Source of the DNA: an uncultured Bacteroidales bacterium
Lineage (GTDB): Bacteria > Bacteroidota > Bacteroidia > Bacteroidales > Bacteroidaceae
Assembly (NCBI GenBank): GCA_902801485.1
Contig: CADCIP010000006.1
Location: 27,662-91,661, forward strand
Reading direction: 5' to 3'
DNA: 64,000 nucleotides
Shown here: in pieces, positions 1-64,000 of the stretch
Layout of the letters: every line of letters starts with the position of its first letter
Position numbering within the stretch: the first letter of the stretch is position 1
The notes under the pieces: model-generated
What the model saw: the letters and a program-made list of their open reading frames with translations, nothing else
The model's database searches: none
What the model was told of the DNA's origin: nothing
Translations under genes and position numbers: made by a program

Positions 1-2122
<2,122 letters not shown>

Positions 2123-2135
2123 AACAAAACAGAGA

Positions 2136-2265
2136 CCCTCTCCCTACCCCTCCCCCTCTTTGGGGAGGGAACTGCTAAACAGGGTCATGGGCAGTTAATT
2201 TTTATATTTATTCCGATTTATTTCATTCAGGTTATTCTCCCCATACAGGGGGAGTTAGAGGGGGG
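2136..2265. repeat. Two GC-rich palindromic repeat copies between nifJ and the ATPase gene
   Basis: Positions 2136-2170 and 2236-2265 each hold a CTCCCC...GGGGAG palindrome followed or preceded by a C- or G-rich arm, in opposite orientation. The second copy begins directly after the stop codon of the ATPase gene. Similar copies occur at 5186, 42422, 42487, 45874, 46077 and 48839. No -7 promoter element was seen in this gap, so how nifJ is transcribed remains open. Confidence 0.6.
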
Positions 2266-3447
2266 TTAATACAGGAATCCGTAAACCCAGATAGGAATCT
2301 CCTGCTCAGCCCCTTCAGCAATGCCGGAAAGTGCATACAGCACATCGGTATTCTTACGCTTGGGGTGCTCCAGGCAAATGCGGAAGCGCTGCTTACCGTC
2401 AACAATAAACGTACTGCTACGGTCGCCGGCCTCCACCTTATGACGCCCCCAAAGAGCATTCTGGAAGAAAGTCTCCATAAGTGTCTCCTCCTCAATCTTA
2501 CCGGGAGACATCGCATACATCAAGTTCGTATTATGCAGATACAGGCCAGACGGCTTCTTGGGGAATTCATCACCATGACGATATATCATATTCAGCAATC
2601 GGGCATCGCTCAGATACTTGATATAGTTCATCACTGTAGCACGGCTTGTCTGCATATCGCTGGCCAACTGACTGACGTTGGGAGCACCGGTACCGCCTGT
2701 TGCCAACAGGTACAGCAACTTCTTAATCTTAGTAAGGTACTTCAGGTCAATCTGCTTAATGAGGAGAATATCTACCTCAATCATCATGTTCATGGTCTTA
2801 AGCAAATTCTCACTGAAATTACTGTTGTCCAAGAAGAAGGGATAATATCCGTGATGCAGGTAATTACGAAAATGCTCCAGAGGATCCACCTTTGCCAGAA
2901 CCTCCTGAGCGATGCGCTCATGGCGATTCTGAATCTCGCGGATGCTGTAAGACTTAAAATTCTCGCCCGTCATCATATTCAGGTACTCGCGGAAAGAGAA
3001 CCCCCTCAGGTTGTAGCTGTCCACGATGCCGTTCAGTTCAGGATTCTCCTCCTTTAGGCGCATAACACTACTACCAGTAAACACGACACGCAAGCGAGGA
3101 ATACGATTATAAATCAGTCGTAGCTCATGACTCCAATCCGGCTGCTTGAATACCTGGTCTATAAGCAAAACCTGTCCGCCTGCCTGCTGAAACTCCTGCG
3201 CGAACTGGAACAATGTCTTTCCCTGGAAATAGAAGTTGTTCATATTGATATACAAACACCTTTTATCCCGTGGTGTGAAATGCTCCTTCGCATACTGAAG
3301 CAGGAATGTTGTCTTTCCTACGCCCCGACTACCCTTAATTCCTATCAAACGTTGTTTCCAGTCAATTTCATCCATCAAAGCTCTCCTTACAGGAGCCTCT
3401 GTATGTTCTACAAGAAACTGATGAATCCGAAAGAATGTCTCTAACAT
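2266..3447 (-). CDS. AAA-type ATPase with DUF4143-like C-terminal domain
   Basis: A cytoplasmic P-loop ATPase of the COG1373 type. The Walker A motif GIKGSRGVGKTTFL is near residue 37, a Walker B-like QVLLIDQVF is near residue 95, and a sensor-like VVFTGSS is near residue 122. The C-terminal half has a winged-helix-like stretch (SQLASDMQTSRATVMNYIKYLSDARLL, read in pieces) and ends in the conserved EIPIWVYGF region. At 393 residues it has normal family length. Members are common in Bacteroidota and their substrate is unknown, so no specific function is assigned. A well-formed promoter lies just upstream (3473-3503). It is the first gene of a unit that may read into nifJ. Confidence 0.85.
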   Translation of the reverse strand: MLETFFRIHQFLVEHTEAPVRRALMDEIDWKQRLIGIKGSRGVGKTTFLLQYAKEHFTPRDKRCLYINMNNFYFQGKTLFQFAQEFQQAGGQVLLIDQVFKQPDWSHELRLIYNRIPRLRVVFTGSSVMRLKEENPELNGIVDSYNLRGFSFREYLNMMTGENFKSYSIREIQNRHERIAQEVLAKVDPLEHFRNYLHHGYYPFFLDNSNFSENLLKTMNMMIEVDILLIKQIDLKYLTKIKKLLYLLATGGTGAPNVSQLASDMQTSRATVMNYIKYLSDARLLNMIYRHGDEFPKKPSGLYLHNTNLMYAMSPGKIEEETLMETFFQNALWGRHKVEAGDRSSTFIVDGKQRFRICLEHPKRKNTDVLYALSGIAEGAEQEIPIWVYGFLY

Positions 3448-3472
3448 ACCCGAAATAGATTATTTTTCGGTG

Positions 3473-3503
3473 CAAAGATACTCTTTTTTTTGCAAATTGC
3501 AAA
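3473..3503 (-). promoter_or_regulatory. Bacteroidota-type promoter for the DUF4143 ATPase gene
   Basis: On the minus strand TTTG (3503-3500) is followed after 19 bases by TATCTTTG (3480-3473), matching the -33/-7 consensus TTTG-N19-22-TAnnTTTG. It sits 26 bases before the ATG at 3447. Confidence 0.75.
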
Positions 3504-3567
3504 CTCTACATAACAAAAAGTGCATTTTAGACCATTTTTTTATAATAATAAGGTTATAGGGGTGTGC

Positions 3568-3600
3568 ATACCAGTGCTGCTGTATGGCCTTAACTGGTAT
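3568..3600 (-). terminator. Inverted repeat overlapping the stop of the DUF3667 gene
   Basis: ATACCAGT (3568-3575) and ACTGGTAT (3593-3600) form a perfect 8-base stem with a 17-base loop that contains the stop codon at 3590-3592. There is no clear U-run, so a role as terminator is tentative. Confidence 0.35.
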
Positions 3601-4483
3601 AGAAGAGCGAGATAAGGAAAAAAACGGCGATAATGGCCGCGAGAATAAACACGAAAAAGACTATCATGGCGAGGAAGAAGTTCAGTAGGGTGCGCCAGTA
3701 ACTGTAGCCTGACAATTGCTTAATGGGAATGACAATCAGCATTAAGAAACAACCCTCGAGTACCATGCTCAAACAGAAGAATTCGGAGAGAATAGAATAA
3801 AATTCTACCATATTCATGGAATAAACCATCGCGACAAAGAACTCGGAGAACCGGATTCCAGGATAGGCAGGACTCTTGCGGAAGAACAGGTAGAGGGGTC
3901 CCGAAAATAACAGCAGGCCCAACATGCTTACCAAGCCTAAGTGCTTCATAGTCCAATCATATACCCTGTCTGACACATTATCTATCTTTGTCAATAATTC
4001 TTTTTTTTCTTCATCCTTATCCGAGGTTTCTTCTTGTTCTTTTGCGTGGCTATCACTCATACCTTCACTGAACTGTTCCTGAGCTACCTGTAGGCGATCT
4101 TCCATCCTGATGTTCACGCCTGTCTCCACAAGCAGAGAAAGGGCTATAAACAGGAAGAACATCTTGAATGGCGGATAATAGGCCATCTGCATACCTTGCA
4201 GGTAGTCGCGAATCATGTAACCAGGACGCAGGATGAGATCGCGTATGGTACGGAACATACCGCGATTGCCTAAACCCCATACATCGAGGAAAAGCAGAAA
4301 TGCATTTTTGAAGGAGTAACGGCCTATCTTGGACGACTGTCCACAACGGGGACAGAAATTACCCTGAAATTGGGTTCCACACGTTGCGCACTGGTGTGTC
4401 TCTTCAGACATGGGAGCAACCTGATACGGCTGTTGCTGCCATTTCTGGAACTGTCTGTATTTCTCCTTTATTATTTCTATCAT
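3590..4483 (-). CDS. DUF3667-family membrane protein with N-terminal zinc ribbon
   Basis: The protein begins MIEIIKEKYRQF and has a zinc-ribbon signature CATCG...FCPRCG near residues 33-50, then the family block SFKNAFLLFLDVWGLGNRG, then several transmembrane segments from about residue 100 onward. A charged, Glu/Lys-rich loop lies between two of them. DUF3667 proteins are Bacteroidota inner-membrane proteins of unknown function. I chose the ATG at 4483 because it leaves 13 bases after the upstream mtgA stop and fits the conserved N-terminus; an ATG at 4516 in the same frame would overlap mtgA. The gene probably forms an operon with mtgA. Confidence 0.8.
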   Translation of the reverse strand: MIEIIKEKYRQFQKWQQQPYQVAPMSEETHQCATCGTQFQGNFCPRCGQSSKIGRYSFKNAFLLFLDVWGLGNRGMFRTIRDLILRPGYMIRDYLQGMQMAYYPPFKMFFLFIALSLLVETGVNIRMEDRLQVAQEQFSEGMSDSHAKEQEETSDKDEEKKELLTKIDNVSDRVYDWTMKHLGLVSMLGLLLFSGPLYLFFRKSPAYPGIRFSEFFVAMVYSMNMVEFYSILSEFFCLSMVLEGCFLMLIVIPIKQLSGYSYWRTLLNFFLAMIVFFVFILAAIIAVFFLISLFYTS

Positions 4484-4496
4484 GGCTGTTAAGGTT

Positions 4497-5180
4497 TTAT
4501 TCTTTAGGGAATACATCGATATGACGCATCTGTTTCATAATGGCAGTCTGACGTTTTAACATATAAGCCGATGGGGTCTTACTGCTGAACTTCAGCGGAT
4601 TAGGCAATGTTGCAGCAATAAGGGCACAGTTGGCACGGGTTAGCTCGGAAGAGGAACGTCCGAAGTGTTGCTGCGCCACTGCTTCGGCTCCGTAAATACC
4701 ATCTCCCATCTCGATGGAATTGAGGTAAACCTCCATTATCCTATGCTTGCTCCAAATAAGCTCAATGAGGCACGTGAAATAAACTTCCAACCCTTTACGT
4801 ACCCAACTGTGGGCAGGCCAAAGGAAAACGTTCTTGGCCGTCTGTTGGGAAATGGTGCTGCCGCCTCTGTGTCGCTTGCCCGCCCGACTCTCTTCGATAG
4901 CTGCATCGATGGCTTTGAAATCGAAACCGTGATGTTTCAGATACAACTGGTCTTCGCTGGCCATAACTGCAACGGGCATGTATATAGACATCTCGTCAAG
5001 TGGCACCCAATGATGGCGAAGCCTTATCTTCTCACCATGCGCTACCTGCTGACAGCAACGGATTACCATCAGGGGGGTAACATAAATAGGTACCCAACGA
5101 TAGGCTACAACAGCAAGGATTGTGCTTCCGAAGAACAGAAGCACAATCCATTGCATTATTTTCTGAATTTTCTTGAGCAT
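4497..5180 (-). CDS. mtgA: Monofunctional peptidoglycan glycosyltransferase
   Basis: This GT51 enzyme polymerises lipid II into glycan strands at the periplasmic face of the inner membrane. It has one N-terminal membrane anchor (about residues 10-30). The GT51 motifs follow in order: ASEDQLYLKHHGFD with the catalytic Glu near residue 76, GGSTISQQTAKN near 106, RKGLEVYFTCLIEL, and KHRIMEVYLNSIEMGDGIYG (second conserved Glu), then AAQHF-like QQHFGRSSSELT. There is no transpeptidase domain; 227 residues is typical of MtgA. It is followed closely by the DUF3667 gene on the same strand. Confidence 0.93.
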   Translation of the reverse strand: MLKKIQKIMQWIVLLFFGSTILAVVAYRWVPIYVTPLMVIRCCQQVAHGEKIRLRHHWVPLDEMSIYMPVAVMASEDQLYLKHHGFDFKAIDAAIEESRAGKRHRGGSTISQQTAKNVFLWPAHSWVRKGLEVYFTCLIELIWSKHRIMEVYLNSIEMGDGIYGAEAVAQQHFGRSSSELTRANCALIAATLPNPLKFSSKTPSAYMLKRQTAIMKQMRHIDVFPKE

Positions 5181-5185
5181 AAGAG

Positions 5186-5214
5186 TTCTCCCCTTAGAGG
5201 AGGGAGTTGGAGGT
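5186..5214. repeat. GC-rich palindromic repeat copy
   Basis: TTCTCCCCTTAGAGGAGGGAG followed by TTGGAGG, just upstream of mtgA. It has the same layout as the copies at 2236 and 42487: a CTCCCC/GGGGAG-like hairpin plus a G-rich arm. Confidence 0.5.
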
Positions 5215-5219
5215 AGCTT

Positions 5220-5945
5220 TTACTGCAGCGTTCCTTCGTTAGCAGCCTTTACCATTGCGTCGCTGGCATACAGATAAACCTCTACACGGCGGCTGGCATT
5301 TCTGTCCTCCTTGCCGTTGGCATCGTAAACAAGATACTGAGGATCCTCGCCATAGCCAGTAGCACTCTTAATCTGAGAAGCGCTTACACCACAACTATTT
5401 GTCAAGAAACCGCGAACTGAGTTCGCACGACTCTGGCTCAATGTCAGGTTGGTTTCGTCTGAACCGTCGCTGCTGGCAAAACCATAGATGGCTACATCAC
5501 AGTCGGTATAGACATTCAGCACATTGTTGGCAAACTGGCGAAGAGAGTTTTGTGCCTTAGCCTGCAAATCGCTTTTACCTACCTTAAAGAGGATGCCATT
5601 GTCGAAGGTTACCTTAACGGCTTCCAGACCATTCTTGTCGGTAACAGTAGAAACCTCGGCATTATCTACTGCCTCAGCAGCAGCCTTAGCCTTATCCATC
5701 TTCTTACCAATCAGGATACCTGCTGTGGTACCTCCGGCCACACCAACACCGGCACCAATGGCAGCACCCAACTTGGCACCACTTGAGCCACCGGCTAACG
5801 CACCGATAGCAGCACCCAGGCCTGCGCCTAAAGCACCACCGCCAGCACCACCGATAAGTCCACCCTTTGTGGTGTTATTCATGTTACATCCGGAAACCAA
5901 AAGAGCTACAGAGAGAACCCCAATAAATCCTTTCATACCTTTCAT
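5220..5945 (-). CDS. OmpA-family outer-membrane lipoprotein with glycine-zipper region
   Basis: A predicted lipoprotein: signal peptide with lipobox LLVSGC at about residues 15-20, so Cys20 would be lipidated. Residues 27-85 form a Gly/Ala-rich glycine-zipper stretch with GxxxG spacing (GGGALGAGLGAAIGALAGG). The C-terminal part from about residue 110 is an OmpA/MotB peptidoglycan-binding domain with the motifs DCDVAIYGFASSDGSDETN and LSQSRANSVRGFL and an RRVEVYL ending. It likely tethers the outer membrane to peptidoglycan, alongside mtgA next door. An in-frame Met at residue 4 is an alternative start. Its promoter faces that of proS across the intergenic gap. Confidence 0.88.
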   Translation of the reverse strand: MKGMKGFIGVLSVALLVSGCNMNNTTKGGLIGGAGGGALGAGLGAAIGALAGGSSGAKLGAAIGAGVGVAGGTTAGILIGKKMDKAKAAAEAVDNAEVSTVTDKNGLEAVKVTFDNGILFKVGKSDLQAKAQNSLRQFANNVLNVYTDCDVAIYGFASSDGSDETNLTLSQSRANSVRGFLTNSCGVSASQIKSATGYGEDPQYLVYDANGKEDRNASRRVEVYLYASDAMVKAANEGTLQ

Positions 5946-5995
5946 ATAATTCTTTATTTTAATAGTTAAACATTTTCATTGTTAAAATCTCGCCG

Positions 5996-6029
5996 CAAAG
6001 TTACACATTTTTGAAAAGAAGCATACAAA
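5996..6029 (-). promoter_or_regulatory. Promoter for the OmpA-like lipoprotein gene
   Basis: Minus strand: TTTG (6029-6026), 22 bases, TAACTTTG (6003-5996). The ATG at 5945 lies about 50 bases downstream, leaving a short A/T-rich leader. Confidence 0.6.
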
Positions 6030-6045
6030 ATCCACGTTTTTTTAG

Positions 6046-6053
6046 TATTTTTG
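6046..6053 (+). promoter_or_regulatory. -7 element for proS
   Basis: TATTTTTG fits TAnnTTTG and lies 67 bases before the proS ATG. I found no -33 TTTG at the right distance, so only the -7 half is supported. Confidence 0.45.
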
Positions 6054-6119
6054 CAGCGGTTTTAACATAAAGGAAGGGCAAAAACCCATATTTCAGATAA
6101 ATAAAAAAGGAGAAATATA

Positions 6120-7598
6120 ATGGCAAAAGAATTGGAATTCCTCACAAAACGCAGTGAGGACTATAGCAAATGGTATAACGAATTGGTGGTAAAAGCCGAC
6201 TTGGCAGAACAGTCTGATGTACGTGGATGTATGGTCATCAAGCCATACGGCTATGCCATCTGGGAAAAGATGCAGCGTGTGCTGGACGACATGTTCAAGG
6301 AGACGGGTGTACAGAATGCTTATTTCCCCTTGCTTATTCCCAAAAGTTTCCTCTCGAAAGAGGCTGAGCATGTTGAGGGATTCGCCAAGGAGTGTGCCGT
6401 GGTAACCCACTACCGTTTGAAGACAAACGAGACACACGATGGAGTGGTAGTTGATCCTGCTGCCCGTCTGGAAGAGGAACTTATCATCCGTCCCACCTCG
6501 GAAACTATTATATGGAATACTTTCAAGAATTGGATTCAGAGCTATCGCGATCTGCCTCTGCTGGTGAACCAGTGGTGTAACGTGATGCGTTGGGAAATGC
6601 GTACCCGTCTGTTCTTGCGTACCAGCGAATTCTTATGGCAGGAGGGACATACGGCTCATGCTACCCGCGAGGAAGCAGAAGCACGTGCCCAGCAGATGCT
6701 GAAGGTGTATGCCGACTTTGCCGAGAACTATATGGCGGTACCCGTTGTGCAGGGTGTTAAGAGCGAGACAGAACGTTTCGCCGGTGCCCTCGACACATAT
6801 ACCATCGAGGCTATGATGCAGGACGGAAAGGCACTGCAGAGCGGAACAAGCCACTTCCTGGGCCAGAACTTCGGAAAGGCTTTCGATGTTCAGTTCCTGA
6901 ACAAGGACAACAAGCCCGAATATGCATGGGCAACAAGCTGGGGTGTCAGTACCCGTCTGATGGGTGCCCTCATCATGACACACTCCGACGATAACGGACT
7001 GGTACTTCCTCCAGCGTTGGCTCCTACCCAGGTTGTCATTATTCCTATTGGCAAGCCTGCACAGATGGAGCAGTTGGATGCCAAGGCTGCTGAGATTGTC
7101 AAGAATCTGAAGGCTATGGGCATCAGCGTTAAGTACGACAATGCCGACAACAAGCGTCCTGGCTTTAAGTTTGCCGACTATGAGCTGAAGGGCGTTCCCG
7201 TTCGTCTGGTACTGGGTGCTCGCGATTTGGAACAGGGCCTTGTAGAGATTATGCGTCGTGATACCTTAGAGAAGGAGAATGTTAGCATCGAAGGCATTGA
7301 GCAGTATATCAAAAACCTGCTTGACGAGATTCAGCAGAATATCTTCCAGAAGGCAAAGACTTTCCGTGATGCTCACATCTACGAGTGCGAGAACTACGAG
7401 GAGTTCAAGGAGCGTGTAAAGGATGGCGGCTTTTTCCTCTGTCACTGGGACGGCACAGCCGAGACAGAGGCTCAGATTAAGGAAGAGACACAGGCTACCA
7501 TACGTTGCGTGCCCTTCGGTGTAGAGCAGACTCCCGGCACGGATATGGTAAGCGGCAAACCTGCTAAGGCTCGCGTACTGATAGCAAGAAGCTACTAA
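6120..7598 (+). CDS. proS: Prolyl-tRNA synthetase, short (archaeal/eukaryotic-like) form
   Basis: Cytoplasmic class II aminoacyl-tRNA synthetase that charges tRNA-Pro. Motif 1 is around residues 58-90 ([22 protein letters not shown]). The TSE motif (RPTSETIIW) is near residue 125 and motif 2 ([24 protein letters not shown], read in pieces) near 160. Motif 3 ([26 protein letters not shown]) is near 280, followed by the anticodon-binding domain and a C-terminal zinc-binding-like region. The 492-residue length and lack of the YbaK-type editing insertion mark the archaeal/eukaryotic-like subtype known in Bacteroidota. The next gene starts 4 bases after the stop, so the two are almost certainly co-transcribed. 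Confidence 0.96.
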
Positions 7599-7602
7599 GC
7601 AC

Positions 7603-8853
7603 ATGAGACCGGGAATCTGGATAAGCACGCTCTTTGCAGCCGAGGAGATTCCGTCTGCCATCGTTACCTTTGTGGCTTTACTGATGTTCCTGCAGATAGG
7701 AGCATCCATAACCCTTTCTACTGCATTAGCCGCCCTACTTTTCCTGCCCTGCATACTCAAGTCCTTCCTTAGGACATGGGTGCGCAGGGCCGGTCATTTT
7801 AGGGAGATACTGCTTCTTACGGAAGGATTGCTCTGCATCACGCTTTTTGCCCTTGCCGGTGCCTTTACGCAAGGGATATGGTATGTTTTCTGTGCGCTTA
7901 TGCTTACCAGCTTCCTGGTGGCCTGGCACGAGTTGGCTGCCCGTATGTACTACGAGCGTATGCTCTATCCGCGTCAGCAGAAATACTATACCAATCTGAA
8001 GATAGCCTCGGCCCAACTGGCAGTAATCCTCACCTACGGGGTACTGATTATCCTGGTAGGCAATCTGGAGGTTTTCTTCCGCCAGATCAGGCACTCGTGG
8101 TCAATGGGTTGCTACATGACGGCTGGTGCTTTTATGTTCTTTACCGTGATGCACATACTTATCCTTCGCACACCGCAAATAGGCAACCAGAGACAAAAGC
8201 ATAGCATGGGGGCTTCGGTAATGGCCGAAGTACATGTGATAGAACGCATAAGGGAACAGCCTAACTGGTGGAAATATGTTCTTTGTCTTTTCCTGATGAT
8301 GATACCTCAGAGCCTGATGTTTTTTTCGCGCGTACATTATTTATTTGATAAGGTAGCTAACGGAGGACTTGGATGCACCCTTCAGGAGATAGGATTTGCA
8401 CAGGGAACCGTAGGTGTGATTGCTTTTACATTGGGACTAACTATCGGTCGGAGCCTGATGCGCTGGATTCCTGTTCAGAAACTCTTTTGGCCACTGACCT
8501 TCATTTTAGGTCTTTCGCCTGCCGTCTATTTTTTCATGACCATTGATGCGCCCAACAATTTAGTGGCACTTTGTGTTGCCACATTCCATTCGCAACTACT
8601 CTTCGGTCTGGGTTTCTGCATCTGTCGCGTTCCCATCAGTATGATTTCTGGCGAACGTTACCGCAACTGTGCCAACCTGCTCAGTGTTCCTCTGGTAGCA
8701 ACATGTATGCTCCTGCCTATGATAGCAAGCGGATTCCTTGTCGTATGGCTGGGCTATCACCAGTTCTTTCTGATAAACACCCTATCGGCTCCCATCTGCT
8801 GGTTACTCATTTTCAGTATCAGTAGAGGAATTTCACCGGCCAGTGGCCAGTGA
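7603..8853 (+). CDS. MFS-type membrane protein, divergent AmpG-like paralog
   Basis: About 12 hydrophobic segments over 416 residues. The first segment (GIWISTLFAAEEIPSAIV) aligns by eye with the start of the AmpG-type transporter at 32457 (ALWVPTLYFAEALPYMAV), as does the segment before the central loop. The characteristic THDIAADGFY of the latter is here WHELAARMYY, so conserved Asp residues are missing. This suggests a transporter that has lost or changed its substrate. It follows proS by 4 bases. A 10-base hairpin with one mismatch (8831-8855) spans its stop codon. The transported substrate cannot be told from the sequence. Confidence 0.75.
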   Translation: MRPGIWISTLFAAEEIPSAIVTFVALLMFLQIGASITLSTALAALLFLPCILKSFLRTWVRRAGHFREILLLTEGLLCITLFALAGAFTQGIWYVFCALMLTSFLVAWHELAARMYYERMLYPRQQKYYTNLKIASAQLAVILTYGVLIILVGNLEVFFRQIRHSWSMGCYMTAGAFMFFTVMHILILRTPQIGNQRQKHSMGASVMAEVHVIERIREQPNWWKYVLCLFLMMIPQSLMFFSRVHYLFDKVANGGLGCTLQEIGFAQGTVGVIAFTLGLTIGRSLMRWIPVQKLFWPLTFILGLSPAVYFFMTIDAPNNLVALCVATFHSQLLFGLGFCICRVPISMISGERYRNCANLLSVPLVATCMLLPMIASGFLVVWLGYHQFFLINTLSAPICWLLIFSISRGISPASGQ

Positions 8854-8968
8854 AAAACCTTATGTGAGTCTCGCAAATGCTATTTTCAAAAAAAATTTTT
8901 TCAGTTGATTTTATTATATTTTCTTGCAGGTCTCATTTCAGAATGTTATATTATGTGCATGCGAGACT

Positions 8969-9010
8969 TCAGCCATCATCCCTCAGACATCAGCCCTCTT
9001 CCATCATACA
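8969..9010. repeat. Degenerate heptamer tandem array (6 units)
   Basis: Consecutive 7-base units TCAGCCA, TCATCCC, TCAGACA, TCAGCCC, TCTTCCA and TCATACA, all keeping TC at positions 1-2. Confidence 0.7.
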
Positions 9011-9099
9011 TCTTTAGGCTGTTTTTAGCGAAGCGAGGTTTTTTTTGACTTCGTCGAAAATACTTTCGCTCGGGAATAAAAAGAAAAGTAAACATTTCT

Positions 9100-9130
9100 T
9101 TTGTATTCCGCTCACTTAATCGTAACTTTG
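9100..9130 (+). promoter_or_regulatory. Promoter for the secreted HELGH protein, overlapped by a hairpin
   Basis: TTTG (9100-9103), 19 bases, TAACTTTG (9123-9130), 16 bases before the ATG at 9147. An inverted repeat GGAATA(C)AAAAGAAA spans 9073-9109 with one bulged base, and its right arm contains the -33 TTTG. This could be an operator or attenuating structure. Confidence 0.75.
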
Positions 9131-9146
9131 CCAACAAAAAAGCATT

Positions 9147-10418
9147 ATGAAGCATATTCTCTTACTATCCCTGTTAATTGCCGCAAGCATATTGTGTTCA
9201 CTGGCTCAGCAAACACAAACCGCTACAGGTTACACGCTCCCGAAAGGAAAGAAGATATACATCCCCTTAGAGTTACGCAACAATGATTTTACAGATAAAG
9301 AATCGCAATGGAGCTACTACCGAATGGCCTGCACGCCCAATCTTGTATGTTTCTGGGAGAAGGGATTTGGCGATGACTTGAGCAAAGCGCCCGACCTGGA
9401 AGGACACCGCATGACGGTTGACCTGGACAACCTTCTGTCCAGATTGGAATACTTCTATTACGTCTATCGCGACATGATGGGTTTTCTGCTTCCAGACAGT
9501 AAAGCCGAGGAATACAGGATGATGGTAATGCTGAAATACTCGCTGGAAGGCACTGCATACGGCGGAGCCTATGACAATCAGATAGGAACTCTCTGGATTA
9601 CTCCTGTACGTGTTCAGGACAAGACGCTTAACTGTATAGCACACGAGTTAGGTCATTCTTTCCAATCCCAGATATCCTGCGACGGCAGAGGCGGTTATGG
9701 CGGCAGTATCTACGAGACAAGTGCGCAGTGGATGCTCTGGCAGGTAAACCCCAGATGGACAACAGACGAGCACTACCATTGGGAGGACTACAAGAAGGAT
9801 ATTCACCTAAGCCTCTTTCATCCTAAAAACATGTATCATGCACCTTACGTTTTGGAATACTGGAGTTTCCTGCATGGCATCACTTGTATTGCCGATATGT
9901 TTCGTGGTGTAAGGAGAGAAGAGAATTTTCCACAGGCATATATGCGAATGTATAATGTGGACCTTAAGAAAATGGGTGACGAACTACTGGATTGCTATAG
10001 TCGTCTTATCACATTCGACTTCCCTGACAAACGCAAGGAAAGTGAACGCTATTCCTGCGAATTGCTAAGCCAGATGACAGATACCCTTGGCGGTTGGAAG
10101 AAACCCGTGAAAGTGCCCGAGACATACGGGTTTAACGTTGTCGAAATTACACTGCCAGAAGTGGGCAAGCGTGTAAAAATGCAATTCCAGGGTCTTTCCA
10201 AGGATGACAATATAGGTTATCGCTACGGTCTTGTTGCCATAGACAATTTCAACAACCCAACCTATCTGGGCACCAACTCCGAGTTGAAGAAGACGCTATC
10301 CTATACCAATCCAGGTAACATAAAGAAGCTGTTTCTTGTAGTAGTAGGATGTCCCACCAAGACGTATGAGGGGAACAGTAAAGAATCTGTCCTTTATCCC
10401 TACATGATAAGGTTCTAG
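9147..10418 (+). CDS. Secreted putative zinc metalloprotein, DUF6055-like
   Basis: The N-terminus is a Sec signal peptide (MKHILLLSLLIAASILCSLAQ), so the protein is exported. The zinc-binding helix CIAHELGHSFQ places H166-E167-xx-H170 as the metal/catalytic site. Downstream the sequence GGSIYETSAQWMLW gives a Glu that could be the third ligand, as in gluzincins. The C-terminal third (after about residue 320) looks like a beta-rich domain. The arrangement resembles Bacteroidota DUF6055 proteins; the substrate is unknown. Its promoter is at 9100-9130 and it is monocistronic by spacing. Confidence 0.75.
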   Translation: MKHILLLSLLIAASILCSLAQQTQTATGYTLPKGKKIYIPLELRNNDFTDKESQWSYYRMACTPNLVCFWEKGFGDDLSKAPDLEGHRMTVDLDNLLSRLEYFYYVYRDMMGFLLPDSKAEEYRMMVMLKYSLEGTAYGGAYDNQIGTLWITPVRVQDKTLNCIAHELGHSFQSQISCDGRGGYGGSIYETSAQWMLWQVNPRWTTDEHYHWEDYKKDIHLSLFHPKNMYHAPYVLEYWSFLHGITCIADMFRGVRREENFPQAYMRMYNVDLKKMGDELLDCYSRLITFDFPDKRKESERYSCELLSQMTDTLGGWKKPVKVPETYGFNVVEITLPEVGKRVKMQFQGLSKDDNIGYRYGLVAIDNFNNPTYLGTNSELKKTLSYTNPGNIKKLFLVVVGCPTKTYEGNSKESVLYPYMIRF

Positions 10419-10460
10419 TTCCTGAAAACATATTTATTATTATTGACTGAAGTTTCGGAA

Positions 10461-10535
10461 GTTAAAGGGGAAGTTAAAGGGGAAGTTAAAATGGGAGTTA
10501 AAAATGGGAGTTAAAAAGGGAGTTAAAAAGGACGA
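10461..10535. repeat. Tandem GTTAAA-containing repeats, 12-13 base period
   Basis: Six units of the type GTTAAAGGGGAA, GTTAAAATGGGA and GTTAAAAAGGGA follow each other between the HELGH gene and pepP. The unit drifts in length by one base, unlike the strict 7-base arrays elsewhere in the window. Confidence 0.7.
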
Positions 10536-10657
10536 CAGTTATACACGTGCAGAACAAACGTCCAGCCAGTTTGCTGGCTTAAATTCCTGCGCGTAGCGCA
10601 TAACTCCCTGTTTAACTTCATCTTATAACTCCAGAAACTTAAATTATTGATGCTATC

Positions 10658-12055
10658 ATGAAAAAAGACACCTACATCCGCCGCAGGGCGACACTGAAGA
10701 GGGAAATGGGCAGCGGACTGCTACTCTTTCTGGGTAATAATGAGGTAGGTATGAACTATGCCGATAATACATATCGTTTCCGTCAGGATTCCAGTTTCCT
10801 GTATTTCTTCGGTCTCGACTATGCCGGACTGGCTTCAGTTATCGACATTGATAACGACACAGAGATTGTTTTTGGTAACGAACTGACCATCGACGATATT
10901 GTATGGACGGGTACACAGCCTACGCTCAGCGAGAAAGCTTCTGCCGTTGGTATATCAAAGACATTGCCGCTGGGTGATTTGAAAAAATATATAAACAGAT
11001 CACTCGCCAAGGGACAGACGGTTCATTTTCTCCCACCCTACAGAGGAGACCACAGTGTGTGGCTGTGGGAATTACTTGGCATAGAGCCTAAAGCACAGAC
11101 CGCTATGGCCTCTGTGGCGCTGATTAAAGCCATCGTTGCACAACGCAACCATAAGGACGAGGAAGAAATCCAAGCCATTGAGGAATCTGTTGATTTAAGT
11201 ACCAAGATGCATTTGGCTGCCTATCGTATGGTGCTCCCAGGAGTCCATGAATCGCAGGTAGCAGCTGCCGTTGAGGAGGTTGCCTGTCGCAACGGCAATG
11301 TATTGGCATTCCCCACTATCGCTACGGTACAGGGACAAGTACTTCATAACCATGGGTTTATCCACCAACTAAAGGAGGGAGACATTTTCCTGCTCGATGC
11401 CGGGGCGGAGACCAAGGAGCATTATGCCGGAGACCTGTCTTCATCGATACCTGTCAGCGAACGTTTTACAGACAGACAGGCTGAGGTCTATAATATCCAT
11501 CTGGAAAGTTTCTATGCTGCCGTTGACAAGCTAAAGCCCGGCGTTCCCTTCCGTGAGGCGCACATTGCTGCTGCCACGAAAATTGCCGAGGGGATGAAAC
11601 AACTTGGACTGATGAAAGGCGACCCGGCCGAAGCAGCAGAGACAGGTGCATACGCTATGTTCTTCCCCTGCGGACTAGGGCACATGATGGGACTTGATGT
11701 TCACGACATGGAGAACCTGGGTGAACAATATGTGGGCTATGCCGATGGGATGGAAAAGAGCAAACAGTTTGGCTTTAAGTCATTGCGGTTGGCCCGTCCG
11801 CTGGAGCCGGGCTTCGTGTTTACAGTGGAGCCAGGCATCTATTTTATTCCCGAACTAATGGACAAGTGGCGTGCCGAACATCTGTTCAAGGATTTCATCT
11901 GCTACGACAAGCTTGACGCCTGGCGCAACTTCACCGGACTACGCAATGAACTCAACTACTTGATAACCTCCACTGGTGCACGCCTGTTGGGCCATATCAA
12001 GAAGCCAATGACAATAGAGGAGGTTTACGAAGCCAAGAATAATAACCTGAAGTAA
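10658..12055 (+). CDS. pepP: Xaa-Pro aminopeptidase (M24B family)
   Basis: Cytoplasmic dimetal aminopeptidase that releases N-terminal residues preceding proline. An N-terminal creatinase-like domain (residues 1-170, with FLYFFGLDYAG) precedes the pita-bread catalytic domain. Metal ligands visible in order are LDAGAETKEHYAGDLS (two Asp), GLGHMMGLDVHD (His), TVEPGIYF (Glu) and GLRNELNYLIT (Glu). The length of 465 residues is normal. The leader carries the GTTAAA repeats; no standard -7 element was identified close to the start. It converges with the polysaccharide locus on the other strand. Confidence 0.93.
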   Translation: MKKDTYIRRRATLKREMGSGLLLFLGNNEVGMNYADNTYRFRQDSSFLYFFGLDYAGLASVIDIDNDTEIVFGNELTIDDIVWTGTQPTLSEKASAVGISKTLPLGDLKKYINRSLAKGQTVHFLPPYRGDHSVWLWELLGIEPKAQTAMASVALIKAIVAQRNHKDEEEIQAIEESVDLSTKMHLAAYRMVLPGVHESQVAAAVEEVACRNGNVLAFPTIATVQGQVLHNHGFIHQLKEGDIFLLDAGAETKEHYAGDLSSSIPVSERFTDRQAEVYNIHLESFYAAVDKLKPGVPFREAHIAAATKIAEGMKQLGLMKGDPAEAAETGAYAMFFPCGLGHMMGLDVHDMENLGEQYVGYADGMEKSKQFGFKSLRLARPLEPGFVFTVEPGIYFIPELMDKWRAEHLFKDFICYDKLDAWRNFTGLRNELNYLITSTGARLLGHIKKPMTIEEVYEAKNNNLK

Positions 12056-12136
12056 AAAATGATGGTCAGCTGATCATTAGCATCATGGATGGCTATCGCC
12101 AATCCACGAGTAAACTTTCTCTCGTAGCAAGGTAAG

Positions 12137-12541
12137 CTACATCGTTTTAATCTGTTCTTTAAGCCAAGAGGAAGAAATGCCTTCTGTTCGGGGCAAAACC
12201 ACAGTTTCCTTACCATTTGCCTTACACCAGGCAATAGCAGCCTGAAAACCTGCATGAGTTTGGTCCGGTCCGGTTACAAAAACATCAAAATCGGTGGTTT
12301 TTACAATCTCATCAACCCCCTCATACTCTATTACCTCGTCAACATATCGGATAGATTTCACCATATACATGCGCTCCTCTGTTGAGCAAACCAATTTTAC
12401 ATCCGGTTTATACTTCAACACGACTTCAGAACGCTGAACAGCAACAGTAAGAGAATCTCCTAAATTGCGTGCTCGCCTAAAAAGATTCACATGACCTATA
12501 TGTAGTAAATCATACACTCCAACCGTCAAAACTTTCTTCAT
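12137..12541 (-). CDS. TagD/GCT-like cytidylyltransferase
   Basis: A 134-residue nucleotidyltransferase of the glycerol-3-phosphate cytidylyltransferase type. The ATP/CTP-binding HxGH motif is in VGVYDLLHIGHVNLFRRA (residues 6-23), and the family signature RTEGISSSWL replaces the usual RTEGISTT near the C-terminus. I chose the ATG at 12541 (MKKVLTVGVYD), which fits the family start; the frame stays open further upstream. Known members make CDP-glycerol or CDP-alditol sugars. Its neighbour is a LicD-like transferase, so a CDP-activated alditol or choline-like group may be made here for a polysaccharide. A -7-like TAAATTTG lies at 12569-12576 on this strand. Confidence 0.85.
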   Translation of the reverse strand: MKKVLTVGVYDLLHIGHVNLFRRARNLGDSLTVAVQRSEVVLKYKPDVKLVCSTEERMYMVKSIRYVDEVIEYEGVDEIVKTTDFDVFVTGPDQTHAGFQAAIAWCKANGKETVVLPRTEGISSSWLKEQIKTM

Positions 12542-12707
12542 AAAGTAAAAAACTTGGTGAAACGAATGCAAATTTACGAATAAATTTTGAAATGCCAGTA
12601 CTTCGAATGTAAAAATGTTCAAAGCCTGCCGTATTATCTATTCTTCCATTCGTCCTAATTGAATCTTTTGCCAGTTTCCGTTCTTCAGGGTGAGAAAAGT
12701 TGACGGG

Positions 12708-13394
12708 TTAATAGTTAATGAAACCTATACCCGTTTTTTCTTCCCAAGAATAGAACACCTTATTAAGGTCGCCCTTGAAGTTGGGGTCGTAAACCTTATA
12801 GCCTGGGCCAAAGATTTCTATCAGGTGCTCCTCAGTATTGACAGGAACGCTCATCTGCGTATTTAAGAACGTAATCTTGTCTAAAGAGAAGGGCTTAAAG
12901 TAATGTGCCGTAACCTGATAGTAGAAGGGTTTTCCTAACTTGCATTTCCATGGGTCATAGAAGGCACCATAGCACCACATCATATCCGCTTCCTGACAAA
13001 AATACATAACATCCAGCGTAACACCTTTGTATTCGTAGGTCTGTTCCATATTGCTATCGCCAATGACATGGAACTCACGCACAAGGCGAAAACCTTTCTG
13101 GATGAGAACATGATGAATCCTTGGGGCGTCCTGTAAATAAGCACCCACATCAAGGTCCTGCTCGTTTGGAACAAAATCTCCGTCTCTGTATGCTCCCAAC
13201 AAAGTTCCGAATTCCAGCCAGTAATCCAGCTCTGCCTCTTGCATACATTTGACAAAGTGTACCAATACCGCTGCGCCATGCCGAACAAACAGGGCATGTT
13301 TGTTCTGGGAAATGGCCTTCTCACGTCTTACTCTGTAAGGATGATATATATGTTTATATAGGAATGTCTTCTTTATTAGCGATTGAAAATTCAT
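12708..13394 (-). CDS. LicD/fukutin-like phosphotransferase
   Basis: A 228-residue protein with the LicD signature YWLEFGTLLGAYRDGDFVPN followed by EQDLDVG (residues 57-83), the nucleotidyltransferase-fold Asp pair that binds metal. Family members move phosphocholine, ribitol-phosphate or glycerol-phosphate from a CDP carrier to a glycan. It lies 6 bases downstream of the flippase gene and upstream of the TagD-like gene on the same strand, which supports decoration of a lipid-linked or polymeric glycan with a phospho-alditol. The donor is inferred from the neighbour. Confidence 0.82.
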   Translation of the reverse strand: MNFQSLIKKTFLYKHIYHPYRVRREKAISQNKHALFVRHGAAVLVHFVKCMQEAELDYWLEFGTLLGAYRDGDFVPNEQDLDVGAYLQDAPRIHHVLIQKGFRLVREFHVIGDSNMEQTYEYKGVTLDVMYFCQEADMMWCYGAFYDPWKCKLGKPFYYQVTAHYFKPFSLDKITFLNTQMSVPVNTEEHLIEIFGPGYKVYDPNFKGDLNKVFYSWEEKTGIGFINY

Positions 13395-13400
13395 TGGTAA

Positions 13401-14942
13401 TTATTTCTTTAACCTGTAGCCTACAATCTTTCTAATGTATTCTTTAATCATCTCTCTTTCTGATACATGCATAGTAAACAAAAAGCTGCAAAGGGTAGTC
13501 ATAACTACACATGTGACACTTATCAATAAGAACCTTAGCCAACCTTCATCCATACCTAGGCGAATAGCCAAAGGAATGATGGACGACAAGACTATCATCT
13601 TTATCAAGGGCCAAAGGACCTCTTGGCTATATGAAGTAAGGGTAAAGTTGATAACTCTTTTCATGATCAGGAGCGAAACAAACTGAGAAATGGTCGTCCA
13701 CAATAGCACCATCAACAGGGCATAGTTGGGAGAAAAACCATATTTAAGCAGCAGGTAAGCCGTAGGAATGCACATCAGGGAGACTGAGCTGGAAACCGTC
13801 TGATAAAGCATCATTTGACCACTGGCATGAATCACGCCCGAAACAGCAGAATTAAGATTGTTGACAAAGGAAATGAATATGACAATGATAACAAAAGTTT
13901 CTGTATAGGCAGGTATGTTATCGCTCAGCCAAAGATGTAGAATGAAGTGGGTATCTAATATAATAGGAAGAGTAATTATGGCCATAACACAACAAGTGAC
14001 TCTGCTGACACCATAGGTAAGGCGTATTGTTCGGTCGTAGTTTTTCTCGGCATAGGATTGCACCACCTGAGGCCTGACAGGTATGATAATGTTTGATACA
14101 AATGCCATCAGGCCGGCATTAACCTGAGCAGCCAATGCCCTTGCCGCATTTACAACAGGACCACAAAAGAAGTTAATAATCAGATTTATTCCTTGTTCTT
14201 TCATGATGCCAGAGAAAGAACCAAAGATGTTCCAACCTGAAAAACATACCATAGAACGAAGGAGCCTCAGTTCAATTAGTTTCTTGTACACTATCTCAGG
14301 GAAATACCATTTGGCATAGAAGGCATACAGAAGCAGATTTAACAAGTTGATGGATGCGAAAAGTGCCGCATAAGTAGCCATATTGTCGTAGCTGATATAA
14401 GGCAGCAAGAATACGATACCAAGCTTCAGGAAGGCATCCAAAACGCTGACCAATGCATAGAAATCCATCTTCTCGTGCGCCATTATCGCAGCCGAATAAG
14501 GTGCTTGCAAGATAGTTAGGACAAATCCTACAGCTGAGAAATGAAATGCCCACATGGCTGCATCCAATCGGTCTGCCGGGCATACCAATTTGTGCCGGAT
14601 ATACCAGACGCCAACAAGTTCAATGACTAACAGCAGTAAAAAGGCTGCTACAGCCTGAATCCTAAGTGCTGTGTTGTAAACCCTACAGGCTCCTTTTGTT
14701 CCGTTACGGTCTAACTCGTAATTATAGAAACGCTGGATGCCGTTAGAAACAGAAAGGTTCAGAAAAGAAAAAAGGCTTACAAACCCACAAACTGTATTGT
14801 AAACACCATAGTCAACCTCGCCAAGGATTTCCAAAATAGCACGGGTAGCGTATAATGTCAAGCTAAGAACAAAAATCATTCTTAGACTCATAAAGACACT
14901 GTTCCGCGCAATCCGTTTATTACCCTGTGAGTAGTCTGTCAT
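13401..14942 (-). CDS. Wzx-type polysaccharide flippase (MOP superfamily)
   Basis: Integral membrane protein of 513 residues with about 14 hydrophobic segments. The N-terminal block NKRIARNSVFMSLRMIFVLSLTL, read in pieces, and NTVCGFVSLFSFLNLSVSNGIQRFY are typical of Bacteroidota oligosaccharide flippases. It would move undecaprenyl-linked repeat units across the inner membrane. It lies between the fused initiating transferase (26 bases upstream) and the LicD-like gene (6 bases downstream), forming one minus-strand operon. Confidence 0.88.
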   Translation of the reverse strand: MTDYSQGNKRIARNSVFMSLRMIFVLSLTLYATRAILEILGEVDYGVYNTVCGFVSLFSFLNLSVSNGIQRFYNYELDRNGTKGACRVYNTALRIQAVAAFLLLLVIELVGVWYIRHKLVCPADRLDAAMWAFHFSAVGFVLTILQAPYSAAIMAHEKMDFYALVSVLDAFLKLGIVFLLPYISYDNMATYAALFASINLLNLLLYAFYAKWYFPEIVYKKLIELRLLRSMVCFSGWNIFGSFSGIMKEQGINLIINFFCGPVVNAARALAAQVNAGLMAFVSNIIIPVRPQVVQSYAEKNYDRTIRLTYGVSRVTCCVMAIITLPIILDTHFILHLWLSDNIPAYTETFVIIVIFISFVNNLNSAVSGVIHASGQMMLYQTVSSSVSLMCIPTAYLLLKYGFSPNYALLMVLLWTTISQFVSLLIMKRVINFTLTSYSQEVLWPLIKMIVLSSIIPLAIRLGMDEGWLRFLLISVTCVVMTTLCSFLFTMHVSEREMIKEYIRKIVGYRLKK

Positions 14943-14968
14943 TATATGTCGTTTTCTCCTTTGTTTCT

Positions 14969-17266
14969 TTATTTGACGTACCCGTATATTTTATCTTTCC
15001 ACGAATAATGTTGCTTTACCATTTCGTAACCATTGATGGCGAGTTGCTGGCGCAAGTCAGTATGATTCATGATGCGTAAGCATGCATCGGCCAGCGTAGC
15101 AGGCTCATCCTGGATAAGACAATTCTCTTCGTGCCTGAGTTCAGGAATGGCATTTGAGATAAGGCTTGTCATAACAACGGGAATGCCGCAACTCATAGCG
15201 ACAAGCACTTTGTTCTGAATTCCTGCTGCCACACGAACGGGAGCGATGGCCAGACAAGCATCACAGATGGTATCTTCGATATCTTCGACAAAGCCCGTAA
15301 CAAAAATATTCTCAGAAGCCAGTTGCTGAATACTTTGTGGAGGCTGAGCTCCTACAATATAGAACTTGGTATCAGGCTTCTGTTTCAGTATGCGTGGGAA
15401 AATGTCCTGAACAAAGCATAAAACAGCATCTTGGTTCTGCAATGTTCGCATATTGCCAACAAAGACAATCTTGTTGGGAACGTATTTATGTTTGATGTTC
15501 TTACTGCAAAGAATGCCATTGGAATGCAACTCCAGACTTTCGGGATGGAGAGACTTGGTTTTCAAATAGTCAATGTCTGCCTGGGAAACCAACACATTCT
15601 TTGGAAAATGCAGCAAGCTATACTGCTCAGCCCTTAGAATAAGGCGTTGTTCCATTCGGTAAACATTCCTTAGGAGCCAGTTTCCTTTGCTTTGCGAAGA
15701 CATGGCGTAAGTCTTGGAAAGAGCATCGGTCATTTCTATGATAGAACGACTGTGAAGACCCAACTCGTCCAGATACGGCATCATGCGCAGCAGATGGGCG
15801 ATATAGAGGTCGGGATTCTCTTTCTGAATTATTTCACGAAGTTTCCTCCTGTAAGATCCGGACATGTAGAAACCGCATTGCATGGGTTTTGCCTGCAGGA
15901 AACAGACGATTGCATGAAAAAGAGAAGAAAGCTGATGACGATGAACAGTATATACCTTGTGATATATGCGCTGGGCTTCAAAGATTTGGGGCTGTCCGTC
16001 TTCCTCCAAACTGAGCAAAATCAGTTTGTAACCCTGTTTCCGAAGCTGATGGGCTATATTGTTGATACGAAGCACATCTCCTCCATTCTCAGGAACAGGA
16101 AAACGTGGTGTAAGAATACAAATCTTCCTTGCATTCTCAGCATTCTCGTCCAGTTCCTTTCGCAGGTTAGACTCCATGGCAAGGCGCTCATCATTCTTGG
16201 CTATGGAATGGTCTATTCGTTTCTGCCAAATAACAAAGAAAATCACATCCACTAAAACAATCCAAGTGATATTGACTCCTAAGAAAAATAATCCGGTATT
16301 CAAGAGGGCAAAGATAACATCTGCAGACAATATGGTTAGCAAAGCCATACGCATATAATGGCCTGTTCGCATGAGTTTGTGATGAAGATGCGTCTTATCG
16401 GCATGGAAAGGATGCTCGCCTCTGAGGATACGACTGCATGCAACACGTATAAGGTCAAACGTGGGAATCAACAAAAGCGTATAGGAAAGCAGCAGACTGT
16501 ACTCCTCAGGGGCCTTAACTTCATTATTGGAACAAAGTTTCAAGGCCAGATAGCTGAGCGCATAGCCCAGCATCAGGCTACCGGAATCTCCCATAAAGAT
16601 CTTAGTACCCTTGGCATTATCGCCAAAAAGATTATACCAAAGGAATACTAACAAGCTGCCGGACATGGCAGCTGTAAAAAGACAGAATATATGCATGCCC
16701 CATTCCCAGAAAGCCCAAGTAAAGACCACGAAGGAGATGAGCGAAAGGCTGCTGGCAAGACCATCTATTCCGTCTATCAGGTTTATACTGTTTACTACCA
16801 GCATGACAAGGAAAACAGTTAGCGGATAGCTAACAATTTCAGGAATCTCGTATATGCCGCAGAAGCCATACAGATTATTAAGAGTAAGACCTACCAAGGG
16901 GAAGCATAGTGCAGCGATGAACTGGAAAAAAAACTTTAAATAGGCTGACAGTCCAAAAAGGTCATCCAACAAGCCTGTTACATATATGGCAAAAATGCCG
17001 AATCCAATCAGCAAAGTACTGGATTTCAAGGGTTCACCCTCTCCGTTGAAATTAAAGATGATTGCTAATGTAACGGCAATACCCACTATGGAACTTGGGA
17101 CAAAGACAACACCTCCCAAACGGGGCGTATTATTCTTGTGTACCTTACGGTCGTTGGGTCTGTCGAAATACCCGTTTCGTTTGCACAAACTAAGTATCCA
17201 TGGCATTAATAGCATGGATGTTAGTGCCGAAGCAATGAAGGATATGAAAATATAGAGCGCAGTCAT
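14969..17266 (-). CDS. Fusion of WecA/MraY-type glycosyl-1-phosphate transferase and GT4-like glycosyltransferase
   Basis: Residues 1-350 are a polytopic WecA/TagO-like phosphoglycosyl transferase with DRPNDRKVHKNNTPRLGG (35-52), LLDDLFG (99-105, catalytic Asp pair), NSINLIDGIDGL (159-170), MGDSGS (225-230) and HLHHKL (293-298). It would load a sugar-1-phosphate on undecaprenyl phosphate. A polar linker (350-380) leads into a soluble domain, KICILTPRFPVPENGGD onward. Its late motif VGNMRTLQNQDAV, then IVGA, then APVRVAAGIQNKVLVAMSCGIPVV mark a GT-B, GT4-type transferase. So one polypeptide may start the repeat unit and add the second sugar. The length of 765 residues is about the sum of the two families. 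The reading frame is continuous with no sign of frameshift. Confidence 0.9.
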   Translation of the reverse strand: MTALYIFISFIASALTSMLLMPWILSLCKRNGYFDRPNDRKVHKNNTPRLGGVVFVPSSIVGIAVTLAIIFNFNGEGEPLKSSTLLIGFGIFAIYVTGLLDDLFGLSAYLKFFFQFIAALCFPLVGLTLNNLYGFCGIYEIPEIVSYPLTVFLVMLVVNSINLIDGIDGLASSLSLISFVVFTWAFWEWGMHIFCLFTAAMSGSLLVFLWYNLFGDNAKGTKIFMGDSGSLMLGYALSYLALKLCSNNEVKAPEEYSLLLSYTLLLIPTFDLIRVACSRILRGEHPFHADKTHLHHKLMRTGHYMRMALLTILSADVIFALLNTGLFFLGVNITWIVLVDVIFFVIWQKRIDHSIAKNDERLAMESNLRKELDENAENARKICILTPRFPVPENGGDVLRINNIAHQLRKQGYKLILLSLEEDGQPQIFEAQRIYHKVYTVHRHQLSSLFHAIVCFLQAKPMQCGFYMSGSYRRKLREIIQKENPDLYIAHLLRMMPYLDELGLHSRSIIEMTDALSKTYAMSSQSKGNWLLRNVYRMEQRLILRAEQYSLLHFPKNVLVSQADIDYLKTKSLHPESLELHSNGILCSKNIKHKYVPNKIVFVGNMRTLQNQDAVLCFVQDIFPRILKQKPDTKFYIVGAQPPQSIQQLASENIFVTGFVEDIEDTICDACLAIAPVRVAAGIQNKVLVAMSCGIPVVMTSLISNAIPELRHEENCLIQDEPATLADACLRIMNHTDLRQQLAINGYEMVKQHYSWKDKIYGYVK

Positions 17267-17271
17267 GTAAT

Positions 17272-17290
17272 CGTTTATATATTATAAACG
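17272..17290. promoter_or_regulatory. Palindrome upstream of the polysaccharide operon
   Basis: CGTTTATA (17272-17279), a 3-base centre and TATAAACG (17283-17290) form a perfect inverted repeat 6 bases upstream of the ATG of the fusion gene. This is a candidate regulator-binding site or leader hairpin; no protein is implied by the sequence. Confidence 0.4.
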
Positions 17291-17352
17291 TGCGTAAGAC
17301 TTTTTTTATTGTTTAAGATACAGGGTTTTCCAGAGAATATGCATAAATTGTT

Positions 17353-17808
17353 TTAATACTTGCGAAACAGAAGTGTTCCTTCTGCTCCGGAAAGTACCAT
17401 TCTGTCGGAAGTCAGCACATCGATATGCAGACGCCCGGTATTGGGAACACCATACTTCTTTAAATCCTCTATGGGATGCAATACTGTATCACGCTCTGCA
17501 TTATTGACAATTTTATATGGCTGGTCAATGACGATGCAACCTTCTGCCTGATGGTAATAAGTCAGGAAGTAATTGTCTGACCCGCCAGGCAATTCTTGTA
17601 GCATAAGCAAATTGCTACGCACCTTATAGTATAAGGTGGTATCAGGTTTGTTATACGCGATGGAACCGTCAGGAGCTTTCCATTCAAGAAGTTGCCACAT
17701 GCCACCTAAAGTGCCGCTGTTGTCTCGTTTATTCTCACAACTGACGGATACCACCAGAAAGAGGAGCGATACTATGCAGTATAGAAAAAAATGCTTTTGT
17801 GTCTTCAT
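17353..17808 (-). CDS. Small lipoprotein, lipocalin-like (DUF4847-type)
   Basis: A 151-residue predicted lipoprotein with signal peptide and lipobox VVSVSC. The mature part (GTLGGMWQLLEWKAPDGS and a run of alternating hydrophobic strands to VLSGAEGTLLFRKY) looks like the compact lipocalin-type beta barrel found in many Bacteroidota lipoproteins. It starts 3 bases after the stop of the Wzi-like gene, so the pair is translationally tight and may act together at the outer membrane. The ligand is unknown. Confidence 0.7.
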   Translation of the reverse strand: MKTQKHFFLYCIVSLLFLVVSVSCENKRDNSGTLGGMWQLLEWKAPDGSIAYNKPDTTLYYKVRSNLLMLQELPGGSDNYFLTYYHQAEGCIVIDQPYKIVNNAERDTVLHPIEDLKKYGVPNTGRLHIDVLTSDRMVLSGAEGTLLFRKY

Positions 17809-17811
17809 CTG

Positions 17812-19329
17812 TTATTTTGTTTTATTGAACAACCCGCTGTAAGAAACGGATAACATGCCACCATTGCTGTTGCCAAGAATCTCGCCATCGTTGTGTCCAT
17901 AACTGGCTGTGATGCCTAAGTCTCTCAGCCAATTCGGTTTATAGCTAACCTCTGCTAGCAGGTAATTGGCTTTTTCGGGATTAGGAGTAGGCGCATTATA
18001 AGAGCCTAAACTTTTCTCGTGAGTGTATAACAGACGCCAGCCCCATTCTTCTGTCGGCTGCCCACTAAGACCTACGTGATGTGCATTTACACGGCTATGG
18101 TAAACCATGAGGCGGTTACTAAAGCCGAAACGGTCGTTATACATCGGTGAGGAAAGGAGGGGATTACCCATAACAAATCCCGAGTGTTGCCATGCTCCGT
18201 AAATATGGTTATTATAGTATTGGTCACATCCACTTATCTGTTCCGGTATGTTGGCTGTTTTGTCATGATAGATGGCGCCACTCTGATCCATGGTTCCAAT
18301 ATGCTCGTAAACAACACTGCTCAGGAACGGGTTCTTGGGCAGATTAATCTCTACACCATAAAGCATATCTTTCCATCCGTACTGCCAGAACATCTGACTT
18401 TGGTCTTCGAAGAAATGCTCCAAGTAAGCAGCAGCACTCCAACCTTTTCCATGAAAGTCAGCCCGCAGATGCCAGCTTCCCAATTGGTTTCCTTCGCGAT
18501 TAGAATAGATGTCGCCATCGTTGCTGTCGCTGCCACCGGGAATTAATGCATTCCAGAAACTCTTAAATCCATTGAGCAAACTCTCGTCATAGTATTCGGG
18601 ACCGGGGAAACCTGGCCTCTGACGAATATTATGACCTGTGCCGCCAAACTGACAGCTCATCTCTAAGCCTCCGGTGACTGTGAGGGGAAATTTGTCCTTA
18701 TTTCCGATGCGCAGGAATAGCGCTTTGGAGTGATAAAGCGAGCCTGTGGTATAAAGGTAGCGCATATCGCCATTAAACTCTCGTTGCCAGGCATTGTCTG
18801 TGTACCATCCGTATGCCAGATGAGCCTTGAAGGCTAACCACTTCTTTGTTCCAGGAATAGCCAGAAAGTCGGGTATTTCCAATCTTATCTGCGGAAGCGG
18901 TCTGGCATTAATACCCGTTGTCATACCGCCACTGCTGAGGGCTTGGTTCTTCAATTCGAGGGGGCGTTCCTTCTGTCCCAGACTAAGACGAAGAGCTTTC
19001 CACTGAAAGTCGGCATAGAGTTGCTGGACAATAAAGTGCTTGCTTTCCATTCCCACAGCTACAGCCAAGTCGGCTCCATAGCCAATACGCCAGTTTCGCA
19101 GGCTGTCAGTCATAACATCCCTGCGGATGGTACCACGCAGATAGCCGTAGTTATTCTTATGTGAACTAAGGCCGTATCTGTTGTTTGTAAACCAGAATGG
19201 GGCGTAATCGCCACCACTGAATGCTCCAGTGACAGAGCCTTCATAAAAAACATCTTGCCCCAAACGGCTGATTTGTGCCTTAACGGTTAAGGGTAAAATG
19301 GTTAATAATAATATCAGAAAATGTTTCAT
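17812..19329 (-). CDS. Capsule assembly Wzi-family outer-membrane protein
   Basis: A 505-residue exported protein (signal MKHFLILLLTILPLTVKAQ) with a long series of amphipathic strands and aromatic girdle residues, and the Bacteroidota Wzi-like blocks FSGGDYAPFWFTNNRYGL, LRLSLGQKERPLEL and PQIRLEIPDFLAIPGTKKW. Wzi proteins are outer-membrane beta barrels that help anchor or organise capsule. The frame ends with a barrel-type strand (GMLSVSYSGLFNK). It forms a pair with the lipoprotein gene immediately downstream and belongs functionally with the polysaccharide genes on either side. Confidence 0.85.
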   Translation of the reverse strand: MKHFLILLLTILPLTVKAQISRLGQDVFYEGSVTGAFSGGDYAPFWFTNNRYGLSSHKNNYGYLRGTIRRDVMTDSLRNWRIGYGADLAVAVGMESKHFIVQQLYADFQWKALRLSLGQKERPLELKNQALSSGGMTTGINARPLPQIRLEIPDFLAIPGTKKWLAFKAHLAYGWYTDNAWQREFNGDMRYLYTTGSLYHSKALFLRIGNKDKFPLTVTGGLEMSCQFGGTGHNIRQRPGFPGPEYYDESLLNGFKSFWNALIPGGSDSNDGDIYSNREGNQLGSWHLRADFHGKGWSAAAYLEHFFEDQSQMFWQYGWKDMLYGVEINLPKNPFLSSVVYEHIGTMDQSGAIYHDKTANIPEQISGCDQYYNNHIYGAWQHSGFVMGNPLLSSPMYNDRFGFSNRLMVYHSRVNAHHVGLSGQPTEEWGWRLLYTHEKSLGSYNAPTPNPEKANYLLAEVSYKPNWLRDLGITASYGHNDGEILGNSNGGMLSVSYSGLFNKTK

Positions 19330-19468
19330 TTAAGTCCCCGTATGTTCAGAATACAAAAATTTCTTGCAAAGTTAAATAATTTATTTGTACGTATGAAGTG
19401 TTTTGCTACATTTTTTGATTTTTATGATATTTTTGACACAGACTTTAGTCCGATTGCCTAAAATGTTG

Positions 19469-19476
19469 TAACTTTG
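19469..19476 (+). promoter_or_regulatory. -7 element upstream of the short sugar-transferase gene
   Basis: TAACTTTG lies 25 bases before the ATG at 19502. No TTTG was found at the proper -33 distance. A divergent CAAAGTTA at 19367-19374 could serve the Wzi-like gene on the other strand. Confidence 0.45.
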
Positions 19477-19501
19477 CAAAAATACGAGCGAAAATTCAAA
19501 C

Positions 19502-20269
19502 ATGAAGAGATTATATAAAGGGGTACAAGACCCTACCAAACGTTTTCTATTGGTTGGAACAGATGAAGAAGCGGCAGAAATTCAGTCAGAGCTGAACGGA
19601 CAAGGGATAGCCCCACAGATACAGAGCATCTTGCCCGATGCGTTATTGAACTCTTTGCAAAACGTGGATAACGTTGCTGCTGTCTGTTGTGTTCCCGGTG
19701 CCATACAGAAAGACGACTTGATAACCTTGTATCAGTTCTGCCAGGAAAAGAAAGCCGTCCTGTTTTTCTGCACACCGGGCCTAAGTGCTCTTCAGAAGAA
19801 TCTGGAAGTAAGAAACGTGGGGTTCTTGTCGCTTCTTTCTCCCCTTGAGGACCCATTGAGTCATTGGTGGAACAGGCTGGCGAAACGTCTTTTCAATTTG
19901 CTGGTCAGCGGTATCTTCCTGTTATTTATATTCCCCTTCATCTACATTATTGCAGCCGTGATTATCAAGCGCAAAAGTGCAGGCCCTGTTTTCTCCTTTG
20001 CCAAAGAGAAAAACGGGAAGGGAAAGTATATCGACAGCTTGTCTTTTAGGACAACAGACCTTCCAGCCTCATCAATCCTACAGAAACCAGCTGTAAAAAA
20101 AATGCCCCAGTTCTTGAATGTATTCACCGGGAACATCTCTATCGTTCCAAATATGGTGAAATGTCAGTTTTGCAAGAATGCCGATGTGTGGTACATGCAG
20201 AACTGGTCTTTATGGCTGGACATCAAGATACTGTTTAAAGCGATGTTAAACAAAAACAAAATAGATTAA
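19502..20269 (+). CDS. Shrunken WcaJ/WbaP-type phosphoglycosyl transferase homolog, probably inactive
   Basis: A 255-residue protein that keeps the layout of monotopic phosphoglycosyl transferases in fragments: RLAKRLFNLLVSGIFLLFIFPF (125-146), the membrane hairpin, SAGPVFSFAKEKNGKGK (159-175), SFRTT in place of KFRSM (181-185), KKMPQFLNVFTGNISIVPN (199-217) in place of DELPQLINVLKGDMSLVGP, and NWSLWLDIKIL (234-244) near the end. The Asp-Glu catalytic dyad of the family is Lys-Lys here (199-200), and the RPGLTGWAQV segment is absent. The frame is intact. It is either a pseudoenzyme partner or regulator, or a gene in early decay; the linked WecA-type fusion can supply the activity. Confidence 0.75.
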   Translation: MKRLYKGVQDPTKRFLLVGTDEEAAEIQSELNGQGIAPQIQSILPDALLNSLQNVDNVAAVCCVPGAIQKDDLITLYQFCQEKKAVLFFCTPGLSALQKNLEVRNVGFLSLLSPLEDPLSHWWNRLAKRLFNLLVSGIFLLFIFPFIYIIAAVIIKRKSAGPVFSFAKEKNGKGKYIDSLSFRTTDLPASSILQKPAVKKMPQFLNVFTGNISIVPNMVKCQFCKNADVWYMQNWSLWLDIKILFKAMLNKNKID

Positions 20270-20291
20270 CATTTATAAAGAAATAAACATT

Positions 20292-20915
20292 ATGTCGATA
20301 TTATCAAAGTTATTTGGTCGGAAAACCGACTCTGACACTCGAATCGGCGGCATGGAGGACTTTATGCTGCTTATCAGAGTTTATTACCAGTCGGTAATGG
20401 CAGCCCAGTTGGGAATCAATAACCTGGCCTCACTGCCCGACCTGAGAATATTCAAGCAAACCTATCATGTTCAGACGGTAAATAACAAATTAGGCATCGG
20501 CGAGAAGAAACAATGCCGGAAAATTATCCAGGATATTTATCATATCAGTGATAGTTTTTTCAACGAAGTGGACAGTAGCGTAAAGAAACGTTGCAAAAAG
20601 ATACAGGACATCCAAGGCTATCTTGTTACGTTCCAAGGCTTTAGCCAGGATCTGATGATGCTGATGGGAAATCTCATGCAATGGAAATTCCGTCTGCCCA
20701 GTTTCTTCAAGAGTGCCTTACGACAGATGGTCGAAAAGCAGATTCATGAGATTATGACCAAGGTAGATTGGAAGGATGACGGTGTGCGTCGTACTTGTGT
20801 ATCTGTAAGAAAGTACCAATCAGCCCTTGGTTACACGGAATCATGGATGTCTGAATATGTTTACACCCTTGTTATGCTCGCAAAAAAGGAGCCAAAGAAA
20901 AATAGTGAGGAATAA
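20292..20915 (+). CDS. Conserved hypothetical protein, alpha-helical, 207 residues
   Basis: I do not recognise a named family. The sequence is basic, without signal peptide or membrane segment, and predicted mainly helical: FMLLIRVYYQSVMAAQLGINNLASLPDLRIFKQTYHV, read in pieces, is followed by long amphipathic stretches and a Lys/Glu-rich tail. It starts 22 bases after the shrunken transferase gene and has no promoter of its own that I can see, so the two may be co-transcribed. It stands directly before the Zap/RNase Y unit but is separated from it by a good promoter. Confidence 0.7.
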   Translation: MSILSKLFGRKTDSDTRIGGMEDFMLLIRVYYQSVMAAQLGINNLASLPDLRIFKQTYHVQTVNNKLGIGEKKQCRKIIQDIYHISDSFFNEVDSSVKKRCKKIQDIQGYLVTFQGFSQDLMMLMGNLMQWKFRLPSFFKSALRQMVEKQIHEIMTKVDWKDDGVRRTCVSVRKYQSALGYTESWMSEYVYTLVMLAKKEPKKNSEE

Positions 20916-20916
20916 T

Positions 20917-20948
20917 TTTGCATAACGTAAAAAAAAAAGTTATCTTTG
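20917..20948 (+). promoter_or_regulatory. Promoter of the zap-rny unit
   Basis: TTTG (20917-20920), 20 bases, TATCTTTG (20941-20948): a full match to the Bacteroidota consensus, 28 bases before the first ATG at 20977. Confidence 0.8.
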
Positions 20949-20976
20949 TCCTCGAAATGTTGGAGTTCAATAAAAA

Positions 20977-21273
20977 ATGGATGCAAAACTGACAGAACTT
21001 ATCATTCGTCTTGAGACACGTACACGACAGCTTTTAATACAGTACAGTAAATCTCAAGAAGAGAAGATGAATCTCCAGTCACGTTTAAAAGAACGTGATG
21101 CAGAAATTCTGTCGTTGAAGCAGAAGAACGAAGAGCTTCAGCAACAATATACCCATCTTAAGATGGCAAAATACATTGATTTGGCCGATGACGATGTAAA
21201 AGATCTCAGAGGCCGTATCAGAAAGATGGTGCGTGACGTTGACCGGTGTATCTCCATGCTTAAAGTAGAATAA
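20977..21273 (+). CDS. Short coiled-coil protein beside zapA (ZapB-like in form)
   Basis: A 98-residue protein that is almost wholly coiled coil between residues 5 and 65 (heptad pattern in LIIRLETRTRQLL and RLKERDAEILSLKQKNEELQ), ending in a charged RGRIRKMVRDVDRCISML segment. It ends 5 bases before zapA. By size, coiled-coil form and partner gene it could fill the role of ZapB, the ZapA partner at the FtsZ ring, but I infer this from context and not from sequence similarity. Confidence 0.75.
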   Translation: MDAKLTELIIRLETRTRQLLIQYSKSQEEKMNLQSRLKERDAEILSLKQKNEELQQQYTHLKMAKYIDLADDDVKDLRGRIRKMVRDVDRCISMLKVE

Positions 21274-21278
21274 GAATT

Positions 21279-21587
21279 ATGGCTGAGCAAAGTGACACCT
21301 TATCAATAACTCTCCATTTTGGCAGTTGGACATTGCCAATGACTATTCGTCGTGAAGAAGAATATGTCTATCGGCAGGCAGAAAAACTCATAAAGGAGAG
21401 ATTCAACTTTTATACCAACAGCTATCCTGGGCAAAGTACAGAAATGTACCTTGTTATGACAATTCTGGACATAGCTGTTAAAGTTAAGCAGCAGGAAACG
21501 TCAATGGATATGGAGCCTATAACCAGTAGGCTAAAACCATTGATTGCTGAGTTGGAGTCCGCACTCGAGAAAAAAACAGAGAGTTAA
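21279..21587 (+). CDS. zapA: Cell division protein ZapA
   Basis: A 102-residue protein with the ZapA layout: short N-terminal beta hairpin (ITLHFGSWTLPMTIRREEEYVYRQAEKLIKER, read in pieces) followed by a long helix that ends in an acidic, Lys-rich tail. ZapA binds and bundles FtsZ polymers at midcell. Here it is second in a unit with a coiled-coil gene upstream and rny 40 bases downstream, a gene order common in Bacteroidota. Confidence 0.85.
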   Translation: MAEQSDTLSITLHFGSWTLPMTIRREEEYVYRQAEKLIKERFNFYTNSYPGQSTEMYLVMTILDIAVKVKQQETSMDMEPITSRLKPLIAELESALEKKTES

Positions 21588-21627
21588 TGACCCCAATTAA
21601 TAAACCAAACACAAACATTAAGAATTC

Positions 21628-23178
21628 ATGACGCCTTATATTATTTACGGACTGATCATAGGTATTGCATCCTTTGTGGTCCTCTTTTGCGTGTGGTATT
21701 TTGTTGTACTACCCAGCAAGCGTAAAAGAATGACGGAAGAAGCCGAACAAGAAGCAGAAATCATCAAGCAAAAGAAGCTGCTGGAGGTTAAAGAGAAGTT
21801 TATCAGCAAAAAAGCTGAACTGGAGAACGAAGTTCGCCAACGTAACCAACAGATTCAGCAGGCAGAGAACAGGGCCAAGCAGAGAGAACTTAGCCTGAAT
21901 CAGAGACAGGACGAACTGACTCGTCGTAAGCAGGAGGCCGACACATTACGTTCGCGCCTGGAAACCCAGCAGGCTGTACTACAGAAGAAAGAAGAAGAGG
22001 TTGAACAGCGTATGGGACGCTTAATTGAGCAGGAACGTACCAAGCTGGAAGAAATATCCGGCCTCAGCGTTGACGAGGCTCGCGAGCGCTTGATAGAATC
22101 CCTTAAAGATGAAGCAAAGACCAGCGCTGCAGCTTACATCAACGAGATTATGGATGATGCCAAGATGACAGCCAACAAGGAAGCTAAGCGCATCATCATA
22201 CAGACCATTCAGCGTGTAGCTACAGAAACAGCGGTAGAGAACAGCGTTACTGTCTTCCACATCGAAAACGATGAGGTGAAAGGACGCATCATAGGTCGTG
22301 AAGGACGCAACATTCGTGCCTTAGAAGCTGCAACAGGAGTTGAAATTGTCGTTGATGATACACCCGAGGCTATTGTTATCAGCGCCTTCGATCCCGTCAG
22401 ACGTGAAATCTGCCGACTGGCATTACACCAATTGGTAGCCGACGGACGTATTCATCCGGCACGTATTGAGGAGGTTGTTGCTAAAGTGAAAAAACAGGTT
22501 GACGAGGAGATTATCGAAACTGGTAAGCGTACCACCATCGACCTTGGTGTTCATGGCTTACATCCAGAACTGATACGCATCATAGGTAAGATGAAATATC
22601 GTAGCAGCTATGGTCAGAACTTGCTGCAGCATGCCCGCGAAACAGCCAATCTTTGCGCTGTTATGGCTAGCGAATTGGGGCTGAATCCCAAGAAGGCAAA
22701 GCGTGCAGGCCTATTGCATGATATTGGAAAGGTTCCCGATGAAGAACCAGAGATGCCACACGCATTATATGGAGCAAAATTGGCAGAGAAGTATAAAGAG
22801 AAAGCAGATATCTGCAACGCCATAGGTGCCCACCATGATGAGATGGAGATGACAACACTCCTCGCTCCTATTGTACAAGTCTGCGATGCTATCAGTGGTG
22901 CCCGTCCTGGTGCCCGTCGTGAGATTGTTGAAGCATATATCAAGCGTTTGAAGGATCTGGAAAACATTGCCATGAGCTATCCTGGTGTAGTAAAGACTTA
23001 CGCTATCCAGGCTGGACGTGAGCTCCGCGTAATTGTGGGTGCAGACAAGATTGACGATAAACAGACAGAACTCCTGAGTGGTGACATAGCAACAAAGATC
23101 CAGAACGAGATGACGTATCCCGGTCAGGTTAAGATTACTGTTATCAGGGAAACCCGTTCTGTTTCTTATGCGAAATAA
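21628..23178 (+). CDS. rny: Ribonuclease Y
   Basis: Membrane-anchored endoribonuclease starting mRNA decay. Residues 5-28 form the membrane anchor. Residues 30-190 are a long charged coiled coil ([20 protein letters not shown]). A KH domain follows with [15 protein letters not shown] near 212-226, then the HD domain with [17 protein letters not shown] and [12 protein letters not shown] (His-Asp at about 363-364). The length of 516 residues fits the family. It ends the zap-rny unit with a strong stem-loop after the stop. Confidence 0.96.
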
Positions 23179-23204
23179 CGTCTATATATATAATAAGGTA
23201 TTGG

Positions 23205-23233
23205 AAAAGCCTTGGGCAGTGCCCAAGGCTTTT
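23205..23233. terminator. Bidirectional intrinsic terminator between rny and the HAD gene
   Basis: AAAAGCCTTGGGCA (23205-23218) and TGCCCAAGGCTTTT (23220-23233) form a perfect 14-base inverted repeat. It has a T-run at the 3' side on both strands, so it can end rny transcripts and those of the converging HAD gene. Confidence 0.9.
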
Positions 23234-23241
23234 ATGTTTCT

Positions 23242-23661
23242 CTACCCGAACTGCCACCATTTCTTCTTTGGTTTCTCCGAGGCGTTCAACTGCTCCATAA
23301 GCACTTGTTCGTATGTCTTATGCTTTGATATCATCTCATAGATAGTACCCCAGTCAGGCAATCCACCCACATTGCGGTCGTCAATCCAAACATCAGCCTT
23401 CAGTTTTCTGCTGAAATGCACATTCTTTTCTGCCTCCTCCTCTGGGAAATCTTTGTTTATGGCATAGAACTCAACGCCTCTGGCTTTGCACCATTCAACA
23501 GCATCGTCCAGTAGCTTTCCTTCTCTAACACTCCACAGGATAAGTTTATGGCGCTCCCTGATAAGCATCTTCAACGTATCGGTGGCAAAGGGAATTTCCC
23601 TGCCAATCTCAGGATATTTGTGTTCGACAATTGTTCCGTCGAAATCTACAGCTATAGTCAT
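23242..23661 (-). CDS. Small HAD-superfamily phosphatase-like protein
   Basis: A 139-residue HAD-fold protein. HAD motif I is AVDFDGTIVEH near residues 4-14 (Asp6 nucleophile, Asp8 acid). Motif II is in KLILWSVREG. The late acidic motif is ADVWIDDRNVGG. The small size without a cap domain resembles Bacteroides BT0820-type hydrolases. It starts 22 bases after the stop of the 47-residue membrane protein and probably belongs to the yihY unit. Its substrate is unknown. Confidence 0.85.
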   Translation of the reverse strand: MTIAVDFDGTIVEHKYPEIGREIPFATDTLKMLIRERHKLILWSVREGKLLDDAVEWCKARGVEFYAINKDFPEEEAEKNVHFSRKLKADVWIDDRNVGGLPDWGTIYEMISKHKTYEQVLMEQLNASEKPKKKWWQFG

Positions 23662-23683
23662 ACTATCTCCAAAATGTTATGGG

Positions 23684-23827
23684 CTATTCTTCTTCCTCGG
23701 TAAAAGCAAGAAGTAGTTTACGGAAAACACCGGGAAGGTCCTTCTTATAATAAATGGTGTCGAACCACATTACAGCGTAAACTACAACCAGGAAAATAAT
23801 CCAGCCAACGAGAATTTTAATCATCAT
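23684..23827 (-). CDS. Small single-span membrane protein, 47 residues
   Basis: Hand translation of the minus strand gives MMIKILVGWIIFLVVVYAVM, then WFDTIYYKKDLPGVF and RKLLLAFTEEEE. Residues 3-20 form one transmembrane helix, followed by a short amphipathic tail with four terminal Glu residues. It fills the gap between yihY (stop 25 bases upstream) and the HAD gene (start 22 bases downstream) on the same strand, and its stop fits an operon. Either of two adjacent ATG codons may be used. It is below usual length cut-offs. I recognise no named family. Confidence 0.65.
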   Translation of the reverse strand: MMIKILVGWIIFLVVVYAVMWFDTIYYKKDLPGVFRKLLLAFTEEEE

Positions 23828-23852
23828 AATATGTAAGAATAACTTTCTGTCA

Positions 23853-25127
23853 TTAAACATCAATCAGCAACGTGTCTCTATCGTGATATCTGAGTGCCCT
23901 AAGTCTTTCCCACTCCGGAGCATTCATTTTCCATGTGTGCGATGTAGCTTCAGAACCATAGGCATCTATAGCTTTCACCACCATTTTCAGGGTCATTCGA
24001 TGTATGTCGATAGCAGGAAGGTACTGAGAGGCAGAATCTGCCTCGTTATGTGTTTCCACGAGAAGTTGCATGCAGGTCAGCTCGTTCAGAAGAATTCTGA
24101 CTACCGTTTCCGGCAACTGGGTATCCCTTGCCAATGTGCGTACCGAATAAGCCGTATCTCCATTTGCAAATCTCTTGCAAATCTTACTCAAGAGAAACAG
24201 ACTGATAGTGTCGCGGTAGCGTCGGCTCAAATCATAGCTCTGACGCTCAAACGCATAGTTCTCCATACACTGGTTTGCGTAACACAACTGGCCGCCCAGC
24301 AAACAGATACTCCACGAAATCTGTAGCAGCAACATAAAAAGGGGCAATGCAGCAAACGATCCGTAAATGGCATTATAGCTGCTCAGTTTTATCTGATAGT
24401 GTACATATAAATACTGAATAACAGCAAATGCTACTCCTGCTACAACACCTGGCACTACTACGTTTTTTAATTTAACGTGTGTATTTGGCATCATCTTGTA
24501 CAGCAAGATGAATGCAAGGCAGATAAGGATAACAGGCGACAAGCGAAGGATTATCTCTACAGTGTTGCTCAGGTACAAATAGTCGGGCAGCAAACTGCGG
24601 AATGTCATAAGGGCCATATTCAGACCGCTCAAGATGATGATAACGAAAGGCAGCAAAATGAAAACGCTTATATAATCAGTAATCTTCTTATAAATATTGC
24701 GAGACGAATTAACAAACCAGATGGTGTTGAAAGCCGTCTCTATGTTGGCGGTAAGTGAGAACAAAGTGTACAACAAAAACACCAGACCGACACCAAAGAA
24801 GACTCCGCTTTTGGTATGCTGAAGATAGGAATCCACAAAACCCAGAATGGTATCGAGAATTTCGGGATTTATTTCGATGGATTTTCTGAGCCTTTCCTCC
24901 AGGAAATTATCAAATCCAAATCCCTTGGCTATGGCAAAGATAATGGCCAAAACAGGAACGGCAGCCAGCATGCAGTTATACGTAAGGGCAGAAGCATAGC
25001 TCATGAGGTTGTTTTTCATGATGCATTCCGATATGATAATGCATCGTTTAATCATCCTCAGCTTCCACCTTTTAAAAGGCGACAGTTTCTGTTCATTGAT
25101 GTTCCAGATATAATCCAGGTTTCTCAT
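23853..25127 (-). CDS. YihY/virulence-factor BrkB family inner-membrane protein
   Basis: A 424-residue protein with six main membrane segments between residues 40 and 290. The family blocks are LMSYASALTYNCMLAAVPVL, SGVFFGVGLVFLLYTLFSL and YNAIYGSFAALPLFMLLLQISW. Residues 300-424 form a soluble C-terminal extension with winged-helix character (VRTLARDTQLPETVVRILLNEL). The older label RNase BN for this family is wrong by experiment; the transport or other role is unresolved. It starts the minus-strand unit with the 47-residue protein and the HAD gene, directly after rnpB on the same strand. Confidence 0.88.
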   Translation of the reverse strand: MRNLDYIWNINEQKLSPFKRWKLRMIKRCIIISECIMKNNLMSYASALTYNCMLAAVPVLAIIFAIAKGFGFDNFLEERLRKSIEINPEILDTILGFVDSYLQHTKSGVFFGVGLVFLLYTLFSLTANIETAFNTIWFVNSSRNIYKKITDYISVFILLPFVIIILSGLNMALMTFRSLLPDYLYLSNTVEIILRLSPVILICLAFILLYKMMPNTHVKLKNVVVPGVVAGVAFAVIQYLYVHYQIKLSSYNAIYGSFAALPLFMLLLQISWSICLLGGQLCYANQCMENYAFERQSYDLSRRYRDTISLFLLSKICKRFANGDTAYSVRTLARDTQLPETVVRILLNELTCMQLLVETHNEADSASQYLPAIDIHRMTLKMVVKAIDAYGSEATSHTWKMNAPEWERLRALRYHDRDTLLIDV

Positions 25128-25147
25128 TCTCGGATCGTTAAAATAGA

Positions 25148-25556
25148 AAAAGACAGTAAACTTGTAAGCCGGGTTCTGTTACCTTCTCCTTTTTATGGGC
25201 AAAAGACGTTTGTCATTTATCTGCAACCTGTGTTGCCACAGGCCTCTATCGTTCTACCCTCCAGCTCAGACGGGCCGCCTTCTCTTTTTGATCGCTGGTT
25301 TACATGAACTTTCAACTCCCGGAATGCACAGCATTGATGTCACCACCAACCTGGTAGGCTCTTACCCTGCCTTCTCACCCTTACCCCAAATAGGGGCGGT
25401 TGTTTTCTTCTGCATCAACAGACTCTCGCGAATCTCTTTCCGTTAGGAAGCGGGATGCCCTGCGTTGCCCGGACTTTCCTCTCCTTTCCCACCGTTCCCT
25501 AAGGCACTCCTCCAGGGAGGGGGACAGTAGCGACAAACCGGTTTACTGCCTTATTC
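25148..25556 (-). ncRNA. rnpB: RNase P RNA (bacterial class A type)
   Basis: The minus strand contains the RNase P core signatures: GAGGAAAGTCCGGGC (CR-I) near the 5' third and ACAGAACCCGGCTTA near the 3' end (CR-V). The 5' segment AGGCAGTAAAC and the 3' segment GTTTACTGTCT pair as helix P1, which fixes the ends to about 25553 and 25151. The RNA cleaves tRNA precursors with RnpA. A full promoter precedes it, and a T-run follows the P1 3' strand as a likely termination point. Ends are good to a few bases. Confidence 0.95.
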
Positions 25557-25562
25557 TGGGGA

Positions 25563-25593
25563 CAAAGATAGTGTAAATCAAGCGAAATGCAAA
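25563..25593 (-). promoter_or_regulatory. Promoter of rnpB
   Basis: Minus strand TTTG (25593-25590), 19 bases, TATCTTTG (25570-25563), just upstream of the RNA 5' end. It is a textbook Bacteroidota promoter, which helps calibrate the others in this window. Confidence 0.85.
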
Positions 25594-25732
25594 ATATTAA
25601 GGCATGTAATATTAGTAAACGAATGTAAATAACTAACTCCAGAGCATTTAACAACCGTTAATGAAGTATATACCATTGTTAAATATTGGCAAAAAAGCAT
25701 TCCAAACAATACTAACTTAAAGAATAATGATA

Positions 25733-25740
25733 TATCTTTG
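25733..25740 (+). promoter_or_regulatory. -7 element for the HtrA gene
   Basis: TATCTTTG, 55 bases before the HtrA start. No -33 TTTG at the usual distance was found. Confidence 0.5.
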
Positions 25741-25795
25741 CATCGTTTTAGTGATAAAAAACAAGAAAGAATTAACAAACAAAACAGATATGATT

Positions 25796-27277
25796 ATGAA
25801 ACAGACAACTAAATTATGGATCGGAATGACTGTTCTTGCATTTGCAAGTAGTGCTGTAACTGGTGCGGTGATTAAGAATACAACAACAAACGAGACATCT
25901 GCACCCATATTTGCTCCCTCTCCCATGGCAAGTGCTGTGCCTGGTGGTTTGGTAGATCTGACGGCTGCGGCAGAATCTTCTGTAAATGCCGTAGTATATA
26001 TAAAGGTAACACAGACAGGTAAGACGCAACGAGTTACGGTCCAGGATCCATTCAGTGATTTCTTCGGCGATTTCTTCGGCTTTGGCGGACGTAGTCCCCA
26101 GCAGCGTGAATATAAGGCTCCAGACAGACATGGTGCCGGCAGTGGAGTTATCATCAGCTCAGACGGATATATTGTTACCAACAACCATGTGGTAGGAGAG
26201 GCCGACCAAATCGAGGTGAAACTTAACGACAACCGCGAGTTTAAGGGACGTATCATCGGATGTGACCCTACCACAGACTTAGCTTTGATAAAAGTAGATG
26301 GTAAAGACCTTCCTACCATACCCATCGGTAACAGCGACGACTTGAAATTGGGTCAGTGGGTTTTAGCTGTAGGTAATCCCTTTAATCTTACCAGTACTGT
26401 AACTGCAGGAATTGTAAGTGCAAAGGCTCGTACCCTTGGTGCTAATGGCATAGAGAGTTTTATCCAGACTGATGCTGCCATCAATGCAGGAAACAGTGGA
26501 GGCGCATTGGTGAACGAGAAAGGCGAACTGGTCGGCATCAATGCTATGCTGTATAGTCAGACAGGAAGTTACAGCGGCTATGGATTTGCCATCCCTACCT
26601 CTATTATGAATAAGGTAGTGGCCGATCTGAAGGTTTACGGTACCGTTCAGCGTGCTGTTCTTGGTGTGCAGGGAAAGGATGCATCCAACTACATTGACGA
26701 AGAAAAGGCAAAGGGTAACGAAATCGAACTGGGCACCGTTACAGGTGTTTACATCGACAAAGTTATGGAGGCAAGTGCCGCCGAAGAGGCTGGTTTGGAG
26801 AAAGGCGATGTAATAACAGAATTTGACGGCAAAAAGGTCGGAAAGATGTCCGAGTTGCAGGAGGCCATAGCGCAGCATCGTCCAGGCGATAAGGTTATTG
26901 TTAAGTACCTCAGAAACAAGAAGGCACATAGCGAAACCATAACGTTGCGCAATACGCAAGGAACTACCAAGGTAATGGAAGAAGTTGACCTTGACCAGAT
27001 GGGCGTCCAACTGAAACCTGTTACCGACGAGGAGAAGAAAGCAATGAACATCACTTACGGTCTGACAGTCAATGCCATCCGCAACGGCAAGCTGAAGGCT
27101 GCCGGAGCAGGAAAGGGTACCATCATTCTGCAAGTGAACGACCAGAAGATGAACACTGTCGAAGACTGGGAAGAGGCAGTCAAGAATGCCAACCAGAGTA
27201 CCGATCGCACCCTATGGATAAAGGCTCTTACCCCAAGCGGCAGAAAAGTAAGTTATGTGATTGACTTGAATGAATAA
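25796..27277 (+). CDS. HtrA/DegQ-type periplasmic serine protease
   Basis: A 493-residue exported protease/chaperone for misfolded envelope proteins. The start MKQTTKLWIGMTVLAF is a signal sequence or anchor; ATG 25796 is chosen, with ATG 25790 possible, because the open frame further upstream overlaps the promoter. The chymotrypsin-fold triad is visible: His131 in IVTNNHVVG, Asp161 in TTDLALIK and Ser234 in AGNSGGALV. Two PDZ domains follow (about 285-385 and 400-490), the first with GVYIDKVMEASAAEEAGLEKGDVI. Length and order fit DegP/DegQ. A perfect hairpin lies about 95 bases after the stop. Confidence 0.94.
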   Translation: MKQTTKLWIGMTVLAFASSAVTGAVIKNTTTNETSAPIFAPSPMASAVPGGLVDLTAAAESSVNAVVYIKVTQTGKTQRVTVQDPFSDFFGDFFGFGGRSPQQREYKAPDRHGAGSGVIISSDGYIVTNNHVVGEADQIEVKLNDNREFKGRIIGCDPTTDLALIKVDGKDLPTIPIGNSDDLKLGQWVLAVGNPFNLTSTVTAGIVSAKARTLGANGIESFIQTDAAINAGNSGGALVNEKGELVGINAMLYSQTGSYSGYGFAIPTSIMNKVVADLKVYGTVQRAVLGVQGKDASNYIDEEKAKGNEIELGTVTGVYIDKVMEASAAEEAGLEKGDVITEFDGKKVGKMSELQEAIAQHRPGDKVIVKYLRNKKAHSETITLRNTQGTTKVMEEVDLDQMGVQLKPVTDEEKKAMNITYGLTVNAIRNGKLKAAGAGKGTIILQVNDQKMNTVEDWEEAVKNANQSTDRTLWIKALTPSGRKVSYVIDLNE

Positions 27278-27371
27278 GAGGACGCAAATAATAGTCTCGT
27301 AACAACGATATAACGTAATAACGTAATAACGAAGGCTATAAGAAATAACGAGAGCATCCAAAGTTAATTGA

Positions 27372-27410
27372 AAAGTTTCCCCGAAATCTTGTCCATTTCG
27401 GGGAAACTTT
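27372..27410. terminator. Perfect 16-base inverted repeat overlapping the next promoter
   Basis: AAAGTTTCCCCGAAAT (27372-27387) and ATTTCGGGGAAACTTT (27395-27410) are exact inverses with a 7-base loop CTTGTCC. It could end HtrA transcripts. The loop holds a -33-like CTTG and the right arm lies directly before a -7 element TACATTTG (27412-27419; 20-base spacing from CTTG), so the same element may gate the promoter of the downstream unit. Confidence 0.7.
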
Positions 27411-27411
27411 G

Positions 27412-27419
27412 TACATTTG
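27412..27419 (+). promoter_or_regulatory. -7 element for the 27448 gene and PqqD cassette
   Basis: TACATTTG matches TAnnTTTG, with CTTG as a weak -33 element 20 bases upstream (27388-27391) in the hairpin loop. It is 28 bases before the ATG at 27448. Confidence 0.55.
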
Positions 27420-27447
27420 CGCGTTAAATCCAGAAAAAATCATCAGA

Positions 27448-27894
27448 ATGAGGAAAAGCTTGTTTTATGTTTTGATTTTCTTAACCAGTGTGGTTTGTCA
27501 CAACGCAGAAGCCAAGGTAAAGCAACAGCCCGTATATATGTTTGGTTTTGCCACGTCATTTGTAGATTCTATAGCATACATAACAGAGATTCAGCTTATT
27601 GATTCTGCCTATGTTGATACAAAGACCACATTCCTGATAGGCAGGAGTGGGTATTCTATGGAGTTTCAGGATTATCTTGACAAAAACGAAAACTGCAAGC
27701 ATCCTGTAACATCTATCCTTTTTGGGAAAAAAAAGGAAAAGATGGAGAAAAGACGGCTTTCACTAATACAAAGATATGAAAAAGATTTTAAACTTAAAAC
27801 TGTCGCATATTCCTTCCATCCCGAGAGTTATATAGCACAAGAGAAAAAGGAAAGCAAAGCTGTTACCAAAACCAGCAAGAAATCCAGTAAGTAA
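27448..27894 (+). CDS. Exported hypothetical protein, 148 residues
   Basis: Signal peptide MRKSLFYVLIFLTSVVCHNAEA, then a compact domain (QPVYMFGFATSFVDSIAYITEI to GKKKEKMEKRRLSLIQRYEK, read in pieces) and a Lys/Ser-rich tail. I recognise no characterised family. The ATG at 27448 is used; a longer frame starting at a TTG would begin inside the promoter. It ends 12 bases before the HPrK-like gene, so it is the first gene of that unit and a candidate substrate or partner of the kinase/peptidase/PqqD cassette. Confidence 0.75.
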   Translation: MRKSLFYVLIFLTSVVCHNAEAKVKQQPVYMFGFATSFVDSIAYITEIQLIDSAYVDTKTTFLIGRSGYSMEFQDYLDKNENCKHPVTSILFGKKKEKMEKRRLSLIQRYEKDFKLKTVAYSFHPESYIAQEKKESKAVTKTSKKSSK

Positions 27895-27906
27895 TATTAA
27901 CGCTTG

Positions 27907-28791
27907 ATGAAGGAACGTAAGTTGTACTATCGAGTAGGCGGACATTCTTTCTGTGTACTCTTCAAGGACGAGTGTAACGACGAATCACTGATACCGTCGT
28001 TCTCCCGTTTCAGGTTAGAAGAGCCTGCTTTACCGCTGCTTTATACGCTTACTGTTGACGACTCCTTTCGTTTTAACCCTAAAGGTCTGGAGGTTGGGCA
28101 GTTCGACTGCGGAGGCTGTAATCATGGCGTTTTTTGCACAGATAATACAGAATATCAGTATGAGATTTCTGATCTTCAGGGCAATCTATGCAGTTATATG
28201 CAGGCTTCTCCTAATTTCAAGGAATGCACCGTTGCTATACTGGGCAAAACATGGAACCAGCGTAATTACGGACTCAACAATGCACTGATGATGACTTACG
28301 CCTTTGCTGCTGCCGACCAATATACCATGCTGATGCATGCCTCTGTTATCCGTCACCAGGGCAAAGGTTACCTGATGACAGCTCCCAGCGGAACAGGCAA
28401 AAGCACCCATACAAGACTTTGGTACGATAATATCCCTGGTTGCGACCTGATGAACGACGACAATCCCGTTGTCAGAATCGAGAATGGTGAAGTTATTGTC
28501 TATGGAAGTCCTTGGAGTGGGAAAACACCCTGTTACAGGAATATCCAAGCTCCGGTTGGCGGAATTGTTCGTATTCAGCAGCGACCGGAAAATACCATTC
28601 GGAAACTCTCCACCATCGAAGCTTTCTGTAATTTGCTTCCCGCTATTAGCAATATGAAGTGGGACGAACGGGTTTACAAGGGTGTTTGCGACGGGATTTC
28701 CGAATTGATTCGTTTATGCGGAATGTATGAGTTGGGATGCCTTCCTGATGCTGCCGCAGCCCATCTCTGCCACGATACAATTGTAAAATGA
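27907..28791 (+). CDS. HPr kinase-like P-loop protein of a PqqD-linked cassette
   Basis: A 294-residue protein with an HprK/PEP-carboxykinase-like C-terminal half. The Walker A motif APSGTGKSTHTRLW is at residues 159-172, a LMNDDNPVV acidic motif near 190 is in the place of the second metal site, and GSPWSGKTP follows. The N-terminal half (residues 1-140) is a separate domain without a known signature. HPrK-like kinases occur beside PqqD-type proteins in lasso-peptide and other RiPP loci. ATG 27907 is chosen over the TTG just before it. The stop overlaps the next gene by 4 bases (ATGA). Confidence 0.78.
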   Translation: MKERKLYYRVGGHSFCVLFKDECNDESLIPSFSRFRLEEPALPLLYTLTVDDSFRFNPKGLEVGQFDCGGCNHGVFCTDNTEYQYEISDLQGNLCSYMQASPNFKECTVAILGKTWNQRNYGLNNALMMTYAFAAADQYTMLMHASVIRHQGKGYLMTAPSGTGKSTHTRLWYDNIPGCDLMNDDNPVVRIENGEVIVYGSPWSGKTPCYRNIQAPVGGIVRIQQRPENTIRKLSTIEAFCNLLPAISNMKWDERVYKGVCDGISELIRLCGMYELGCLPDAAAAHLCHDTIVK

Positions 28792-29324
28792 GTACGATAA
28801 AGGCCATCATACGTTTTCTGCTAAGAATATTGCTAACTCCATTCCGCTATTTCAATAAGCGAAAAAACGGTGTTGTGGTATCAGAGAAAAAGCACGAGTT
28901 TCCCAACGATGTATTCCTGGAACTTGTTTCCATGACACTTGCCGAGGGGCACACCGCTGTAATATGGGTCAAGGGATTCAGCATGCGTCCCTTCTTAGAA
29001 TTTGGCAGAGACAAGGTAAAACTGGCCTTTGCATCCTCATTTCATGTGGGTGATGCTGTATTGGCCGAGATTGCCAAAGGGCATTACGTGTTGCATCGAA
29101 TTATAAAAAAAGAGGGGGACAGGGTTACGCTTCAGGGCGATGGAAATGTAAGAGGTGTAGAACAATGCACAACGGCAGACATCAAAGGTGTGGTTACCGA
29201 ATACATACGTCCCAACAGGATTCTCTTTGCAGATGACGTATGTTTGAAGCAAAAAATCCGTCTTTGGCAAAAGTTGCGTCCCATCAGACGCTATCTGCTT
29301 TTCATCTACAAAGCGCTCATATAA
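28788..29324 (+). CDS. S24/S26 signal-peptidase-like serine protease
   Basis: A 178-residue protein with the S26 nucleophile motif KGFSMRPFL (Ser65, followed by Met66) and the ER/SipW-type second motif YVLHRI, where His103 stands in place of the bacterial Lys. VTLQGDGNVRG then matches the GDGN block of that branch. The N-terminus (IKAIIRFLLRILLTPFRYF) may lie on or in the membrane; the C-terminus is basic and hydrophobic. It overlaps the kinase gene by 4 bases. In this setting it may cut a leader or carrier peptide bound by PqqD; that is inference. Confidence 0.78.
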   Translation: MSTIKAIIRFLLRILLTPFRYFNKRKNGVVVSEKKHEFPNDVFLELVSMTLAEGHTAVIWVKGFSMRPFLEFGRDKVKLAFASSFHVGDAVLAEIAKGHYVLHRIIKKEGDRVTLQGDGNVRGVEQCTTADIKGVVTEYIRPNRILFADDVCLKQKIRLWQKLRPIRRYLLFIYKALI

Positions 29325-29325
29325 T

Positions 29326-29395
29326 CGTAAATGGTAAATCGTAAATAGTAAATCGTAAATAGTAAATCGTAAATAGTAAATCGTAAATAGTAAAT
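29326..29395. repeat. Heptamer tandem array (10 units) before the PqqD gene
   Basis: Alternating 7-base units CGTAAAT and AGTAAAT (second unit GGTAAAT) run for exactly 70 bases between the peptidase stop and the pqqD-like start. Copy number could easily vary between strains. Confidence 0.9.
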
Positions 29396-29402
29396 TACAA
29401 AT

Positions 29403-29672
29403 ATGAGAATTAACGAAGGGTTCGAACTCCGCAAGGTATGTGACGAGAATGTTATTGTAGCCTATGGTCGCAAGAATATCGATTTCAGTAAAGTCATCAG
29501 CATGAACGACTCAGCAGCATACATGTGGAATGCGGTTGTCGGCAAGGACTTCACTTATCAGGAGTTGGCAGATTTGCTCCGTAAGGAATATGATATTGAT
29601 GCCCAGACGGCACTGAATGACGCAAGTGAGATGGCAGAAAAGTGGAAAGGACTTGGACTGGTTTCCGACTGA
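29403..29672 (+). CDS. PqqD-family peptide-binding protein (RRE domain)
   Basis: An 89-residue single-domain protein with the PqqD/RRE pattern: N-terminal beta strands (GFELRKVCDENVIVAYGR), the conserved VISMNDSAAYMWNAVVGKDF turn-helix, and the helical LADLLRKEYDIDAQTALND with a hydrophobic C-terminal helix. Such proteins bind leader peptides and present them to modifying enzymes. No radical-SAM gene or obvious precursor peptide is nearby. The leader is the 70-base heptamer array. Its stop overlaps the next start (TGATG). Confidence 0.88.
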   Translation: MRINEGFELRKVCDENVIVAYGRKNIDFSKVISMNDSAAYMWNAVVGKDFTYQELADLLRKEYDIDAQTALNDASEMAEKWKGLGLVSD

Positions 29673-30340
29673 TGGAGTGGTTACTTGATATTTTGCAGGA
29701 GATGGGAACCACACTCCGGCTTCCAACATCTTTCGTCGTAATAGAGTTCATCGGGACATTTGCCTTTGCACTCTCCGGAATCCGTTTGGCGTCGGCTAAG
29801 CACTTCGATGTCTTCGGTGCCTGGATTGTAGGTATGTCCACAGCCATTGGCGGAGGAACCATGCGAGACCTGATGTTAGGTGTAAACCCATTCTGGATGA
29901 CTAACAGTATCTATTTCATCTGCTGCGGCTTGGCTGTTATATGGGTAATGTCCTATGGTAAGTATCTCATTCGCCAGAAGAATACCCTGTTCATTTTCGA
30001 CACCATAGGACTGGCACTGTTTAATGTTATTGGTATTGAGAAAACCCTGAATATGGGCTTTCCTTATTGGACGGCTATTACCATGGGAACCATAACGGGT
30101 GCCGCAGGCGGTGTAATCCGCGATGTGTTTATCAACGAGGTACCCCTCATCTTCCGCAAGGAGATATACGCGTTGGCTTGTGTGGCCGGTGGTTTAATCT
30201 ATGTTGCAGGTATCAAATTGGGATTGTCTCTCGAGGTGAATGCCCTGCTAAGCAGCCTCACAGTAATACTCATAAGGGTGCTTGCCGTTAAATACCATTG
30301 GATTCTGCCCCGACTGAAGGGCGAAGAAGACCTAACCTAA
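29672..30340 (+). CDS. TRIC/UPF0126-family membrane protein
   Basis: A 222-residue protein with seven hydrophobic segments arranged as two repeats. The family signature IGTFAFALSGIRLAS and the paired glycine motifs STAIGGGTMRDLMLG and GTITGAAGGVIRDVF are each followed by a conserved Pro-containing loop. Prokaryotic TRIC proteins are trimeric cation channels. The ATG at 29672 overlaps the pqqD stop by one base and is preferred over an upstream in-frame Met inside pqqD. Whether it shares a function with the cassette or is merely co-transcribed is not known. Confidence 0.88.
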   Translation: MEWLLDILQEMGTTLRLPTSFVVIEFIGTFAFALSGIRLASAKHFDVFGAWIVGMSTAIGGGTMRDLMLGVNPFWMTNSIYFICCGLAVIWVMSYGKYLIRQKNTLFIFDTIGLALFNVIGIEKTLNMGFPYWTAITMGTITGAAGGVIRDVFINEVPLIFRKEIYALACVAGGLIYVAGIKLGLSLEVNALLSSLTVILIRVLAVKYHWILPRLKGEEDLT

Positions 30341-30350
30341 AAAAACAACC

Positions 30351-31583
30351 ATGAAACGAGTATTTTTATTATTTCTGTTCCTTCCATGCCTGGCAATGGC
30401 TCAGGTACAGCGTATCTATGACGAGAATGTCAGAACTCTTACTGTAATTGTGGACGACGACCCCACCCTACCTCCTATCTTGTCGTTAAGAAAAAGGCAC
30501 TCTCTGTCTATCGAATGGGACGAGATGAGTCATAACTACCAGCGATACATCTATCATTTGCAGCATTGCGATGCCGAATGGAAACCGTCGGACGAGATAT
30601 TCGAAAGCGACTTCATGACGGGACTCAACAATCAGCTGGTAGAGGATTACGAGAAGAGTTTTAACACCACCCAGATATACACACACTACCGTCTGCGACT
30701 GCCCAACCAGCAACTGCGCCCTTTGCTAAGCGGCAACTACCGTCTTCAGATTTTCCATGAGGACGATAACATATCAGAAGACACACCTGTGCTGGAGGTC
30801 CAGTTCTGCATGTACGAGAATGTAACAAACATCAGGACACAGGTGAGCAGCAATACCGATGTGGATTTCAACAAAGACCACCAGCAGGTGACACTTGGCG
30901 TCGGCTACGGAACACTCAATGTGATTGATCCTCAGCGTGAGCTAAAGGTTGTGGTCTTCCAGAACCGACGCTGGGACAACCGTGTAACGGAACTCATTCC
31001 CAATATCCGTAACAATGCAGGCATAGAGTTTACACATAACCGGAACCTTATCTTCCCTGCTGGAAGCGAGTTCCACAGGTTCGAGATTCTGGATATTCAT
31101 CGCACCGCAATGGGTGTGGAACGCATAGAATGGTTCGACCCTTATTACCATGCCACCCTCTTTGCCGAACAGCCTCAGCATAATTACACCTCTGTCAAGG
31201 ACCAGAACGGTGTATTTGTACTTAGGAGCTCCGACGATATAGATGATGACATTACTGCCGAGTATGTGGTGGTGCATTTCTTCCTGCAAACTCCCAGACT
31301 TCCGGGTGGAGATGTTTATGTCTGCGGACTTTGGACAGGCGAATCATTTCACCCTGACTGTAAGATGGAGTATGACGAGCTCCATAAGCAGTATCACGTC
31401 GGCTTATTGCTGAAACAGGGCTACTACAGCTATCAGTACAGACAGGAAGACGGTTCAACGGCTCGGACGGAGGGTGATTTCTACCAGACAGAAAACGAGT
31501 ATAGTGTTTTGGTCTATTATAGAGGTCAGGGAGCCCGTTACGACCGTTTGGTAGGATATTCAACAACTAAAACAGGTGTATAA
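30351..31583 (+). CDS. Type IX secretion system plug-type protein (DUF5103)
   Basis: A 410-residue exported protein (signal MKRVFLLFLFLPCLAMAQ) of the DUF5103 family. Conserved blocks are YDENVRTLTVIVDDDP, HCDAEWKPSDEIFESDFMTG, and the C-terminal region FEHDG-like TEGDFYQTENEYSVLVYYR. In Flavobacterium the Plug protein of this family closes the periplasmic side of the SprA translocon. The window also encodes proteins with sorting-tail-like ends (46330 and 54463 genes) that could be T9SS cargo. It is separated from the TRIC gene by 10 bases. Confidence 0.82.
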   Translation: MKRVFLLFLFLPCLAMAQVQRIYDENVRTLTVIVDDDPTLPPILSLRKRHSLSIEWDEMSHNYQRYIYHLQHCDAEWKPSDEIFESDFMTGLNNQLVEDYEKSFNTTQIYTHYRLRLPNQQLRPLLSGNYRLQIFHEDDNISEDTPVLEVQFCMYENVTNIRTQVSSNTDVDFNKDHQQVTLGVGYGTLNVIDPQRELKVVVFQNRRWDNRVTELIPNIRNNAGIEFTHNRNLIFPAGSEFHRFEILDIHRTAMGVERIEWFDPYYHATLFAEQPQHNYTSVKDQNGVFVLRSSDDIDDDITAEYVVVHFFLQTPRLPGGDVYVCGLWTGESFHPDCKMEYDELHKQYHVGLLLKQGYYSYQYRQEDGSTARTEGDFYQTENEYSVLVYYRGQGARYDRLVGYSTTKTGV

Positions 31584-31588
31584 GCTAT

Positions 31589-32449
31589 ATGAAGGACTTT
31601 CGATTTCTTTTTTTGTTTTCGTTAACGTTTTGGTTACATAGCTTCCACGTCTCAGCTATTACTTATGAGTGGGAAGACAGTACCCGGGTTTCCGATTTGC
31701 TTCTGCAGGCCCGACAGCACCTCAAAAACCAGAATACAGTTCTTTATTTTGCCCATCAGTTTCTAGGCATTCCGTATGTAGGCCATACGCTAGAAGTCAA
31801 TAAGGAAGAAGAGTTGGTGGTGAACCTCAGACAACTGGATTGCACCACATTTGTCGAGACCGTTACAGCGCTGACGTTGGCTTTTAAGCACGATGGATTA
31901 GGTTGGGACGATTATCTGGAGTGGCTGTTAACAATCAGATACAATAATGGCAAGTTGGACGGTTATTGCAGCCGCAATCATTATTTCAGTCAGTGGATAG
32001 ACAGCAACACACGTCTGGGCTTGGTAAAAGAACAGACAGCAACAGCATTTCCATTTATTGCCACCCAGTTGTTACAACTCAATTATATGAGTACAAATCC
32101 CGATCAGTACGCTATGCTGAAGGATAAGCCCGAAGACATCAAGAAAATAGCTCAGCAGGAGAAAGCTGTTTCCGGCACAGAGATTCGGTATATTCCCGCC
32201 AGTCTGCTGAACGAATCGGAAAAGGAACTGAAATACGTTAGGGATGGAGACATTCTTGCCCTAGTAACCCAAAAGAGCGGACTGGACGTAAGCCATGTAG
32301 GATTTGCCGAGTGGGGAAAAGACGGAAAACTTCATCTGCTGAATGCCAGCAGCATACACAAGAAAGTTGTGCTAGAGCCTATGACGCTCTACCAATATAT
32401 TCAGAAACATCCCTCAGTATTAGGAATAAGAGTAATAAGAATAAAATAA
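31589..32449 (+). CDS. DUF1460 N-acetylmuramoyl-L-alanine amidase-like protein
   Basis: A 286-residue exported protein (signal peptide to about residue 23) with the NlpC/P60-like DUF1460 core. The nucleophile is Cys85 in QLDCTTFVE. GYCSRNHYFSQWI follows, and a late His is in LDVSHVGFAEW. Characterised Bacteroides members cut the amide bond between muramic acid and the peptide. An AmpG-type transporter follows after 7 bases, so the two genes suit release and uptake of muropeptides for recycling. Confidence 0.87.
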   Translation: MKDFRFLFLFSLTFWLHSFHVSAITYEWEDSTRVSDLLLQARQHLKNQNTVLYFAHQFLGIPYVGHTLEVNKEEELVVNLRQLDCTTFVETVTALTLAFKHDGLGWDDYLEWLLTIRYNNGKLDGYCSRNHYFSQWIDSNTRLGLVKEQTATAFPFIATQLLQLNYMSTNPDQYAMLKDKPEDIKKIAQQEKAVSGTEIRYIPASLLNESEKELKYVRDGDILALVTQKSGLDVSHVGFAEWGKDGKLHLLNASSIHKKVVLEPMTLYQYIQKHPSVLGIRVIRIK

Positions 32450-32456
32450 ATAAGCC

Positions 32457-33707
32457 ATGAAAACCAACAAAGGAGCTTTATGGGTACCAACCCTTTATTT
32501 CGCTGAAGCATTGCCTTATATGGCTGTGATGACTTTGTCTGTAATCATGTACACCAACATGGGGCTTACCAATGCCGAGTTGGCACTATATACTTCTTGG
32601 TTGTATCTTCCTTGGGTCATAAAACCCATTTGGAGTCCGCTAGTAGATGCCCTCAAGACCAAACGTTGGTGGATTCTTACTATGCAGATTCTTATTGGAG
32701 CAGCCTTAGCTGGAGTTGCTCTTACGCTTGATGCATCATGGTGGTTGCGTGGTTCCTTGGCTTTCTTCTGGCTGATGGCTTTTGGTAGTGCTACGCATGA
32801 TATTGCAGCAGACGGTTTCTATATTTTAGGGCTTTCCGAACGTGACCAGGCACTCTATGTAGGTGTCCGCAGTACGTTCTATCGTATAGGTAGCATTTTC
32901 TGCCAGGGAGTAATTGTTATTATGGCAGGCTGGTTGCAGACGGCCTTCTCCATTCCTGTTGCTTGGTGCATCACCTTGTTGCTTACGGCTGCCATCATGA
33001 TTCTCTTAGCCCTGTGGCATAGTCGCATTCTGCCCAAAGTGGAAGATAATTCATCCCCCTCCGAGAAGATAGGGGTGGTGGCCCTCCTTTCCTCTTTCTA
33101 TGAGACTCTGCGCGTGTTTTTCTCAAAGCCTGGCATTGTCTTTGCCTTGTTGTTTATGTTGTTTTTCCGTTTTCCTGAGGCCCAGTTGGCTAAGATGGCT
33201 CAGCCCTTTATGCTCAGGACAATAGGTGAGGGAGGACTGGAACTCGGTACAGCCACTGTGGGCTTTGCCTATGGTACAATCGGTGTATGCGGACTCCTTG
33301 CAGGTGGATTGATTGGAGGATGGCTTGTCAGCCGTAATGGTTTGCGCCGTTGGTGGTGGCCTATGATTCTGGCAATCTCCCTCCCAGATCTTGTTTATGT
33401 CTATTTGGCATATGCACAACCTTCCAATATGCTGATTATCAATTCATGCGTTGCTTTGGAACAATTGGGCTATGGCTTTGGCTTTACAGCCTACTCCCTA
33501 TTCTTGGTTTATTTTGCCAAGGGTGAGAAGAGTACTTCCGTCTTTAGCATTTGTACTGCTTTTCAGGCATTAGGTATGATGATACCGGGTATGTTTGCAG
33601 GTTATCTGGCTGACAGTTGGGGTTTCCTTATGTTCTTCTCCTTTGTCTGCCTCTGCTGCATGGTAACCTTTATCGTCAGTGCTTTGGTAAAGATTCCAAA
33701 GAATTAG
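32457..33707 (+). CDS. AmpG-type muropeptide MFS transporter
   Basis: A 416-residue inner-membrane protein with 12 predicted helices. Family blocks are WVPTLYFAEALPYMAV, SWLYLPWVIKPIWSPLVD, and GSATHDIAADGFYI followed by VGVRSTFYRIG. A central cytoplasmic loop contains NSSPSEKIG. AmpG proteins import anhydro-muropeptides. It pairs with the DUF1460 amidase upstream. An aberrant paralog is at 7603. About 128 bases of non-coding DNA follow, with only a weak CCATTA/TAATGG stem near 33737. Confidence 0.85.
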   Translation: MKTNKGALWVPTLYFAEALPYMAVMTLSVIMYTNMGLTNAELALYTSWLYLPWVIKPIWSPLVDALKTKRWWILTMQILIGAALAGVALTLDASWWLRGSLAFFWLMAFGSATHDIAADGFYILGLSERDQALYVGVRSTFYRIGSIFCQGVIVIMAGWLQTAFSIPVAWCITLLLTAAIMILLALWHSRILPKVEDNSSPSEKIGVVALLSSFYETLRVFFSKPGIVFALLFMLFFRFPEAQLAKMAQPFMLRTIGEGGLELGTATVGFAYGTIGVCGLLAGGLIGGWLVSRNGLRRWWWPMILAISLPDLVYVYLAYAQPSNMLIINSCVALEQLGYGFGFTAYSLFLVYFAKGEKSTSVFSICTAFQALGMMIPGMFAGYLADSWGFLMFFSFVCLCCMVTFIVSALVKIPKN

Positions 33708-33835
33708 ACAGTTGATATTCCTTGTTTTAAACAGGCTTCCATTACTTTGTTACTAATGGGTCTAACCCATGAGCAACAAAAACGGGAATTCACTGGATTT
33801 GTCCCAAACACACGGGAGGCAGCACAGAGCCGTTT

Positions 33836-34924
33836 TTACTTACACATCACCAGTTTTCCAGTATTCAGCGCTTTCAGGAAGTCTTGAGAATCAACGGCAC
33901 CAGGGAAAGTACAATGTGCCTTGCCTTTTCCCCCACCAAAGGAGATAGGCTGATTAGCCCAGAAATTGATGTAGCTAACAGGATATCCCTGAAGGGCAGG
34001 AAGGACTGCACGTGTCCACCATTCCGGATCTTCCGCATTCTCTCCCCCACTCTCAGCAACGCAGATGGGTTTCTGCCAACGCTGCCCCAACTGTTGAACA
34101 ACGGAAAGATTCTGGCGGGCACGACGGACAAAGTCAGTCCGTTTTGCTTCTATGCCACCGGCAAGGGAATTATCGCGATAAACCTCCGTACCAAGAATAT
34201 CCACATAGTCGGGTCCTGGAAAGCGTTCCAGATAATCAACTGTCGAATGGGTTACACCGCTTACGGAAAAACAGTACAGAAGATTGGTGCATCCTTTCAG
34301 GCTAAGATATTGGTGAGTAAAACGCCAAAGTTTAATAAAATCGCGACTAGTGCAAAGGTCGTGCCCCCACCAGAACCAACTGCCCTGCGACTCGTGGAAA
34401 GGACGGAAGATAAGAGGTATGAGTTGTCCTTCATCATCTCTCAATGTAAGAATGTAATCGGCAGCAAGATCCAGAAAATGGATAAACCTCTCTCGGGCTG
34501 CCGAATTCTTGAGAATCTTGCGAACCGTCTTGTAATCGGACACATCCCATGCATCCTTACTTGTGGCAGGATTGTACATGTGCCAGGATATGGTGGTGAT
34601 ACCTCCCCGGCGGTGTTGCTCTACTATAGCTCTATGGTGCTGCTCCCAAGTGGAACCTGACATATAGTAGCCGTTCTGCAATTCTAACGGACAGAAATCT
34701 AGACTCAGCACCATTGGCCTGTGTCCGCAGAGTTCTTCCAAATCGCTTTTCTCGCACGCTCCCTTCGACCAATTCCTACCATAGAAGGTATCATCGTGAT
34801 GCCCCATATACACCTTTCCGGCTGCAGCTGTTCGCTTAAGGCGCGAAATGACACCCTGCACATCCTGGGCATTCAGACAAAAGTGAAGAAAGGAGAAAAG
34901 CAGAAAAAAAAGTGACTGTTTCAT
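33836..34924 (-). CDS. GH26 endo-beta-mannanase-like enzyme at the end of a polysaccharide operon
   Basis: A 362-residue exported glycosidase (signal MKQSLFFLLFSFLHFCLNAQ). Its (beta/alpha)8 core has GH26 motifs: MGHHDD, then acid/base Glu178 in FRPFHESQGSWFWWG, and nucleophile Glu291 in ICVAESGG. GH26 enzymes mostly cut beta-1,4-mannans. ATG 34924 begins the signal peptide; the frame is open further upstream but that part is not signal-like. It is the last gene of wza-wzz-wzy-GT4-GT2-GH26 and starts 17 bases after the GT2 stop, so it more likely trims or cuts the operon's own polymer than dietary mannan. Confidence 0.88.
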   Translation of the reverse strand: MKQSLFFLLFSFLHFCLNAQDVQGVISRLKRTAAAGKVYMGHHDDTFYGRNWSKGACEKSDLEELCGHRPMVLSLDFCPLELQNGYYMSGSTWEQHHRAIVEQHRRGGITTISWHMYNPATSKDAWDVSDYKTVRKILKNSAARERFIHFLDLAADYILTLRDDEGQLIPLIFRPFHESQGSWFWWGHDLCTSRDFIKLWRFTHQYLSLKGCTNLLYCFSVSGVTHSTVDYLERFPGPDYVDILGTEVYRDNSLAGGIEAKRTDFVRRARQNLSVVQQLGQRWQKPICVAESGGENAEDPEWWTRAVLPALQGYPVSYINFWANQPISFGGGKGKAHCTFPGAVDSQDFLKALNTGKLVMCK

Positions 34925-34941
34925 GTCAAAAAGGAATTGGT

Positions 34942-35778
34942 TTATTGTTTCTTGTGAAGAATCTGACGTATGCCGCCCATAAAGGTGGCCAGCATGTATT
35001 TGGCATAAAAGCAGAAAGAGTATCTGCACGGAGCAGACAAATATACCCCTGTTGCCTTACAAAGACGAACCATCATGTTAGAGAGATGGTACCAAGCGGA
35101 CTTATTCCCATAGAAGGCACTGCCGGGACGCTGCCTGTACTTATAGGTTACATCGCTACTTGTAAAACTGACTCGCTGAACACGGTCGGAAATCAGCAGC
35201 ATGAACTGGCAATCTTCTCCGTTCCGAAGCGCAACATCGAACCGGCGGGAGCCAATAATATCCTTATGAATAGCCTTACCCCAACACACATAGAAATACC
35301 TGCGTGCCAAAACACAGGGCACATTTCTCTGATTCTCTTTGAAATCTTCTGATATATAAATGGGACGCTCTGTGTGCTCTCCATCGTCAAAAGCACAGAC
35401 ATTCGCCAAAGCCATGGTATCAGGTGTGGCAATAGCCAATAACGCCTGAAGATAGTTATCTGTTACAAGGTCGTCGCCGTCAAGGAAGCAGATATATTCG
35501 CCTTCTGCCTCGTCCATGCCTATGTTACGTGCCAGACTTACACCATTTTTCTCCGAATAGATCAGCCTGCATAAGAGGCTGGGATGTTCTTTCAGGAAAT
35601 CCTCTATCTGAGACATATAAGGTTCCCTGGGACCATTCAGGATTAAAAGAACCTCGAAACGGGAATGGTCGAGCGTTTGACGGTCAAGCGTCGAAAGACA
35701 TTCCCACAAAAAACTCTCCGGCTTATAGACAGGAATGATTACACTTACTTCTATCTGTCTGGTTCTTTTATTCTCCAT
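34942..35778 (-). CDS. GT2-family glycosyltransferase
   Basis: A 278-residue GT-A fold transferase: VSVIIPVYKPESFLWECLSTL near residues 11-31, KNGVSLARNIGMDEAEG, and the DxD-type motif CFLDGDDLV near residue 98. It uses a nucleotide sugar at the cytoplasmic face of the membrane to extend a lipid-linked repeat unit. A basic, hydrophobic C-terminus may touch the membrane. It starts one base after the GT4 stop. Confidence 0.9.
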   Translation of the reverse strand: MENKRTRQIEVSVIIPVYKPESFLWECLSTLDRQTLDHSRFEVLLILNGPREPYMSQIEDFLKEHPSLLCRLIYSEKNGVSLARNIGMDEAEGEYICFLDGDDLVTDNYLQALLAIATPDTMALANVCAFDDGEHTERPIYISEDFKENQRNVPCVLARRYFYVCWGKAIHKDIIGSRRFDVALRNGEDCQFMLLISDRVQRVSFTSSDVTYKYRQRPGSAFYGNKSAWYHLSNMMVRLCKATGVYLSAPCRYSFCFYAKYMLATFMGGIRQILHKKQ

Positions 35779-35779
35779 A

Positions 35780-36865
35780 TTAACGTGCGTATTCCTGTAA
35801 ATACTTCTGTACTGTATTGCTTATGTGGTACTGTTGGAAAGAACCGGCACACTGTTGTTTCAGTTGAGCTATCTCGTCGGCTGTAAGTGCAAGGAACTGC
35901 AACATGGCCTGACGGTAGTCTTCTTCGCTGCTACTCTTGGAGAGTATTCCATTCTTGCCGCTCTCCACCACATCGACAATACCACCTACTGGGCTGCATA
36001 TGGGCACACCTCCCACAGCCAAGCACTCCAGCAGTGTTACGGGCAACCCTTCCCATACAGACGGCAAGCACATACCATCGGCTTTCGCCAACATGGAAGG
36101 CACATTGGTACACAAACCCAAGAATTTTATACGGTCTGAGAAATAGGGACGAATCTGCTGCAGGATATCATCGTCTTCTTCGTTGCCGGCAATCAGCAAT
36201 ACCACATCCCATCCTTCCTTAATAAGTCTGTCGAACACCTTTACCAACACCAACTGGTTCTTAGCTTCTGTAATACGCCCTGGATGCAAAAAAACCTTGG
36301 TATGGGGAGTGATACGGGCTTCATCAACAGCATTACGGTCTGCAGAAACAGAAGGAAAAGGAATGCCGTTCATGCACAACGCACTCTTACAACCATAGCA
36401 TTCCAGAAAAGACTGCTGACTGGCAGGAGATATGGTAATTGCGCGTACCCTTCCCAAACGGAACATCTGTTTCTTTAACCAGAAGAAACGAGTGTCCCAC
36501 TTGAAATTCTCCTTGCTCGCATCGGAATGAAAAGTATAGAAGAATTTCTGACGCGGAAGCAGCAATACGGCAAAGAAGAAGTAATAGAAGAAACCATGCA
36601 GCTGGACGACATCAAAATGCCCATCCCGTATAAAACGATATACAGAAAAGACCTCCTTTAACGAAAAACCTGTACTCTGCTTACCCAGCGTTTCTTTATG
36701 AACCGACTCCGGCAACTGATACCAAAAGATATCATCGGGTTTGGGCTGATAGATAGAACAGAAAGTTACATCGTGCCCTTGTCTGGCCATTTCTGCAGCT
36801 GTGGCGCAAATCATTGCCTCGATTCCGCCGGACAACATAGATGGATGTATATGCAGGATTCTCAT
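35780..36865 (-). CDS. GT4-family glycosyltransferase
   Basis: A 361-residue GT-B transferase starting MRILHIHPSMLSGGIEAMI. The donor-binding half has VFLHPGRITEAKNQLVLVKVF and ADGMCLPSVWEGLPVTLLECLAVGGVPI, with the E-x7-E motif. ATG 36865 is chosen because it begins the Rossmann strand directly; the frame is open upstream into the end of the wzy gene. It lies between wzy and the GT2 gene with near-zero spacing. Confidence 0.9.
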   Translation of the reverse strand: MRILHIHPSMLSGGIEAMICATAAEMARQGHDVTFCSIYQPKPDDIFWYQLPESVHKETLGKQSTGFSLKEVFSVYRFIRDGHFDVVQLHGFFYYFFFAVLLLPRQKFFYTFHSDASKENFKWDTRFFWLKKQMFRLGRVRAITISPASQQSFLECYGCKSALCMNGIPFPSVSADRNAVDEARITPHTKVFLHPGRITEAKNQLVLVKVFDRLIKEGWDVVLLIAGNEEDDDILQQIRPYFSDRIKFLGLCTNVPSMLAKADGMCLPSVWEGLPVTLLECLAVGGVPICSPVGGIVDVVESGKNGILSKSSSEEDYRQAMLQFLALTADEIAQLKQQCAGSFQQYHISNTVQKYLQEYAR

Positions 36866-36884
36866 TATTTCTGTTTCTTTAATC

Positions 36885-38069
36885 TTATTCCGCCACACCC
36901 AGATAGGATATGTAAAAAGAGTACAACAATGCATAGAATGTCCCTGCCATCCCGAACAGGAATGTCAGCTTTACCAAACGCGGATAGTACCTGTGTTGCC
37001 ATGCCCAAGCCAATACCACACAGGCAGGAATAAAACCGTACATCATGAAACGAATGTAAAGCGTTAGTGTGTTGGCACCCAAATCGAACAGGAAGATGGT
37101 GGAAACAAGCACACAGTAAACTGTTAAACGCGAGAAGAAACGTATCTCAGAAGGAACCTCTTGAACCTCTTGATCTTCCTCATCTTCTTTAACTTCTTTA
37201 ACTTCTCTAACTTCTTGCTTATTAACATTCATTTTATAGGCAATCCAGGCCACAATGTAATAAGGTATATGTCGCAAAATCAAATGAAGCAGATAGGCAA
37301 GGCCAATTTCCCGAGTGTCCTCGTTAAGATATGTTTGCCCGGCAGCAGAGGACGAGTTACGCTCGCTGTAATCAACAGCAGTATCCATAAACTGCATCAA
37401 AAGCAACTGTACCAGCAACAGGACAAAGGGATACATTATCATTACCAACATAAAGGTACGCTTGTTCAGCAAACGGGGAAACAAAGCCAAGACAATCAAC
37501 GTAACACCGAAAAAGGCTGTCTTGTGGAAGAATAACGATAAGGCCAGTAAAGCGGCTCCTAACATTATGGACAACAGGATCTTGCCGTTCAAAGGCTTCA
37601 TCAGGACAGAACCGCCGACATACATCAGCGTATAAGCCAAAACAACACGTCCATATCCGAAGTCTATCAGCCAAAGGGCACAGAAGATGGCAAGAAGCAA
37701 ATCACCGCTTACGCTGACATGCTTAAAAAGCAGGCACAGGAAAAAAAGTGCACCGCCCCAAATAATAGCACGGAAAACCAGATAATTAGGCGATATAACA
37801 GCTATGAGGCTGTACACACTCTCTAACGAAGTATTGAAACCGCTGACATACAGGATGTTGAAGTACATCTCGGCATAATGGAACCAGTCGGTTCCCCAAA
37901 AAGAAAAAAGGCAGAATACCAAAGATACAAGAATCATAAGGTATCTGCGCCAAGGTCTGAAGGTATATGGCTCACTCAACCCCTTTCTGCCCAAAAGGAG
38001 CAAGAAAGCAACCATCAACAAGTTCGAAAAAACCAGTATTGGAAGCGGCTCAAGGTTGGTAAGTTCCAT
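36885..38069 (-). CDS. EpsG/Wzy-like polysaccharide polymerase with a repeat-derived insert
   Basis: A 394-residue polytopic membrane protein with the EpsG-like pattern: FSFWGTDWFHYAEMYFNI after the first helices, SPNYLVFRAIIWGGALFFL, and LIDFGYGRVVLAYTLMYVGG. It would join lipid-linked repeat units in the periplasm. Residues about 284-305 are a low-complexity charged stretch (NVNKQEVREVKEVKEDEEDQ and beyond) coded by 9-base tandem units, in a loop between membrane segments. It is third in the operon after wza and wzz. Confidence 0.8.
   Translation of the reverse strand: MELTNLEPLPILVFSNLLMVAFLLLLGRKGLSEPYTFRPWRRYLMILVSLVFCLFSFWGTDWFHYAEMYFNILYVSGFNTSLESVYSLIAVISPNYLVFRAIIWGGALFFLCLLFKHVSVSGDLLLAIFCALWLIDFGYGRVVLAYTLMYVGGSVLMKPLNGKILLSIMLGAALLALSLFFHKTAFFGVTLIVLALFPRLLNKRTFMLVMIMYPFVLLLVQLLLMQFMDTAVDYSERNSSSAAGQTYLNEDTREIGLAYLLHLILRHIPYYIVAWIAYKMNVNKQEVREVKEVKEDEEDQEVQEVPSEIRFFSRLTVYCVLVSTIFLFDLGANTLTLYIRFMMYGFIPACVVLAWAWQHRYYPRLVKLTFLFGMAGTFYALLYSFYISYLGVAE
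37155..37219. repeat. In-frame 9-base tandem repeats within the wzy-like gene
   Basis: On the coding strand, units such as GAAGTTAGA, GAAGTTAAA, GAAGTTAAA, GAAGATGAG, GAAGATCAA and GAGGTTCAA follow each other and code for a Glu-Val-Lys-rich loop. A 9-base period keeps the frame. Confidence 0.75.
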
Positions 38070-38076
38070 TCAGCAA

Positions 38077-39144
38077 TCAGATAAGTTCTGACAAGATAAG
38101 ACGTCTTAGGTACCACATGGTAGTGCAAAATGTTGCCAAGATAAGCATAAAGGCCACAAATATCATACGCTTGGGCCCCGCAGGCTTGACAGGAACGATG
38201 GGACTCTTGATTACAGTAAAGGCAGGGGTCTGCTCCTGTACCTTAGCCTTGGCATTCTCGAGCTGACCGCTTACAGTCTGGTATTTGGTAAGTTTCAGTG
38301 CCATATCGTTCTCTAATTGGTCACGCTCGGAAATAACCGATTGCAGAATTACGTTCTGGTGCTTATCGCAGTACTTGCTATATCTGGCAATGGCATAATC
38401 ATATTCTATGAGGGCACTATCTCGCAAACCCTGATAATAAACCACATCCTGACGCGCCTTGCTGGTTCTGTAGTTAATAATGAAGTCTTGCAAGTGTGCC
38501 CTTACACTGTCTGCCAATGTCGCACAAACCAGCGCATCCTGGTCTTTGACTATAATCGAGACAACATTATTCTTCTTGTTAACAGAACATGTTACCTTTT
38601 CTGCCATTTCAGACATCAGCGAAAAATCTTTTTTGCTCATCCAAAAAGGATTGATTGCCGTACCCACTTTGACAGAGATTGTGTCTGAACTGCTCTCAAA
38701 AAGTTTCTGCACAAGCCCAAGACACATTCGCAAAGGGTAGGTAAGCGGATTCTTCTTCTGGTGTTTCTTCAGGTAATCGTGATAATTGGCACTAATCTTC
38801 CCGTCTGCCGTCTTCACCTGAATACGGAAAAGAGGTACCAGGAATTCCGGAGACTCAAAGAGTTCGGGATAAAGCAGGGGATAAATGGCATCCGTGTTCT
38901 GCATATTGCTCAAATCGAATCCGAAAGACGCAGCCAGTGATCCGATACCCTCAGCAGGAGAACTGGAGCCATATTCCGGAGCCAGCTTCACCTCAGAAGT
39001 ATAATACCTGGGCTGTGGAAAAATTATCAGACACGAAAGAACAAAAGTGACGGCCAGAATCTTTATGAACGACTTCTTCTTTGCCTTCAGTATCTGTACC
39101 GCCTGATTCAGTACATCTATATCTGCATTATTATTCTTGCTCAT
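38077..39144 (-). CDS. Wzz-type chain-length determinant / co-polymerase
   Basis: A 355-residue inner-membrane protein with two membrane segments, at about residues 27-44 and 327-347. Before the second is the Pro-rich motif VIKSPIVPVKPAGPKR typical of Wzz proteins. The periplasmic part between them is helical with coiled-coil character (SVISERDQLENDMALKL). No tyrosine-kinase domain is fused. It regulates polymer length together with the Wzy-like polymerase whose gene follows after 7 bases. Confidence 0.9.
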   Translation of the reverse strand: MSKNNNADIDVLNQAVQILKAKKKSFIKILAVTFVLSCLIIFPQPRYYTSEVKLAPEYGSSSPAEGIGSLAASFGFDLSNMQNTDAIYPLLYPELFESPEFLVPLFRIQVKTADGKISANYHDYLKKHQKKNPLTYPLRMCLGLVQKLFESSSDTISVKVGTAINPFWMSKKDFSLMSEMAEKVTCSVNKKNNVVSIIVKDQDALVCATLADSVRAHLQDFIINYRTSKARQDVVYYQGLRDSALIEYDYAIARYSKYCDKHQNVILQSVISERDQLENDMALKLTKYQTVSGQLENAKAKVQEQTPAFTVIKSPIVPVKPAGPKRMIFVAFMLILATFCTTMWYLRRLILSELI

Positions 39145-39159
39145 TCTTCTGTCGTTTTA

Positions 39160-41727
39160 CTATTTCTTGATTAAGCTGATAATGGCAATGATTACGCTGG
39201 ACAAGGATGCTGCACCCGAGGTGAGGGCAACAATCTCGGCAGAACTCATCTTCTTACCTTGTTTCTTGGTAGGCACAACAATCTCGCAACCAGGCTCTAT
39301 ACTCTTTGTGCCCGCTTTGTTAATCTTTTGTACTGCACCATTCATGTAAATGGCATAGACACCGTTCTTCTTGGCTCTATTGCCATATCCGCCGGCACGT
39401 TTGATATAATAGCTCAGGCGCTCTCCCTTTTTGTAATTCATACTGATGGGATAACTAACTTCACCACTTACCTTGACGGTATTACTGAACTGGGGTATCG
39501 TCACCTGATCGCCCTCACGCAACACAATATCATCGGGACAACCGGGACTTGCCATTGCCTTTTCCAGATTCACCGCTACAGGATAGGTTGTTCCCAAATC
39601 CATTTTCATCTGCAACAGGGTATCTGCATTCGCTTTATTAAACTCCTTATCGCTCGAAAGAGACTCTTCGTACAACTGAATCTGTGCAGCTCGCAGAGAA
39701 CTTTCGCGCTGTAAGCGCTCATCGGGTGTCATAACACGATTCAAACGGGCTCCCTTTGTATAAGCCAAAGAGGTCACGCCCCCTGCGGCCTTTACCAAGT
39801 CGCTCAGTCGGAAATTCTTGCTGGTCATGGAATACGAACCTTCGAAATTCACGCAACCTGTAATAGATACATTTTTCTGCTCGCTGTAAGAAGGACTCCG
39901 GCGTACAACCACTTCATCGTAAGGAAGCAGTTTAAAACCACCCTCGTTAACACGGAATCCGTCTTCAATGGCAAAACTGAACGACTCTGCCATTTGTCCG
40001 GTATTCTCGGTTGAGTTGATATCGTTGATACGGCGGAATACATCCACTTTAGCCATTGAAGCTGCTTCTGTCAAGCCACCTGCCTGTAGGATAAGGTCCT
40101 CGACGGTAGTATTCTCGGCGTACTGATAAGTACCAGGATAGATAACCTCACCACTTATCTTAAGTACCTGCTCTCCTTTCATGTCTATTTTGCTGGGAAC
40201 AAAAAGCACATCGCCCTTCCTCAAAGGAATATCTGCAACGGTGCCGTCCAGGATGCCATCGATATCCACGGAAAGCATCTCCAGTGTAAGATCGTCCTTT
40301 TCCCTATGCATTACAGCATGGTTACGGAAAGCATCTTCCCGTAAGCCCTCTGCGACCTGTAACAAACCTCGGACGGTCTGTATCTCGCCTCCCAACTGAT
40401 ACTGCCCTGCATGCTTGACAGCTCCTCGAACCTCTACCATATTATTGTATCGGGCAATAACACTATCTACGAATAAAGAGTCACCATCCATCACATTAAA
40501 ATTGCCCATCTGGAACTCGTCGATGGTGTACATACTATATTCCTGACCTGATTTTCGACTTAACCGTACATTCTTGGTGTAAGCATCACCAGAGAGACCT
40601 CCGGCATAACTGAGAAGTTGCTTCACGGTCTCGGTCCTTTTCATCTCATAGAACATTGGGCGTTTAACCTTACCCCTTACATCCACAAGGCATTCGTAAG
40701 GTCCGACCTGAACAATATCGTTGTCCTGCAAACGGATGTCGCCGTTTTGATTTCCGTTCAAGAGATAGTCATAGACATCAATGGTAGCAATTTGTCGGCC
40801 AGACCTGTAAACCTTGATGTCGCGCAAGGTACCGACATCATTGATACCTCCGGCTGCATACAAAGCATTAAAGGCACTGCTCAGGCTGCTCAAGGTATAG
40901 GTTCCGGGCATCACCACATCGCCTACCACCTGAACCTGAATGCTACGGGTATCACCCACTGATAGGCTAAAACTGCAATCGGAGTAGTATTTGCTTAAAC
41001 GGCTCTTTACCGTCTGAGTTGCCTGCTTTACTGTCTGACCCGCCAGTTTAATAGGTCCTACGCCATCGACAACCACAACTCCGTCGGGCGATATGGTTCC
41101 CTCGAAAGTCTGCTGGCTGGCACCCCAAACATCAATAACCACCAAATCTCCTGCACCCAGACAGTAGTTGGCAGGCGTTGCCATATTCTGGTTAGGCTCG
41201 AAGGTGAGAAGCTTGTTGTTGAAAATGTTTCTACCGAATACTTGATTCTCATCACGGAAATAATTCTGATAATATATCAGGGAATCTATGTCCATGAACT
41301 CTATCTCGTCGTTCAGGTCATTCTGCCGATCAGTTCTCGTCTTCAGCTTTTCCTCCATTTCCTCGCGCTGAGAACGAATCATAAAGCCATTCTTCTGGTT
41401 CTGTTTCTCCAAAGCTTTTTCCTTGTTGGTACGCATTCTGTTGGCCGTATTGTTTGGAGTCGCACTCTGTTCCTGCAAATCCACAGCTCCCAACTGGGTC
41501 TTCTGGGCTTCGTACTTCTTACGAATCCTTCTTAGCTGTTCAGCCGTTACACCTTTCTGGAAAAGTTTGGTTACAATAGTCTTTTGGTCGGAACCTTTCT
41601 GCTGCTCTTGCTGTACAAACTGAATAACCTGGTTGTCTGTCATTGCCTGAGCGTAACCCTCAACAGAAACAGCCAACAGTATAACCACAAAAAGAATCTT
41701 GGAGAACATTCCATATTTTGATGCCAT
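39160..41727 (-). CDS. Wza-type polysaccharide export protein with multiple SLBB domains
   Basis: An 855-residue exported protein (signal peptide to about residue 27). After a helical, Gln-rich N-terminal region, the Poly_export domain starts near residue 185 (YCLGAGDLVVIDVWGASQ, then GTISPDGVVVVDGVGPIKLAG). It is followed by about six SLBB repeats, each starting with a VxGxVxxPGxY-type motif (VVGDVVMPGTYTL, VRGAVKHAGQYQL, ISGEVIYPGTYQY, ITGCVNFEGSYSM, VSGEVSYPISMNY). A C-terminal hydrophobic helix (ASLSSVIIAIISLIKK) ends it. It would form the outer-membrane channel for the polymer. It is much longer than enterobacterial Wza (about 380) but normal for Bacteroidota. First gene of the operon. 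Confidence 0.93.
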   Translation of the reverse strand: MASKYGMFSKILFVVILLAVSVEGYAQAMTDNQVIQFVQQEQQKGSDQKTIVTKLFQKGVTAEQLRRIRKKYEAQKTQLGAVDLQEQSATPNNTANRMRTNKEKALEKQNQKNGFMIRSQREEMEEKLKTRTDRQNDLNDEIEFMDIDSLIYYQNYFRDENQVFGRNIFNNKLLTFEPNQNMATPANYCLGAGDLVVIDVWGASQQTFEGTISPDGVVVVDGVGPIKLAGQTVKQATQTVKSRLSKYYSDCSFSLSVGDTRSIQVQVVGDVVMPGTYTLSSLSSAFNALYAAGGINDVGTLRDIKVYRSGRQIATIDVYDYLLNGNQNGDIRLQDNDIVQVGPYECLVDVRGKVKRPMFYEMKRTETVKQLLSYAGGLSGDAYTKNVRLSRKSGQEYSMYTIDEFQMGNFNVMDGDSLFVDSVIARYNNMVEVRGAVKHAGQYQLGGEIQTVRGLLQVAEGLREDAFRNHAVMHREKDDLTLEMLSVDIDGILDGTVADIPLRKGDVLFVPSKIDMKGEQVLKISGEVIYPGTYQYAENTTVEDLILQAGGLTEAASMAKVDVFRRINDINSTENTGQMAESFSFAIEDGFRVNEGGFKLLPYDEVVVRRSPSYSEQKNVSITGCVNFEGSYSMTSKNFRLSDLVKAAGGVTSLAYTKGARLNRVMTPDERLQRESSLRAAQIQLYEESLSSDKEFNKANADTLLQMKMDLGTTYPVAVNLEKAMASPGCPDDIVLREGDQVTIPQFSNTVKVSGEVSYPISMNYKKGERLSYYIKRAGGYGNRAKKNGVYAIYMNGAVQKINKAGTKSIEPGCEIVVPTKKQGKKMSSAEIVALTSGAASLSSVIIAIISLIKK

Positions 41728-41835
41728 AGCCTAAACTTTATTATTTTTTAATTTAAAAACTGCACATTACGTTAAATTATTGCAAAATAACATACTTTTT
41801 TTCTCAATCCCAACAAAAAACGGAATAATTTTATC

Positions 41836-41843
41836 TACTTTTG
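41836..41843 (+). promoter_or_regulatory. -7 element of the tmRNA gene
   Basis: TACTTTTG matches TAnnTTTG and lies 24 bases before the mature tmRNA 5' end. A clear -33 element was not found. Confidence 0.55.
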
Positions 41844-41867
41844 CAAACTGTTAAGCATTAGCACACC

Positions 41868-42265
41868 GGGGCTGACTGGATTTGACAGCAGGATGAGGTG
41901 TTGTGTAAGCACGCAGAGAGTTGGTGACCGCTCTCTATAATCAATGATTACCAAGAATTATCTGGCGAAAGAAACTACGCTCTCGCTGCCTAATCGAAGT
42001 ACAGTAGATTTCTGGCTTTATCTCGGCACCAGGTGCTGAGACGAGATGTCACTCTGGAGCTGTTGCTCCGAAGCATCCAGACAAAGTGGCACAGCTAAAT
42101 CGGGGATAGCTCATAATGGCCTCGCATTATGGGTGAGACTTAGAGGATAAGGTGCAGATTGGTGGCCCAGGTCTTGTCTGTACTCGAAAAATGAAGGCTG
42201 GGATAAGCGTGTAGAAAGCACAGGACGTCCCTGTTTGGACGAGGGTTCAATCCCCTCCAGCTCCA
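41868..42265 (+). ncRNA. ssrA: Transfer-messenger RNA
   Basis: The 5' GGGGCTG (41868-41874) pairs with 3' CAGCTCC (42258-42264) to form the acceptor stem. A T-loop GGTTCAATCCC precedes the 3' end, and GACTGGATTTGACAGC is the conserved 5' D-loop region. The tag frame GGC GAA AGA AAC TAC GCT CTC GCT GCC TAA (41964-41993) gives GERNYALAA, close to the Bacteroidota form GENNYALAA. CCA is not encoded and must be added. It rescues stalled ribosomes with SmpB. Confidence 0.95.
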
Positions 42266-42302
42266 CTCATTTCGAGAATAGGGAAAAGCAACTAAGAACA
42301 AT

Positions 42303-43073
42303 ATGAAGTTGTATGCCAAGGTAATTGCCATTTTAGCGTTGCCACTGATATTTGTGGTTGCTTATGCATTATGCCCTATTCAGATTCCTCCACCAGGATG
42401 GAAACTCAGCAAATTAGACTTAAAAGCCTCCCCCAACCCCTCCAAAGGAGAGGTGAGAGACTCTGTAGCATCTTGTACAATCACCCCTCCTTTGGAGGGG
42501 ATGGGGGAGGCTTTTCCTGACACAGCAGTCCAACGAATTCTATTCATAGGAGATTCGATGGCAGAAGGACTGGTGCGCAGAATGGCTGACTATGCACAGG
42601 AGAACGGGCACAACCTTTCACGTATCATTTGGTACAACTCCACCACCATATTATGGGCGTCCTCTGATACACTTCAGTATTTTATTCAGAAATACCAGCC
42701 CACCTATTTTATGGTCTGTATCGGAGGAAATGAGCAATTCCTGAAAGACCCCTCCGATAGAGAAGAATACATACACAAGATTATTGGTACTTTCGGGAAC
42801 ACACCATACATCTGGATTGGTGTTCCGTCATGGAAAGAAGACACGGGACTTAACAACCTGATACAGAAATGTGTGGGAGAAAACAGATATTTCGACAGCC
42901 GAAGACTTGCACTCAAGCGTGGCTCTGATCGCATCCATCCTACTTTTGGCGCCGCCAGTTTATGGATGGACAGTATTGCCGTATGGATGAAAGACAGATA
43001 CTCCATCCGGATGCAGAAGCCACGTAAGAAGGCTACACATAAGTACCCTCTGCATCTGCTGCAACCGGCGTGA
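42303..43073 (+). CDS. SGNH-hydrolase-like membrane-anchored protein
   Basis: A 256-residue protein with an N-terminal membrane anchor or signal (AKVIAILALPLIFVVAYALCP). The SGNH block I is ILFIGDSMAEGL near residue 79, block III is MVCIGGNEQF, and a late RIHPT carries the catalytic His. Residues about 41-71 are coded by an inverted pair of GC-rich palindromes (42422-42515) that reads through in frame. The next gene is an MBOAT acyltransferase, and such pairs (as in alginate AlgI/AlgJ) O-acylate exported polysaccharides. It follows the tmRNA by about 37 bases. Confidence 0.82.
   Translation: MKLYAKVIAILALPLIFVVAYALCPIQIPPPGWKLSKLDLKASPNPSKGEVRDSVASCTITPPLEGMGEAFPDTAVQRILFIGDSMAEGLVRRMADYAQENGHNLSRIIWYNSTTILWASSDTLQYFIQKYQPTYFMVCIGGNEQFLKDPSDREEYIHKIIGTFGNTPYIWIGVPSWKEDTGLNNLIQKCVGENRYFDSRRLALKRGSDRIHPTFGAASLWMDSIAVWMKDRYSIRMQKPRKKATHKYPLHLLQPA
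42422..42515. repeat. Inverted pair of GC-rich palindromes inside the SGNH gene
   Basis: Left arm 42422-42450 (AAAAGCCTCCCCCAACCCCT and on) and right arm 42487-42515 are 29 bases each and inverse to one another at 28 of 29 positions, with 36 bases between. Each arm also contains its own CCTCC/GGAGG palindrome. The insertion keeps the reading frame open. Confidence 0.85.
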
Positions 43074-43106
43074 TTAGTGGTTAGAGGTTAAAGGTTAGAG
43101 AATTAA
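43072..43106. repeat. Degenerate heptamer array before the MBOAT gene
   Basis: Units GATTAGT, GGTTAGA, GGTTAAA, GGTTAGA and GAATTAA, directly after the SGNH stop codon. A short GTTGAC repeat follows before the next ATG. Confidence 0.65.
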
Positions 43107-43139
43107 AATAGTTGACGTTGACGTAAAAGTAAAGAAGAC

Positions 43140-44549
43140 ATGATATTTACAAGCATTCAGTTCTGGGCATTCTTTATCATCTTTCTGATGATATTTGCCG
43201 TGCTGCGCCGTTCCACACGGACAGGAATGATGCTTTATGTAACCATCGTAAGTCTGGGACTATTCTACTATACCAACGGATGGCTCGTGCAGTTGCTACC
43301 GCTGACGGCACTCATATCGTGGTCGCTGACTAAAATCATGAATCAGTACACAGGCACAAAGCGGAAAGCCTTCCTTATAGGTATTATCCTATTGGACTTG
43401 GCTCCCTTGACTTACTTCAAGTATGCTAACTTTGCTATTTCCAGCCTGAGCCACCTCATAACCGGAAACTTTCCGATTGTGGATATCGCACTACCCGTTG
43501 GCTTGTCGTTCTATACCTTCCAAGCTATCAGCTACTCGGTGGATAACTACAAGAACAAGTTTGTGTTGGATGTGGACTTGTTGGAATACATCTTCTATCT
43601 GTCTTTTTTCCCTCTTCTTTTTGCCGGTCCTATCACACGGGCAGAAACATTCTTCCCACAGGTTCGTCGTCAATATGCCGTGAGCGAACGTCTTATGTAT
43701 TCCGGACTTTGGCTTATCATCATGGGGATTCTCAAAAAGGCTGTTGTGGCTGATTATATCGCACAATACAACAACTGGATTTTCAACTCTCCCCTCACCT
43801 ATTCTGGTTTCGAAAACCTGATGGGGCTTTTAGGATTCTCTATGCAGATATACCTTGATTTCTCGGGATATACCGACATCAGCATAGGTTTGGCGGCCTT
43901 GATGGGCATCCGGTTGCGAGAAAATTTCCGTTTCCCCTACCAGAGCCTGAATGTTACGGAGTTTTGGCGCAGATGGCACATTTCCCTTTCCACTTGGTTC
44001 AAAGATTATGTATATATCCCTCTAGGAGGGAACAAACAGGGGAAATTACGCACAGCTATTCATTGCCTCATTACTTTTCTTCTGGTAGGCATTTGGCACG
44101 GAAGCAGCATTATGTTTGCCCTATGGGGACTACTGCACGGATCGGCACTGATACTCCACAAAAGCCTGCAACATTTTCTTCGGAAAATTCCAGATACCTG
44201 GCTCACCAAAACATTCTGCATTCTCATCACGGGAATCTTTATTATATGCAGCTGGGCGATATTCCGTTCACCAGACATTGACACAGTTGCTGCCATCTTT
44301 AAGCAAATATTTACTAATTTCCAGCCAAAGAGCATTCCGGTATTCTGGTCGATGCGTTCCACATGGCTAGTGATGATGGCCATCTGCGGACTGATGTTCT
44401 TTATTAAGGAAAGACATTATAACAGAATGATGATAAAATTCATTTATTCCCCTTGGCTTATGAAACTGCTGGCATTTGCCTGTACCGTCCAACTGGTCAT
44501 AGAGTTTAACACCAGCAATATCACGCCGTTCCTTTACTACAACTTTTAA
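43140..44549 (+). CDS. MBOAT O-acyltransferase (AlgI/DltB-like)
   Basis: A 469-residue polytopic membrane protein. Signature blocks are LPVGLSFYTFQAISYSVDNYK (split in the family as SF-TFQ-SY-DVY), FFPLLFAGPITRAETFFPQ, FWRRWHISLSTWFKDYVYIPLGG and the catalytic His320 in LVGIWHGSS. It passes acyl groups, commonly acetyl, across the membrane to a periplasmic partner, here probably the SGNH protein encoded upstream. Likely target: the polysaccharide made by the neighbouring operons. Confidence 0.92.
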   Translation: MIFTSIQFWAFFIIFLMIFAVLRRSTRTGMMLYVTIVSLGLFYYTNGWLVQLLPLTALISWSLTKIMNQYTGTKRKAFLIGIILLDLAPLTYFKYANFAISSLSHLITGNFPIVDIALPVGLSFYTFQAISYSVDNYKNKFVLDVDLLEYIFYLSFFPLLFAGPITRAETFFPQVRRQYAVSERLMYSGLWLIIMGILKKAVVADYIAQYNNWIFNSPLTYSGFENLMGLLGFSMQIYLDFSGYTDISIGLAALMGIRLRENFRFPYQSLNVTEFWRRWHISLSTWFKDYVYIPLGGNKQGKLRTAIHCLITFLLVGIWHGSSIMFALWGLLHGSALILHKSLQHFLRKIPDTWLTKTFCILITGIFIICSWAIFRSPDIDTVAAIFKQIFTNFQPKSIPVFWSMRSTWLVMMAICGLMFFIKERHYNRMMIKFIYSPWLMKLLAFACTVQLVIEFNTSNITPFLYYNF

Positions 44550-44584
44550 AATGAAAAGCGAAGAATAAGAGTTACCAACAGCAG

Positions 44585-44675
44585 ACGGTAAACGGTAAAC
44601 AGTAAACGGTAAACAGTAAACAGCAAACGGTAAACAGCAAACGGTAAACAGTAAACAGTAAACAGTAAACAGTAA
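44585..44675. repeat. Heptamer tandem array (13 units) before the AICAR formyltransferase gene
   Basis: Thirteen consecutive units, mostly ACGGTAA and ACAGTAA with two ACAGCAA, fill 91 bases and end 17 bases before the ATG at 44693. Confidence 0.9.
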
Positions 44676-44692
44676 ACTAAAAATATACAAGA

Positions 44693-45873
44693 ATGAAAGA
44701 ATTACAACTTAAGTACGGATGCAATCCTAACCAGAAACCCTCTAGAATCTATATGGAGGGAGGCGAACTCCCCATCGAAGTATTAAACGGTCGGCCCGGC
44801 TACATCAATTTCCTTGATGCCCTGAACGCATGGCAGTTGGTAAAGGAGCTCAAAGCAGCTACCGGCCTGCCCGCAGCAGCCAGTTTCAAGCATGTAAGTC
44901 CTGCCGGAGCCGCTGTCGGTCTTCCTCTTTCCGACACATTGCGTCATATCTACTTCGTTCCAGAAAGCATTGGCGAACTGAGTGCTCAGGCATGTGCTTA
45001 CGCCAGAGCTCGTGGAGCTGACCGTATGAGCAGCTATGGCGATTTTATCGCCCTCTCTGACTGCTGCGACAAAGCAACAGCTCTCCTTATCAAGCCAGAG
45101 GTTAGCGATGGAATTATAGCTCCTGAGTTTACCGAGGAAGCGCTGCAGATTCTGCGCGAGAAGCGTAAAGGCACCTACAATGTTATAAAAATAGACCCGA
45201 CATATAAGCCTGAACCTATCGAGCGCAAGCAGGTTTTCGGAATTACCTTTGAACAAGGACGCAACGAGGTAAAGTTAGACGACCCTGCTCTCTTTGAGAA
45301 TGTTCCCACCCAAAACAAGAACTTCCCAGCAGATGCTAAACGCGACCTTATCATTGCCCTCATCACCCTAAAGTACACACAAAGCAACAGCGTTTGCTAC
45401 GTAAAGGACGGTCAGGCCATTGGTATCGGAGCCGGTCAGCAAAGTCGTATTCACTGTACACGACTGGCAGGAAACAAGGCCGACATCTGGTGGTTACGTC
45501 AGAACCCCAAGGTAATGGATCTTCCCTTCTTGCCCAACATCCGCCGTGCCGACCGCGACAACACCATTGACATCTACATAAGCGATGACTATATGGATGT
45601 ACTGGCCGACGGAGAATGGCAGAAGTTCTTCACGGAGAAGCCCGAGCCACTCACCCGAGAGGAGAAAAAGGAATGGATTGCACAGAATACAAACGTATGC
45701 CTTGGAAGCGATGCGTTCTTCCCTTTCGGTGACAATGTAGAACGTGCCCATAAAAGCGGTGTTCAGTACATTGCACAGGCTGGAGGCAGTGTTCGCGATG
45801 ACCATGTCATTGATACTTGCGACAAATACGGCATTGCCATGACCTTCACCGGTGTCCGTCTGTTCCACCATTA

Positions 45874-45874
<1 letters not shown>
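44693..45874 (+). CDS. Standalone AICAR formyltransferase (PurH-type transformylase domain only)
   Basis: A 393-residue cytoplasmic enzyme of purine synthesis that formylates AICAR to FAICAR. It matches the transformylase half of PurH: LKYGCNPNQKPSRIY, ASFKHVSPAGAAVG (the catalytic Lys-His), ARARGADRMSSYGDFIALS, KYTQSNSVCYVKDGQAIGIGAGQQSRIHCTRLAG (read in pieces) and DAFFPFGDNVERAHKSGVQYIAQAGGS. The IMP cyclohydrolase domain is absent, so FAICAR must be closed by another protein. Enzymes of this form are known in Bacteroidota and clostridia. The leader is the 13-unit heptamer array. Confidence 0.9.
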
Positions 45875-45949
<75 letters not shown>

Positions 45950-46055
45950 ACGAAAGCGAAAGACGAAAACGGGAACGAAAACGAAAACAACCAACTTGTA
46001 AACTCATCAACTTGTCAACTTGTCAACTAAAAAATCAACTATCAACTAAAAAAGA
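45950..46055. repeat. Further low-complexity repeats (CGAAA-type, CAACTTGT-type)
   Basis: After the heptamers come A-rich CGAAAAC/CGAAAG units, then CAACTTGT-type units with 8-base period and TCAACTA units with 7-base period. There is no gene here. Confidence 0.6.
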
Positions 46056-46298
46056 GTGAAGAGAAATGAAGAACTTCCCTCCATGACAGGAGGGGCCAGG
46101 GGTGGGTCCGATGACATTGCCTCTGTTATTATGAATGGCATTACATTCAAGGCTGGTTCTAAGGGGGGAAAGAAGAAAGAAGACCCCAAGGTAAAAACCA
46201 AAGCCAAAAAGAAACAATATATCACAGGAGCACACGGAAGCGGCTCGGCAAAGATGAAGGCCGACATCCGCCGAAAGCGAGCAAACCGACACAAATAA
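46056..46298 (+). CDS. Possible small Lys-rich basic protein (doubtful)
   Basis: An open frame of 80 codons whose first 20 are derived from a GC-rich repeat (46077-46108). From an internal ATG at 46131 the product would be 55 residues: MNGITFKAGSKGGKKKEDPK and then Lys/Ala/Arg-rich sequence to RRKRANRHK. Low-complexity Lys/Gly composition resembles small nucleoid-binding proteins, but no family is recognised and the start is uncertain. It could equally be a chance frame or the remnant of a larger gene disrupted by repeats. Confidence 0.35.
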   Translation: MKRNEELPSMTGGARGGSDDIASVIMNGITFKAGSKGGKKKEDPKVKTKAKKKQYITGAHGSGSAKMKADIRRKRANRHK

Positions 46299-46329
46299 AA
46301 CCACCTCGTTACCCTTAAATCTTTGAAAT

Positions 46330-48975
46330 ATGAAATTAAAAGCGTTTCTGTTTTTCACTATTCTGATGACCGTCTCTTCAGTATTCGCCCAAGAACTCAG
46401 TGTCATCACCTACAATGTCAGGTACAGCAATTCCGGCGACACAAACGCCGGTAACGGTTGGGCTACGAGAAAGACCTACCTCATTAACCTGGTAAACTTC
46501 CAAGAACCAGATTTGCTTGGTGTGCAGGAAGCCACGCAAGGTCAGGTTACCGATTTGGAAAACGGGCTGAAAGCCTATGGCCGTATTGGTGTAGGCCGTA
46601 ATGACGGAAAATCAAGCGGCGAACATTCCTGTATCTTTTACAAGAGAGAGAGAATGATGCTGTTGGAACATGGCGACTTCTGGTTGAGCGACACCCCCAA
46701 CACTCCCTCCAAGGGTTTCCCCAGCAAAGGCGGCTCCACCACATACTACCGCATCTGCTCGTGGGGAAAGTTCATCGACAAAGCTACAGGCTCGTACATC
46801 TATTACTTTAACACACACATGGATCTTGACGAGATTAACCGACAACAATCTTATTATCTGATTAAGAAAAAAATTCAGGAGGTTGCAGGAAGCCTGAATG
46901 CTCCTATAATTGTATCTGGCGACTATAATGCGGTTCAGACTGGAGATGCATACAAATTATTCTACAACTCAGGATTCCTATACGACTGTTATCACCGCGC
47001 CAAGCAGAAATTCATGACCAATGGAACCTGTCCTGGTTTCAATGCTGGCAGCTACAGTACAGTTTCCGGAGAGTTGCGTCGTATCGACCACATTTTTGTA
47101 ACAAAGAACTTCGATGTCAATCACTACGGTGTTCTGAACCCCTGTTACTATTCTACCTCGGGCACAGCAGACTACCACGAAAGAGCCTATTCGGACCATA
47201 GTCCCGTGGTGGCAAAACTCTACATAAAAATTCCAGAGATAGCTGATCTTGATACCATACAGCCACCCATGGAGAACGGTATCTACAAAATATCTTCAGC
47301 AAGAGAACTGAAGGCCTTCGCCAGCATTGTAAACGGCACATCAATTCATGACCAGAATTCGGCAGCAAAGGCTATATTGCTGAATGACATAAACATGGAA
47401 GAAATTACAAACTGGGAACCCATTGGCACAAATGGAAGTCCTTTCACCGGTATATTCAATGGTCAAGGCCATGCCATTAAGAATATTCTTCTTGATACAG
47501 GGAAAAGTTATTCGGGCCTGTTTGGTGCCACATCAGGTGCGACTATCAAGAATTTCGGTATCAGCGGTTCACTTATCGTTGCCGACGGAACAACAGAACA
47601 CGGTGTAGTGGGATATGCCTCCGGTTCTACCATCAGAGACATTCATTCGTCACTGAACATCACCATAGGAAAAGCTAACGATGACACAAAACACGTTGGA
47701 GGAATAGTAGGTTCGATGTTTAACGCTTCCGTTCTCACCCGATGCTCATACTGGGGTGCCATCACAGATGCCGGTACGAATACCGTTGGCGGTATCGTGG
47801 GGTACGCCGACCAGACTGCCAACAGTATCTCTTATTGCATCAACTATGGTACTGTTTATTCCGATGGTACCACAACCAATACAGGCGGTATTCTGGGATA
47901 TGTAAACCACGATGCCTTCAAGATGTCCTACTGCGCCAACGTAGGAAAGGTAAGCGGTAACAAAGAGTTCGCCGGACAACTTATAGGACGTCAGGTAAAG
48001 AAAATGACTACCCTGCCTACCTATATTTATTATATAGAAGAAGAACAGTTGGAGGGCTTCGGTACGGAATCAGATGAGACATCTGCCAAAAGTGCTTCCG
48101 CAATGACAAAGGATGATGTGGAACGCGGAGAACTGACGGCCATGCTTAACAAAGGAATGAGTACAGCCAACCTGATTTTCTTCCAAAACATCAACGACGG
48201 GGAACTGTCCGACCCCTATCCTGTCTTTGGTGGAACGCCAGAACATAAAGCCGTATATCAGGGTACATTCGGGAAAAAGAAGTCATCTGCAGACACCACA
48301 AACTATAACTTCTACGTCAACGAGGGCGGCCACCTACCCGACCTTACCCTTATAGATGCCTTCAACTCTTCTGTAGTCTTTATTGCCGATCATATCAGCT
48401 ACACCTTTAAGTCCATCAATCCGTGGGGAACCGTTTATCTGCCCTTTGCCGTAACATCTACAGAAGATATACAGTTCTACGAGGTTGCACCCAATCAGCC
48501 AAGTGCCGATGTCCTGACAATTGTTCCCTGTGCTACGCTTCAAGCTTACATGCCGGGATTGTACCATCAAACCGGAGATATATGCAAGGCAGAAGGCAAT
48601 GATGCACTCATTGACGTTCCACCGACCAATACAGGCATCACCTGCGGCAACTTTATTCTGACGGGAACCCTTAACAAGAAGACCAACTACAACGGAGGCT
48701 ACATTCTCAATGGCGATGTCTTCCAACACACCACCGAGAGCCTTGCGACCGAAGCGTTCCAGGCAGCCCTCACCACCAATGGTACGCCGGAGGAGATTAC
48801 AATCTTCATCAGCGATGCCGATGGCATAGACAAACCTACCCTCACCCCCTCCCGTAATGGAGGGGAGGTTTACGACCTCACTGGCAGAAAAATTAATTCT
48901 TCATTCTTCAATCTTCATTCTTTACTCAAAAACAAGGGTGTTTACATAGTGAACGGAAAGAAAGTGCTGTACTAA
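46330..48975 (+). CDS. Secreted endonuclease/exonuclease/phosphatase-domain protein with GLUG repeats and sorting tail
   Basis: An 881-residue exported protein (signal to residue 20). Residues 22-305 are an EEP domain with intact catalytic residues: VITYNVRY, Glu67 in GVQEAT, Asp198 in SGDYNA, RRIDHIF, and Asp289-His290 in YSDHSPV. Residues about 370-560 hold GLUG-type repeats (GLFGATSGATIKNFGISG, VGGIVGSMFNASVLTRCSYWG, TGGILGYVNHDAFKMSYCANVG). The C-terminus is a T9SS-type sorting tail (EVYDLTGRKI ... GVYIVNGKKVLY). A palindromic repeat (48839-48869) and a heptamer array (48896-48923) are inserted in frame in that tail. Confidence 0.87.
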   Translation: MKLKAFLFFTILMTVSSVFAQELSVITYNVRYSNSGDTNAGNGWATRKTYLINLVNFQEPDLLGVQEATQGQVTDLENGLKAYGRIGVGRNDGKSSGEHSCIFYKRERMMLLEHGDFWLSDTPNTPSKGFPSKGGSTTYYRICSWGKFIDKATGSYIYYFNTHMDLDEINRQQSYYLIKKKIQEVAGSLNAPIIVSGDYNAVQTGDAYKLFYNSGFLYDCYHRAKQKFMTNGTCPGFNAGSYSTVSGELRRIDHIFVTKNFDVNHYGVLNPCYYSTSGTADYHERAYSDHSPVVAKLYIKIPEIADLDTIQPPMENGIYKISSARELKAFASIVNGTSIHDQNSAAKAILLNDINMEEITNWEPIGTNGSPFTGIFNGQGHAIKNILLDTGKSYSGLFGATSGATIKNFGISGSLIVADGTTEHGVVGYASGSTIRDIHSSLNITIGKANDDTKHVGGIVGSMFNASVLTRCSYWGAITDAGTNTVGGIVGYADQTANSISYCINYGTVYSDGTTTNTGGILGYVNHDAFKMSYCANVGKVSGNKEFAGQLIGRQVKKMTTLPTYIYYIEEEQLEGFGTESDETSAKSASAMTKDDVERGELTAMLNKGMSTANLIFFQNINDGELSDPYPVFGGTPEHKAVYQGTFGKKKSSADTTNYNFYVNEGGHLPDLTLIDAFNSSVVFIADHISYTFKSINPWGTVYLPFAVTSTEDIQFYEVAPNQPSADVLTIVPCATLQAYMPGLYHQTGDICKAEGNDALIDVPPTNTGITCGNFILTGTLNKKTNYNGGYILNGDVFQHTTESLATEAFQAALTTNGTPEEITIFISDADGIDKPTLTPSRNGGEVYDLTGRKINSSFFNLHSLLKNKGVYIVNGKKVLY
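48839..48923. repeat. Palindrome and heptamer array inside the EEP protein's sorting tail
   Basis: CACCCCCTCCCGTAATGGAGGGGAGG (a GC-rich palindrome, described here as CCCCTCC/GGAGGGG around CGTAAT) precedes the VYDLTGRKI codons. ATTCTTC, ATTCTTC, AATCTTC and ATTCTTT (48896-48923) follow them and code for the loop SSFFNLHSL. Confidence 0.8.
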
Positions 48976-49003
48976 CTTCCAATTTTCAACTTTCAATTTT
49001 CAA
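48976..49003. repeat. Heptamer array before the second EEP gene
   Basis: CTTCCAA, TTTTCAA, CTTTCAA and TTTTCAA run from the stop of one gene to 3 bases before the ATG of the next, leaving no room for an ordinary Shine-Dalgarno site. Confidence 0.75.
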
Positions 49004-49006
49004 CTT

Positions 49007-49792
49007 ATGAAAAAGACAATATCATTCATCATCATATCTATGATTGTGTGCTGCGCTTTTGCACAGAACCTCTACATAGGCAGTTTCTACGTCACCACAA
49101 CAGACGAGGAAAAACTTTACGGCGACGGAAACGATAAGTGGGCAACCCGCAGAAACACTATCTGCGACATGTTCAACTTCGAACAACCCGATGTTTTAGG
49201 ATTACAATCTGTAACAGAAGCACAGATTAGCAATATGATCCAGCGCATGACATCCTACAAAGCCGTGGGTAACATACTTTACAATAAGGTGCTTGAACTG
49301 GAAAGTAACGGGCAGGTTAGCGATATGCCAGAAGGCAGCACCTGCTCTTGGGCAAAGTTAAAGAAAGACGGTAAAGCATTCTATGTTTTCAATATAAGTT
49401 TCTCGTCAGAATCCGGCGTTGCCAATGCATCAGCCACAAAAATCTTTGCATCCGTTGGAGAAATAAATACAGAGAATGCGCCTTTCTTTGTTCTTGGCTT
49501 CCTTGGTGTTAATGACAGGAACACCACTTACAACAGGATGAGTTCCCGCTATATTGACTGTTACAAGAAAGCACCTGTTGTAAGTGCTGAATATGGAACG
49601 GTAAATAAATTCAACCTTGAAGCCAACCACTCAGCAGACCGGTTCGACTTTGTCTTTACCACCAGGAATGTCACCATCAATGCATACGGACAGTTACAGT
49701 ACGGCTATTTTACCCACGAGGCCGACGGCTCCTACAAGCGGCGCTTGCCCTCCACCCACTTCCCCGTAATGGTAAAAGTAACGCTGCCATAA
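49007..49792 (+). CDS. EEP-fold paralog with lost catalytic residues
   Basis: A 261-residue exported protein (signal MKKTISFIIISMIVCCAFAQ) that aligns by eye along its whole length with the EEP domain of the preceding gene (shared KWATRRNTICDM-like start, FEQPDVLGLQ, RFDFVF and THFPVMVKV). Each catalytic position is changed: Glu67 becomes Ser68 (GLQSVT), the SGDYNA motif becomes LGFLGVN, the RIDH His becomes Phe, and the SDH Asp becomes Thr (STHFPV). The frame is intact, so it is a likely pseudoenzyme, perhaps a binding protein, derived by tandem duplication. No sorting tail is present. Confidence 0.8.
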   Translation: MKKTISFIIISMIVCCAFAQNLYIGSFYVTTTDEEKLYGDGNDKWATRRNTICDMFNFEQPDVLGLQSVTEAQISNMIQRMTSYKAVGNILYNKVLELESNGQVSDMPEGSTCSWAKLKKDGKAFYVFNISFSSESGVANASATKIFASVGEINTENAPFFVLGFLGVNDRNTTYNRMSSRYIDCYKKAPVVSAEYGTVNKFNLEANHSADRFDFVFTTRNVTINAYGQLQYGYFTHEADGSYKRRLPSTHFPVMVKVTLP

Positions 49793-49829
49793 CAATTAGC
49801 AAATCTGGAAAATGCTTGCTGGCGCATAG

Positions 49830-51980
49830 TCACTCTGCGGTAATCTCCAAAACGTGACTTGTGAGTTTGTGGGTGGTTAGCACATCCAAACCTACGGTCA
49901 TCAAGAACTGACCGCTATATACCTTATCGTTGCATCCTAACCAGCTTTGTTTGCCTGGCATCATATTTATTTCCCTGACGCGATACATCTGATTGGACTC
50001 CAAGCCGCGAAGGGTAACGGGCACATTGCGCTCGGCATAACGGGGATAGGTATTGAAGGTAAACATCACGCTCTGCTTGCGATCCTTGCTGACAAACTGC
50101 GTGGCGGCATGGGGACCTTCGTAAGGAGAATACAGGCGGAACATATCGCCCTCCATGATAGCAGGACGCAAACGCTTGAAGTTCTTGACAGCCTGCTGGC
50201 AATACTTCAGGTCATCGGCACTCATATCAGAGAGCTTGATGTCAAAGCCCATTTTTCCCATCATGGCTACATCCGTACGGAACTTAACGCTGGCATTGCT
50301 GTTCCATGTGGTAACGTGGCAACATGTTGCCTTGGCAGGATAGAAATAAGAATAGGCGTACTGGATATAAAGGCGCTCCAGAGGATCTGTATTGTCGCTT
50401 GCCCAGAATTCTGTAAAATAGTTCAAAGCCTGGTAATCAATTCGGCCAGAGCCGCCGGAACATAACATCATGGGAAGGTTGGGATATTTGGCCTTGATAC
50501 GGTCAAGAACTTTATACAAACCACGAACATAATCCACATACAGGTGCTGTTGCTTCTCCTTCAGATAAGGCGAATAGATGTTAGTAATGGGGGAATTACA
50601 ATCCCATTTGAAGAAAGCAATACCCGGATATTGGGTCATCAGATTATCTACAACGCCATAGACAAAATCCTGTACCTTGGGATTACTCAGATCGAGTACC
50701 AACTGATTGCGGAAATAATACTCGTCGCGGTTGGGTAGTGTGATGACCCAGTCCTTATGTTTCTCGTATAGTTCACTCTTTGGATTCACCATCTCAGGCT
50801 CAATCCAAATGCCAAACTTGATGCCCTTCTGCCGAGCGGCTTCGACCAGCGCTTTCACCTTGCCAGGCAATTTATCTTTAGTCTCTTCCCAGTCACCCAA
50901 GCCTTGAGTGTCGCTATGACGGGGATATTTGTTTCCAAACCAGCCATCGTCCAGCAAGAACATATCCACCCCCAGTCTCACGGCATCGTCCATAAGGCCA
51001 ACCAGTTTATCCTGATTGAAGTCGAAATAGGTAGCCTCCCAGTTGTTAAGCAATGTCAGACGGTCCTCAGAACCATCCTTCAACTGATACTTGCGAGCCC
51101 AATCGTGGAAGTCACGACTGGCACGACTCAACCCTTCCTGACTAAGCGTAAAGAAGAAGTCGGGTGTACGGAAAGTTTCGTTTGCTTTCAACTCATATTC
51201 CGAAAAATAAGGGTTAATACCAGAGATAACGCGCAGGTTATCCTTCTCGTCCATCTCGAAAGTAAAGCGGAAGTTGCCGGTCCAGCCTAACTGACCCAAT
51301 AACACCTGTCCGGAATCTTCAGTGGCAGGAGCACCAAGGGAGAGTATAAACATAGGAGGTGTGAACAGATTGGCACGTGTGCCCAGTTTTGTGTCTATCA
51401 CCTTCTTGCCAAAACTAAGCGGAGTGGTGGTAATATGAGCTTCATCTGCCCAGTTGCCAGAGAACTCACTCAGGAAATACTTGCCGCCAGTAAGGTGCAA
51501 CATGGCGCTGGCATACTTAACCAGCGAGACAGATTTCTTTTCCGTATTGGTAATTTCTGTCCAAGCCTTGATGATATTCTCCTTAGTGTAGGCAACATAA
51601 TGCATGGCTACTTGCGTTCCGTAAACAGGGTCATTCAGCCAAATAACGGTTTCTGTGGCGCCATCACCGGCTTTACGCTGTTCATGACGCTCATATTTAA
51701 GCAAGGTGCTGGGGTTGAAATCTGTATGACGGACATCCAGCGCTGGCTCAAAGTAATCTTCCATGCCATGAGTCAGATAAGCTTCTGTTCCATCAGGAAG
51801 ATGCTTCAGGTCACTTTCTTGATTAAGATGACAGCCCAAATAGTTCTGATACAGGCGACCATTGTCTGCCACACGGAAGACCAGGTCTGTCTGGTCGGTA
51901 CTAACACGAATAATATTCTCGGCATTCGCAAACAATGCAAACGCGAACAGGCATACTGCCATAAAGAATCTTGTTTTCAT
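49830..51980 (-). CDS. GH36 alpha-galactosidase
   Basis: A 716-residue exported glycosidase (signal to about residue 20) that removes terminal alpha-galactose. After the N-terminal beta-sandwich, the (beta/alpha)8 domain has LLNNWEATYFDFNQDKL, FLLDDGWFGNKYPRHSDTQG, GIKFGIWIEPEMVNPKSELY, the nucleophile Asp near residue 458 in FFKWDCNSPI, and acid/base Asp in FWASDNTDPLERL. Its length matches bacterial GH36. It diverges from the GH95 gene, each with its own promoter, suggesting joint use on host or plant glycans. Confidence 0.94.
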   Translation of the reverse strand: MKTRFFMAVCLFAFALFANAENIIRVSTDQTDLVFRVADNGRLYQNYLGCHLNQESDLKHLPDGTEAYLTHGMEDYFEPALDVRHTDFNPSTLLKYERHEQRKAGDGATETVIWLNDPVYGTQVAMHYVAYTKENIIKAWTEITNTEKKSVSLVKYASAMLHLTGGKYFLSEFSGNWADEAHITTTPLSFGKKVIDTKLGTRANLFTPPMFILSLGAPATEDSGQVLLGQLGWTGNFRFTFEMDEKDNLRVISGINPYFSEYELKANETFRTPDFFFTLSQEGLSRASRDFHDWARKYQLKDGSEDRLTLLNNWEATYFDFNQDKLVGLMDDAVRLGVDMFLLDDGWFGNKYPRHSDTQGLGDWEETKDKLPGKVKALVEAARQKGIKFGIWIEPEMVNPKSELYEKHKDWVITLPNRDEYYFRNQLVLDLSNPKVQDFVYGVVDNLMTQYPGIAFFKWDCNSPITNIYSPYLKEKQQHLYVDYVRGLYKVLDRIKAKYPNLPMMLCSGGSGRIDYQALNYFTEFWASDNTDPLERLYIQYAYSYFYPAKATCCHVTTWNSNASVKFRTDVAMMGKMGFDIKLSDMSADDLKYCQQAVKNFKRLRPAIMEGDMFRLYSPYEGPHAATQFVSKDRKQSVMFTFNTYPRYAERNVPVTLRGLESNQMYRVREINMMPGKQSWLGCNDKVYSGQFLMTVGLDVLTTHKLTSHVLEITAE

Positions 51981-52003
51981 ATCTGATTAGGTGTAATTTG
52001 CTG

Positions 52004-52035
52004 CAAAAATAATTATTTTAAGCCATGCGCACAAA
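52004..52035 (-). promoter_or_regulatory. Promoter of the GH36 gene
   Basis: Minus strand TTTG (52035-52032), 20 bases, TATTTTTG (52011-52004), 24 bases before the ATG at 51980. Confidence 0.7.
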
Positions 52036-52053
52036 ATATTCCAACAAAAACTC

Positions 52054-52061
52054 TATCTTTG
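52054..52061 (+). promoter_or_regulatory. -7 element of the GH95 gene
   Basis: TATCTTTG lies 27 bases before the ATG at 52088. No TTTG occurs at -33; the upstream DNA is shared with the divergent GH36 promoter. Confidence 0.55.
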
Positions 52062-52087
52062 CGCTTGTTTAACAAGCATATCCCATT

Positions 52088-54466
52088 ATGAATCAGAAAA
52101 TACTCCTCATTACATTGTCATTTGTAACATCAGTCTGTTCTTTCTCGCAACGTATGTGGTACGACACTCCTGCAGATGAATGGATGAAAGCCCTCCCTAT
52201 AGGAAACGGCAGATTGGGGGCTATGATTTATGGCGGCGTAACAACAGAAACCATTGCCCTAAACGAGAGTTCAATGTGGAGTGGCAGCGTGAATCCCAAC
52301 CAGAATATACCTTTTGGAAGGGAACGCCTGGATTCCCTGCGACAGATGTTCTTTGCCAATAAAATTGCAGAAGGAAACAGCATTGCCTGGAACAATCTGA
52401 TAGGCAACGAGCAGGACTTTGGCTCTCATGTTCCACTGGGTGACATCGAGTTAATGTTCCTTCATCCTTCGGGCACAACATATACCAATTACAGACGCGA
52501 ACTGGATTTGCAGAAGGCACAAGTAAGGGTGGACTATTCCATAAATAATATAAAGTACACGCGAGAGTATGTTTGTAGCCATCCACAGCAGGTAATGGCG
52601 GCACACTATACGGCAAGCCGGAAAAATGCCATCAGTTTTGACTTGGAAGCCAAGTTGCTGCGCCCTGAAGCTGACGTACGAACAGAGCAGAACACATTTG
52701 TCATTACAGGAAAGGCTTCCCAGTCAGGAAGAACAGACAAGGGCGTTCTTTTTGTTGTCCGACTGAAAGTAGTAGCAAAGGGTGGAAAAATAACAACTGG
52801 GGATAGCATTCTCTCCGTCCGCAATGCCAACGAGGTTACCATATATGCCGACATGCGAACCGACTACAAGAAACCTGATTACCTGAACGTCTGCAAGGAA
52901 ACGACAGAAAAGGCTTCGGAACGGACATTCGTCAGCATTCAGAATGAACATCAGTCAGATTATGCGTCTCTCTTCAAGAGGGTAAGCCTCACACTCGGCT
53001 CTAATCCAGAAACAAGCAGAGAGCCTACAGACAAACGTTGGATGGCGGTAAAACAAGGACGTGACGATGCCGACTTGCAAGCTTTATTCTTCCAGTACGG
53101 CCGTTATCTGACCATCATTTCCTCTAGGGAGGACTCACCTTTGCCTATTGCCTTACAGGGATTCTTTAATGACAATCTGGCCTGTAACATGGGGTGGAAC
53201 AACGACTATCATCTGGATATCAATACCCAGCAGAACTATTGGCTTACCAATGTGGGTAATTTGGCTGAATGCAACAAACCGCTCTTTACATACATTGCAT
53301 CACTTGCAGAAGCAGGTCGGAATACTGCCAGGACGGTGTATGGAGCACAAGGTTGGACTGCACACACGACAGCAAACATTTGGGGCTTCACGGCTCCCTG
53401 TAACTGCATAGCATGGGGACTGTTCCCGACGGCAGGAAGCTGGATGGCTACTCACTTATGGACACAATGGGAATACACCCGGGACCTGGATTTCCTCCGT
53501 CATACAGCCTACCCTCTCTTGAAGGGAAATGCCCGGTTCCTGCTAAGCTATATGTGCATAGATCCCAACACAGGATATCTTGTTACAGGCCCAAGCATCT
53601 CACCCGAGAACTCTTTCGGCTATGAGGGCCAAACCCACAGTGCCAGTATGATGCCGACAGTGGATTTGGTACTTGCACGTGAAGTATTTCAGGATTGTCT
53701 CAGGAGCACAGAACTTTTAAATACAGATGCTGCATTCGCAGATTCACTGCGTAAGGTATTAAGCCTGCTGCCCCCATTGCGCATAAATAAATACGGAGGA
53801 GTGCGTGAATGGTTAGAGGACTACGACGATGTGAACGTAAACCATAGGCACACCAGCCATCTTTTGGCACTCTATCCCTATTACCAGATTACTACACAGA
53901 ACACGCCCGAGCTGGCAAAGGCAGCCTACAATACCTTAGAACGCCGTCTTACAGCCCAGGGATGGGAAGATGTGGAGTGGAGCCGTGCATGGGCTATCTG
54001 CTATTTTGCCAGACTCCGTCACAGTCAGGAAGCCTATAACAGCATCAATCAACTCATAGGAAAACTTTCACGCGAAAACCTGTTTACCGTTTCTCCAAAG
54101 GGAATTGCTGGAGCTCCCTGGGATATCTTTGCCATAGACGGAAATATGGCTGGGGCTGCAGGTATGGCAGAAATGTTGGTCCAGTCACATGCCGGATACA
54201 TAGAATTCCTGCCCACCCTTCCAATAGCGTGGGACGAAGGGCAGTTCACGGGTCTTTGCGTTCGTGGAGGTGCTGAGGTTTCTGCCAAATGGGCTTCAGG
54301 GAAAGTGCTTAATGCCAGCCTGAAAGCCACCAGCAACGGCGAATTCAAAATTAAAATCCCAGACGGATTACAAATAATAAAGGTAAACGGGAAGAAGATG
54401 AAAGGTTACACGAACGATATTTTCCGTGTAACCTTACATAAGGGAGATGTAGTAACATTCAGTTAA
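52088..54466 (+). CDS. GH95 alpha-L-fucosidase/galactosidase
   Basis: A 792-residue exported glycosidase (signal to about residue 20) of GH95, which inverts alpha-1,2-fucosides or alpha-L-galactosides. Family motifs are MWYDTPADEWMKALPIGNG, GRLGAMIYGG, LNESSMWSG, NNDYHLDINTQQNYW (substrate-binding Asn residues), VTGPSISPENSFGYEG (general acid Glu), and the late WSRAWAICYFARL with the C-terminal domain. Its length is normal. It ends in TTAA, whose complement is the stop of the converging gene. Confidence 0.93.
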   Translation: MNQKILLITLSFVTSVCSFSQRMWYDTPADEWMKALPIGNGRLGAMIYGGVTTETIALNESSMWSGSVNPNQNIPFGRERLDSLRQMFFANKIAEGNSIAWNNLIGNEQDFGSHVPLGDIELMFLHPSGTTYTNYRRELDLQKAQVRVDYSINNIKYTREYVCSHPQQVMAAHYTASRKNAISFDLEAKLLRPEADVRTEQNTFVITGKASQSGRTDKGVLFVVRLKVVAKGGKITTGDSILSVRNANEVTIYADMRTDYKKPDYLNVCKETTEKASERTFVSIQNEHQSDYASLFKRVSLTLGSNPETSREPTDKRWMAVKQGRDDADLQALFFQYGRYLTIISSREDSPLPIALQGFFNDNLACNMGWNNDYHLDINTQQNYWLTNVGNLAECNKPLFTYIASLAEAGRNTARTVYGAQGWTAHTTANIWGFTAPCNCIAWGLFPTAGSWMATHLWTQWEYTRDLDFLRHTAYPLLKGNARFLLSYMCIDPNTGYLVTGPSISPENSFGYEGQTHSASMMPTVDLVLAREVFQDCLRSTELLNTDAAFADSLRKVLSLLPPLRINKYGGVREWLEDYDDVNVNHRHTSHLLALYPYYQITTQNTPELAKAAYNTLERRLTAQGWEDVEWSRAWAICYFARLRHSQEAYNSINQLIGKLSRENLFTVSPKGIAGAPWDIFAIDGNMAGAAGMAEMLVQSHAGYIEFLPTLPIAWDEGQFTGLCVRGGAEVSAKWASGKVLNASLKATSNGEFKIKIPDGLQIIKVNGKKMKGYTNDIFRVTLHKGDVVTFS

Positions 54467-57400
54467 GGTCTGACCACCTTTTTCCCGTTGATGATGTAGA
54501 TACCCCTTTTTGGTTGAGAGTTGAGAGTTGAGGGTTTAGGGTTAATTTTACGGCCTGTCAGGTCATAAACGGCATCAGCCGATTCTTCGTTCATCACTCT
54601 TAATTCTTCATTTAAAGAAGTTTCGGAATCAATGGCATGGTATTTCAGCACAAAGTCAGTGGCGCACCACCAACCCTCGCGATTGTCGCTGGTGGCAGTG
54701 GCGTTGCCGAAGGAGTGCCATTTGCCTTTGACGGCCCCCGTTTTGGAACCGACGAAGCCAACGGTAAGCGAGCCGCCAGCCTCCACATAGACAGGAGTGG
54801 TATTCAAGGTGTCCCAGACATCAGAAACGGGCAAATCGAAGAAATCCTTACTGAGTGAGGGCGAAACCACCTCTACCCCACTGCTACGGAGATAAGCGTG
54901 CTGGTCGGAAATACAGAAATGCTCCGTGGTAGCCTTGCACTCCAACTGGTAGTAACCTTCGGGCAGGTTGGTGAGTGTCTGGTTGATTTCCATCGTGGCA
55001 CCCTTGTCGGTGGTACTCCACCAGGCATTCCAACAGGTCTTGCCGAACTTGGTAGCTGTGCGCTGGTCGCCATCCTTATAGGTTCCCTGCTTCACCTGCC
55101 AGCCATCCGACTTCTCGTTGGCAAACGAAGGCGTCCTGGGTTGCTTGCCGGAGCGGGTGAAAGCGAGGTATTTGTCCATCAACTCCTGCAACTGGTTGAC
55201 AGATGTAATCACCTCCGCACAGGTCTGAGCCTCATCTGCCTTATCCAGGAGGGCCAGCATCTCATTATAGGATGGGCACGGTTTCTGCTCAACAGCCCTT
55301 AGAGTAGTTTGCAGGACTTTAGCCTGTTTCTTCTTATCTATAGCTTGTAAATGCTCGGCCAGTGCTGATTCTGCTTCATGTATATCCGTAACAGCAGACA
55401 TACGCTCCGTCAAATCATCATTCAGAACCGGATATTCCGTATTATATGCCTGCTGCGCTTCAGCTCTGAGACGTGCCTTCTCCACTCCATCAGCTATGGC
55501 AGCCTCACGGGTTGGAAAAAGCTGACGCAGTTGCACATCATCTATCTGCGCCTTAGCTGCTAACGAATAACAGGAAAGGATGCCATGAGTATATGTTTCG
55601 GTATTGAAAAGGAAGGTGTTTGCATGCCATTCGCTATTGTTGACTGCTTTTGCTACCTCTTTTCCCATACTCGTACCATTGGCTGAGAGATATAACCTGA
55701 TATAGTTACCGCCATTTTTTGCTGCTATGCGAAAGATATAATTTTGTCCTTCCAGCAATGTAACTGTCGTCTTGACAGAAGCGACATTGGCCGCTGTTCC
55801 ATTTAAATGAGACTGCAAATAAGCACCGCCATGAAAGCCGCCATCACCCACAACCTGGAACTGGGGCTCAGCCAAAGGTTTACCGTTTCCGTTAGTCCAA
55901 GTGGTGAAACCAAGGTCGAATCCGCCATTGGGGAATACATTACCACCGGCGTAATAGAGTTGACCGTCAATTTCAAAGGCATCGCCTAATTCCAACTCGT
56001 CATACGTATAGTATTCCTTTCCATTAAGGTCGATAAGGTGAATGCGATACAGAATACTTTCGTCATCGTTGTCAATATCGTAAGTATAAGTTGATGCCGT
56101 CTCTTTCTGTGCAATAGTGTCCAATACCACCCACATGCCTCGTTCATCCTTCATCTGCAACTCCATCAGCTGGTTATACTCTCCGTTGGAATCGTACCAC
56201 GAAAGACGTGTCTTGCCCGCCGAGAACACTTTCTGCGTGAACTTCGACGGACCATGTTGCGGAGGCGTAGTAGGTACAAAGTCATACTTGCCGTTATAGC
56301 CGACCCCAGATACAATGCCGGCATAGTACTTTCCCGCATCTGTCAGAGAACCGTTTTTATAAAGCTTAGAAGGGTCGCGCTCCTCGTTCCAATAATAATA
56401 ACGCTCTATGCAGTCGTTGTTGTTCAGCACAGGACAGATACGCTTCAGCGCCTCAGCATTCTGAGCTTCTGTGATACCGCTGGCAAAAGCTCCGTTTTTG
56501 TTCCATGAAGCACCCCATACCCATTCTGAAATCCATACGGGACGTCCCGTTGCATTGGTCCAGTTCTTGATTGTGCCGAAATTACTCTCGGGCCAGTAAC
56601 AGTGCAGGTCTATGATATCGCAACGCCAACCACGGGCATCGATACTGTCAATGAAGCGTTTTATATAACCCGTTCCGTTAGTATAATCGCTCCCATCCCA
56701 CGACGAGGGTGAGCAGAGGCGCATACCCGTAGCCATCAGGTCTTCCCAGTTGGCCAACACAGCATCCACATCTTCGGTCTTGCCCTTAGGATCATCTGCC
56801 GTATTCATAGGTTCGTTGTTGGTCTTCATGTGTGGTGATGTTGTACATAAACCCAGCGAAGAGGGCGAAGGATAGTTCTCGTAAATATGATGAGGAACGT
56901 TCTCCACATCCGGCGACATATCACTGGTTGTGCCCCACGTATAGGTACTGGTAACATTCAGTGCCGAACAGATGGTATTGTCACCGCCCCTTGCTGCCAA
57001 TTGCTGCTTGCCCGTATCATACCACTTGAAGATACGGTAAGAGGTAATCTTACGGTCGAGGACAGCAGGCAGGGTAGCTACCTCTAAATCTTTATTGGCA
57101 GCAATAAAACACCTGCTATAGCCACGACCTGCAGCGAGCGTAGAGAACGTAACCATATAGCCTCTCTTCAACCTGAAAGAGCGGATACGGTTGTTCAGTT
57201 TCTTGGCAGTCAGCGTATTCATATAGCCGTTCGAATTCTCTGTACCGAAATCGCTGCAACTCTCACCTTCGAAATGCTGCTCGTCGAAAACTGTTAACGG
57301 TTTGAAATTCCTGGCATAAGGCATGATGATGCAGCCGCGATTGTAAAGCTTCACCTGGCAATTGTTGTTATTGGAGGCCCTTACGCCATTAATCTGAATC

Positions 57401-57642
57401 TTACTAAGCCATTTGCTGATGGCAACGGACGGTTTAACCTGCGAAAGGATAATCACGGCATGGTCTGTATTCTCTATATTTACCAATCCTTCATCAGCAA
57501 AAGGGGTAGTACTCGTAATTTGATAGTCCACATCTTCTGTCAGAGTAACAGGTTCTGTAACTTTTGAAACAGTGGTTTTCTTATTAGCTGCCATCACGCA
57601 TAGCGGAAGGCAAAGCAAAAGTGATAAGATTATTTTTTTCAT
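54463..57642 (-). CDS. Large secreted glycosidase-like protein with Asl1/GH128-like core and sorting tail
   Basis: A 1059-residue exported protein (signal to about residue 18). Residues 1-200 are beta-rich. The catalytic-like core (about 230-470) has HIYENYPSPSSLGLC, IIDLHCYWPESNFG and GRPVWISEWVWGASWN, the pattern of the Asl1/GH128 glycosyl hydrolase core with Glu in ISEW as likely catalytic residue. After it come an Fn3-like segment, a jelly-roll-type domain (NVFPNGGFDLGFTTW), a helical region and another beta-sandwich. The T9SS-type tail is AVYDLTGRKI ... GIYIINGKKVVRP. Two heptamer arrays lie in and before the tail. The substrate is probably a beta-glucan, but that is uncertain. Confidence 0.75.
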   Translation of the reverse strand: MKKIILSLLLCLPLCVMAANKKTTVSKVTEPVTLTEDVDYQITSTTPFADEGLVNIENTDHAVIILSQVKPSVAISKWLSKIQINGVRASNNNNCQVKLYNRGCIIMPYARNFKPLTVFDEQHFEGESCSDFGTENSNGYMNTLTAKKLNNRIRSFRLKRGYMVTFSTLAAGRGYSRCFIAANKDLEVATLPAVLDRKITSYRIFKWYDTGKQQLAARGGDNTICSALNVTSTYTWGTTSDMSPDVENVPHHIYENYPSPSSLGLCTTSPHMKTNNEPMNTADDPKGKTEDVDAVLANWEDLMATGMRLCSPSSWDGSDYTNGTGYIKRFIDSIDARGWRCDIIDLHCYWPESNFGTIKNWTNATGRPVWISEWVWGASWNKNGAFASGITEAQNAEALKRICPVLNNNDCIERYYYWNEERDPSKLYKNGSLTDAGKYYAGIVSGVGYNGKYDFVPTTPPQHGPSKFTQKVFSAGKTRLSWYDSNGEYNQLMELQMKDERGMWVVLDTIAQKETASTYTYDIDNDDESILYRIHLIDLNGKEYYTYDELELGDAFEIDGQLYYAGGNVFPNGGFDLGFTTWTNGNGKPLAEPQFQVVGDGGFHGGAYLQSHLNGTAANVASVKTTVTLLEGQNYIFRIAAKNGGNYIRLYLSANGTSMGKEVAKAVNNSEWHANTFLFNTETYTHGILSCYSLAAKAQIDDVQLRQLFPTREAAIADGVEKARLRAEAQQAYNTEYPVLNDDLTERMSAVTDIHEAESALAEHLQAIDKKKQAKVLQTTLRAVEQKPCPSYNEMLALLDKADEAQTCAEVITSVNQLQELMDKYLAFTRSGKQPRTPSFANEKSDGWQVKQGTYKDGDQRTATKFGKTCWNAWWSTTDKGATMEINQTLTNLPEGYYQLECKATTEHFCISDQHAYLRSSGVEVVSPSLSKDFFDLPVSDVWDTLNTTPVYVEAGGSLTVGFVGSKTGAVKGKWHSFGNATATSDNREGWWCATDFVLKYHAIDSETSLNEELRVMNEESADAVYDLTGRKINPKPSTLNSQPKRGIYIINGKKVVRP
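54513..54609. repeat. Two heptamer arrays inside the 1059-residue protein's tail
   Basis: Plus-strand units GTTGAGA, GTTGAGA, GTTGAGG and GTTTAGG (54513-54540) code on the minus strand for the loop between DLTGRKI and GIYIINGKKV. ATTCTTC, GTTCATC, ACTCTTA and ATTCTTC (54582-54609) code for the segment before VYDLTGRKI. GTTGAGA is the unit at 45908; ATTCTTC is the unit at 48896. Confidence 0.8.
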
Positions 57643-57682
57643 GTTATTGGCTTTTGTCAGGTTTTACGGTTGGTAGTTCGGG

Positions 57683-58381
57683 TTAGGGGTGAGGCAGATT
57701 CCTCTTAATCATTATTCCATTAATAATTCTTCCTGTATTAATAGTCTCACGTCTTGCGCTGTAATAATGCAGATTCGTCATGGTATCAACATCGGAGACT
57801 ACAATATCTTTTATTCCATTTTGCTCCAGCATCCATCGGTTGGCATCTTTCAGATTGATGTGCCATCGTTCCCCATCGAAAGAGGGATACCTTCTGGCCA
57901 AACGCGACATAGGGAAACCCGCTTGTAGGAATTGTTCGTAAACCTCATCGCCCACCTCAAAACTTTCTTCCGAAATGCCAGGTCCGATGATAGCATGCAA
58001 GTCTTCTGCCCTACTCCCCATCTGCCTTAATGTCTTTTCTGCGATGCGCCCCACAGTTCCCCGCCATCCTGCATGAACAGCAGCTACAAGATACTTGCGT
58101 ACATCATATATAAGAATAGGTATGCAATCTGCTGTCTTTACGGCTATGCACAATCCCTTCTCGGAGGTGATGACAGCATCGGTATCCGGCACTTCACCAA
58201 AAGTATTCACCCGTCTGACGTTTGTACTGTGCGTCTGACGGGGAATCATCAGGTGTTCTGGCCTTATTTCTAATGTTTCACCTTGCAAGCCTACTTCGCG
58301 GGCATCCACTCCAGGTTCTGTACCATGTACACCCCTCCCCACTGAGAAGGCCAATAGCCATGCAGGTGTTTCGTAAATCAT
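57683..58381 (-). CDS. pgeF: Purine nucleoside phosphorylase-type YfiH/laccase-domain protein
   Basis: A 232-residue cytoplasmic protein of the DUF152/YfiH family. Zinc-site motifs are in order: [37 protein letters not shown] and [15 protein letters not shown]. Members were named polyphenol oxidase or laccase but act on purine nucleosides, and in E. coli YfiH also edits cell-wall precursors. The start overlaps the obgE stop by 4 bases, placing it third in the adk-obgE-pgeF unit. Confidence 0.9.
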
Positions 58382-59538
58382 TCGTCTTCCTCGTATTCAA
58401 AATCCTCAAGGTCCTCTATCTCATCCTCGTCAACGAATTCTATCTCTTCGTCCTCGCCTTCGTCTTCCATTTCAGAACGCAACCAGGCAAGGTCTTTGTT
58501 TCTGTGAACGATAGTCTCCTGCTGCGTGATAGCCTGCAGTTTGTTACTCTCGCTATTGAGAGCCAGCCAAAGGATATCCTTCAGTTCCACAAGCCCCTTG
58601 TTGGCAACGGCACTGATAAAGACATGCGGCAGATCATCCGGCAAATCTTCTGCCAGCATCTGTTGCAATTCCTCATCCAGCAAATCCGTCTTGGTAATAG
58701 CCAAGACACGCTGCTTGTCCAACAGTTCCGGATTGAAGGTTTTCACCTCGTTCAGCAGAATCTCATATTCCTTGCGGATATCATCCGTATCACCCGGCAC
58801 CATAAAGAGCAACAGCGAGTTACGTTCTATATGACGCAGGAATCGAAGGCCCAGGCCCTTACCTTCTGCAGCACCTTCTATGATACCAGGAATGTCTGCC
58901 ATAACGAAAGACTGGCCATCTCTGTAGGACACAATACCTAAGGAAGGCTCCAAGGTAGTGAAGGGATAGCCGGCAATCTTGGGACGGGCACTGCTCAAGG
59001 CACTTAGCAAAGTACTTTTCCCTGCATTAGGAAAGCCAACCAATCCCACATCGGCCAGGAGTTTCAGCTCCAGAATGATGGTCAGCTCACGCATGGGCTC
59101 ACCAGGTTGCGCAAAACGGGGAGCCTGATTGGTGCTGGTGGCAAAATGCTTATTGCCCAAGCCGCCTCTGCCGCCCTTCAGCAGCATCACAATCTGACCG
59201 TCCTCTGTTACGTCGCAGATATATTCGCCGGTTTCAGCATTATAGACTACGGTGCCACACGGAACATCTATGTAACGGTCTTCGCCATCGGCTCCTGTGC
59301 TTCCGCTTTTGCCTCCGTTTCCACCATGAGTGGCAAAGACGTGACGTTCGTAACGCAGGTGCAACAGCGTCCAGTAGTTGTGGTTGCCACGCAGGAACAC
59401 GTGACCGCCCCGACCGCCATCGCCGCCATCCGGTCCTCCGTTAGGAATATATTTGGCCCGATGCATGTGCATAGATCCGCGACCGCCCTTTCCAGAGCGG
59501 CAGCAGATCTTAACGTAATCTACAAAATTGCTTTCCAT
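58378..59538 (-). CDS. obgE: Obg-family GTPase
   Basis: A 386-residue ribosome-associated GTPase. The N-terminal glycine-rich Obg fold (residues 1-158: [32 protein letters not shown]) is followed by the G domain: G1 [16 protein letters not shown]2 with GYPFTT, G3 [17 protein letters not shown]4 TKTDLL. The C-terminal 35 residues are a strongly acidic tail ([20 protein letters not shown]). It lies 5 bases after the adk stop and is co-transcribed with it. Confidence 0.96.
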
Positions 59539-59543
59539 TTATA

Positions 59544-60116
59544 TTATTTCAATGTATCAAGGAAGGCAAAGATATTGGCCAGCATCTGGTCCTTGCTGCC
59601 TTCCCATGTGAAAGTATGGCGGATGCCTTCCTTCTGGAACCAAGCAGCCAAAGGCTCTGTCTGACTATGATAAACGGCAAAACGCTTCTTGATGGTCTCC
59701 TCGTTATCATCAGCACGTCCCTGCTCGATAGCACGATTCAGCAAACGCTTCATCAGGGTGTCTTCATCGACAATCAGTTCAATCATCACACCCATCTCAT
59801 GCTTACGCTCGGCCAGCATCTTCTTCAACGCCTCAGCCTGGGCAATCGTACGGGGGAAACCGTCAAAGATAACACCCTTACCGGCAGGCTGCTCGTCATA
59901 AACCTTAGCCAGAATGTCAATCATCAGCTCATCTGGAATCAGCTGACCGTTGTCGATGTAACCCTTAGCAGTCTTGCCCAATTCCGTGCCGTTCTTGATT
60001 TCGGCACGCAACACATCACCTGTACTGATATGGCCCATACCGTACTTCTCTACAATTTCATCGCTATAGGTTCCTTTACCAGAACCTGGAGCACCAAAGA
60101 TAATAATATTCTTCAT
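59544..60116 (-). CDS. adk: Adenylate kinase
   Basis: A 190-residue cytoplasmic enzyme that interconverts ATP + AMP and 2 ADP. The P-loop GAPGSGKGTYSDEI is at residues 7-20, the AMP site includes ISTGDVLRAEIKNGTELG, and FDGFPRTIAQAEAL and RRLLNRA-type KRLLNRAIEQGRADDNEETIKKR bound the nucleotide. The LID is short and has no zinc cysteines. First gene of the adk-obgE-pgeF unit; a -7 element TACCTTTG is at 60183-60176 on the minus strand. Confidence 0.96.
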   Translation of the reverse strand: MKNIIIFGAPGSGKGTYSDEIVEKYGMGHISTGDVLRAEIKNGTELGKTAKGYIDNGQLIPDELMIDILAKVYDEQPAGKGVIFDGFPRTIAQAEALKKMLAERKHEMGVMIELIVDEDTLMKRLLNRAIEQGRADDNEETIKKRFAVYHSQTEPLAAWFQKEGIRHTFTWEGSKDQMLANIFAFLDTLK

Positions 60117-60175
60117 CTTCTTTTTTTTATTTATTTATAGTTTTACCTTAAACCTTGATTGATGGAATTTGGGTA

Positions 60176-60183
60176 CAAAGGTA
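60176..60183 (-). promoter_or_regulatory. -7 element for adk
   Basis: Minus strand TACCTTTG, 60 bases before the adk ATG. A -33 TTTG was not found; the upstream DNA at that distance is the heptamer array at 60192-60226. Confidence 0.5.
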
Positions 60184-60191
60184 CGAAAGAT

Positions 60192-60226
60192 AATCCATAA
60201 TTCATAATCCATAATTCATAATTTAT
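60192..60226. repeat. Heptamer tandem array (5 units) between divergent adk and DUF4831 genes
   Basis: AATCCAT, AATTCAT, AATCCAT, AATTCAT and AATTTAT without a break. Confidence 0.8.
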
Positions 60227-60280
60227 ATGCGAGAAGCAAAAAAATACCCTTACATCCGTTCCACATTCGTTGAAAAACAT

Positions 60281-60288
60281 TATCTTTG
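60281..60288 (+). promoter_or_regulatory. -7 element for the DUF4831 gene
   Basis: TATCTTTG, 19 bases before the ATG at 60308. The -33 region lacks TTTG. Confidence 0.5.
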
Positions 60289-60307
60289 CATTCAAAATAG
60301 ATGATTT

Positions 60308-61375
60308 ATGAAGCTAAGAAACATTTTAGGATTTGCTTTCTGCTTTTCCGTTTTAGGGCTGCAGGCTCAGACAGATGTAACAAATTTCGTTCCTGGAAGT
60401 ACGCTCGAGGGAGTTTCTTATTTCCTTCCCAAGACGGCATTCCGCATTACCATTATATCAGAAAAGACAGTCACAAAACCTGGCGACTTCTACAAGTATG
60501 CCAACCGCTACCTACGCCTTCCCAATGTGCCGGCCGAGGAGTCTGTTTCCTGGGCTATCAAGAGCATCAGACTGGAGCCTTTTGGGGTACCCGATAAGGA
60601 GAAGGCATACAGCATAAAGATAAAGAGCAAGACCGTTGCCCCGTTAGTAGGACTGAGTTCAGACGGCATCCTGCTGAGCATCAACACCGAGGCCGAAGAG
60701 GAATTCCTGCCCGACTTGCCCGATGCCGTTCCAGCAGTAAAGCCCGAAGACCCCCGTTCATACATGACACAAGAGATGCTGGCTGCAGGCAGTACAGCTA
60801 AGATGGCAGAACTTTGCGCCGAGGAGATTTACGACCTTCGCGACAGTCGTAACGCCCTCATTAAAGGCGAAGCCGACAATACGCCTAAGGACGGAGCACA
60901 GCTACAACTTATGCTGGGACAGTTGGACAAGCAGATTTCTGCTTTGGAATCCATGTTCAAGGGCACACAACTGGTCAGCACCGAAGTTACCTCGTTCAAT
61001 TTCCTCCCAAACCAGGAAACCGACAAGGAAATACTCTTCCGCTTCTCTCAGAAGTTGGGTGTAGTGGAAGATGATGATTTAGCCGGTGCTCCTGTCTATG
61101 TTAGTGTAAAATGTATGGAGTCACTACCCAAAACCGTCATGGACGAGGATACTGCCAAAAAGAAAGCCAAGATGGAGAAAGGCGTATTCTATAATGTTCC
61201 TGCTCGCACCAAGGTTAGTATCTTCAATAGCCAGCAGGAATTCTGTACTACCGAGCTCCCCATGGGGCAGTTCGGTGTTGTAGAGATTCTTGCCAACACA
61301 CTTTTTGACAAGCAAGCTACCACCAAGGTAACCTTCTTCCAAAGTACAGGAGGAATCAAGGATATTATGAAGTAA
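60308..61375 (+). CDS. DUF4831-family exported protein
   Basis: A 355-residue exported protein (signal MKLRNILGFAFCFSVLGLQAQ). Conserved features match DUF4831: GVSYFLPKTAFRITIISEK, a Pro/Asp-rich middle, LCAEEIYDLRDSRNALIKGEADNTPKDG (read in pieces), and the Cys/Gly-rich end FFQSTGGIKDIMK. The family is widespread in Bacteroidota and has no assigned function. It is alone in its unit and converges on the LRR gene, with 38 bases between the stops and no clear hairpin. Confidence 0.82.
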   Translation: MKLRNILGFAFCFSVLGLQAQTDVTNFVPGSTLEGVSYFLPKTAFRITIISEKTVTKPGDFYKYANRYLRLPNVPAEESVSWAIKSIRLEPFGVPDKEKAYSIKIKSKTVAPLVGLSSDGILLSINTEAEEEFLPDLPDAVPAVKPEDPRSYMTQEMLAAGSTAKMAELCAEEIYDLRDSRNALIKGEADNTPKDGAQLQLMLGQLDKQISALESMFKGTQLVSTEVTSFNFLPNQETDKEILFRFSQKLGVVEDDDLAGAPVYVSVKCMESLPKTVMDEDTAKKKAKMEKGVFYNVPARTKVSIFNSQQEFCTTELPMGQFGVVEILANTLFDKQATTKVTFFQSTGGIKDIMK

Positions 61376-61413
61376 TTTATTCAAAGGACAGCCTCGCTAC
61401 TGATGTGGTAATG

Positions 61414-62997
61414 TTACTTTCTAATGCTTTCCTCGAAAGGACATTCCTTAAAAGCGTCCTTCTCTATTTTCTCCAAAGTTGATGGCAAGTGAATATTCTT
61501 TAATTTGGTGCACCATGAAAATGCTCCGGAACAAATCTTCTTGACACCTTCTGGTATATTAATAGTTGTCAGGTTCTTGCAGTTATAGAAGGCGTAAGGT
61601 GCTATTTCCTCTATTGGTGCCTTAAACTGAACGGCTTGCAGATTTTCGCAACTGCTGAACGCATTTTCGCCTATTTCCGTTACAGTTGACGGAAGGGCTA
61701 CCATACAGATTGATTTGTTGTTAACGAAAGCACCCTTGTCTATGGTTTTTATGCCTTCGGGCAGGGTTAAAACGATGTCAGTACACCTGCCATTGAATGC
61801 GTCGAATCCAATTTCCTCAACACCTGCTGGTATTTTTGTGGTGCGACAACCCAGGACCAGCTCCTTTCCATCCTTGGTAAGAATAGCATTGGAGCCTTCT
61901 GGCGAGATATACTTGGGATTATCCGGAGCTACGGTAAGCGTGTCAACTTCTGTACAGTTGAATAAATTATCTCCATGAATATGTTCTACTGATTTGGGAA
62001 TCCTTATAGCGTGAACGGTAACACCTTCAAAACCACTGCAAAGGTCCTTTATACCTTCAACTATCCGGGTTGTCTTACAGGCAGCCAAAAGTCTGCTATC
62101 CCTTGTATCTATAATTGCATTGCAGCCTGAACGGGAATCCAGGTACTTGTTCTCCTTATCAACAACAATAGATGTAAGGCTATAACACCCTGCAAATGGA
62201 TTTCCCTCTATTTTGTAAACATTCTTGGGAATGAATACGGACTCTAACGAAGTGCAGTTACGGAAGGCATCTACCCCAATAACCCGGAGTGATTCTGGCA
62301 GTTTTATTTCTTTCAGGTTACTGCAAAAGGCAAAGGCATCAAGCCTAATGACTTCTATTCCTTCGGGAACCACAAACTTCTCCAGATGTGTAAAACCTGC
62401 AAAAGCAGAAGTCCCTATCTCTTTTACAGAGGAAGGAATCGTTGTGCTTGGGCAAACTTCCTCCAAAGAATTGCGCTTAGTGTCAATAATGGCATTACAG
62501 TTGTCGCGAGAATCATAAATCTCATTCTTGGAGTCAACCACAACCTTTTTCAGGTTATTACAGTTTAGTGAAACATTATTGCCTATTTTCTTTACCGATG
62601 CAGGAAGGTAGAGAGATTCCAGATAATAGCAGCTGAGAAAGGCATTATCACCAATCTTTTCGATGCCGTCCTCTACAACAATCTCCTTGACGGAAAGAAT
62701 ACCCTCAAGGGCACCTCTTTTGATTTCCTTTACCCGATATGTCTTGCCATTATGTATGACTGATCCAGGAATGCGGAGCGGCTTTTTGCTGTCAAATTTG
62801 TCTGGCTTCTCATAGCCACAGACCATTACAATAGAGCTGTCTATTGGCTCAGGATTCATATCAAAAGGACTTGGGGGAATATACGAATACTCCAATCCGT
62901 TCAAGGTAAACAGCACATTCTCATCACCCATAGAAAAGGATGGAAGTGAAATGCTGAGGCTCATAAATAGAATGAGAAATAAAATTTTTGTTTTCAT
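61414..62997 (-). CDS. BspA-like leucine-rich-repeat surface protein (LRR_5)
   Basis: A 527-residue exported protein (signal MKTKILFLILFMSLSISLPSFS). From about residue 100 it consists of LRR_5 repeats of roughly 23 residues with the pattern IxxxAFxxCxxLxxLxLPxSVxxIG (for example FAFCSNLKEIKLPESL, FSSCENLQAVQFKAPIEEI). Cysteines recur at fixed positions. BspA-like proteins bind host proteins or other bacteria. The last repeat ends with KECPFEESIRK, with no sorting tail or anchor visible; the export route is therefore unclear. Confidence 0.88.
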   Translation of the reverse strand: MKTKILFLILFMSLSISLPSFSMGDENVLFTLNGLEYSYIPPSPFDMNPEPIDSSIVMVCGYEKPDKFDSKKPLRIPGSVIHNGKTYRVKEIKRGALEGILSVKEIVVEDGIEKIGDNAFLSCYYLESLYLPASVKKIGNNVSLNCNNLKKVVVDSKNEIYDSRDNCNAIIDTKRNSLEEVCPSTTIPSSVKEIGTSAFAGFTHLEKFVVPEGIEVIRLDAFAFCSNLKEIKLPESLRVIGVDAFRNCTSLESVFIPKNVYKIEGNPFAGCYSLTSIVVDKENKYLDSRSGCNAIIDTRDSRLLAACKTTRIVEGIKDLCSGFEGVTVHAIRIPKSVEHIHGDNLFNCTEVDTLTVAPDNPKYISPEGSNAILTKDGKELVLGCRTTKIPAGVEEIGFDAFNGRCTDIVLTLPEGIKTIDKGAFVNNKSICMVALPSTVTEIGENAFSSCENLQAVQFKAPIEEIAPYAFYNCKNLTTINIPEGVKKICSGAFSWCTKLKNIHLPSTLEKIEKDAFKECPFEESIRK

Positions 62998-63174
62998 AAT
63001 ATTGGCTTTTTGTTAGTTTTTCGCTATAAAGGTACGGAGTTTTTCATGACCTTGCAAGGAAATGAGGTAAAAAAATACATGCTTACACATGCTAAACTAT
63101 CATATTTAGGGAGAACAAGTAGTATGTTGAGCATTGAGAGTTTTCGCTATCAAATAACTATTTTAGGAAAAATG

Positions 63175-63206
63175 TTTGGCGAAATCGTTCTAATATAGTA
63201 CTTTTG
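63175..63206 (+). promoter_or_regulatory. Promoter of the small gene at 63232
   Basis: TTTG (63175-63178), 20 bases, TACTTTTG (63199-63206): full consensus match, 25 bases before the ATG. Confidence 0.75.
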
Positions 63207-63231
63207 TGGTGAGAATGTGACAATTATAATT

Positions 63232-63564
63232 ATGGATGCAGCTATTAAGACAGCACAAATATCATTTCCCGCAAGTGACCTTGCCTTGTTAAAGCGTTTG
63301 ATTCATGGTATGGGTTGGTCAATTTCGGTGGATAATGAAGGTGAGAAAAAAGAGCAAGCCGAGAATTTTGCTCGTAAAATCTGCGTCAATGATGAAGATT
63401 ATGAAGAGATGAATGCGCATAGATTTTACCTTCATGAGACTCCTGCAATCAAATCTTTTGCGACAGAAAAAGAAGAAGTCGCATATTATGATTCAATAAA
63501 TGAAGATGCCTTTATGAGTGTTGCAGAAACAGAGGAACTGCTTGGCAAATGGAAAAATGCTTAA
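63232..63564 (+). CDS. Small acidic protein, antitoxin-like N-terminus
   Basis: A 110-residue cytoplasmic protein: MDAAIKTAQISFPASDLALL, KRLIHGMGWSISV, then an acidic body ending in SVAETEELLGKWKNA. The short strand-helix N-terminus followed by MGW resembles solitary or type II antitoxin proteins of Bacteroidota, but no toxin gene follows. A GTG at 63217 is in frame but lies only 10 bases after the -7 element, so ATG 63232 is preferred. I cannot name a family. Confidence 0.6.
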   Translation: MDAAIKTAQISFPASDLALLKRLIHGMGWSISVDNEGEKKEQAENFARKICVNDEDYEEMNAHRFYLHETPAIKSFATEKEEVAYYDSINEDAFMSVAETEELLGKWKNA

Positions 63565-63693
63565 TCAAATATTGGTATAGTTCCCGTACGCTATACGTTG
63601 TTGATATTGTCTTTACTGACATGCATTCTCCTCGCTTTTTCTAAACAATTTATCAGAACCATACCCTTATTTTTTTATAAAATCATAAAAACA

Positions 63694-63797
63694 GCCTACA
63701 TGCCTACATAAAAACGCTGGGAAATGCGATGGCTGTCGCGTTTTCATTACCTAAAAGCCTACATAAAGCCTACATAAAGCCTACATGATGCCTACAT
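63694..63797. repeat. Iteron-like GCCTACAT repeats flanking a hairpin
   Basis: GCCTACAT occurs at 63694, 63702, 63757, 63768, 63779 and 63790. The last four are spaced exactly 11 bases apart. AAAACGC (63711-63717) and GCGTTTT (63738-63744) form an inverted repeat between the two groups. Confidence 0.8.
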
Positions 63798-63872
63798 GCT
63801 TTTGGGTGTTTACAGGGTGGAAGCAATATTAGAGCAACGCATTTGCAAGTTTAATGCTTCTTACCAGAAAAG

Positions 63873-63956
63873 AAATTCTCTAGAGAATTTTGTTGTTCCC
63901 CCGTGTAATAGCAATTGTTTTGTAAGTTACCTGGCAGAAAATTCTCTAGAGAATTT
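63873..63956. repeat. Two copies of a perfect 18-base palindrome
   Basis: AAATTCTCTAGAGAATTT is present at 63873-63890 and 63939-63956, 66 bases apart, with different flanking DNA. Confidence 0.85.
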
Positions 63957-64000
63957 CAGAACGAACATTAAGAAGACTTTTTGCAAACAGACAAGCTAAT

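What the first reader, a model, noticed from the sequence alone, without database searches (positions are those of the whole stretch)
29326..29395. Dispersed heptamer tandem arrays: about ten arrays with exact 7-base period and locus-specific units
Seen directly: at 8969, 29326, 43072, 44585, 45908, 48896, 48976, 54513, 54582 and 60192 there are runs of 4-13 units of exactly 7 bases. Units differ by site (TCAGCCA, CGTAAAT/AGTAAAT, GGTTAGA, ACGGTAA/ACAGTAA, GTTGAGA, ATTCTTC, TTTTCAA/CTTTCAA, AATTCAT), so they are not copies of one mobile repeat, yet the period is constant. GTTGAGA and ATTCTTC each occur at two sites 6-9 kb apart. Most arrays stand in 5' leaders; three are in coding sequence. 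Heptanucleotide repeats (STRR) are known from heterocystous cyanobacteria; I do not know of a described equivalent in this phylum. A common machinery or polymerase habit producing 7-base duplications is an inference.
Basis: partly seen in the sequence, partly recalled or inferred. Interest (0 to 1): 0.85.

Follow-up and report, generated by a model that had tools for sequence, protein, structure and literature searches.

The report
Seven-base repeats in spacers and proteins
The genome of this relative of Prevotella carries very many short arrays of seven-base words, which differ between species and sit between genes and also inside ordinary enzymes; such seven-base repeats are known in bacteria, but their spread into protein loops and their species-specific words are unusual.

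Summary
The observation largely holds. TRF finds period-7 arrays at eight of the ten listed sites; seven pass a stricter scan, against none in 20 simulations. The excess is genome-wide: 107 of 183 arrays in a sample with 828 kb readable have period 7. "Locus-specific units" is half right: a few words recur in this genome far beyond chance (78 of 2556 pairs; random mean 3.8, maximum 17), while relatives mostly amplify other words. "Mostly 5' leaders" is not right: arrays lie mainly between co-directional genes, some touching a stop codon, seldom in divergent gaps. 33 of 107 lie in called genes, including variable loops of RsgA, CarA and GlnRS. Best reading: recurrent 7-base-step duplication plus spread of favoured words, kept where inserts are tolerated. 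Heptamer excess and a polymerase explanation are in print (passages). Species "dialects", colonised protein loops and a 30-34-base length mode were not found described in my limited searches. The copying mechanism is not shown.

The parts
29323..29395 (+). period-7 array, higher-order 14 (CGTAAAT/AGTAAAT), 10.4 units; overlaps the stop codon of ORF 28788-29324 and ends just before an ATG at 29403
   Evidence: gene ends
43070..43100 (+). weak period-7 array (GGTTAGA/GGTTAAA), about 4 units, starting at the stop codon of ORF 42303-43073, upstream of an MBOAT gene
44577..44677 (+). period-7 array (GTAAACA/GTAAACG), about 14 units, between the MBOAT gene and the AICAR formyltransferase gene
   Evidence: genes
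45907..45947 (+). perfect period-7 array (GTTGAGA), 5.9 units, 3' of the AICAR formyltransferase gene, followed by period-6 (GAAAAC) and period-8 (CAACTTGT) repeats
48896..48922 (+). period-7 array (ATTCTTC) in frame inside ORF 46330-48975, in the linker YDLTGRKI-...-KGVYIVNGKK close to the C terminus
48974..49006 (+). period 7/14 array (TTTTCAA/CTTTCAA) filling the gap between two ORFs and overlapping the first one's stop codon
   Evidence: (period 14 only)
54512..54543 (-). period-7 array (GTTGAGA on +, TCTCAAC on the coding strand) in frame in ORF 54463-57642, in the same type of C-terminal linker
60190..60227 (.). period-7 array (ATAATTC/ATAATCC) in the divergent gap between adenylate kinase and a DUF4831 gene
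   Evidence: genes
8964..9012 (.). degenerate heptads by eye (TCAGCCA-like); only period 14/21 scored

Best explanation
The arrays are heptanucleotide simple-sequence repeats made by a recurrent duplication or slippage process that works in steps of seven bases. In this genus a genome amplifies a few favoured heptamer words and seeds them at many unlinked places, mostly without carrying flanking DNA. Selection then decides where they persist: in spacers between genes, some right behind a stop codon, and in turns or linkers of proteins, where stop-free versions of the words survive. They are rare in divergent, promoter-bearing gaps. Shown: the 7-base step, recurrence of words, different words in different species, placement, and in-frame inserts absent at the same sites in relatives. 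Inferred: that slippage or template switching at the fork or in repair makes and copies them, and that selection causes the placement. Not shown: the enzyme, the rate, and why 30-34 bases is the commonest length.
For: Period 7 makes up 107 of 183 arrays, next period 6 with 16; 74 of 107 lie outside called genes, about 14% of the non-N sequence. Words: 78 of 2556 intergenic array pairs share a word; random mean 3.8, maximum 17 in 1000 draws. AACTCTC has 13 arrays against 5 in its 29 composition-matched alternatives; AAACTCT 12 against 3; AAACAGT 7 against 1. Dialects, 41 genomes: GTAAACA 121 matches in own, next best 13, none in 31 of 41, reversed word 0 in own and 11 in all; AATTATG 124 in G005, 15 in own, reversed 1 in all; GAAGAAT 70 in G020, 12 in own, reversed 4 in own. 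Placement: 2 of 64 divergent gaps hold an array against 47 of 330 others, p = 0.012; 20 of 72 intergenic arrays touch a stop codon. Coding filter: TCTCAAC 11 in CDS, 2 intergenic; TCTAAAC 1 and 11. RsgA: own PTLNSQLSTLNS where 17 of 21 aligned relatives have a short turn. CarA loops of 8 of 14 genomes carry repeats with scores of 9 or more, several with different words. L003, the closest named hit by identity, lacks arrays at five window sites. mutS is matched in 41 of 41 genomes, over the cut-off in 39, so its loss is not the cause.
Against: No polymorphic array was caught: the closest pair compared (G012/G024, 88.8 kb aligned) has few arrays, and its single 7-base indel lies in what looks like a longer-unit repeat; no paralogous copies in the own sample could be compared. 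Words are not wholly species-specific: pairs between own and other genomes share a word in 70 of 7980 cases and pairs among others in 37 of 2750, above the 0.14% of random heptamers, which a general sequence preference would also give. Three of six words tested do not stand out from their composition-matched alternatives (AAACCGT 4 against 5; AAAGTTG and AATTCTC 4 each against 10). Array length is not geometric but peaks at 30-34 bases (44 against 14 at 25-29 in own; 34 against 16 in relatives), which plain slippage does not predict. 13 flank alignments (11 pairs) were found over 107 arrays, against 0-2 pairs in five controls of 74 sites, so part of the spread may be by longer cassettes.
Confidence: 0.58

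Rival explanations
1. Pure local slippage: every array grew from a chance two-copy seed at its own site, and shared words only reflect sequence preference of the polymerase plus selection.
For: Known proposal for heptamers. 14-base higher-order units such as 29323-29395 show growth in multiples of 7. L003 has, by eye, short heptad-like runs at two window sites. G010 has about 1.7 units of a word of the own genome in the same CarA loop. Words are shared between genomes above chance.
Against: For the three commonest words the composition-matched alternatives are nearly empty, and reversed words are nearly absent; the dominant words differ between species of one genus; the short G-G turn of relatives' RsgA (protein level) does not resemble the insert.
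Confidence: 0.23
2. Mobile element: the arrays are the core of a small transposed element comparable to Rickettsia palindromic elements.
For: In-frame inserts in many enzymes, as described for RPEs (PMC10969869 passages); common length of 30-34 bases; many coding TCTCAAC arrays begin near AACTCT and end at CAACT (by eye); a few pairs share flanks; C-rich hairpin-like inserts sit in the same CarA loops.
Against: By eye no terminal inverted repeats or shared flanking ends in the 37 family members listed (not tested by a tool); flanks mostly unrelated; words of different sequence share the same length mode.
Confidence: 0.1
3. Regulatory sites: the arrays bind an RNA- or DNA-binding protein in 5' leaders and tune translation.
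For: Proposed for TAACTGA in Beggiatoaceae (PMC4679880 passages); some arrays end within 10 bases of a start codon.
Against: Arrays are rarer in divergent, promoter-bearing gaps (2 of 64), lie nearer the upstream stop in 31 of 55, 33 of 107 are in called CDS, dominant words differ by species and five sites are empty in L003.
Confidence: 0.06
4. Three-frame stop cassettes: a 7-base unit with a stop codon blocks all frames behind a gene.
For: 65 of 74 intergenic arrays have a stop codon in the unit on one strand or the other, against 57% of random heptamers; 20 of 72 touch a stop codon.
Against: No strand bias: of 40 arrays near a 3' end, 30 have a stop on the sense and 28 on the antisense strand; 8-, 10- and 11-base units would serve as well but are rare (10, 1 and 5 of 183).
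Confidence: 0.03
5. Telomerase-like synthesis: a reverse transcriptase copies a short RNA template into heptamer tracts that are then inserted.
For: Narrow length mode; genome-specific words; some words resemble telomere repeats (recalled).
Against: No match to the reverse transcriptase family PF00078 in the held genome, while 3 of 14 control genomes rang. The assembly is 85% complete.
Confidence: 0.02
6. Assembly artefact.
For: The window comes from an 85-contig assembly, 85% complete.
Against: Arrays occur in independent assemblies, among them named strains and a complete chromosome (L010, L016, L059, L063); coding arrays keep the frame.
Confidence: 0.01

Closest known systems
Long simple sequence repeats with heptanucleotide units (Mrazek et al. 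2007, not read; known here through passages of PMC4679880 and PMC4692102)
   Same: Unit of 7 as the dominant class, sporadic distribution
   Different: Here many words in one genus, amplified species by species; inserts in loops of enzymes; length mode of 30-34 bases (whether the 2007 paper treats these I could not check)
TAACTGA direct repeats of Beggiatoaceae, Cyanobacteria and five Bacteroidetes (PMC4679880, passages read)
   Same: Heptamer word dispersed in one genome, one-base variants seldom repeated
   Different: One word found across phyla, in the main genome mostly just upstream of start codons; here several words per genome, spread between stops and starts and in CDS
GGGAATC / GGGGATT heptamers of Xanthomonas and Nostoc (PMC4692102, passages read)
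   Same: Heptamer arrays between genes, with length and sequence variation between close relatives
   Different: G-rich, studied as G-quadruplexes; the words here are not G-rich
STRR heptanucleotides of heterocystous cyanobacteria (recalled; one search listing, texts not read)
   Same: Seven-base tandem units
   Different: Phylum and words
Rickettsia palindromic elements in protein-coding genes (PMC10969869, passages read)
   Same: Repeat DNA in frame inside many unrelated genes
   Different: RPEs are elements of about 150 bp with a conserved peptide; here about 32-bp tandem heptamers, mostly with unrelated flanks
Minisatellite within a MITE of Porphyromonas gingivalis (PMC4596501, seen only as a search listing)
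   Same: Tandem repeats dispersed in a member of the same order
   Different: Inside a transposable element, by its title and abstract start

Membership tests
Heptanucleotide long simple sequence repeats | Tandem unit of 7 in excess over chance | tested here: met
   7 in the window against 0 in 20 simulations; 107 of 183 arrays in the genome sample
Heptanucleotide long simple sequence repeats | Concentrated outside coding sequence | tested here: met
   74 of 107 in about 14% of the sequence, by my own gene calls
Heptanucleotide long simple sequence repeats | Copy number changes by slippage | tested here: inconclusive
   No informative polymorphism in G012/G024; arrays absent at five sites in L003
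TAACTGA-type dispersed heptamers | The word TAACTGA | tested here: inconclusive
   Not among the 33 words of the first 52 own arrays nor among the commonest words of all 107; the full list of 107 was not printed
TAACTGA-type dispersed heptamers | Most arrays within a few bases upstream of a start codon | tested here: not met
   Start distances spread widely; 24 of 55 nearer the start
Rickettsia palindromic elements | In-frame insertion in unrelated genes | tested here: met
   33 arrays in 30 of 573 called genes, with the doubtful cases told in Tried and rejected
Rickettsia palindromic elements | Element of about 150 bp with a conserved peptide | tested here: not met
   Tandem heptamers of about 32 bp, flanks mostly unrelated
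Reverse-transcriptase products | Reverse transcriptase gene in the genome | tested here: not met
   No PF00078 match in the held 85%-complete assembly

The most novel reading that the evidence does not exclude
A seven-base word can itself act as a minimal spreading repeat: an unknown copying process with a 7-base step writes tracts of about four and a half units (30-34 bases) of a genome's favoured words at new sites, without flanks or fixed ends, between genes and inside loops of essential enzymes, so that species of one genus carry different repeat dialects in the same protein loops.
Probability: 0.25. Interest if true: 0.85.

Novelty: new variant of a known kind. Interest (0 to 1): 0.62.

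Why it matters
Why seven is the favoured long repeat unit in bacteria has had a hypothesis but, in the passages read here, no test. In this genus the four words counted give 240 matches in one genome and none in 8 of 41, so the trait can be mapped against genes of replication and repair. The inserts in RsgA, CarA, GlnRS and other enzymes also suggest repeat DNA entering proteins as new loops, comparable to Rickettsia palindromic elements but with a very simple unit.

Tried and rejected
Local-only birth was weakened by word sharing. The stop-cassette idea failed for lack of strand bias. Leader regulation fits the placement poorly. Loss of mutS is not the cause. No reverse transcriptase of family PF00078 was found. 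A self-comparison of the own sample for recent duplicates gave no pair of 400 bases at 80% identity (with a BLAST warning about an all-N stretch). The pair G012/G024 was fetched to catch growing arrays, but the sampled parts have 3 and 4 arrays. A first gene caller missed known genes and was replaced. The random word-sharing figure of 5.8% was wrong because withheld N stretches were counted; one search corrects it to 0.14%. The reversed-pattern control for GTTGAGA is useless because the word reversed is a rotation of itself. One search failed on a naming error. My first attempts to read the C-terminal domains used a poor regex or ignored strand (corrected). The gene calls behind the CDS count are my own hexamer caller: three of the 33 arrays only overlap a gene's stop codon (L151, L242 at 2342, L250), one sits at a doubtful start (L249 at 10021), and three more are near an N terminus (L148, L239, L242 at 5705). 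In RsgA I aligned 22 of the 39 genomes with a match; in CarA 14 of the 38. In the CarA loop script the loop-4 pattern matched none of the six genomes without repeats, and G011 lacked loop 1 and the linker as well, so 'no repeats' there rests on the other loops and on the protein alignment by eye. The group called Clostridia holds one Paludibacteraceae locus (L068) among 15.

Full report
What is there. TRF confirms period-7 arrays at eight of the ten listed sites. Seven reach my stricter score, against none in 20 order-2 Markov simulations. The sites at 8969 and 54582 are, by eye, degenerate heptads. The window's genome is held as 3.6 Mb in 85 contigs, 85% complete. The relatives of a window protein that rank highest are Prevotellaceae/Bacteroidaceae records; the most identical is L003 (99% of amino acids; 84.5% of bases in that gene).

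Genome-wide. I read the window and 40 stretches of 20 kb of the same genome, of which 828 kb are not N. Of 183 arrays with period 1-24, 107 have period 7 and the next class, 6, has 16. Named Prevotella-group loci (45 of 139 arrays) and same-genus stretches (20 of 63) show the excess at lower density; same-order stretches have 3 of 12 and a mostly clostridial group of loci 2 of 6, in 252 and 245 kb. Within the genus the sampled density runs from 0 to 20 per 100 kb, on small samples for most genomes.

Words. In the first 464 kb of the own sample 52 arrays had 33 distinct words. Over the whole sample, 78 of 2556 intergenic pairs share a word; 72 random non-repeat heptamers share 3.8 pairs on average and at most 17 in 1000 draws. 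For three words composition does not explain it: AACTCTC has 13 arrays and its 29 composition-matched alternatives together 5; AAACTCT 12 against 3; AAACAGT 7 against 1. Three other words do not stand out: AAACCGT 4 against 5, AAAGTTG and AATTCTC 4 each against 10. Sharing between genomes is lower but also above chance: 70 of 7980 pairs between own and others, 37 of 2750 among others, against 0.14% for random heptamers. Four words were counted in 41 whole genomes of the genus. GTAAACA: 121 in own, 13 in the next, none in 31 of 41. AATTATG: 124 in G005, 114 in G049, 15 in own, none in 12. GAAGAAT: 70 in G020, 12 in own, none in 18. GTTGAGA: 124 in G018, 92 in own, none in 17. Reversed-word controls are near zero for AATTATG (1 in all) and low for GTAAACA (11 in all, 0 in own) and GAAGAAT (4 in own, at most 4 elsewhere); for GTTGAGA the control is meaningless. 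Counts are overlapping matches, not arrays.

Placement. 74 of 107 arrays lie outside called genes, in about 14% of the sequence. Arrays are found in 39 of 277 co-directional, 8 of 53 convergent and 2 of 64 divergent gaps (p = 0.012 for divergent against the rest). The window's array at 60190 lies in a divergent gap. 20 of 72 intergenic arrays reach to within 4 bases of the stop codon of the gene before them. In the window 29323, 43070 and 48974 do so.

Inside proteins. 33 arrays lie in 30 of 573 called genes; seven of the 33 are at gene ends or starts and are told apart in Tried and rejected. In 29 of 33 the coding strand is the pyrimidine-rich one, which reads as peptides such as NSQLSTLNSQL. 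Of 20 of these genes searched, 15 had an NCBIfam match at 1e-20, several of them below the curated cut-off. RsgA, GlnRS, CarA-CarB and an RND permease pass a cut-off; xylulokinase, GDP-L-fucose synthase, a PurF-like protein, a RecB-like helicase and a CCA tRNA nucleotidyltransferase do not. In RsgA the insert replaces a short turn before the DTPG motif. Of 21 relatives aligned, 17 have the short turn and four have other, non-heptad residues there; the best solved match, 1u0l, lacks the insert. In GDP-fucose synthase 27 extra residues that hold the array fall between adjacent residues of a solved homologue. The GlnRS and CarA inserts fall at or beside alignment gaps. In the xylulokinase alignment the insert is not a clean gap, and the PurF alignment starts inside the insert.

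Dialects in the same loop. CarA of 14 genomes was compared. Eight carry repeats of score 9 or more in the same few loops: TCTCAAC in own, TTCTTCAC-type heptads in G008, AATTATG and TTCAATG in G015, GAAGAAT-type in G016, TCAACTTG-type octamers in G018, G003 and G005, a 9-base repeat in G003, and short runs in G010, one of them of a word of the own genome. The other six score at most 7 in the loops examined; loop 4 was not matched in them. C-rich hairpin-like inserts occur in the same loops in G000, G015 and G016 (by eye). The loops vary in length between species, so they tolerate inserts.

The C-terminal linkers. Both confirmed window CDS arrays lie between a YDLxGRK block and a KGxYIxNGKK block at the C terminus. 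From recall I take this for a type IX secretion signal; family TIGR04183 was sought in the genome and did not list these two places. In the first 464 kb of own sequence a regex found six such ends, four with 12-13-residue linkers in heptad-like DNA and two with 4-5 residues; further ones with such linkers are.

Turnover. L003 lacks arrays at five window sites, with heptad-like runs at two of them by eye. TCTCAAC is 11 times in CDS and twice intergenic, TCTAAAC once and 11 times: two words one base apart, of which the second holds a stop codon.

Length. Arrays peak at 30-34 bases in own (44, against 14 at 25-29 and 11 at 35-39) and in relatives (34, 16, 7); the mode stays under four scorings. 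It is sharper in CDS (20 of 33) than between genes (24 of 74, with 22 at 40 or more). The comparison with the 25-29 class gives p = 5e-5 and 0.008, chosen after seeing the histogram. I cannot explain the mode.

Mechanism. A 7-base slippage or template-switch process with reseeding of favoured words fits best. Against it stand the missing polymorphism, the length mode, sharing of words between genomes and a few shared flanks. mutS is matched in rich and poor genomes alike, and no PF00078 reverse transcriptase was found in the held assembly.

Known. Heptamer excess and the polymerase-contact idea are in print, as read in passages of PMC4679880 and PMC4692102; TAACTGA arrays in five Bacteroidetes too. 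In-frame repeat insertion is known for Rickettsia palindromic elements (PMC10969869 passages). My searches for this phylum and for heptanucleotides, for T9SS linkers and for loop inserts in Bacteroidales listed no title or abstract start that describes species-specific heptamer words or loop inserts in this group; I did not read the other listed papers, and the library lacks most subscription journals and all bioRxiv preprints.

Noticed in passing
L236 (G000 CarA, loops 1 and 2), G015 and G016 CarA; window about 45876-45905 and 48839-48869: C-rich hairpin-like elements (CCCCTCCCC...GGGGAGGGG type, by eye) occur between genes and in frame inside proteins, in the same loops that hold heptamer arrays.
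   Followed up: partly
CarA-CarB linker of G003, G005, G018; window 45992-46028: Octamer words of the TCAACTTG/TCAACTCG type behave like the heptamers; of 37 period-8 arrays in own and relatives 21 are 30-39 bases long.
   Followed up: partly
G012, G024, G013 stretches: Period-22 arrays are the commonest class in G012 and G024 (11 and 7 arrays) and present in G013 (4).
   Followed up: no
window 10457-10531: Array of AGTTAAAAAGGG-type units of 12-13 bases in a spacer before an M24 peptidase gene.
   Followed up: no
window 63754-63798: Four copies of the 11-mer AAAGCCTACAT.
   Followed up: no
window about 9103 and elsewhere in the own sample: A non-periodic 16-mer, GTATTCCGCTCACTTA, recurs in six 200-base bins, in the window upstream of a gene; perhaps part of a dispersed promoter-bearing element.
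   Followed up: no
C23:7655 and C4:144764 of G000 (L223, L221): Repetitive stretches (NVNVNVN; NLNVNDNAND) precede the C-terminal block of putative secreted proteins.
   Followed up: no
G018 and G015 stretches: Genomes with GC of 0.57 and 0.53 in 40-kb samples carry AT-rich heptamer words, so word composition does not follow genome composition.
   Followed up: no
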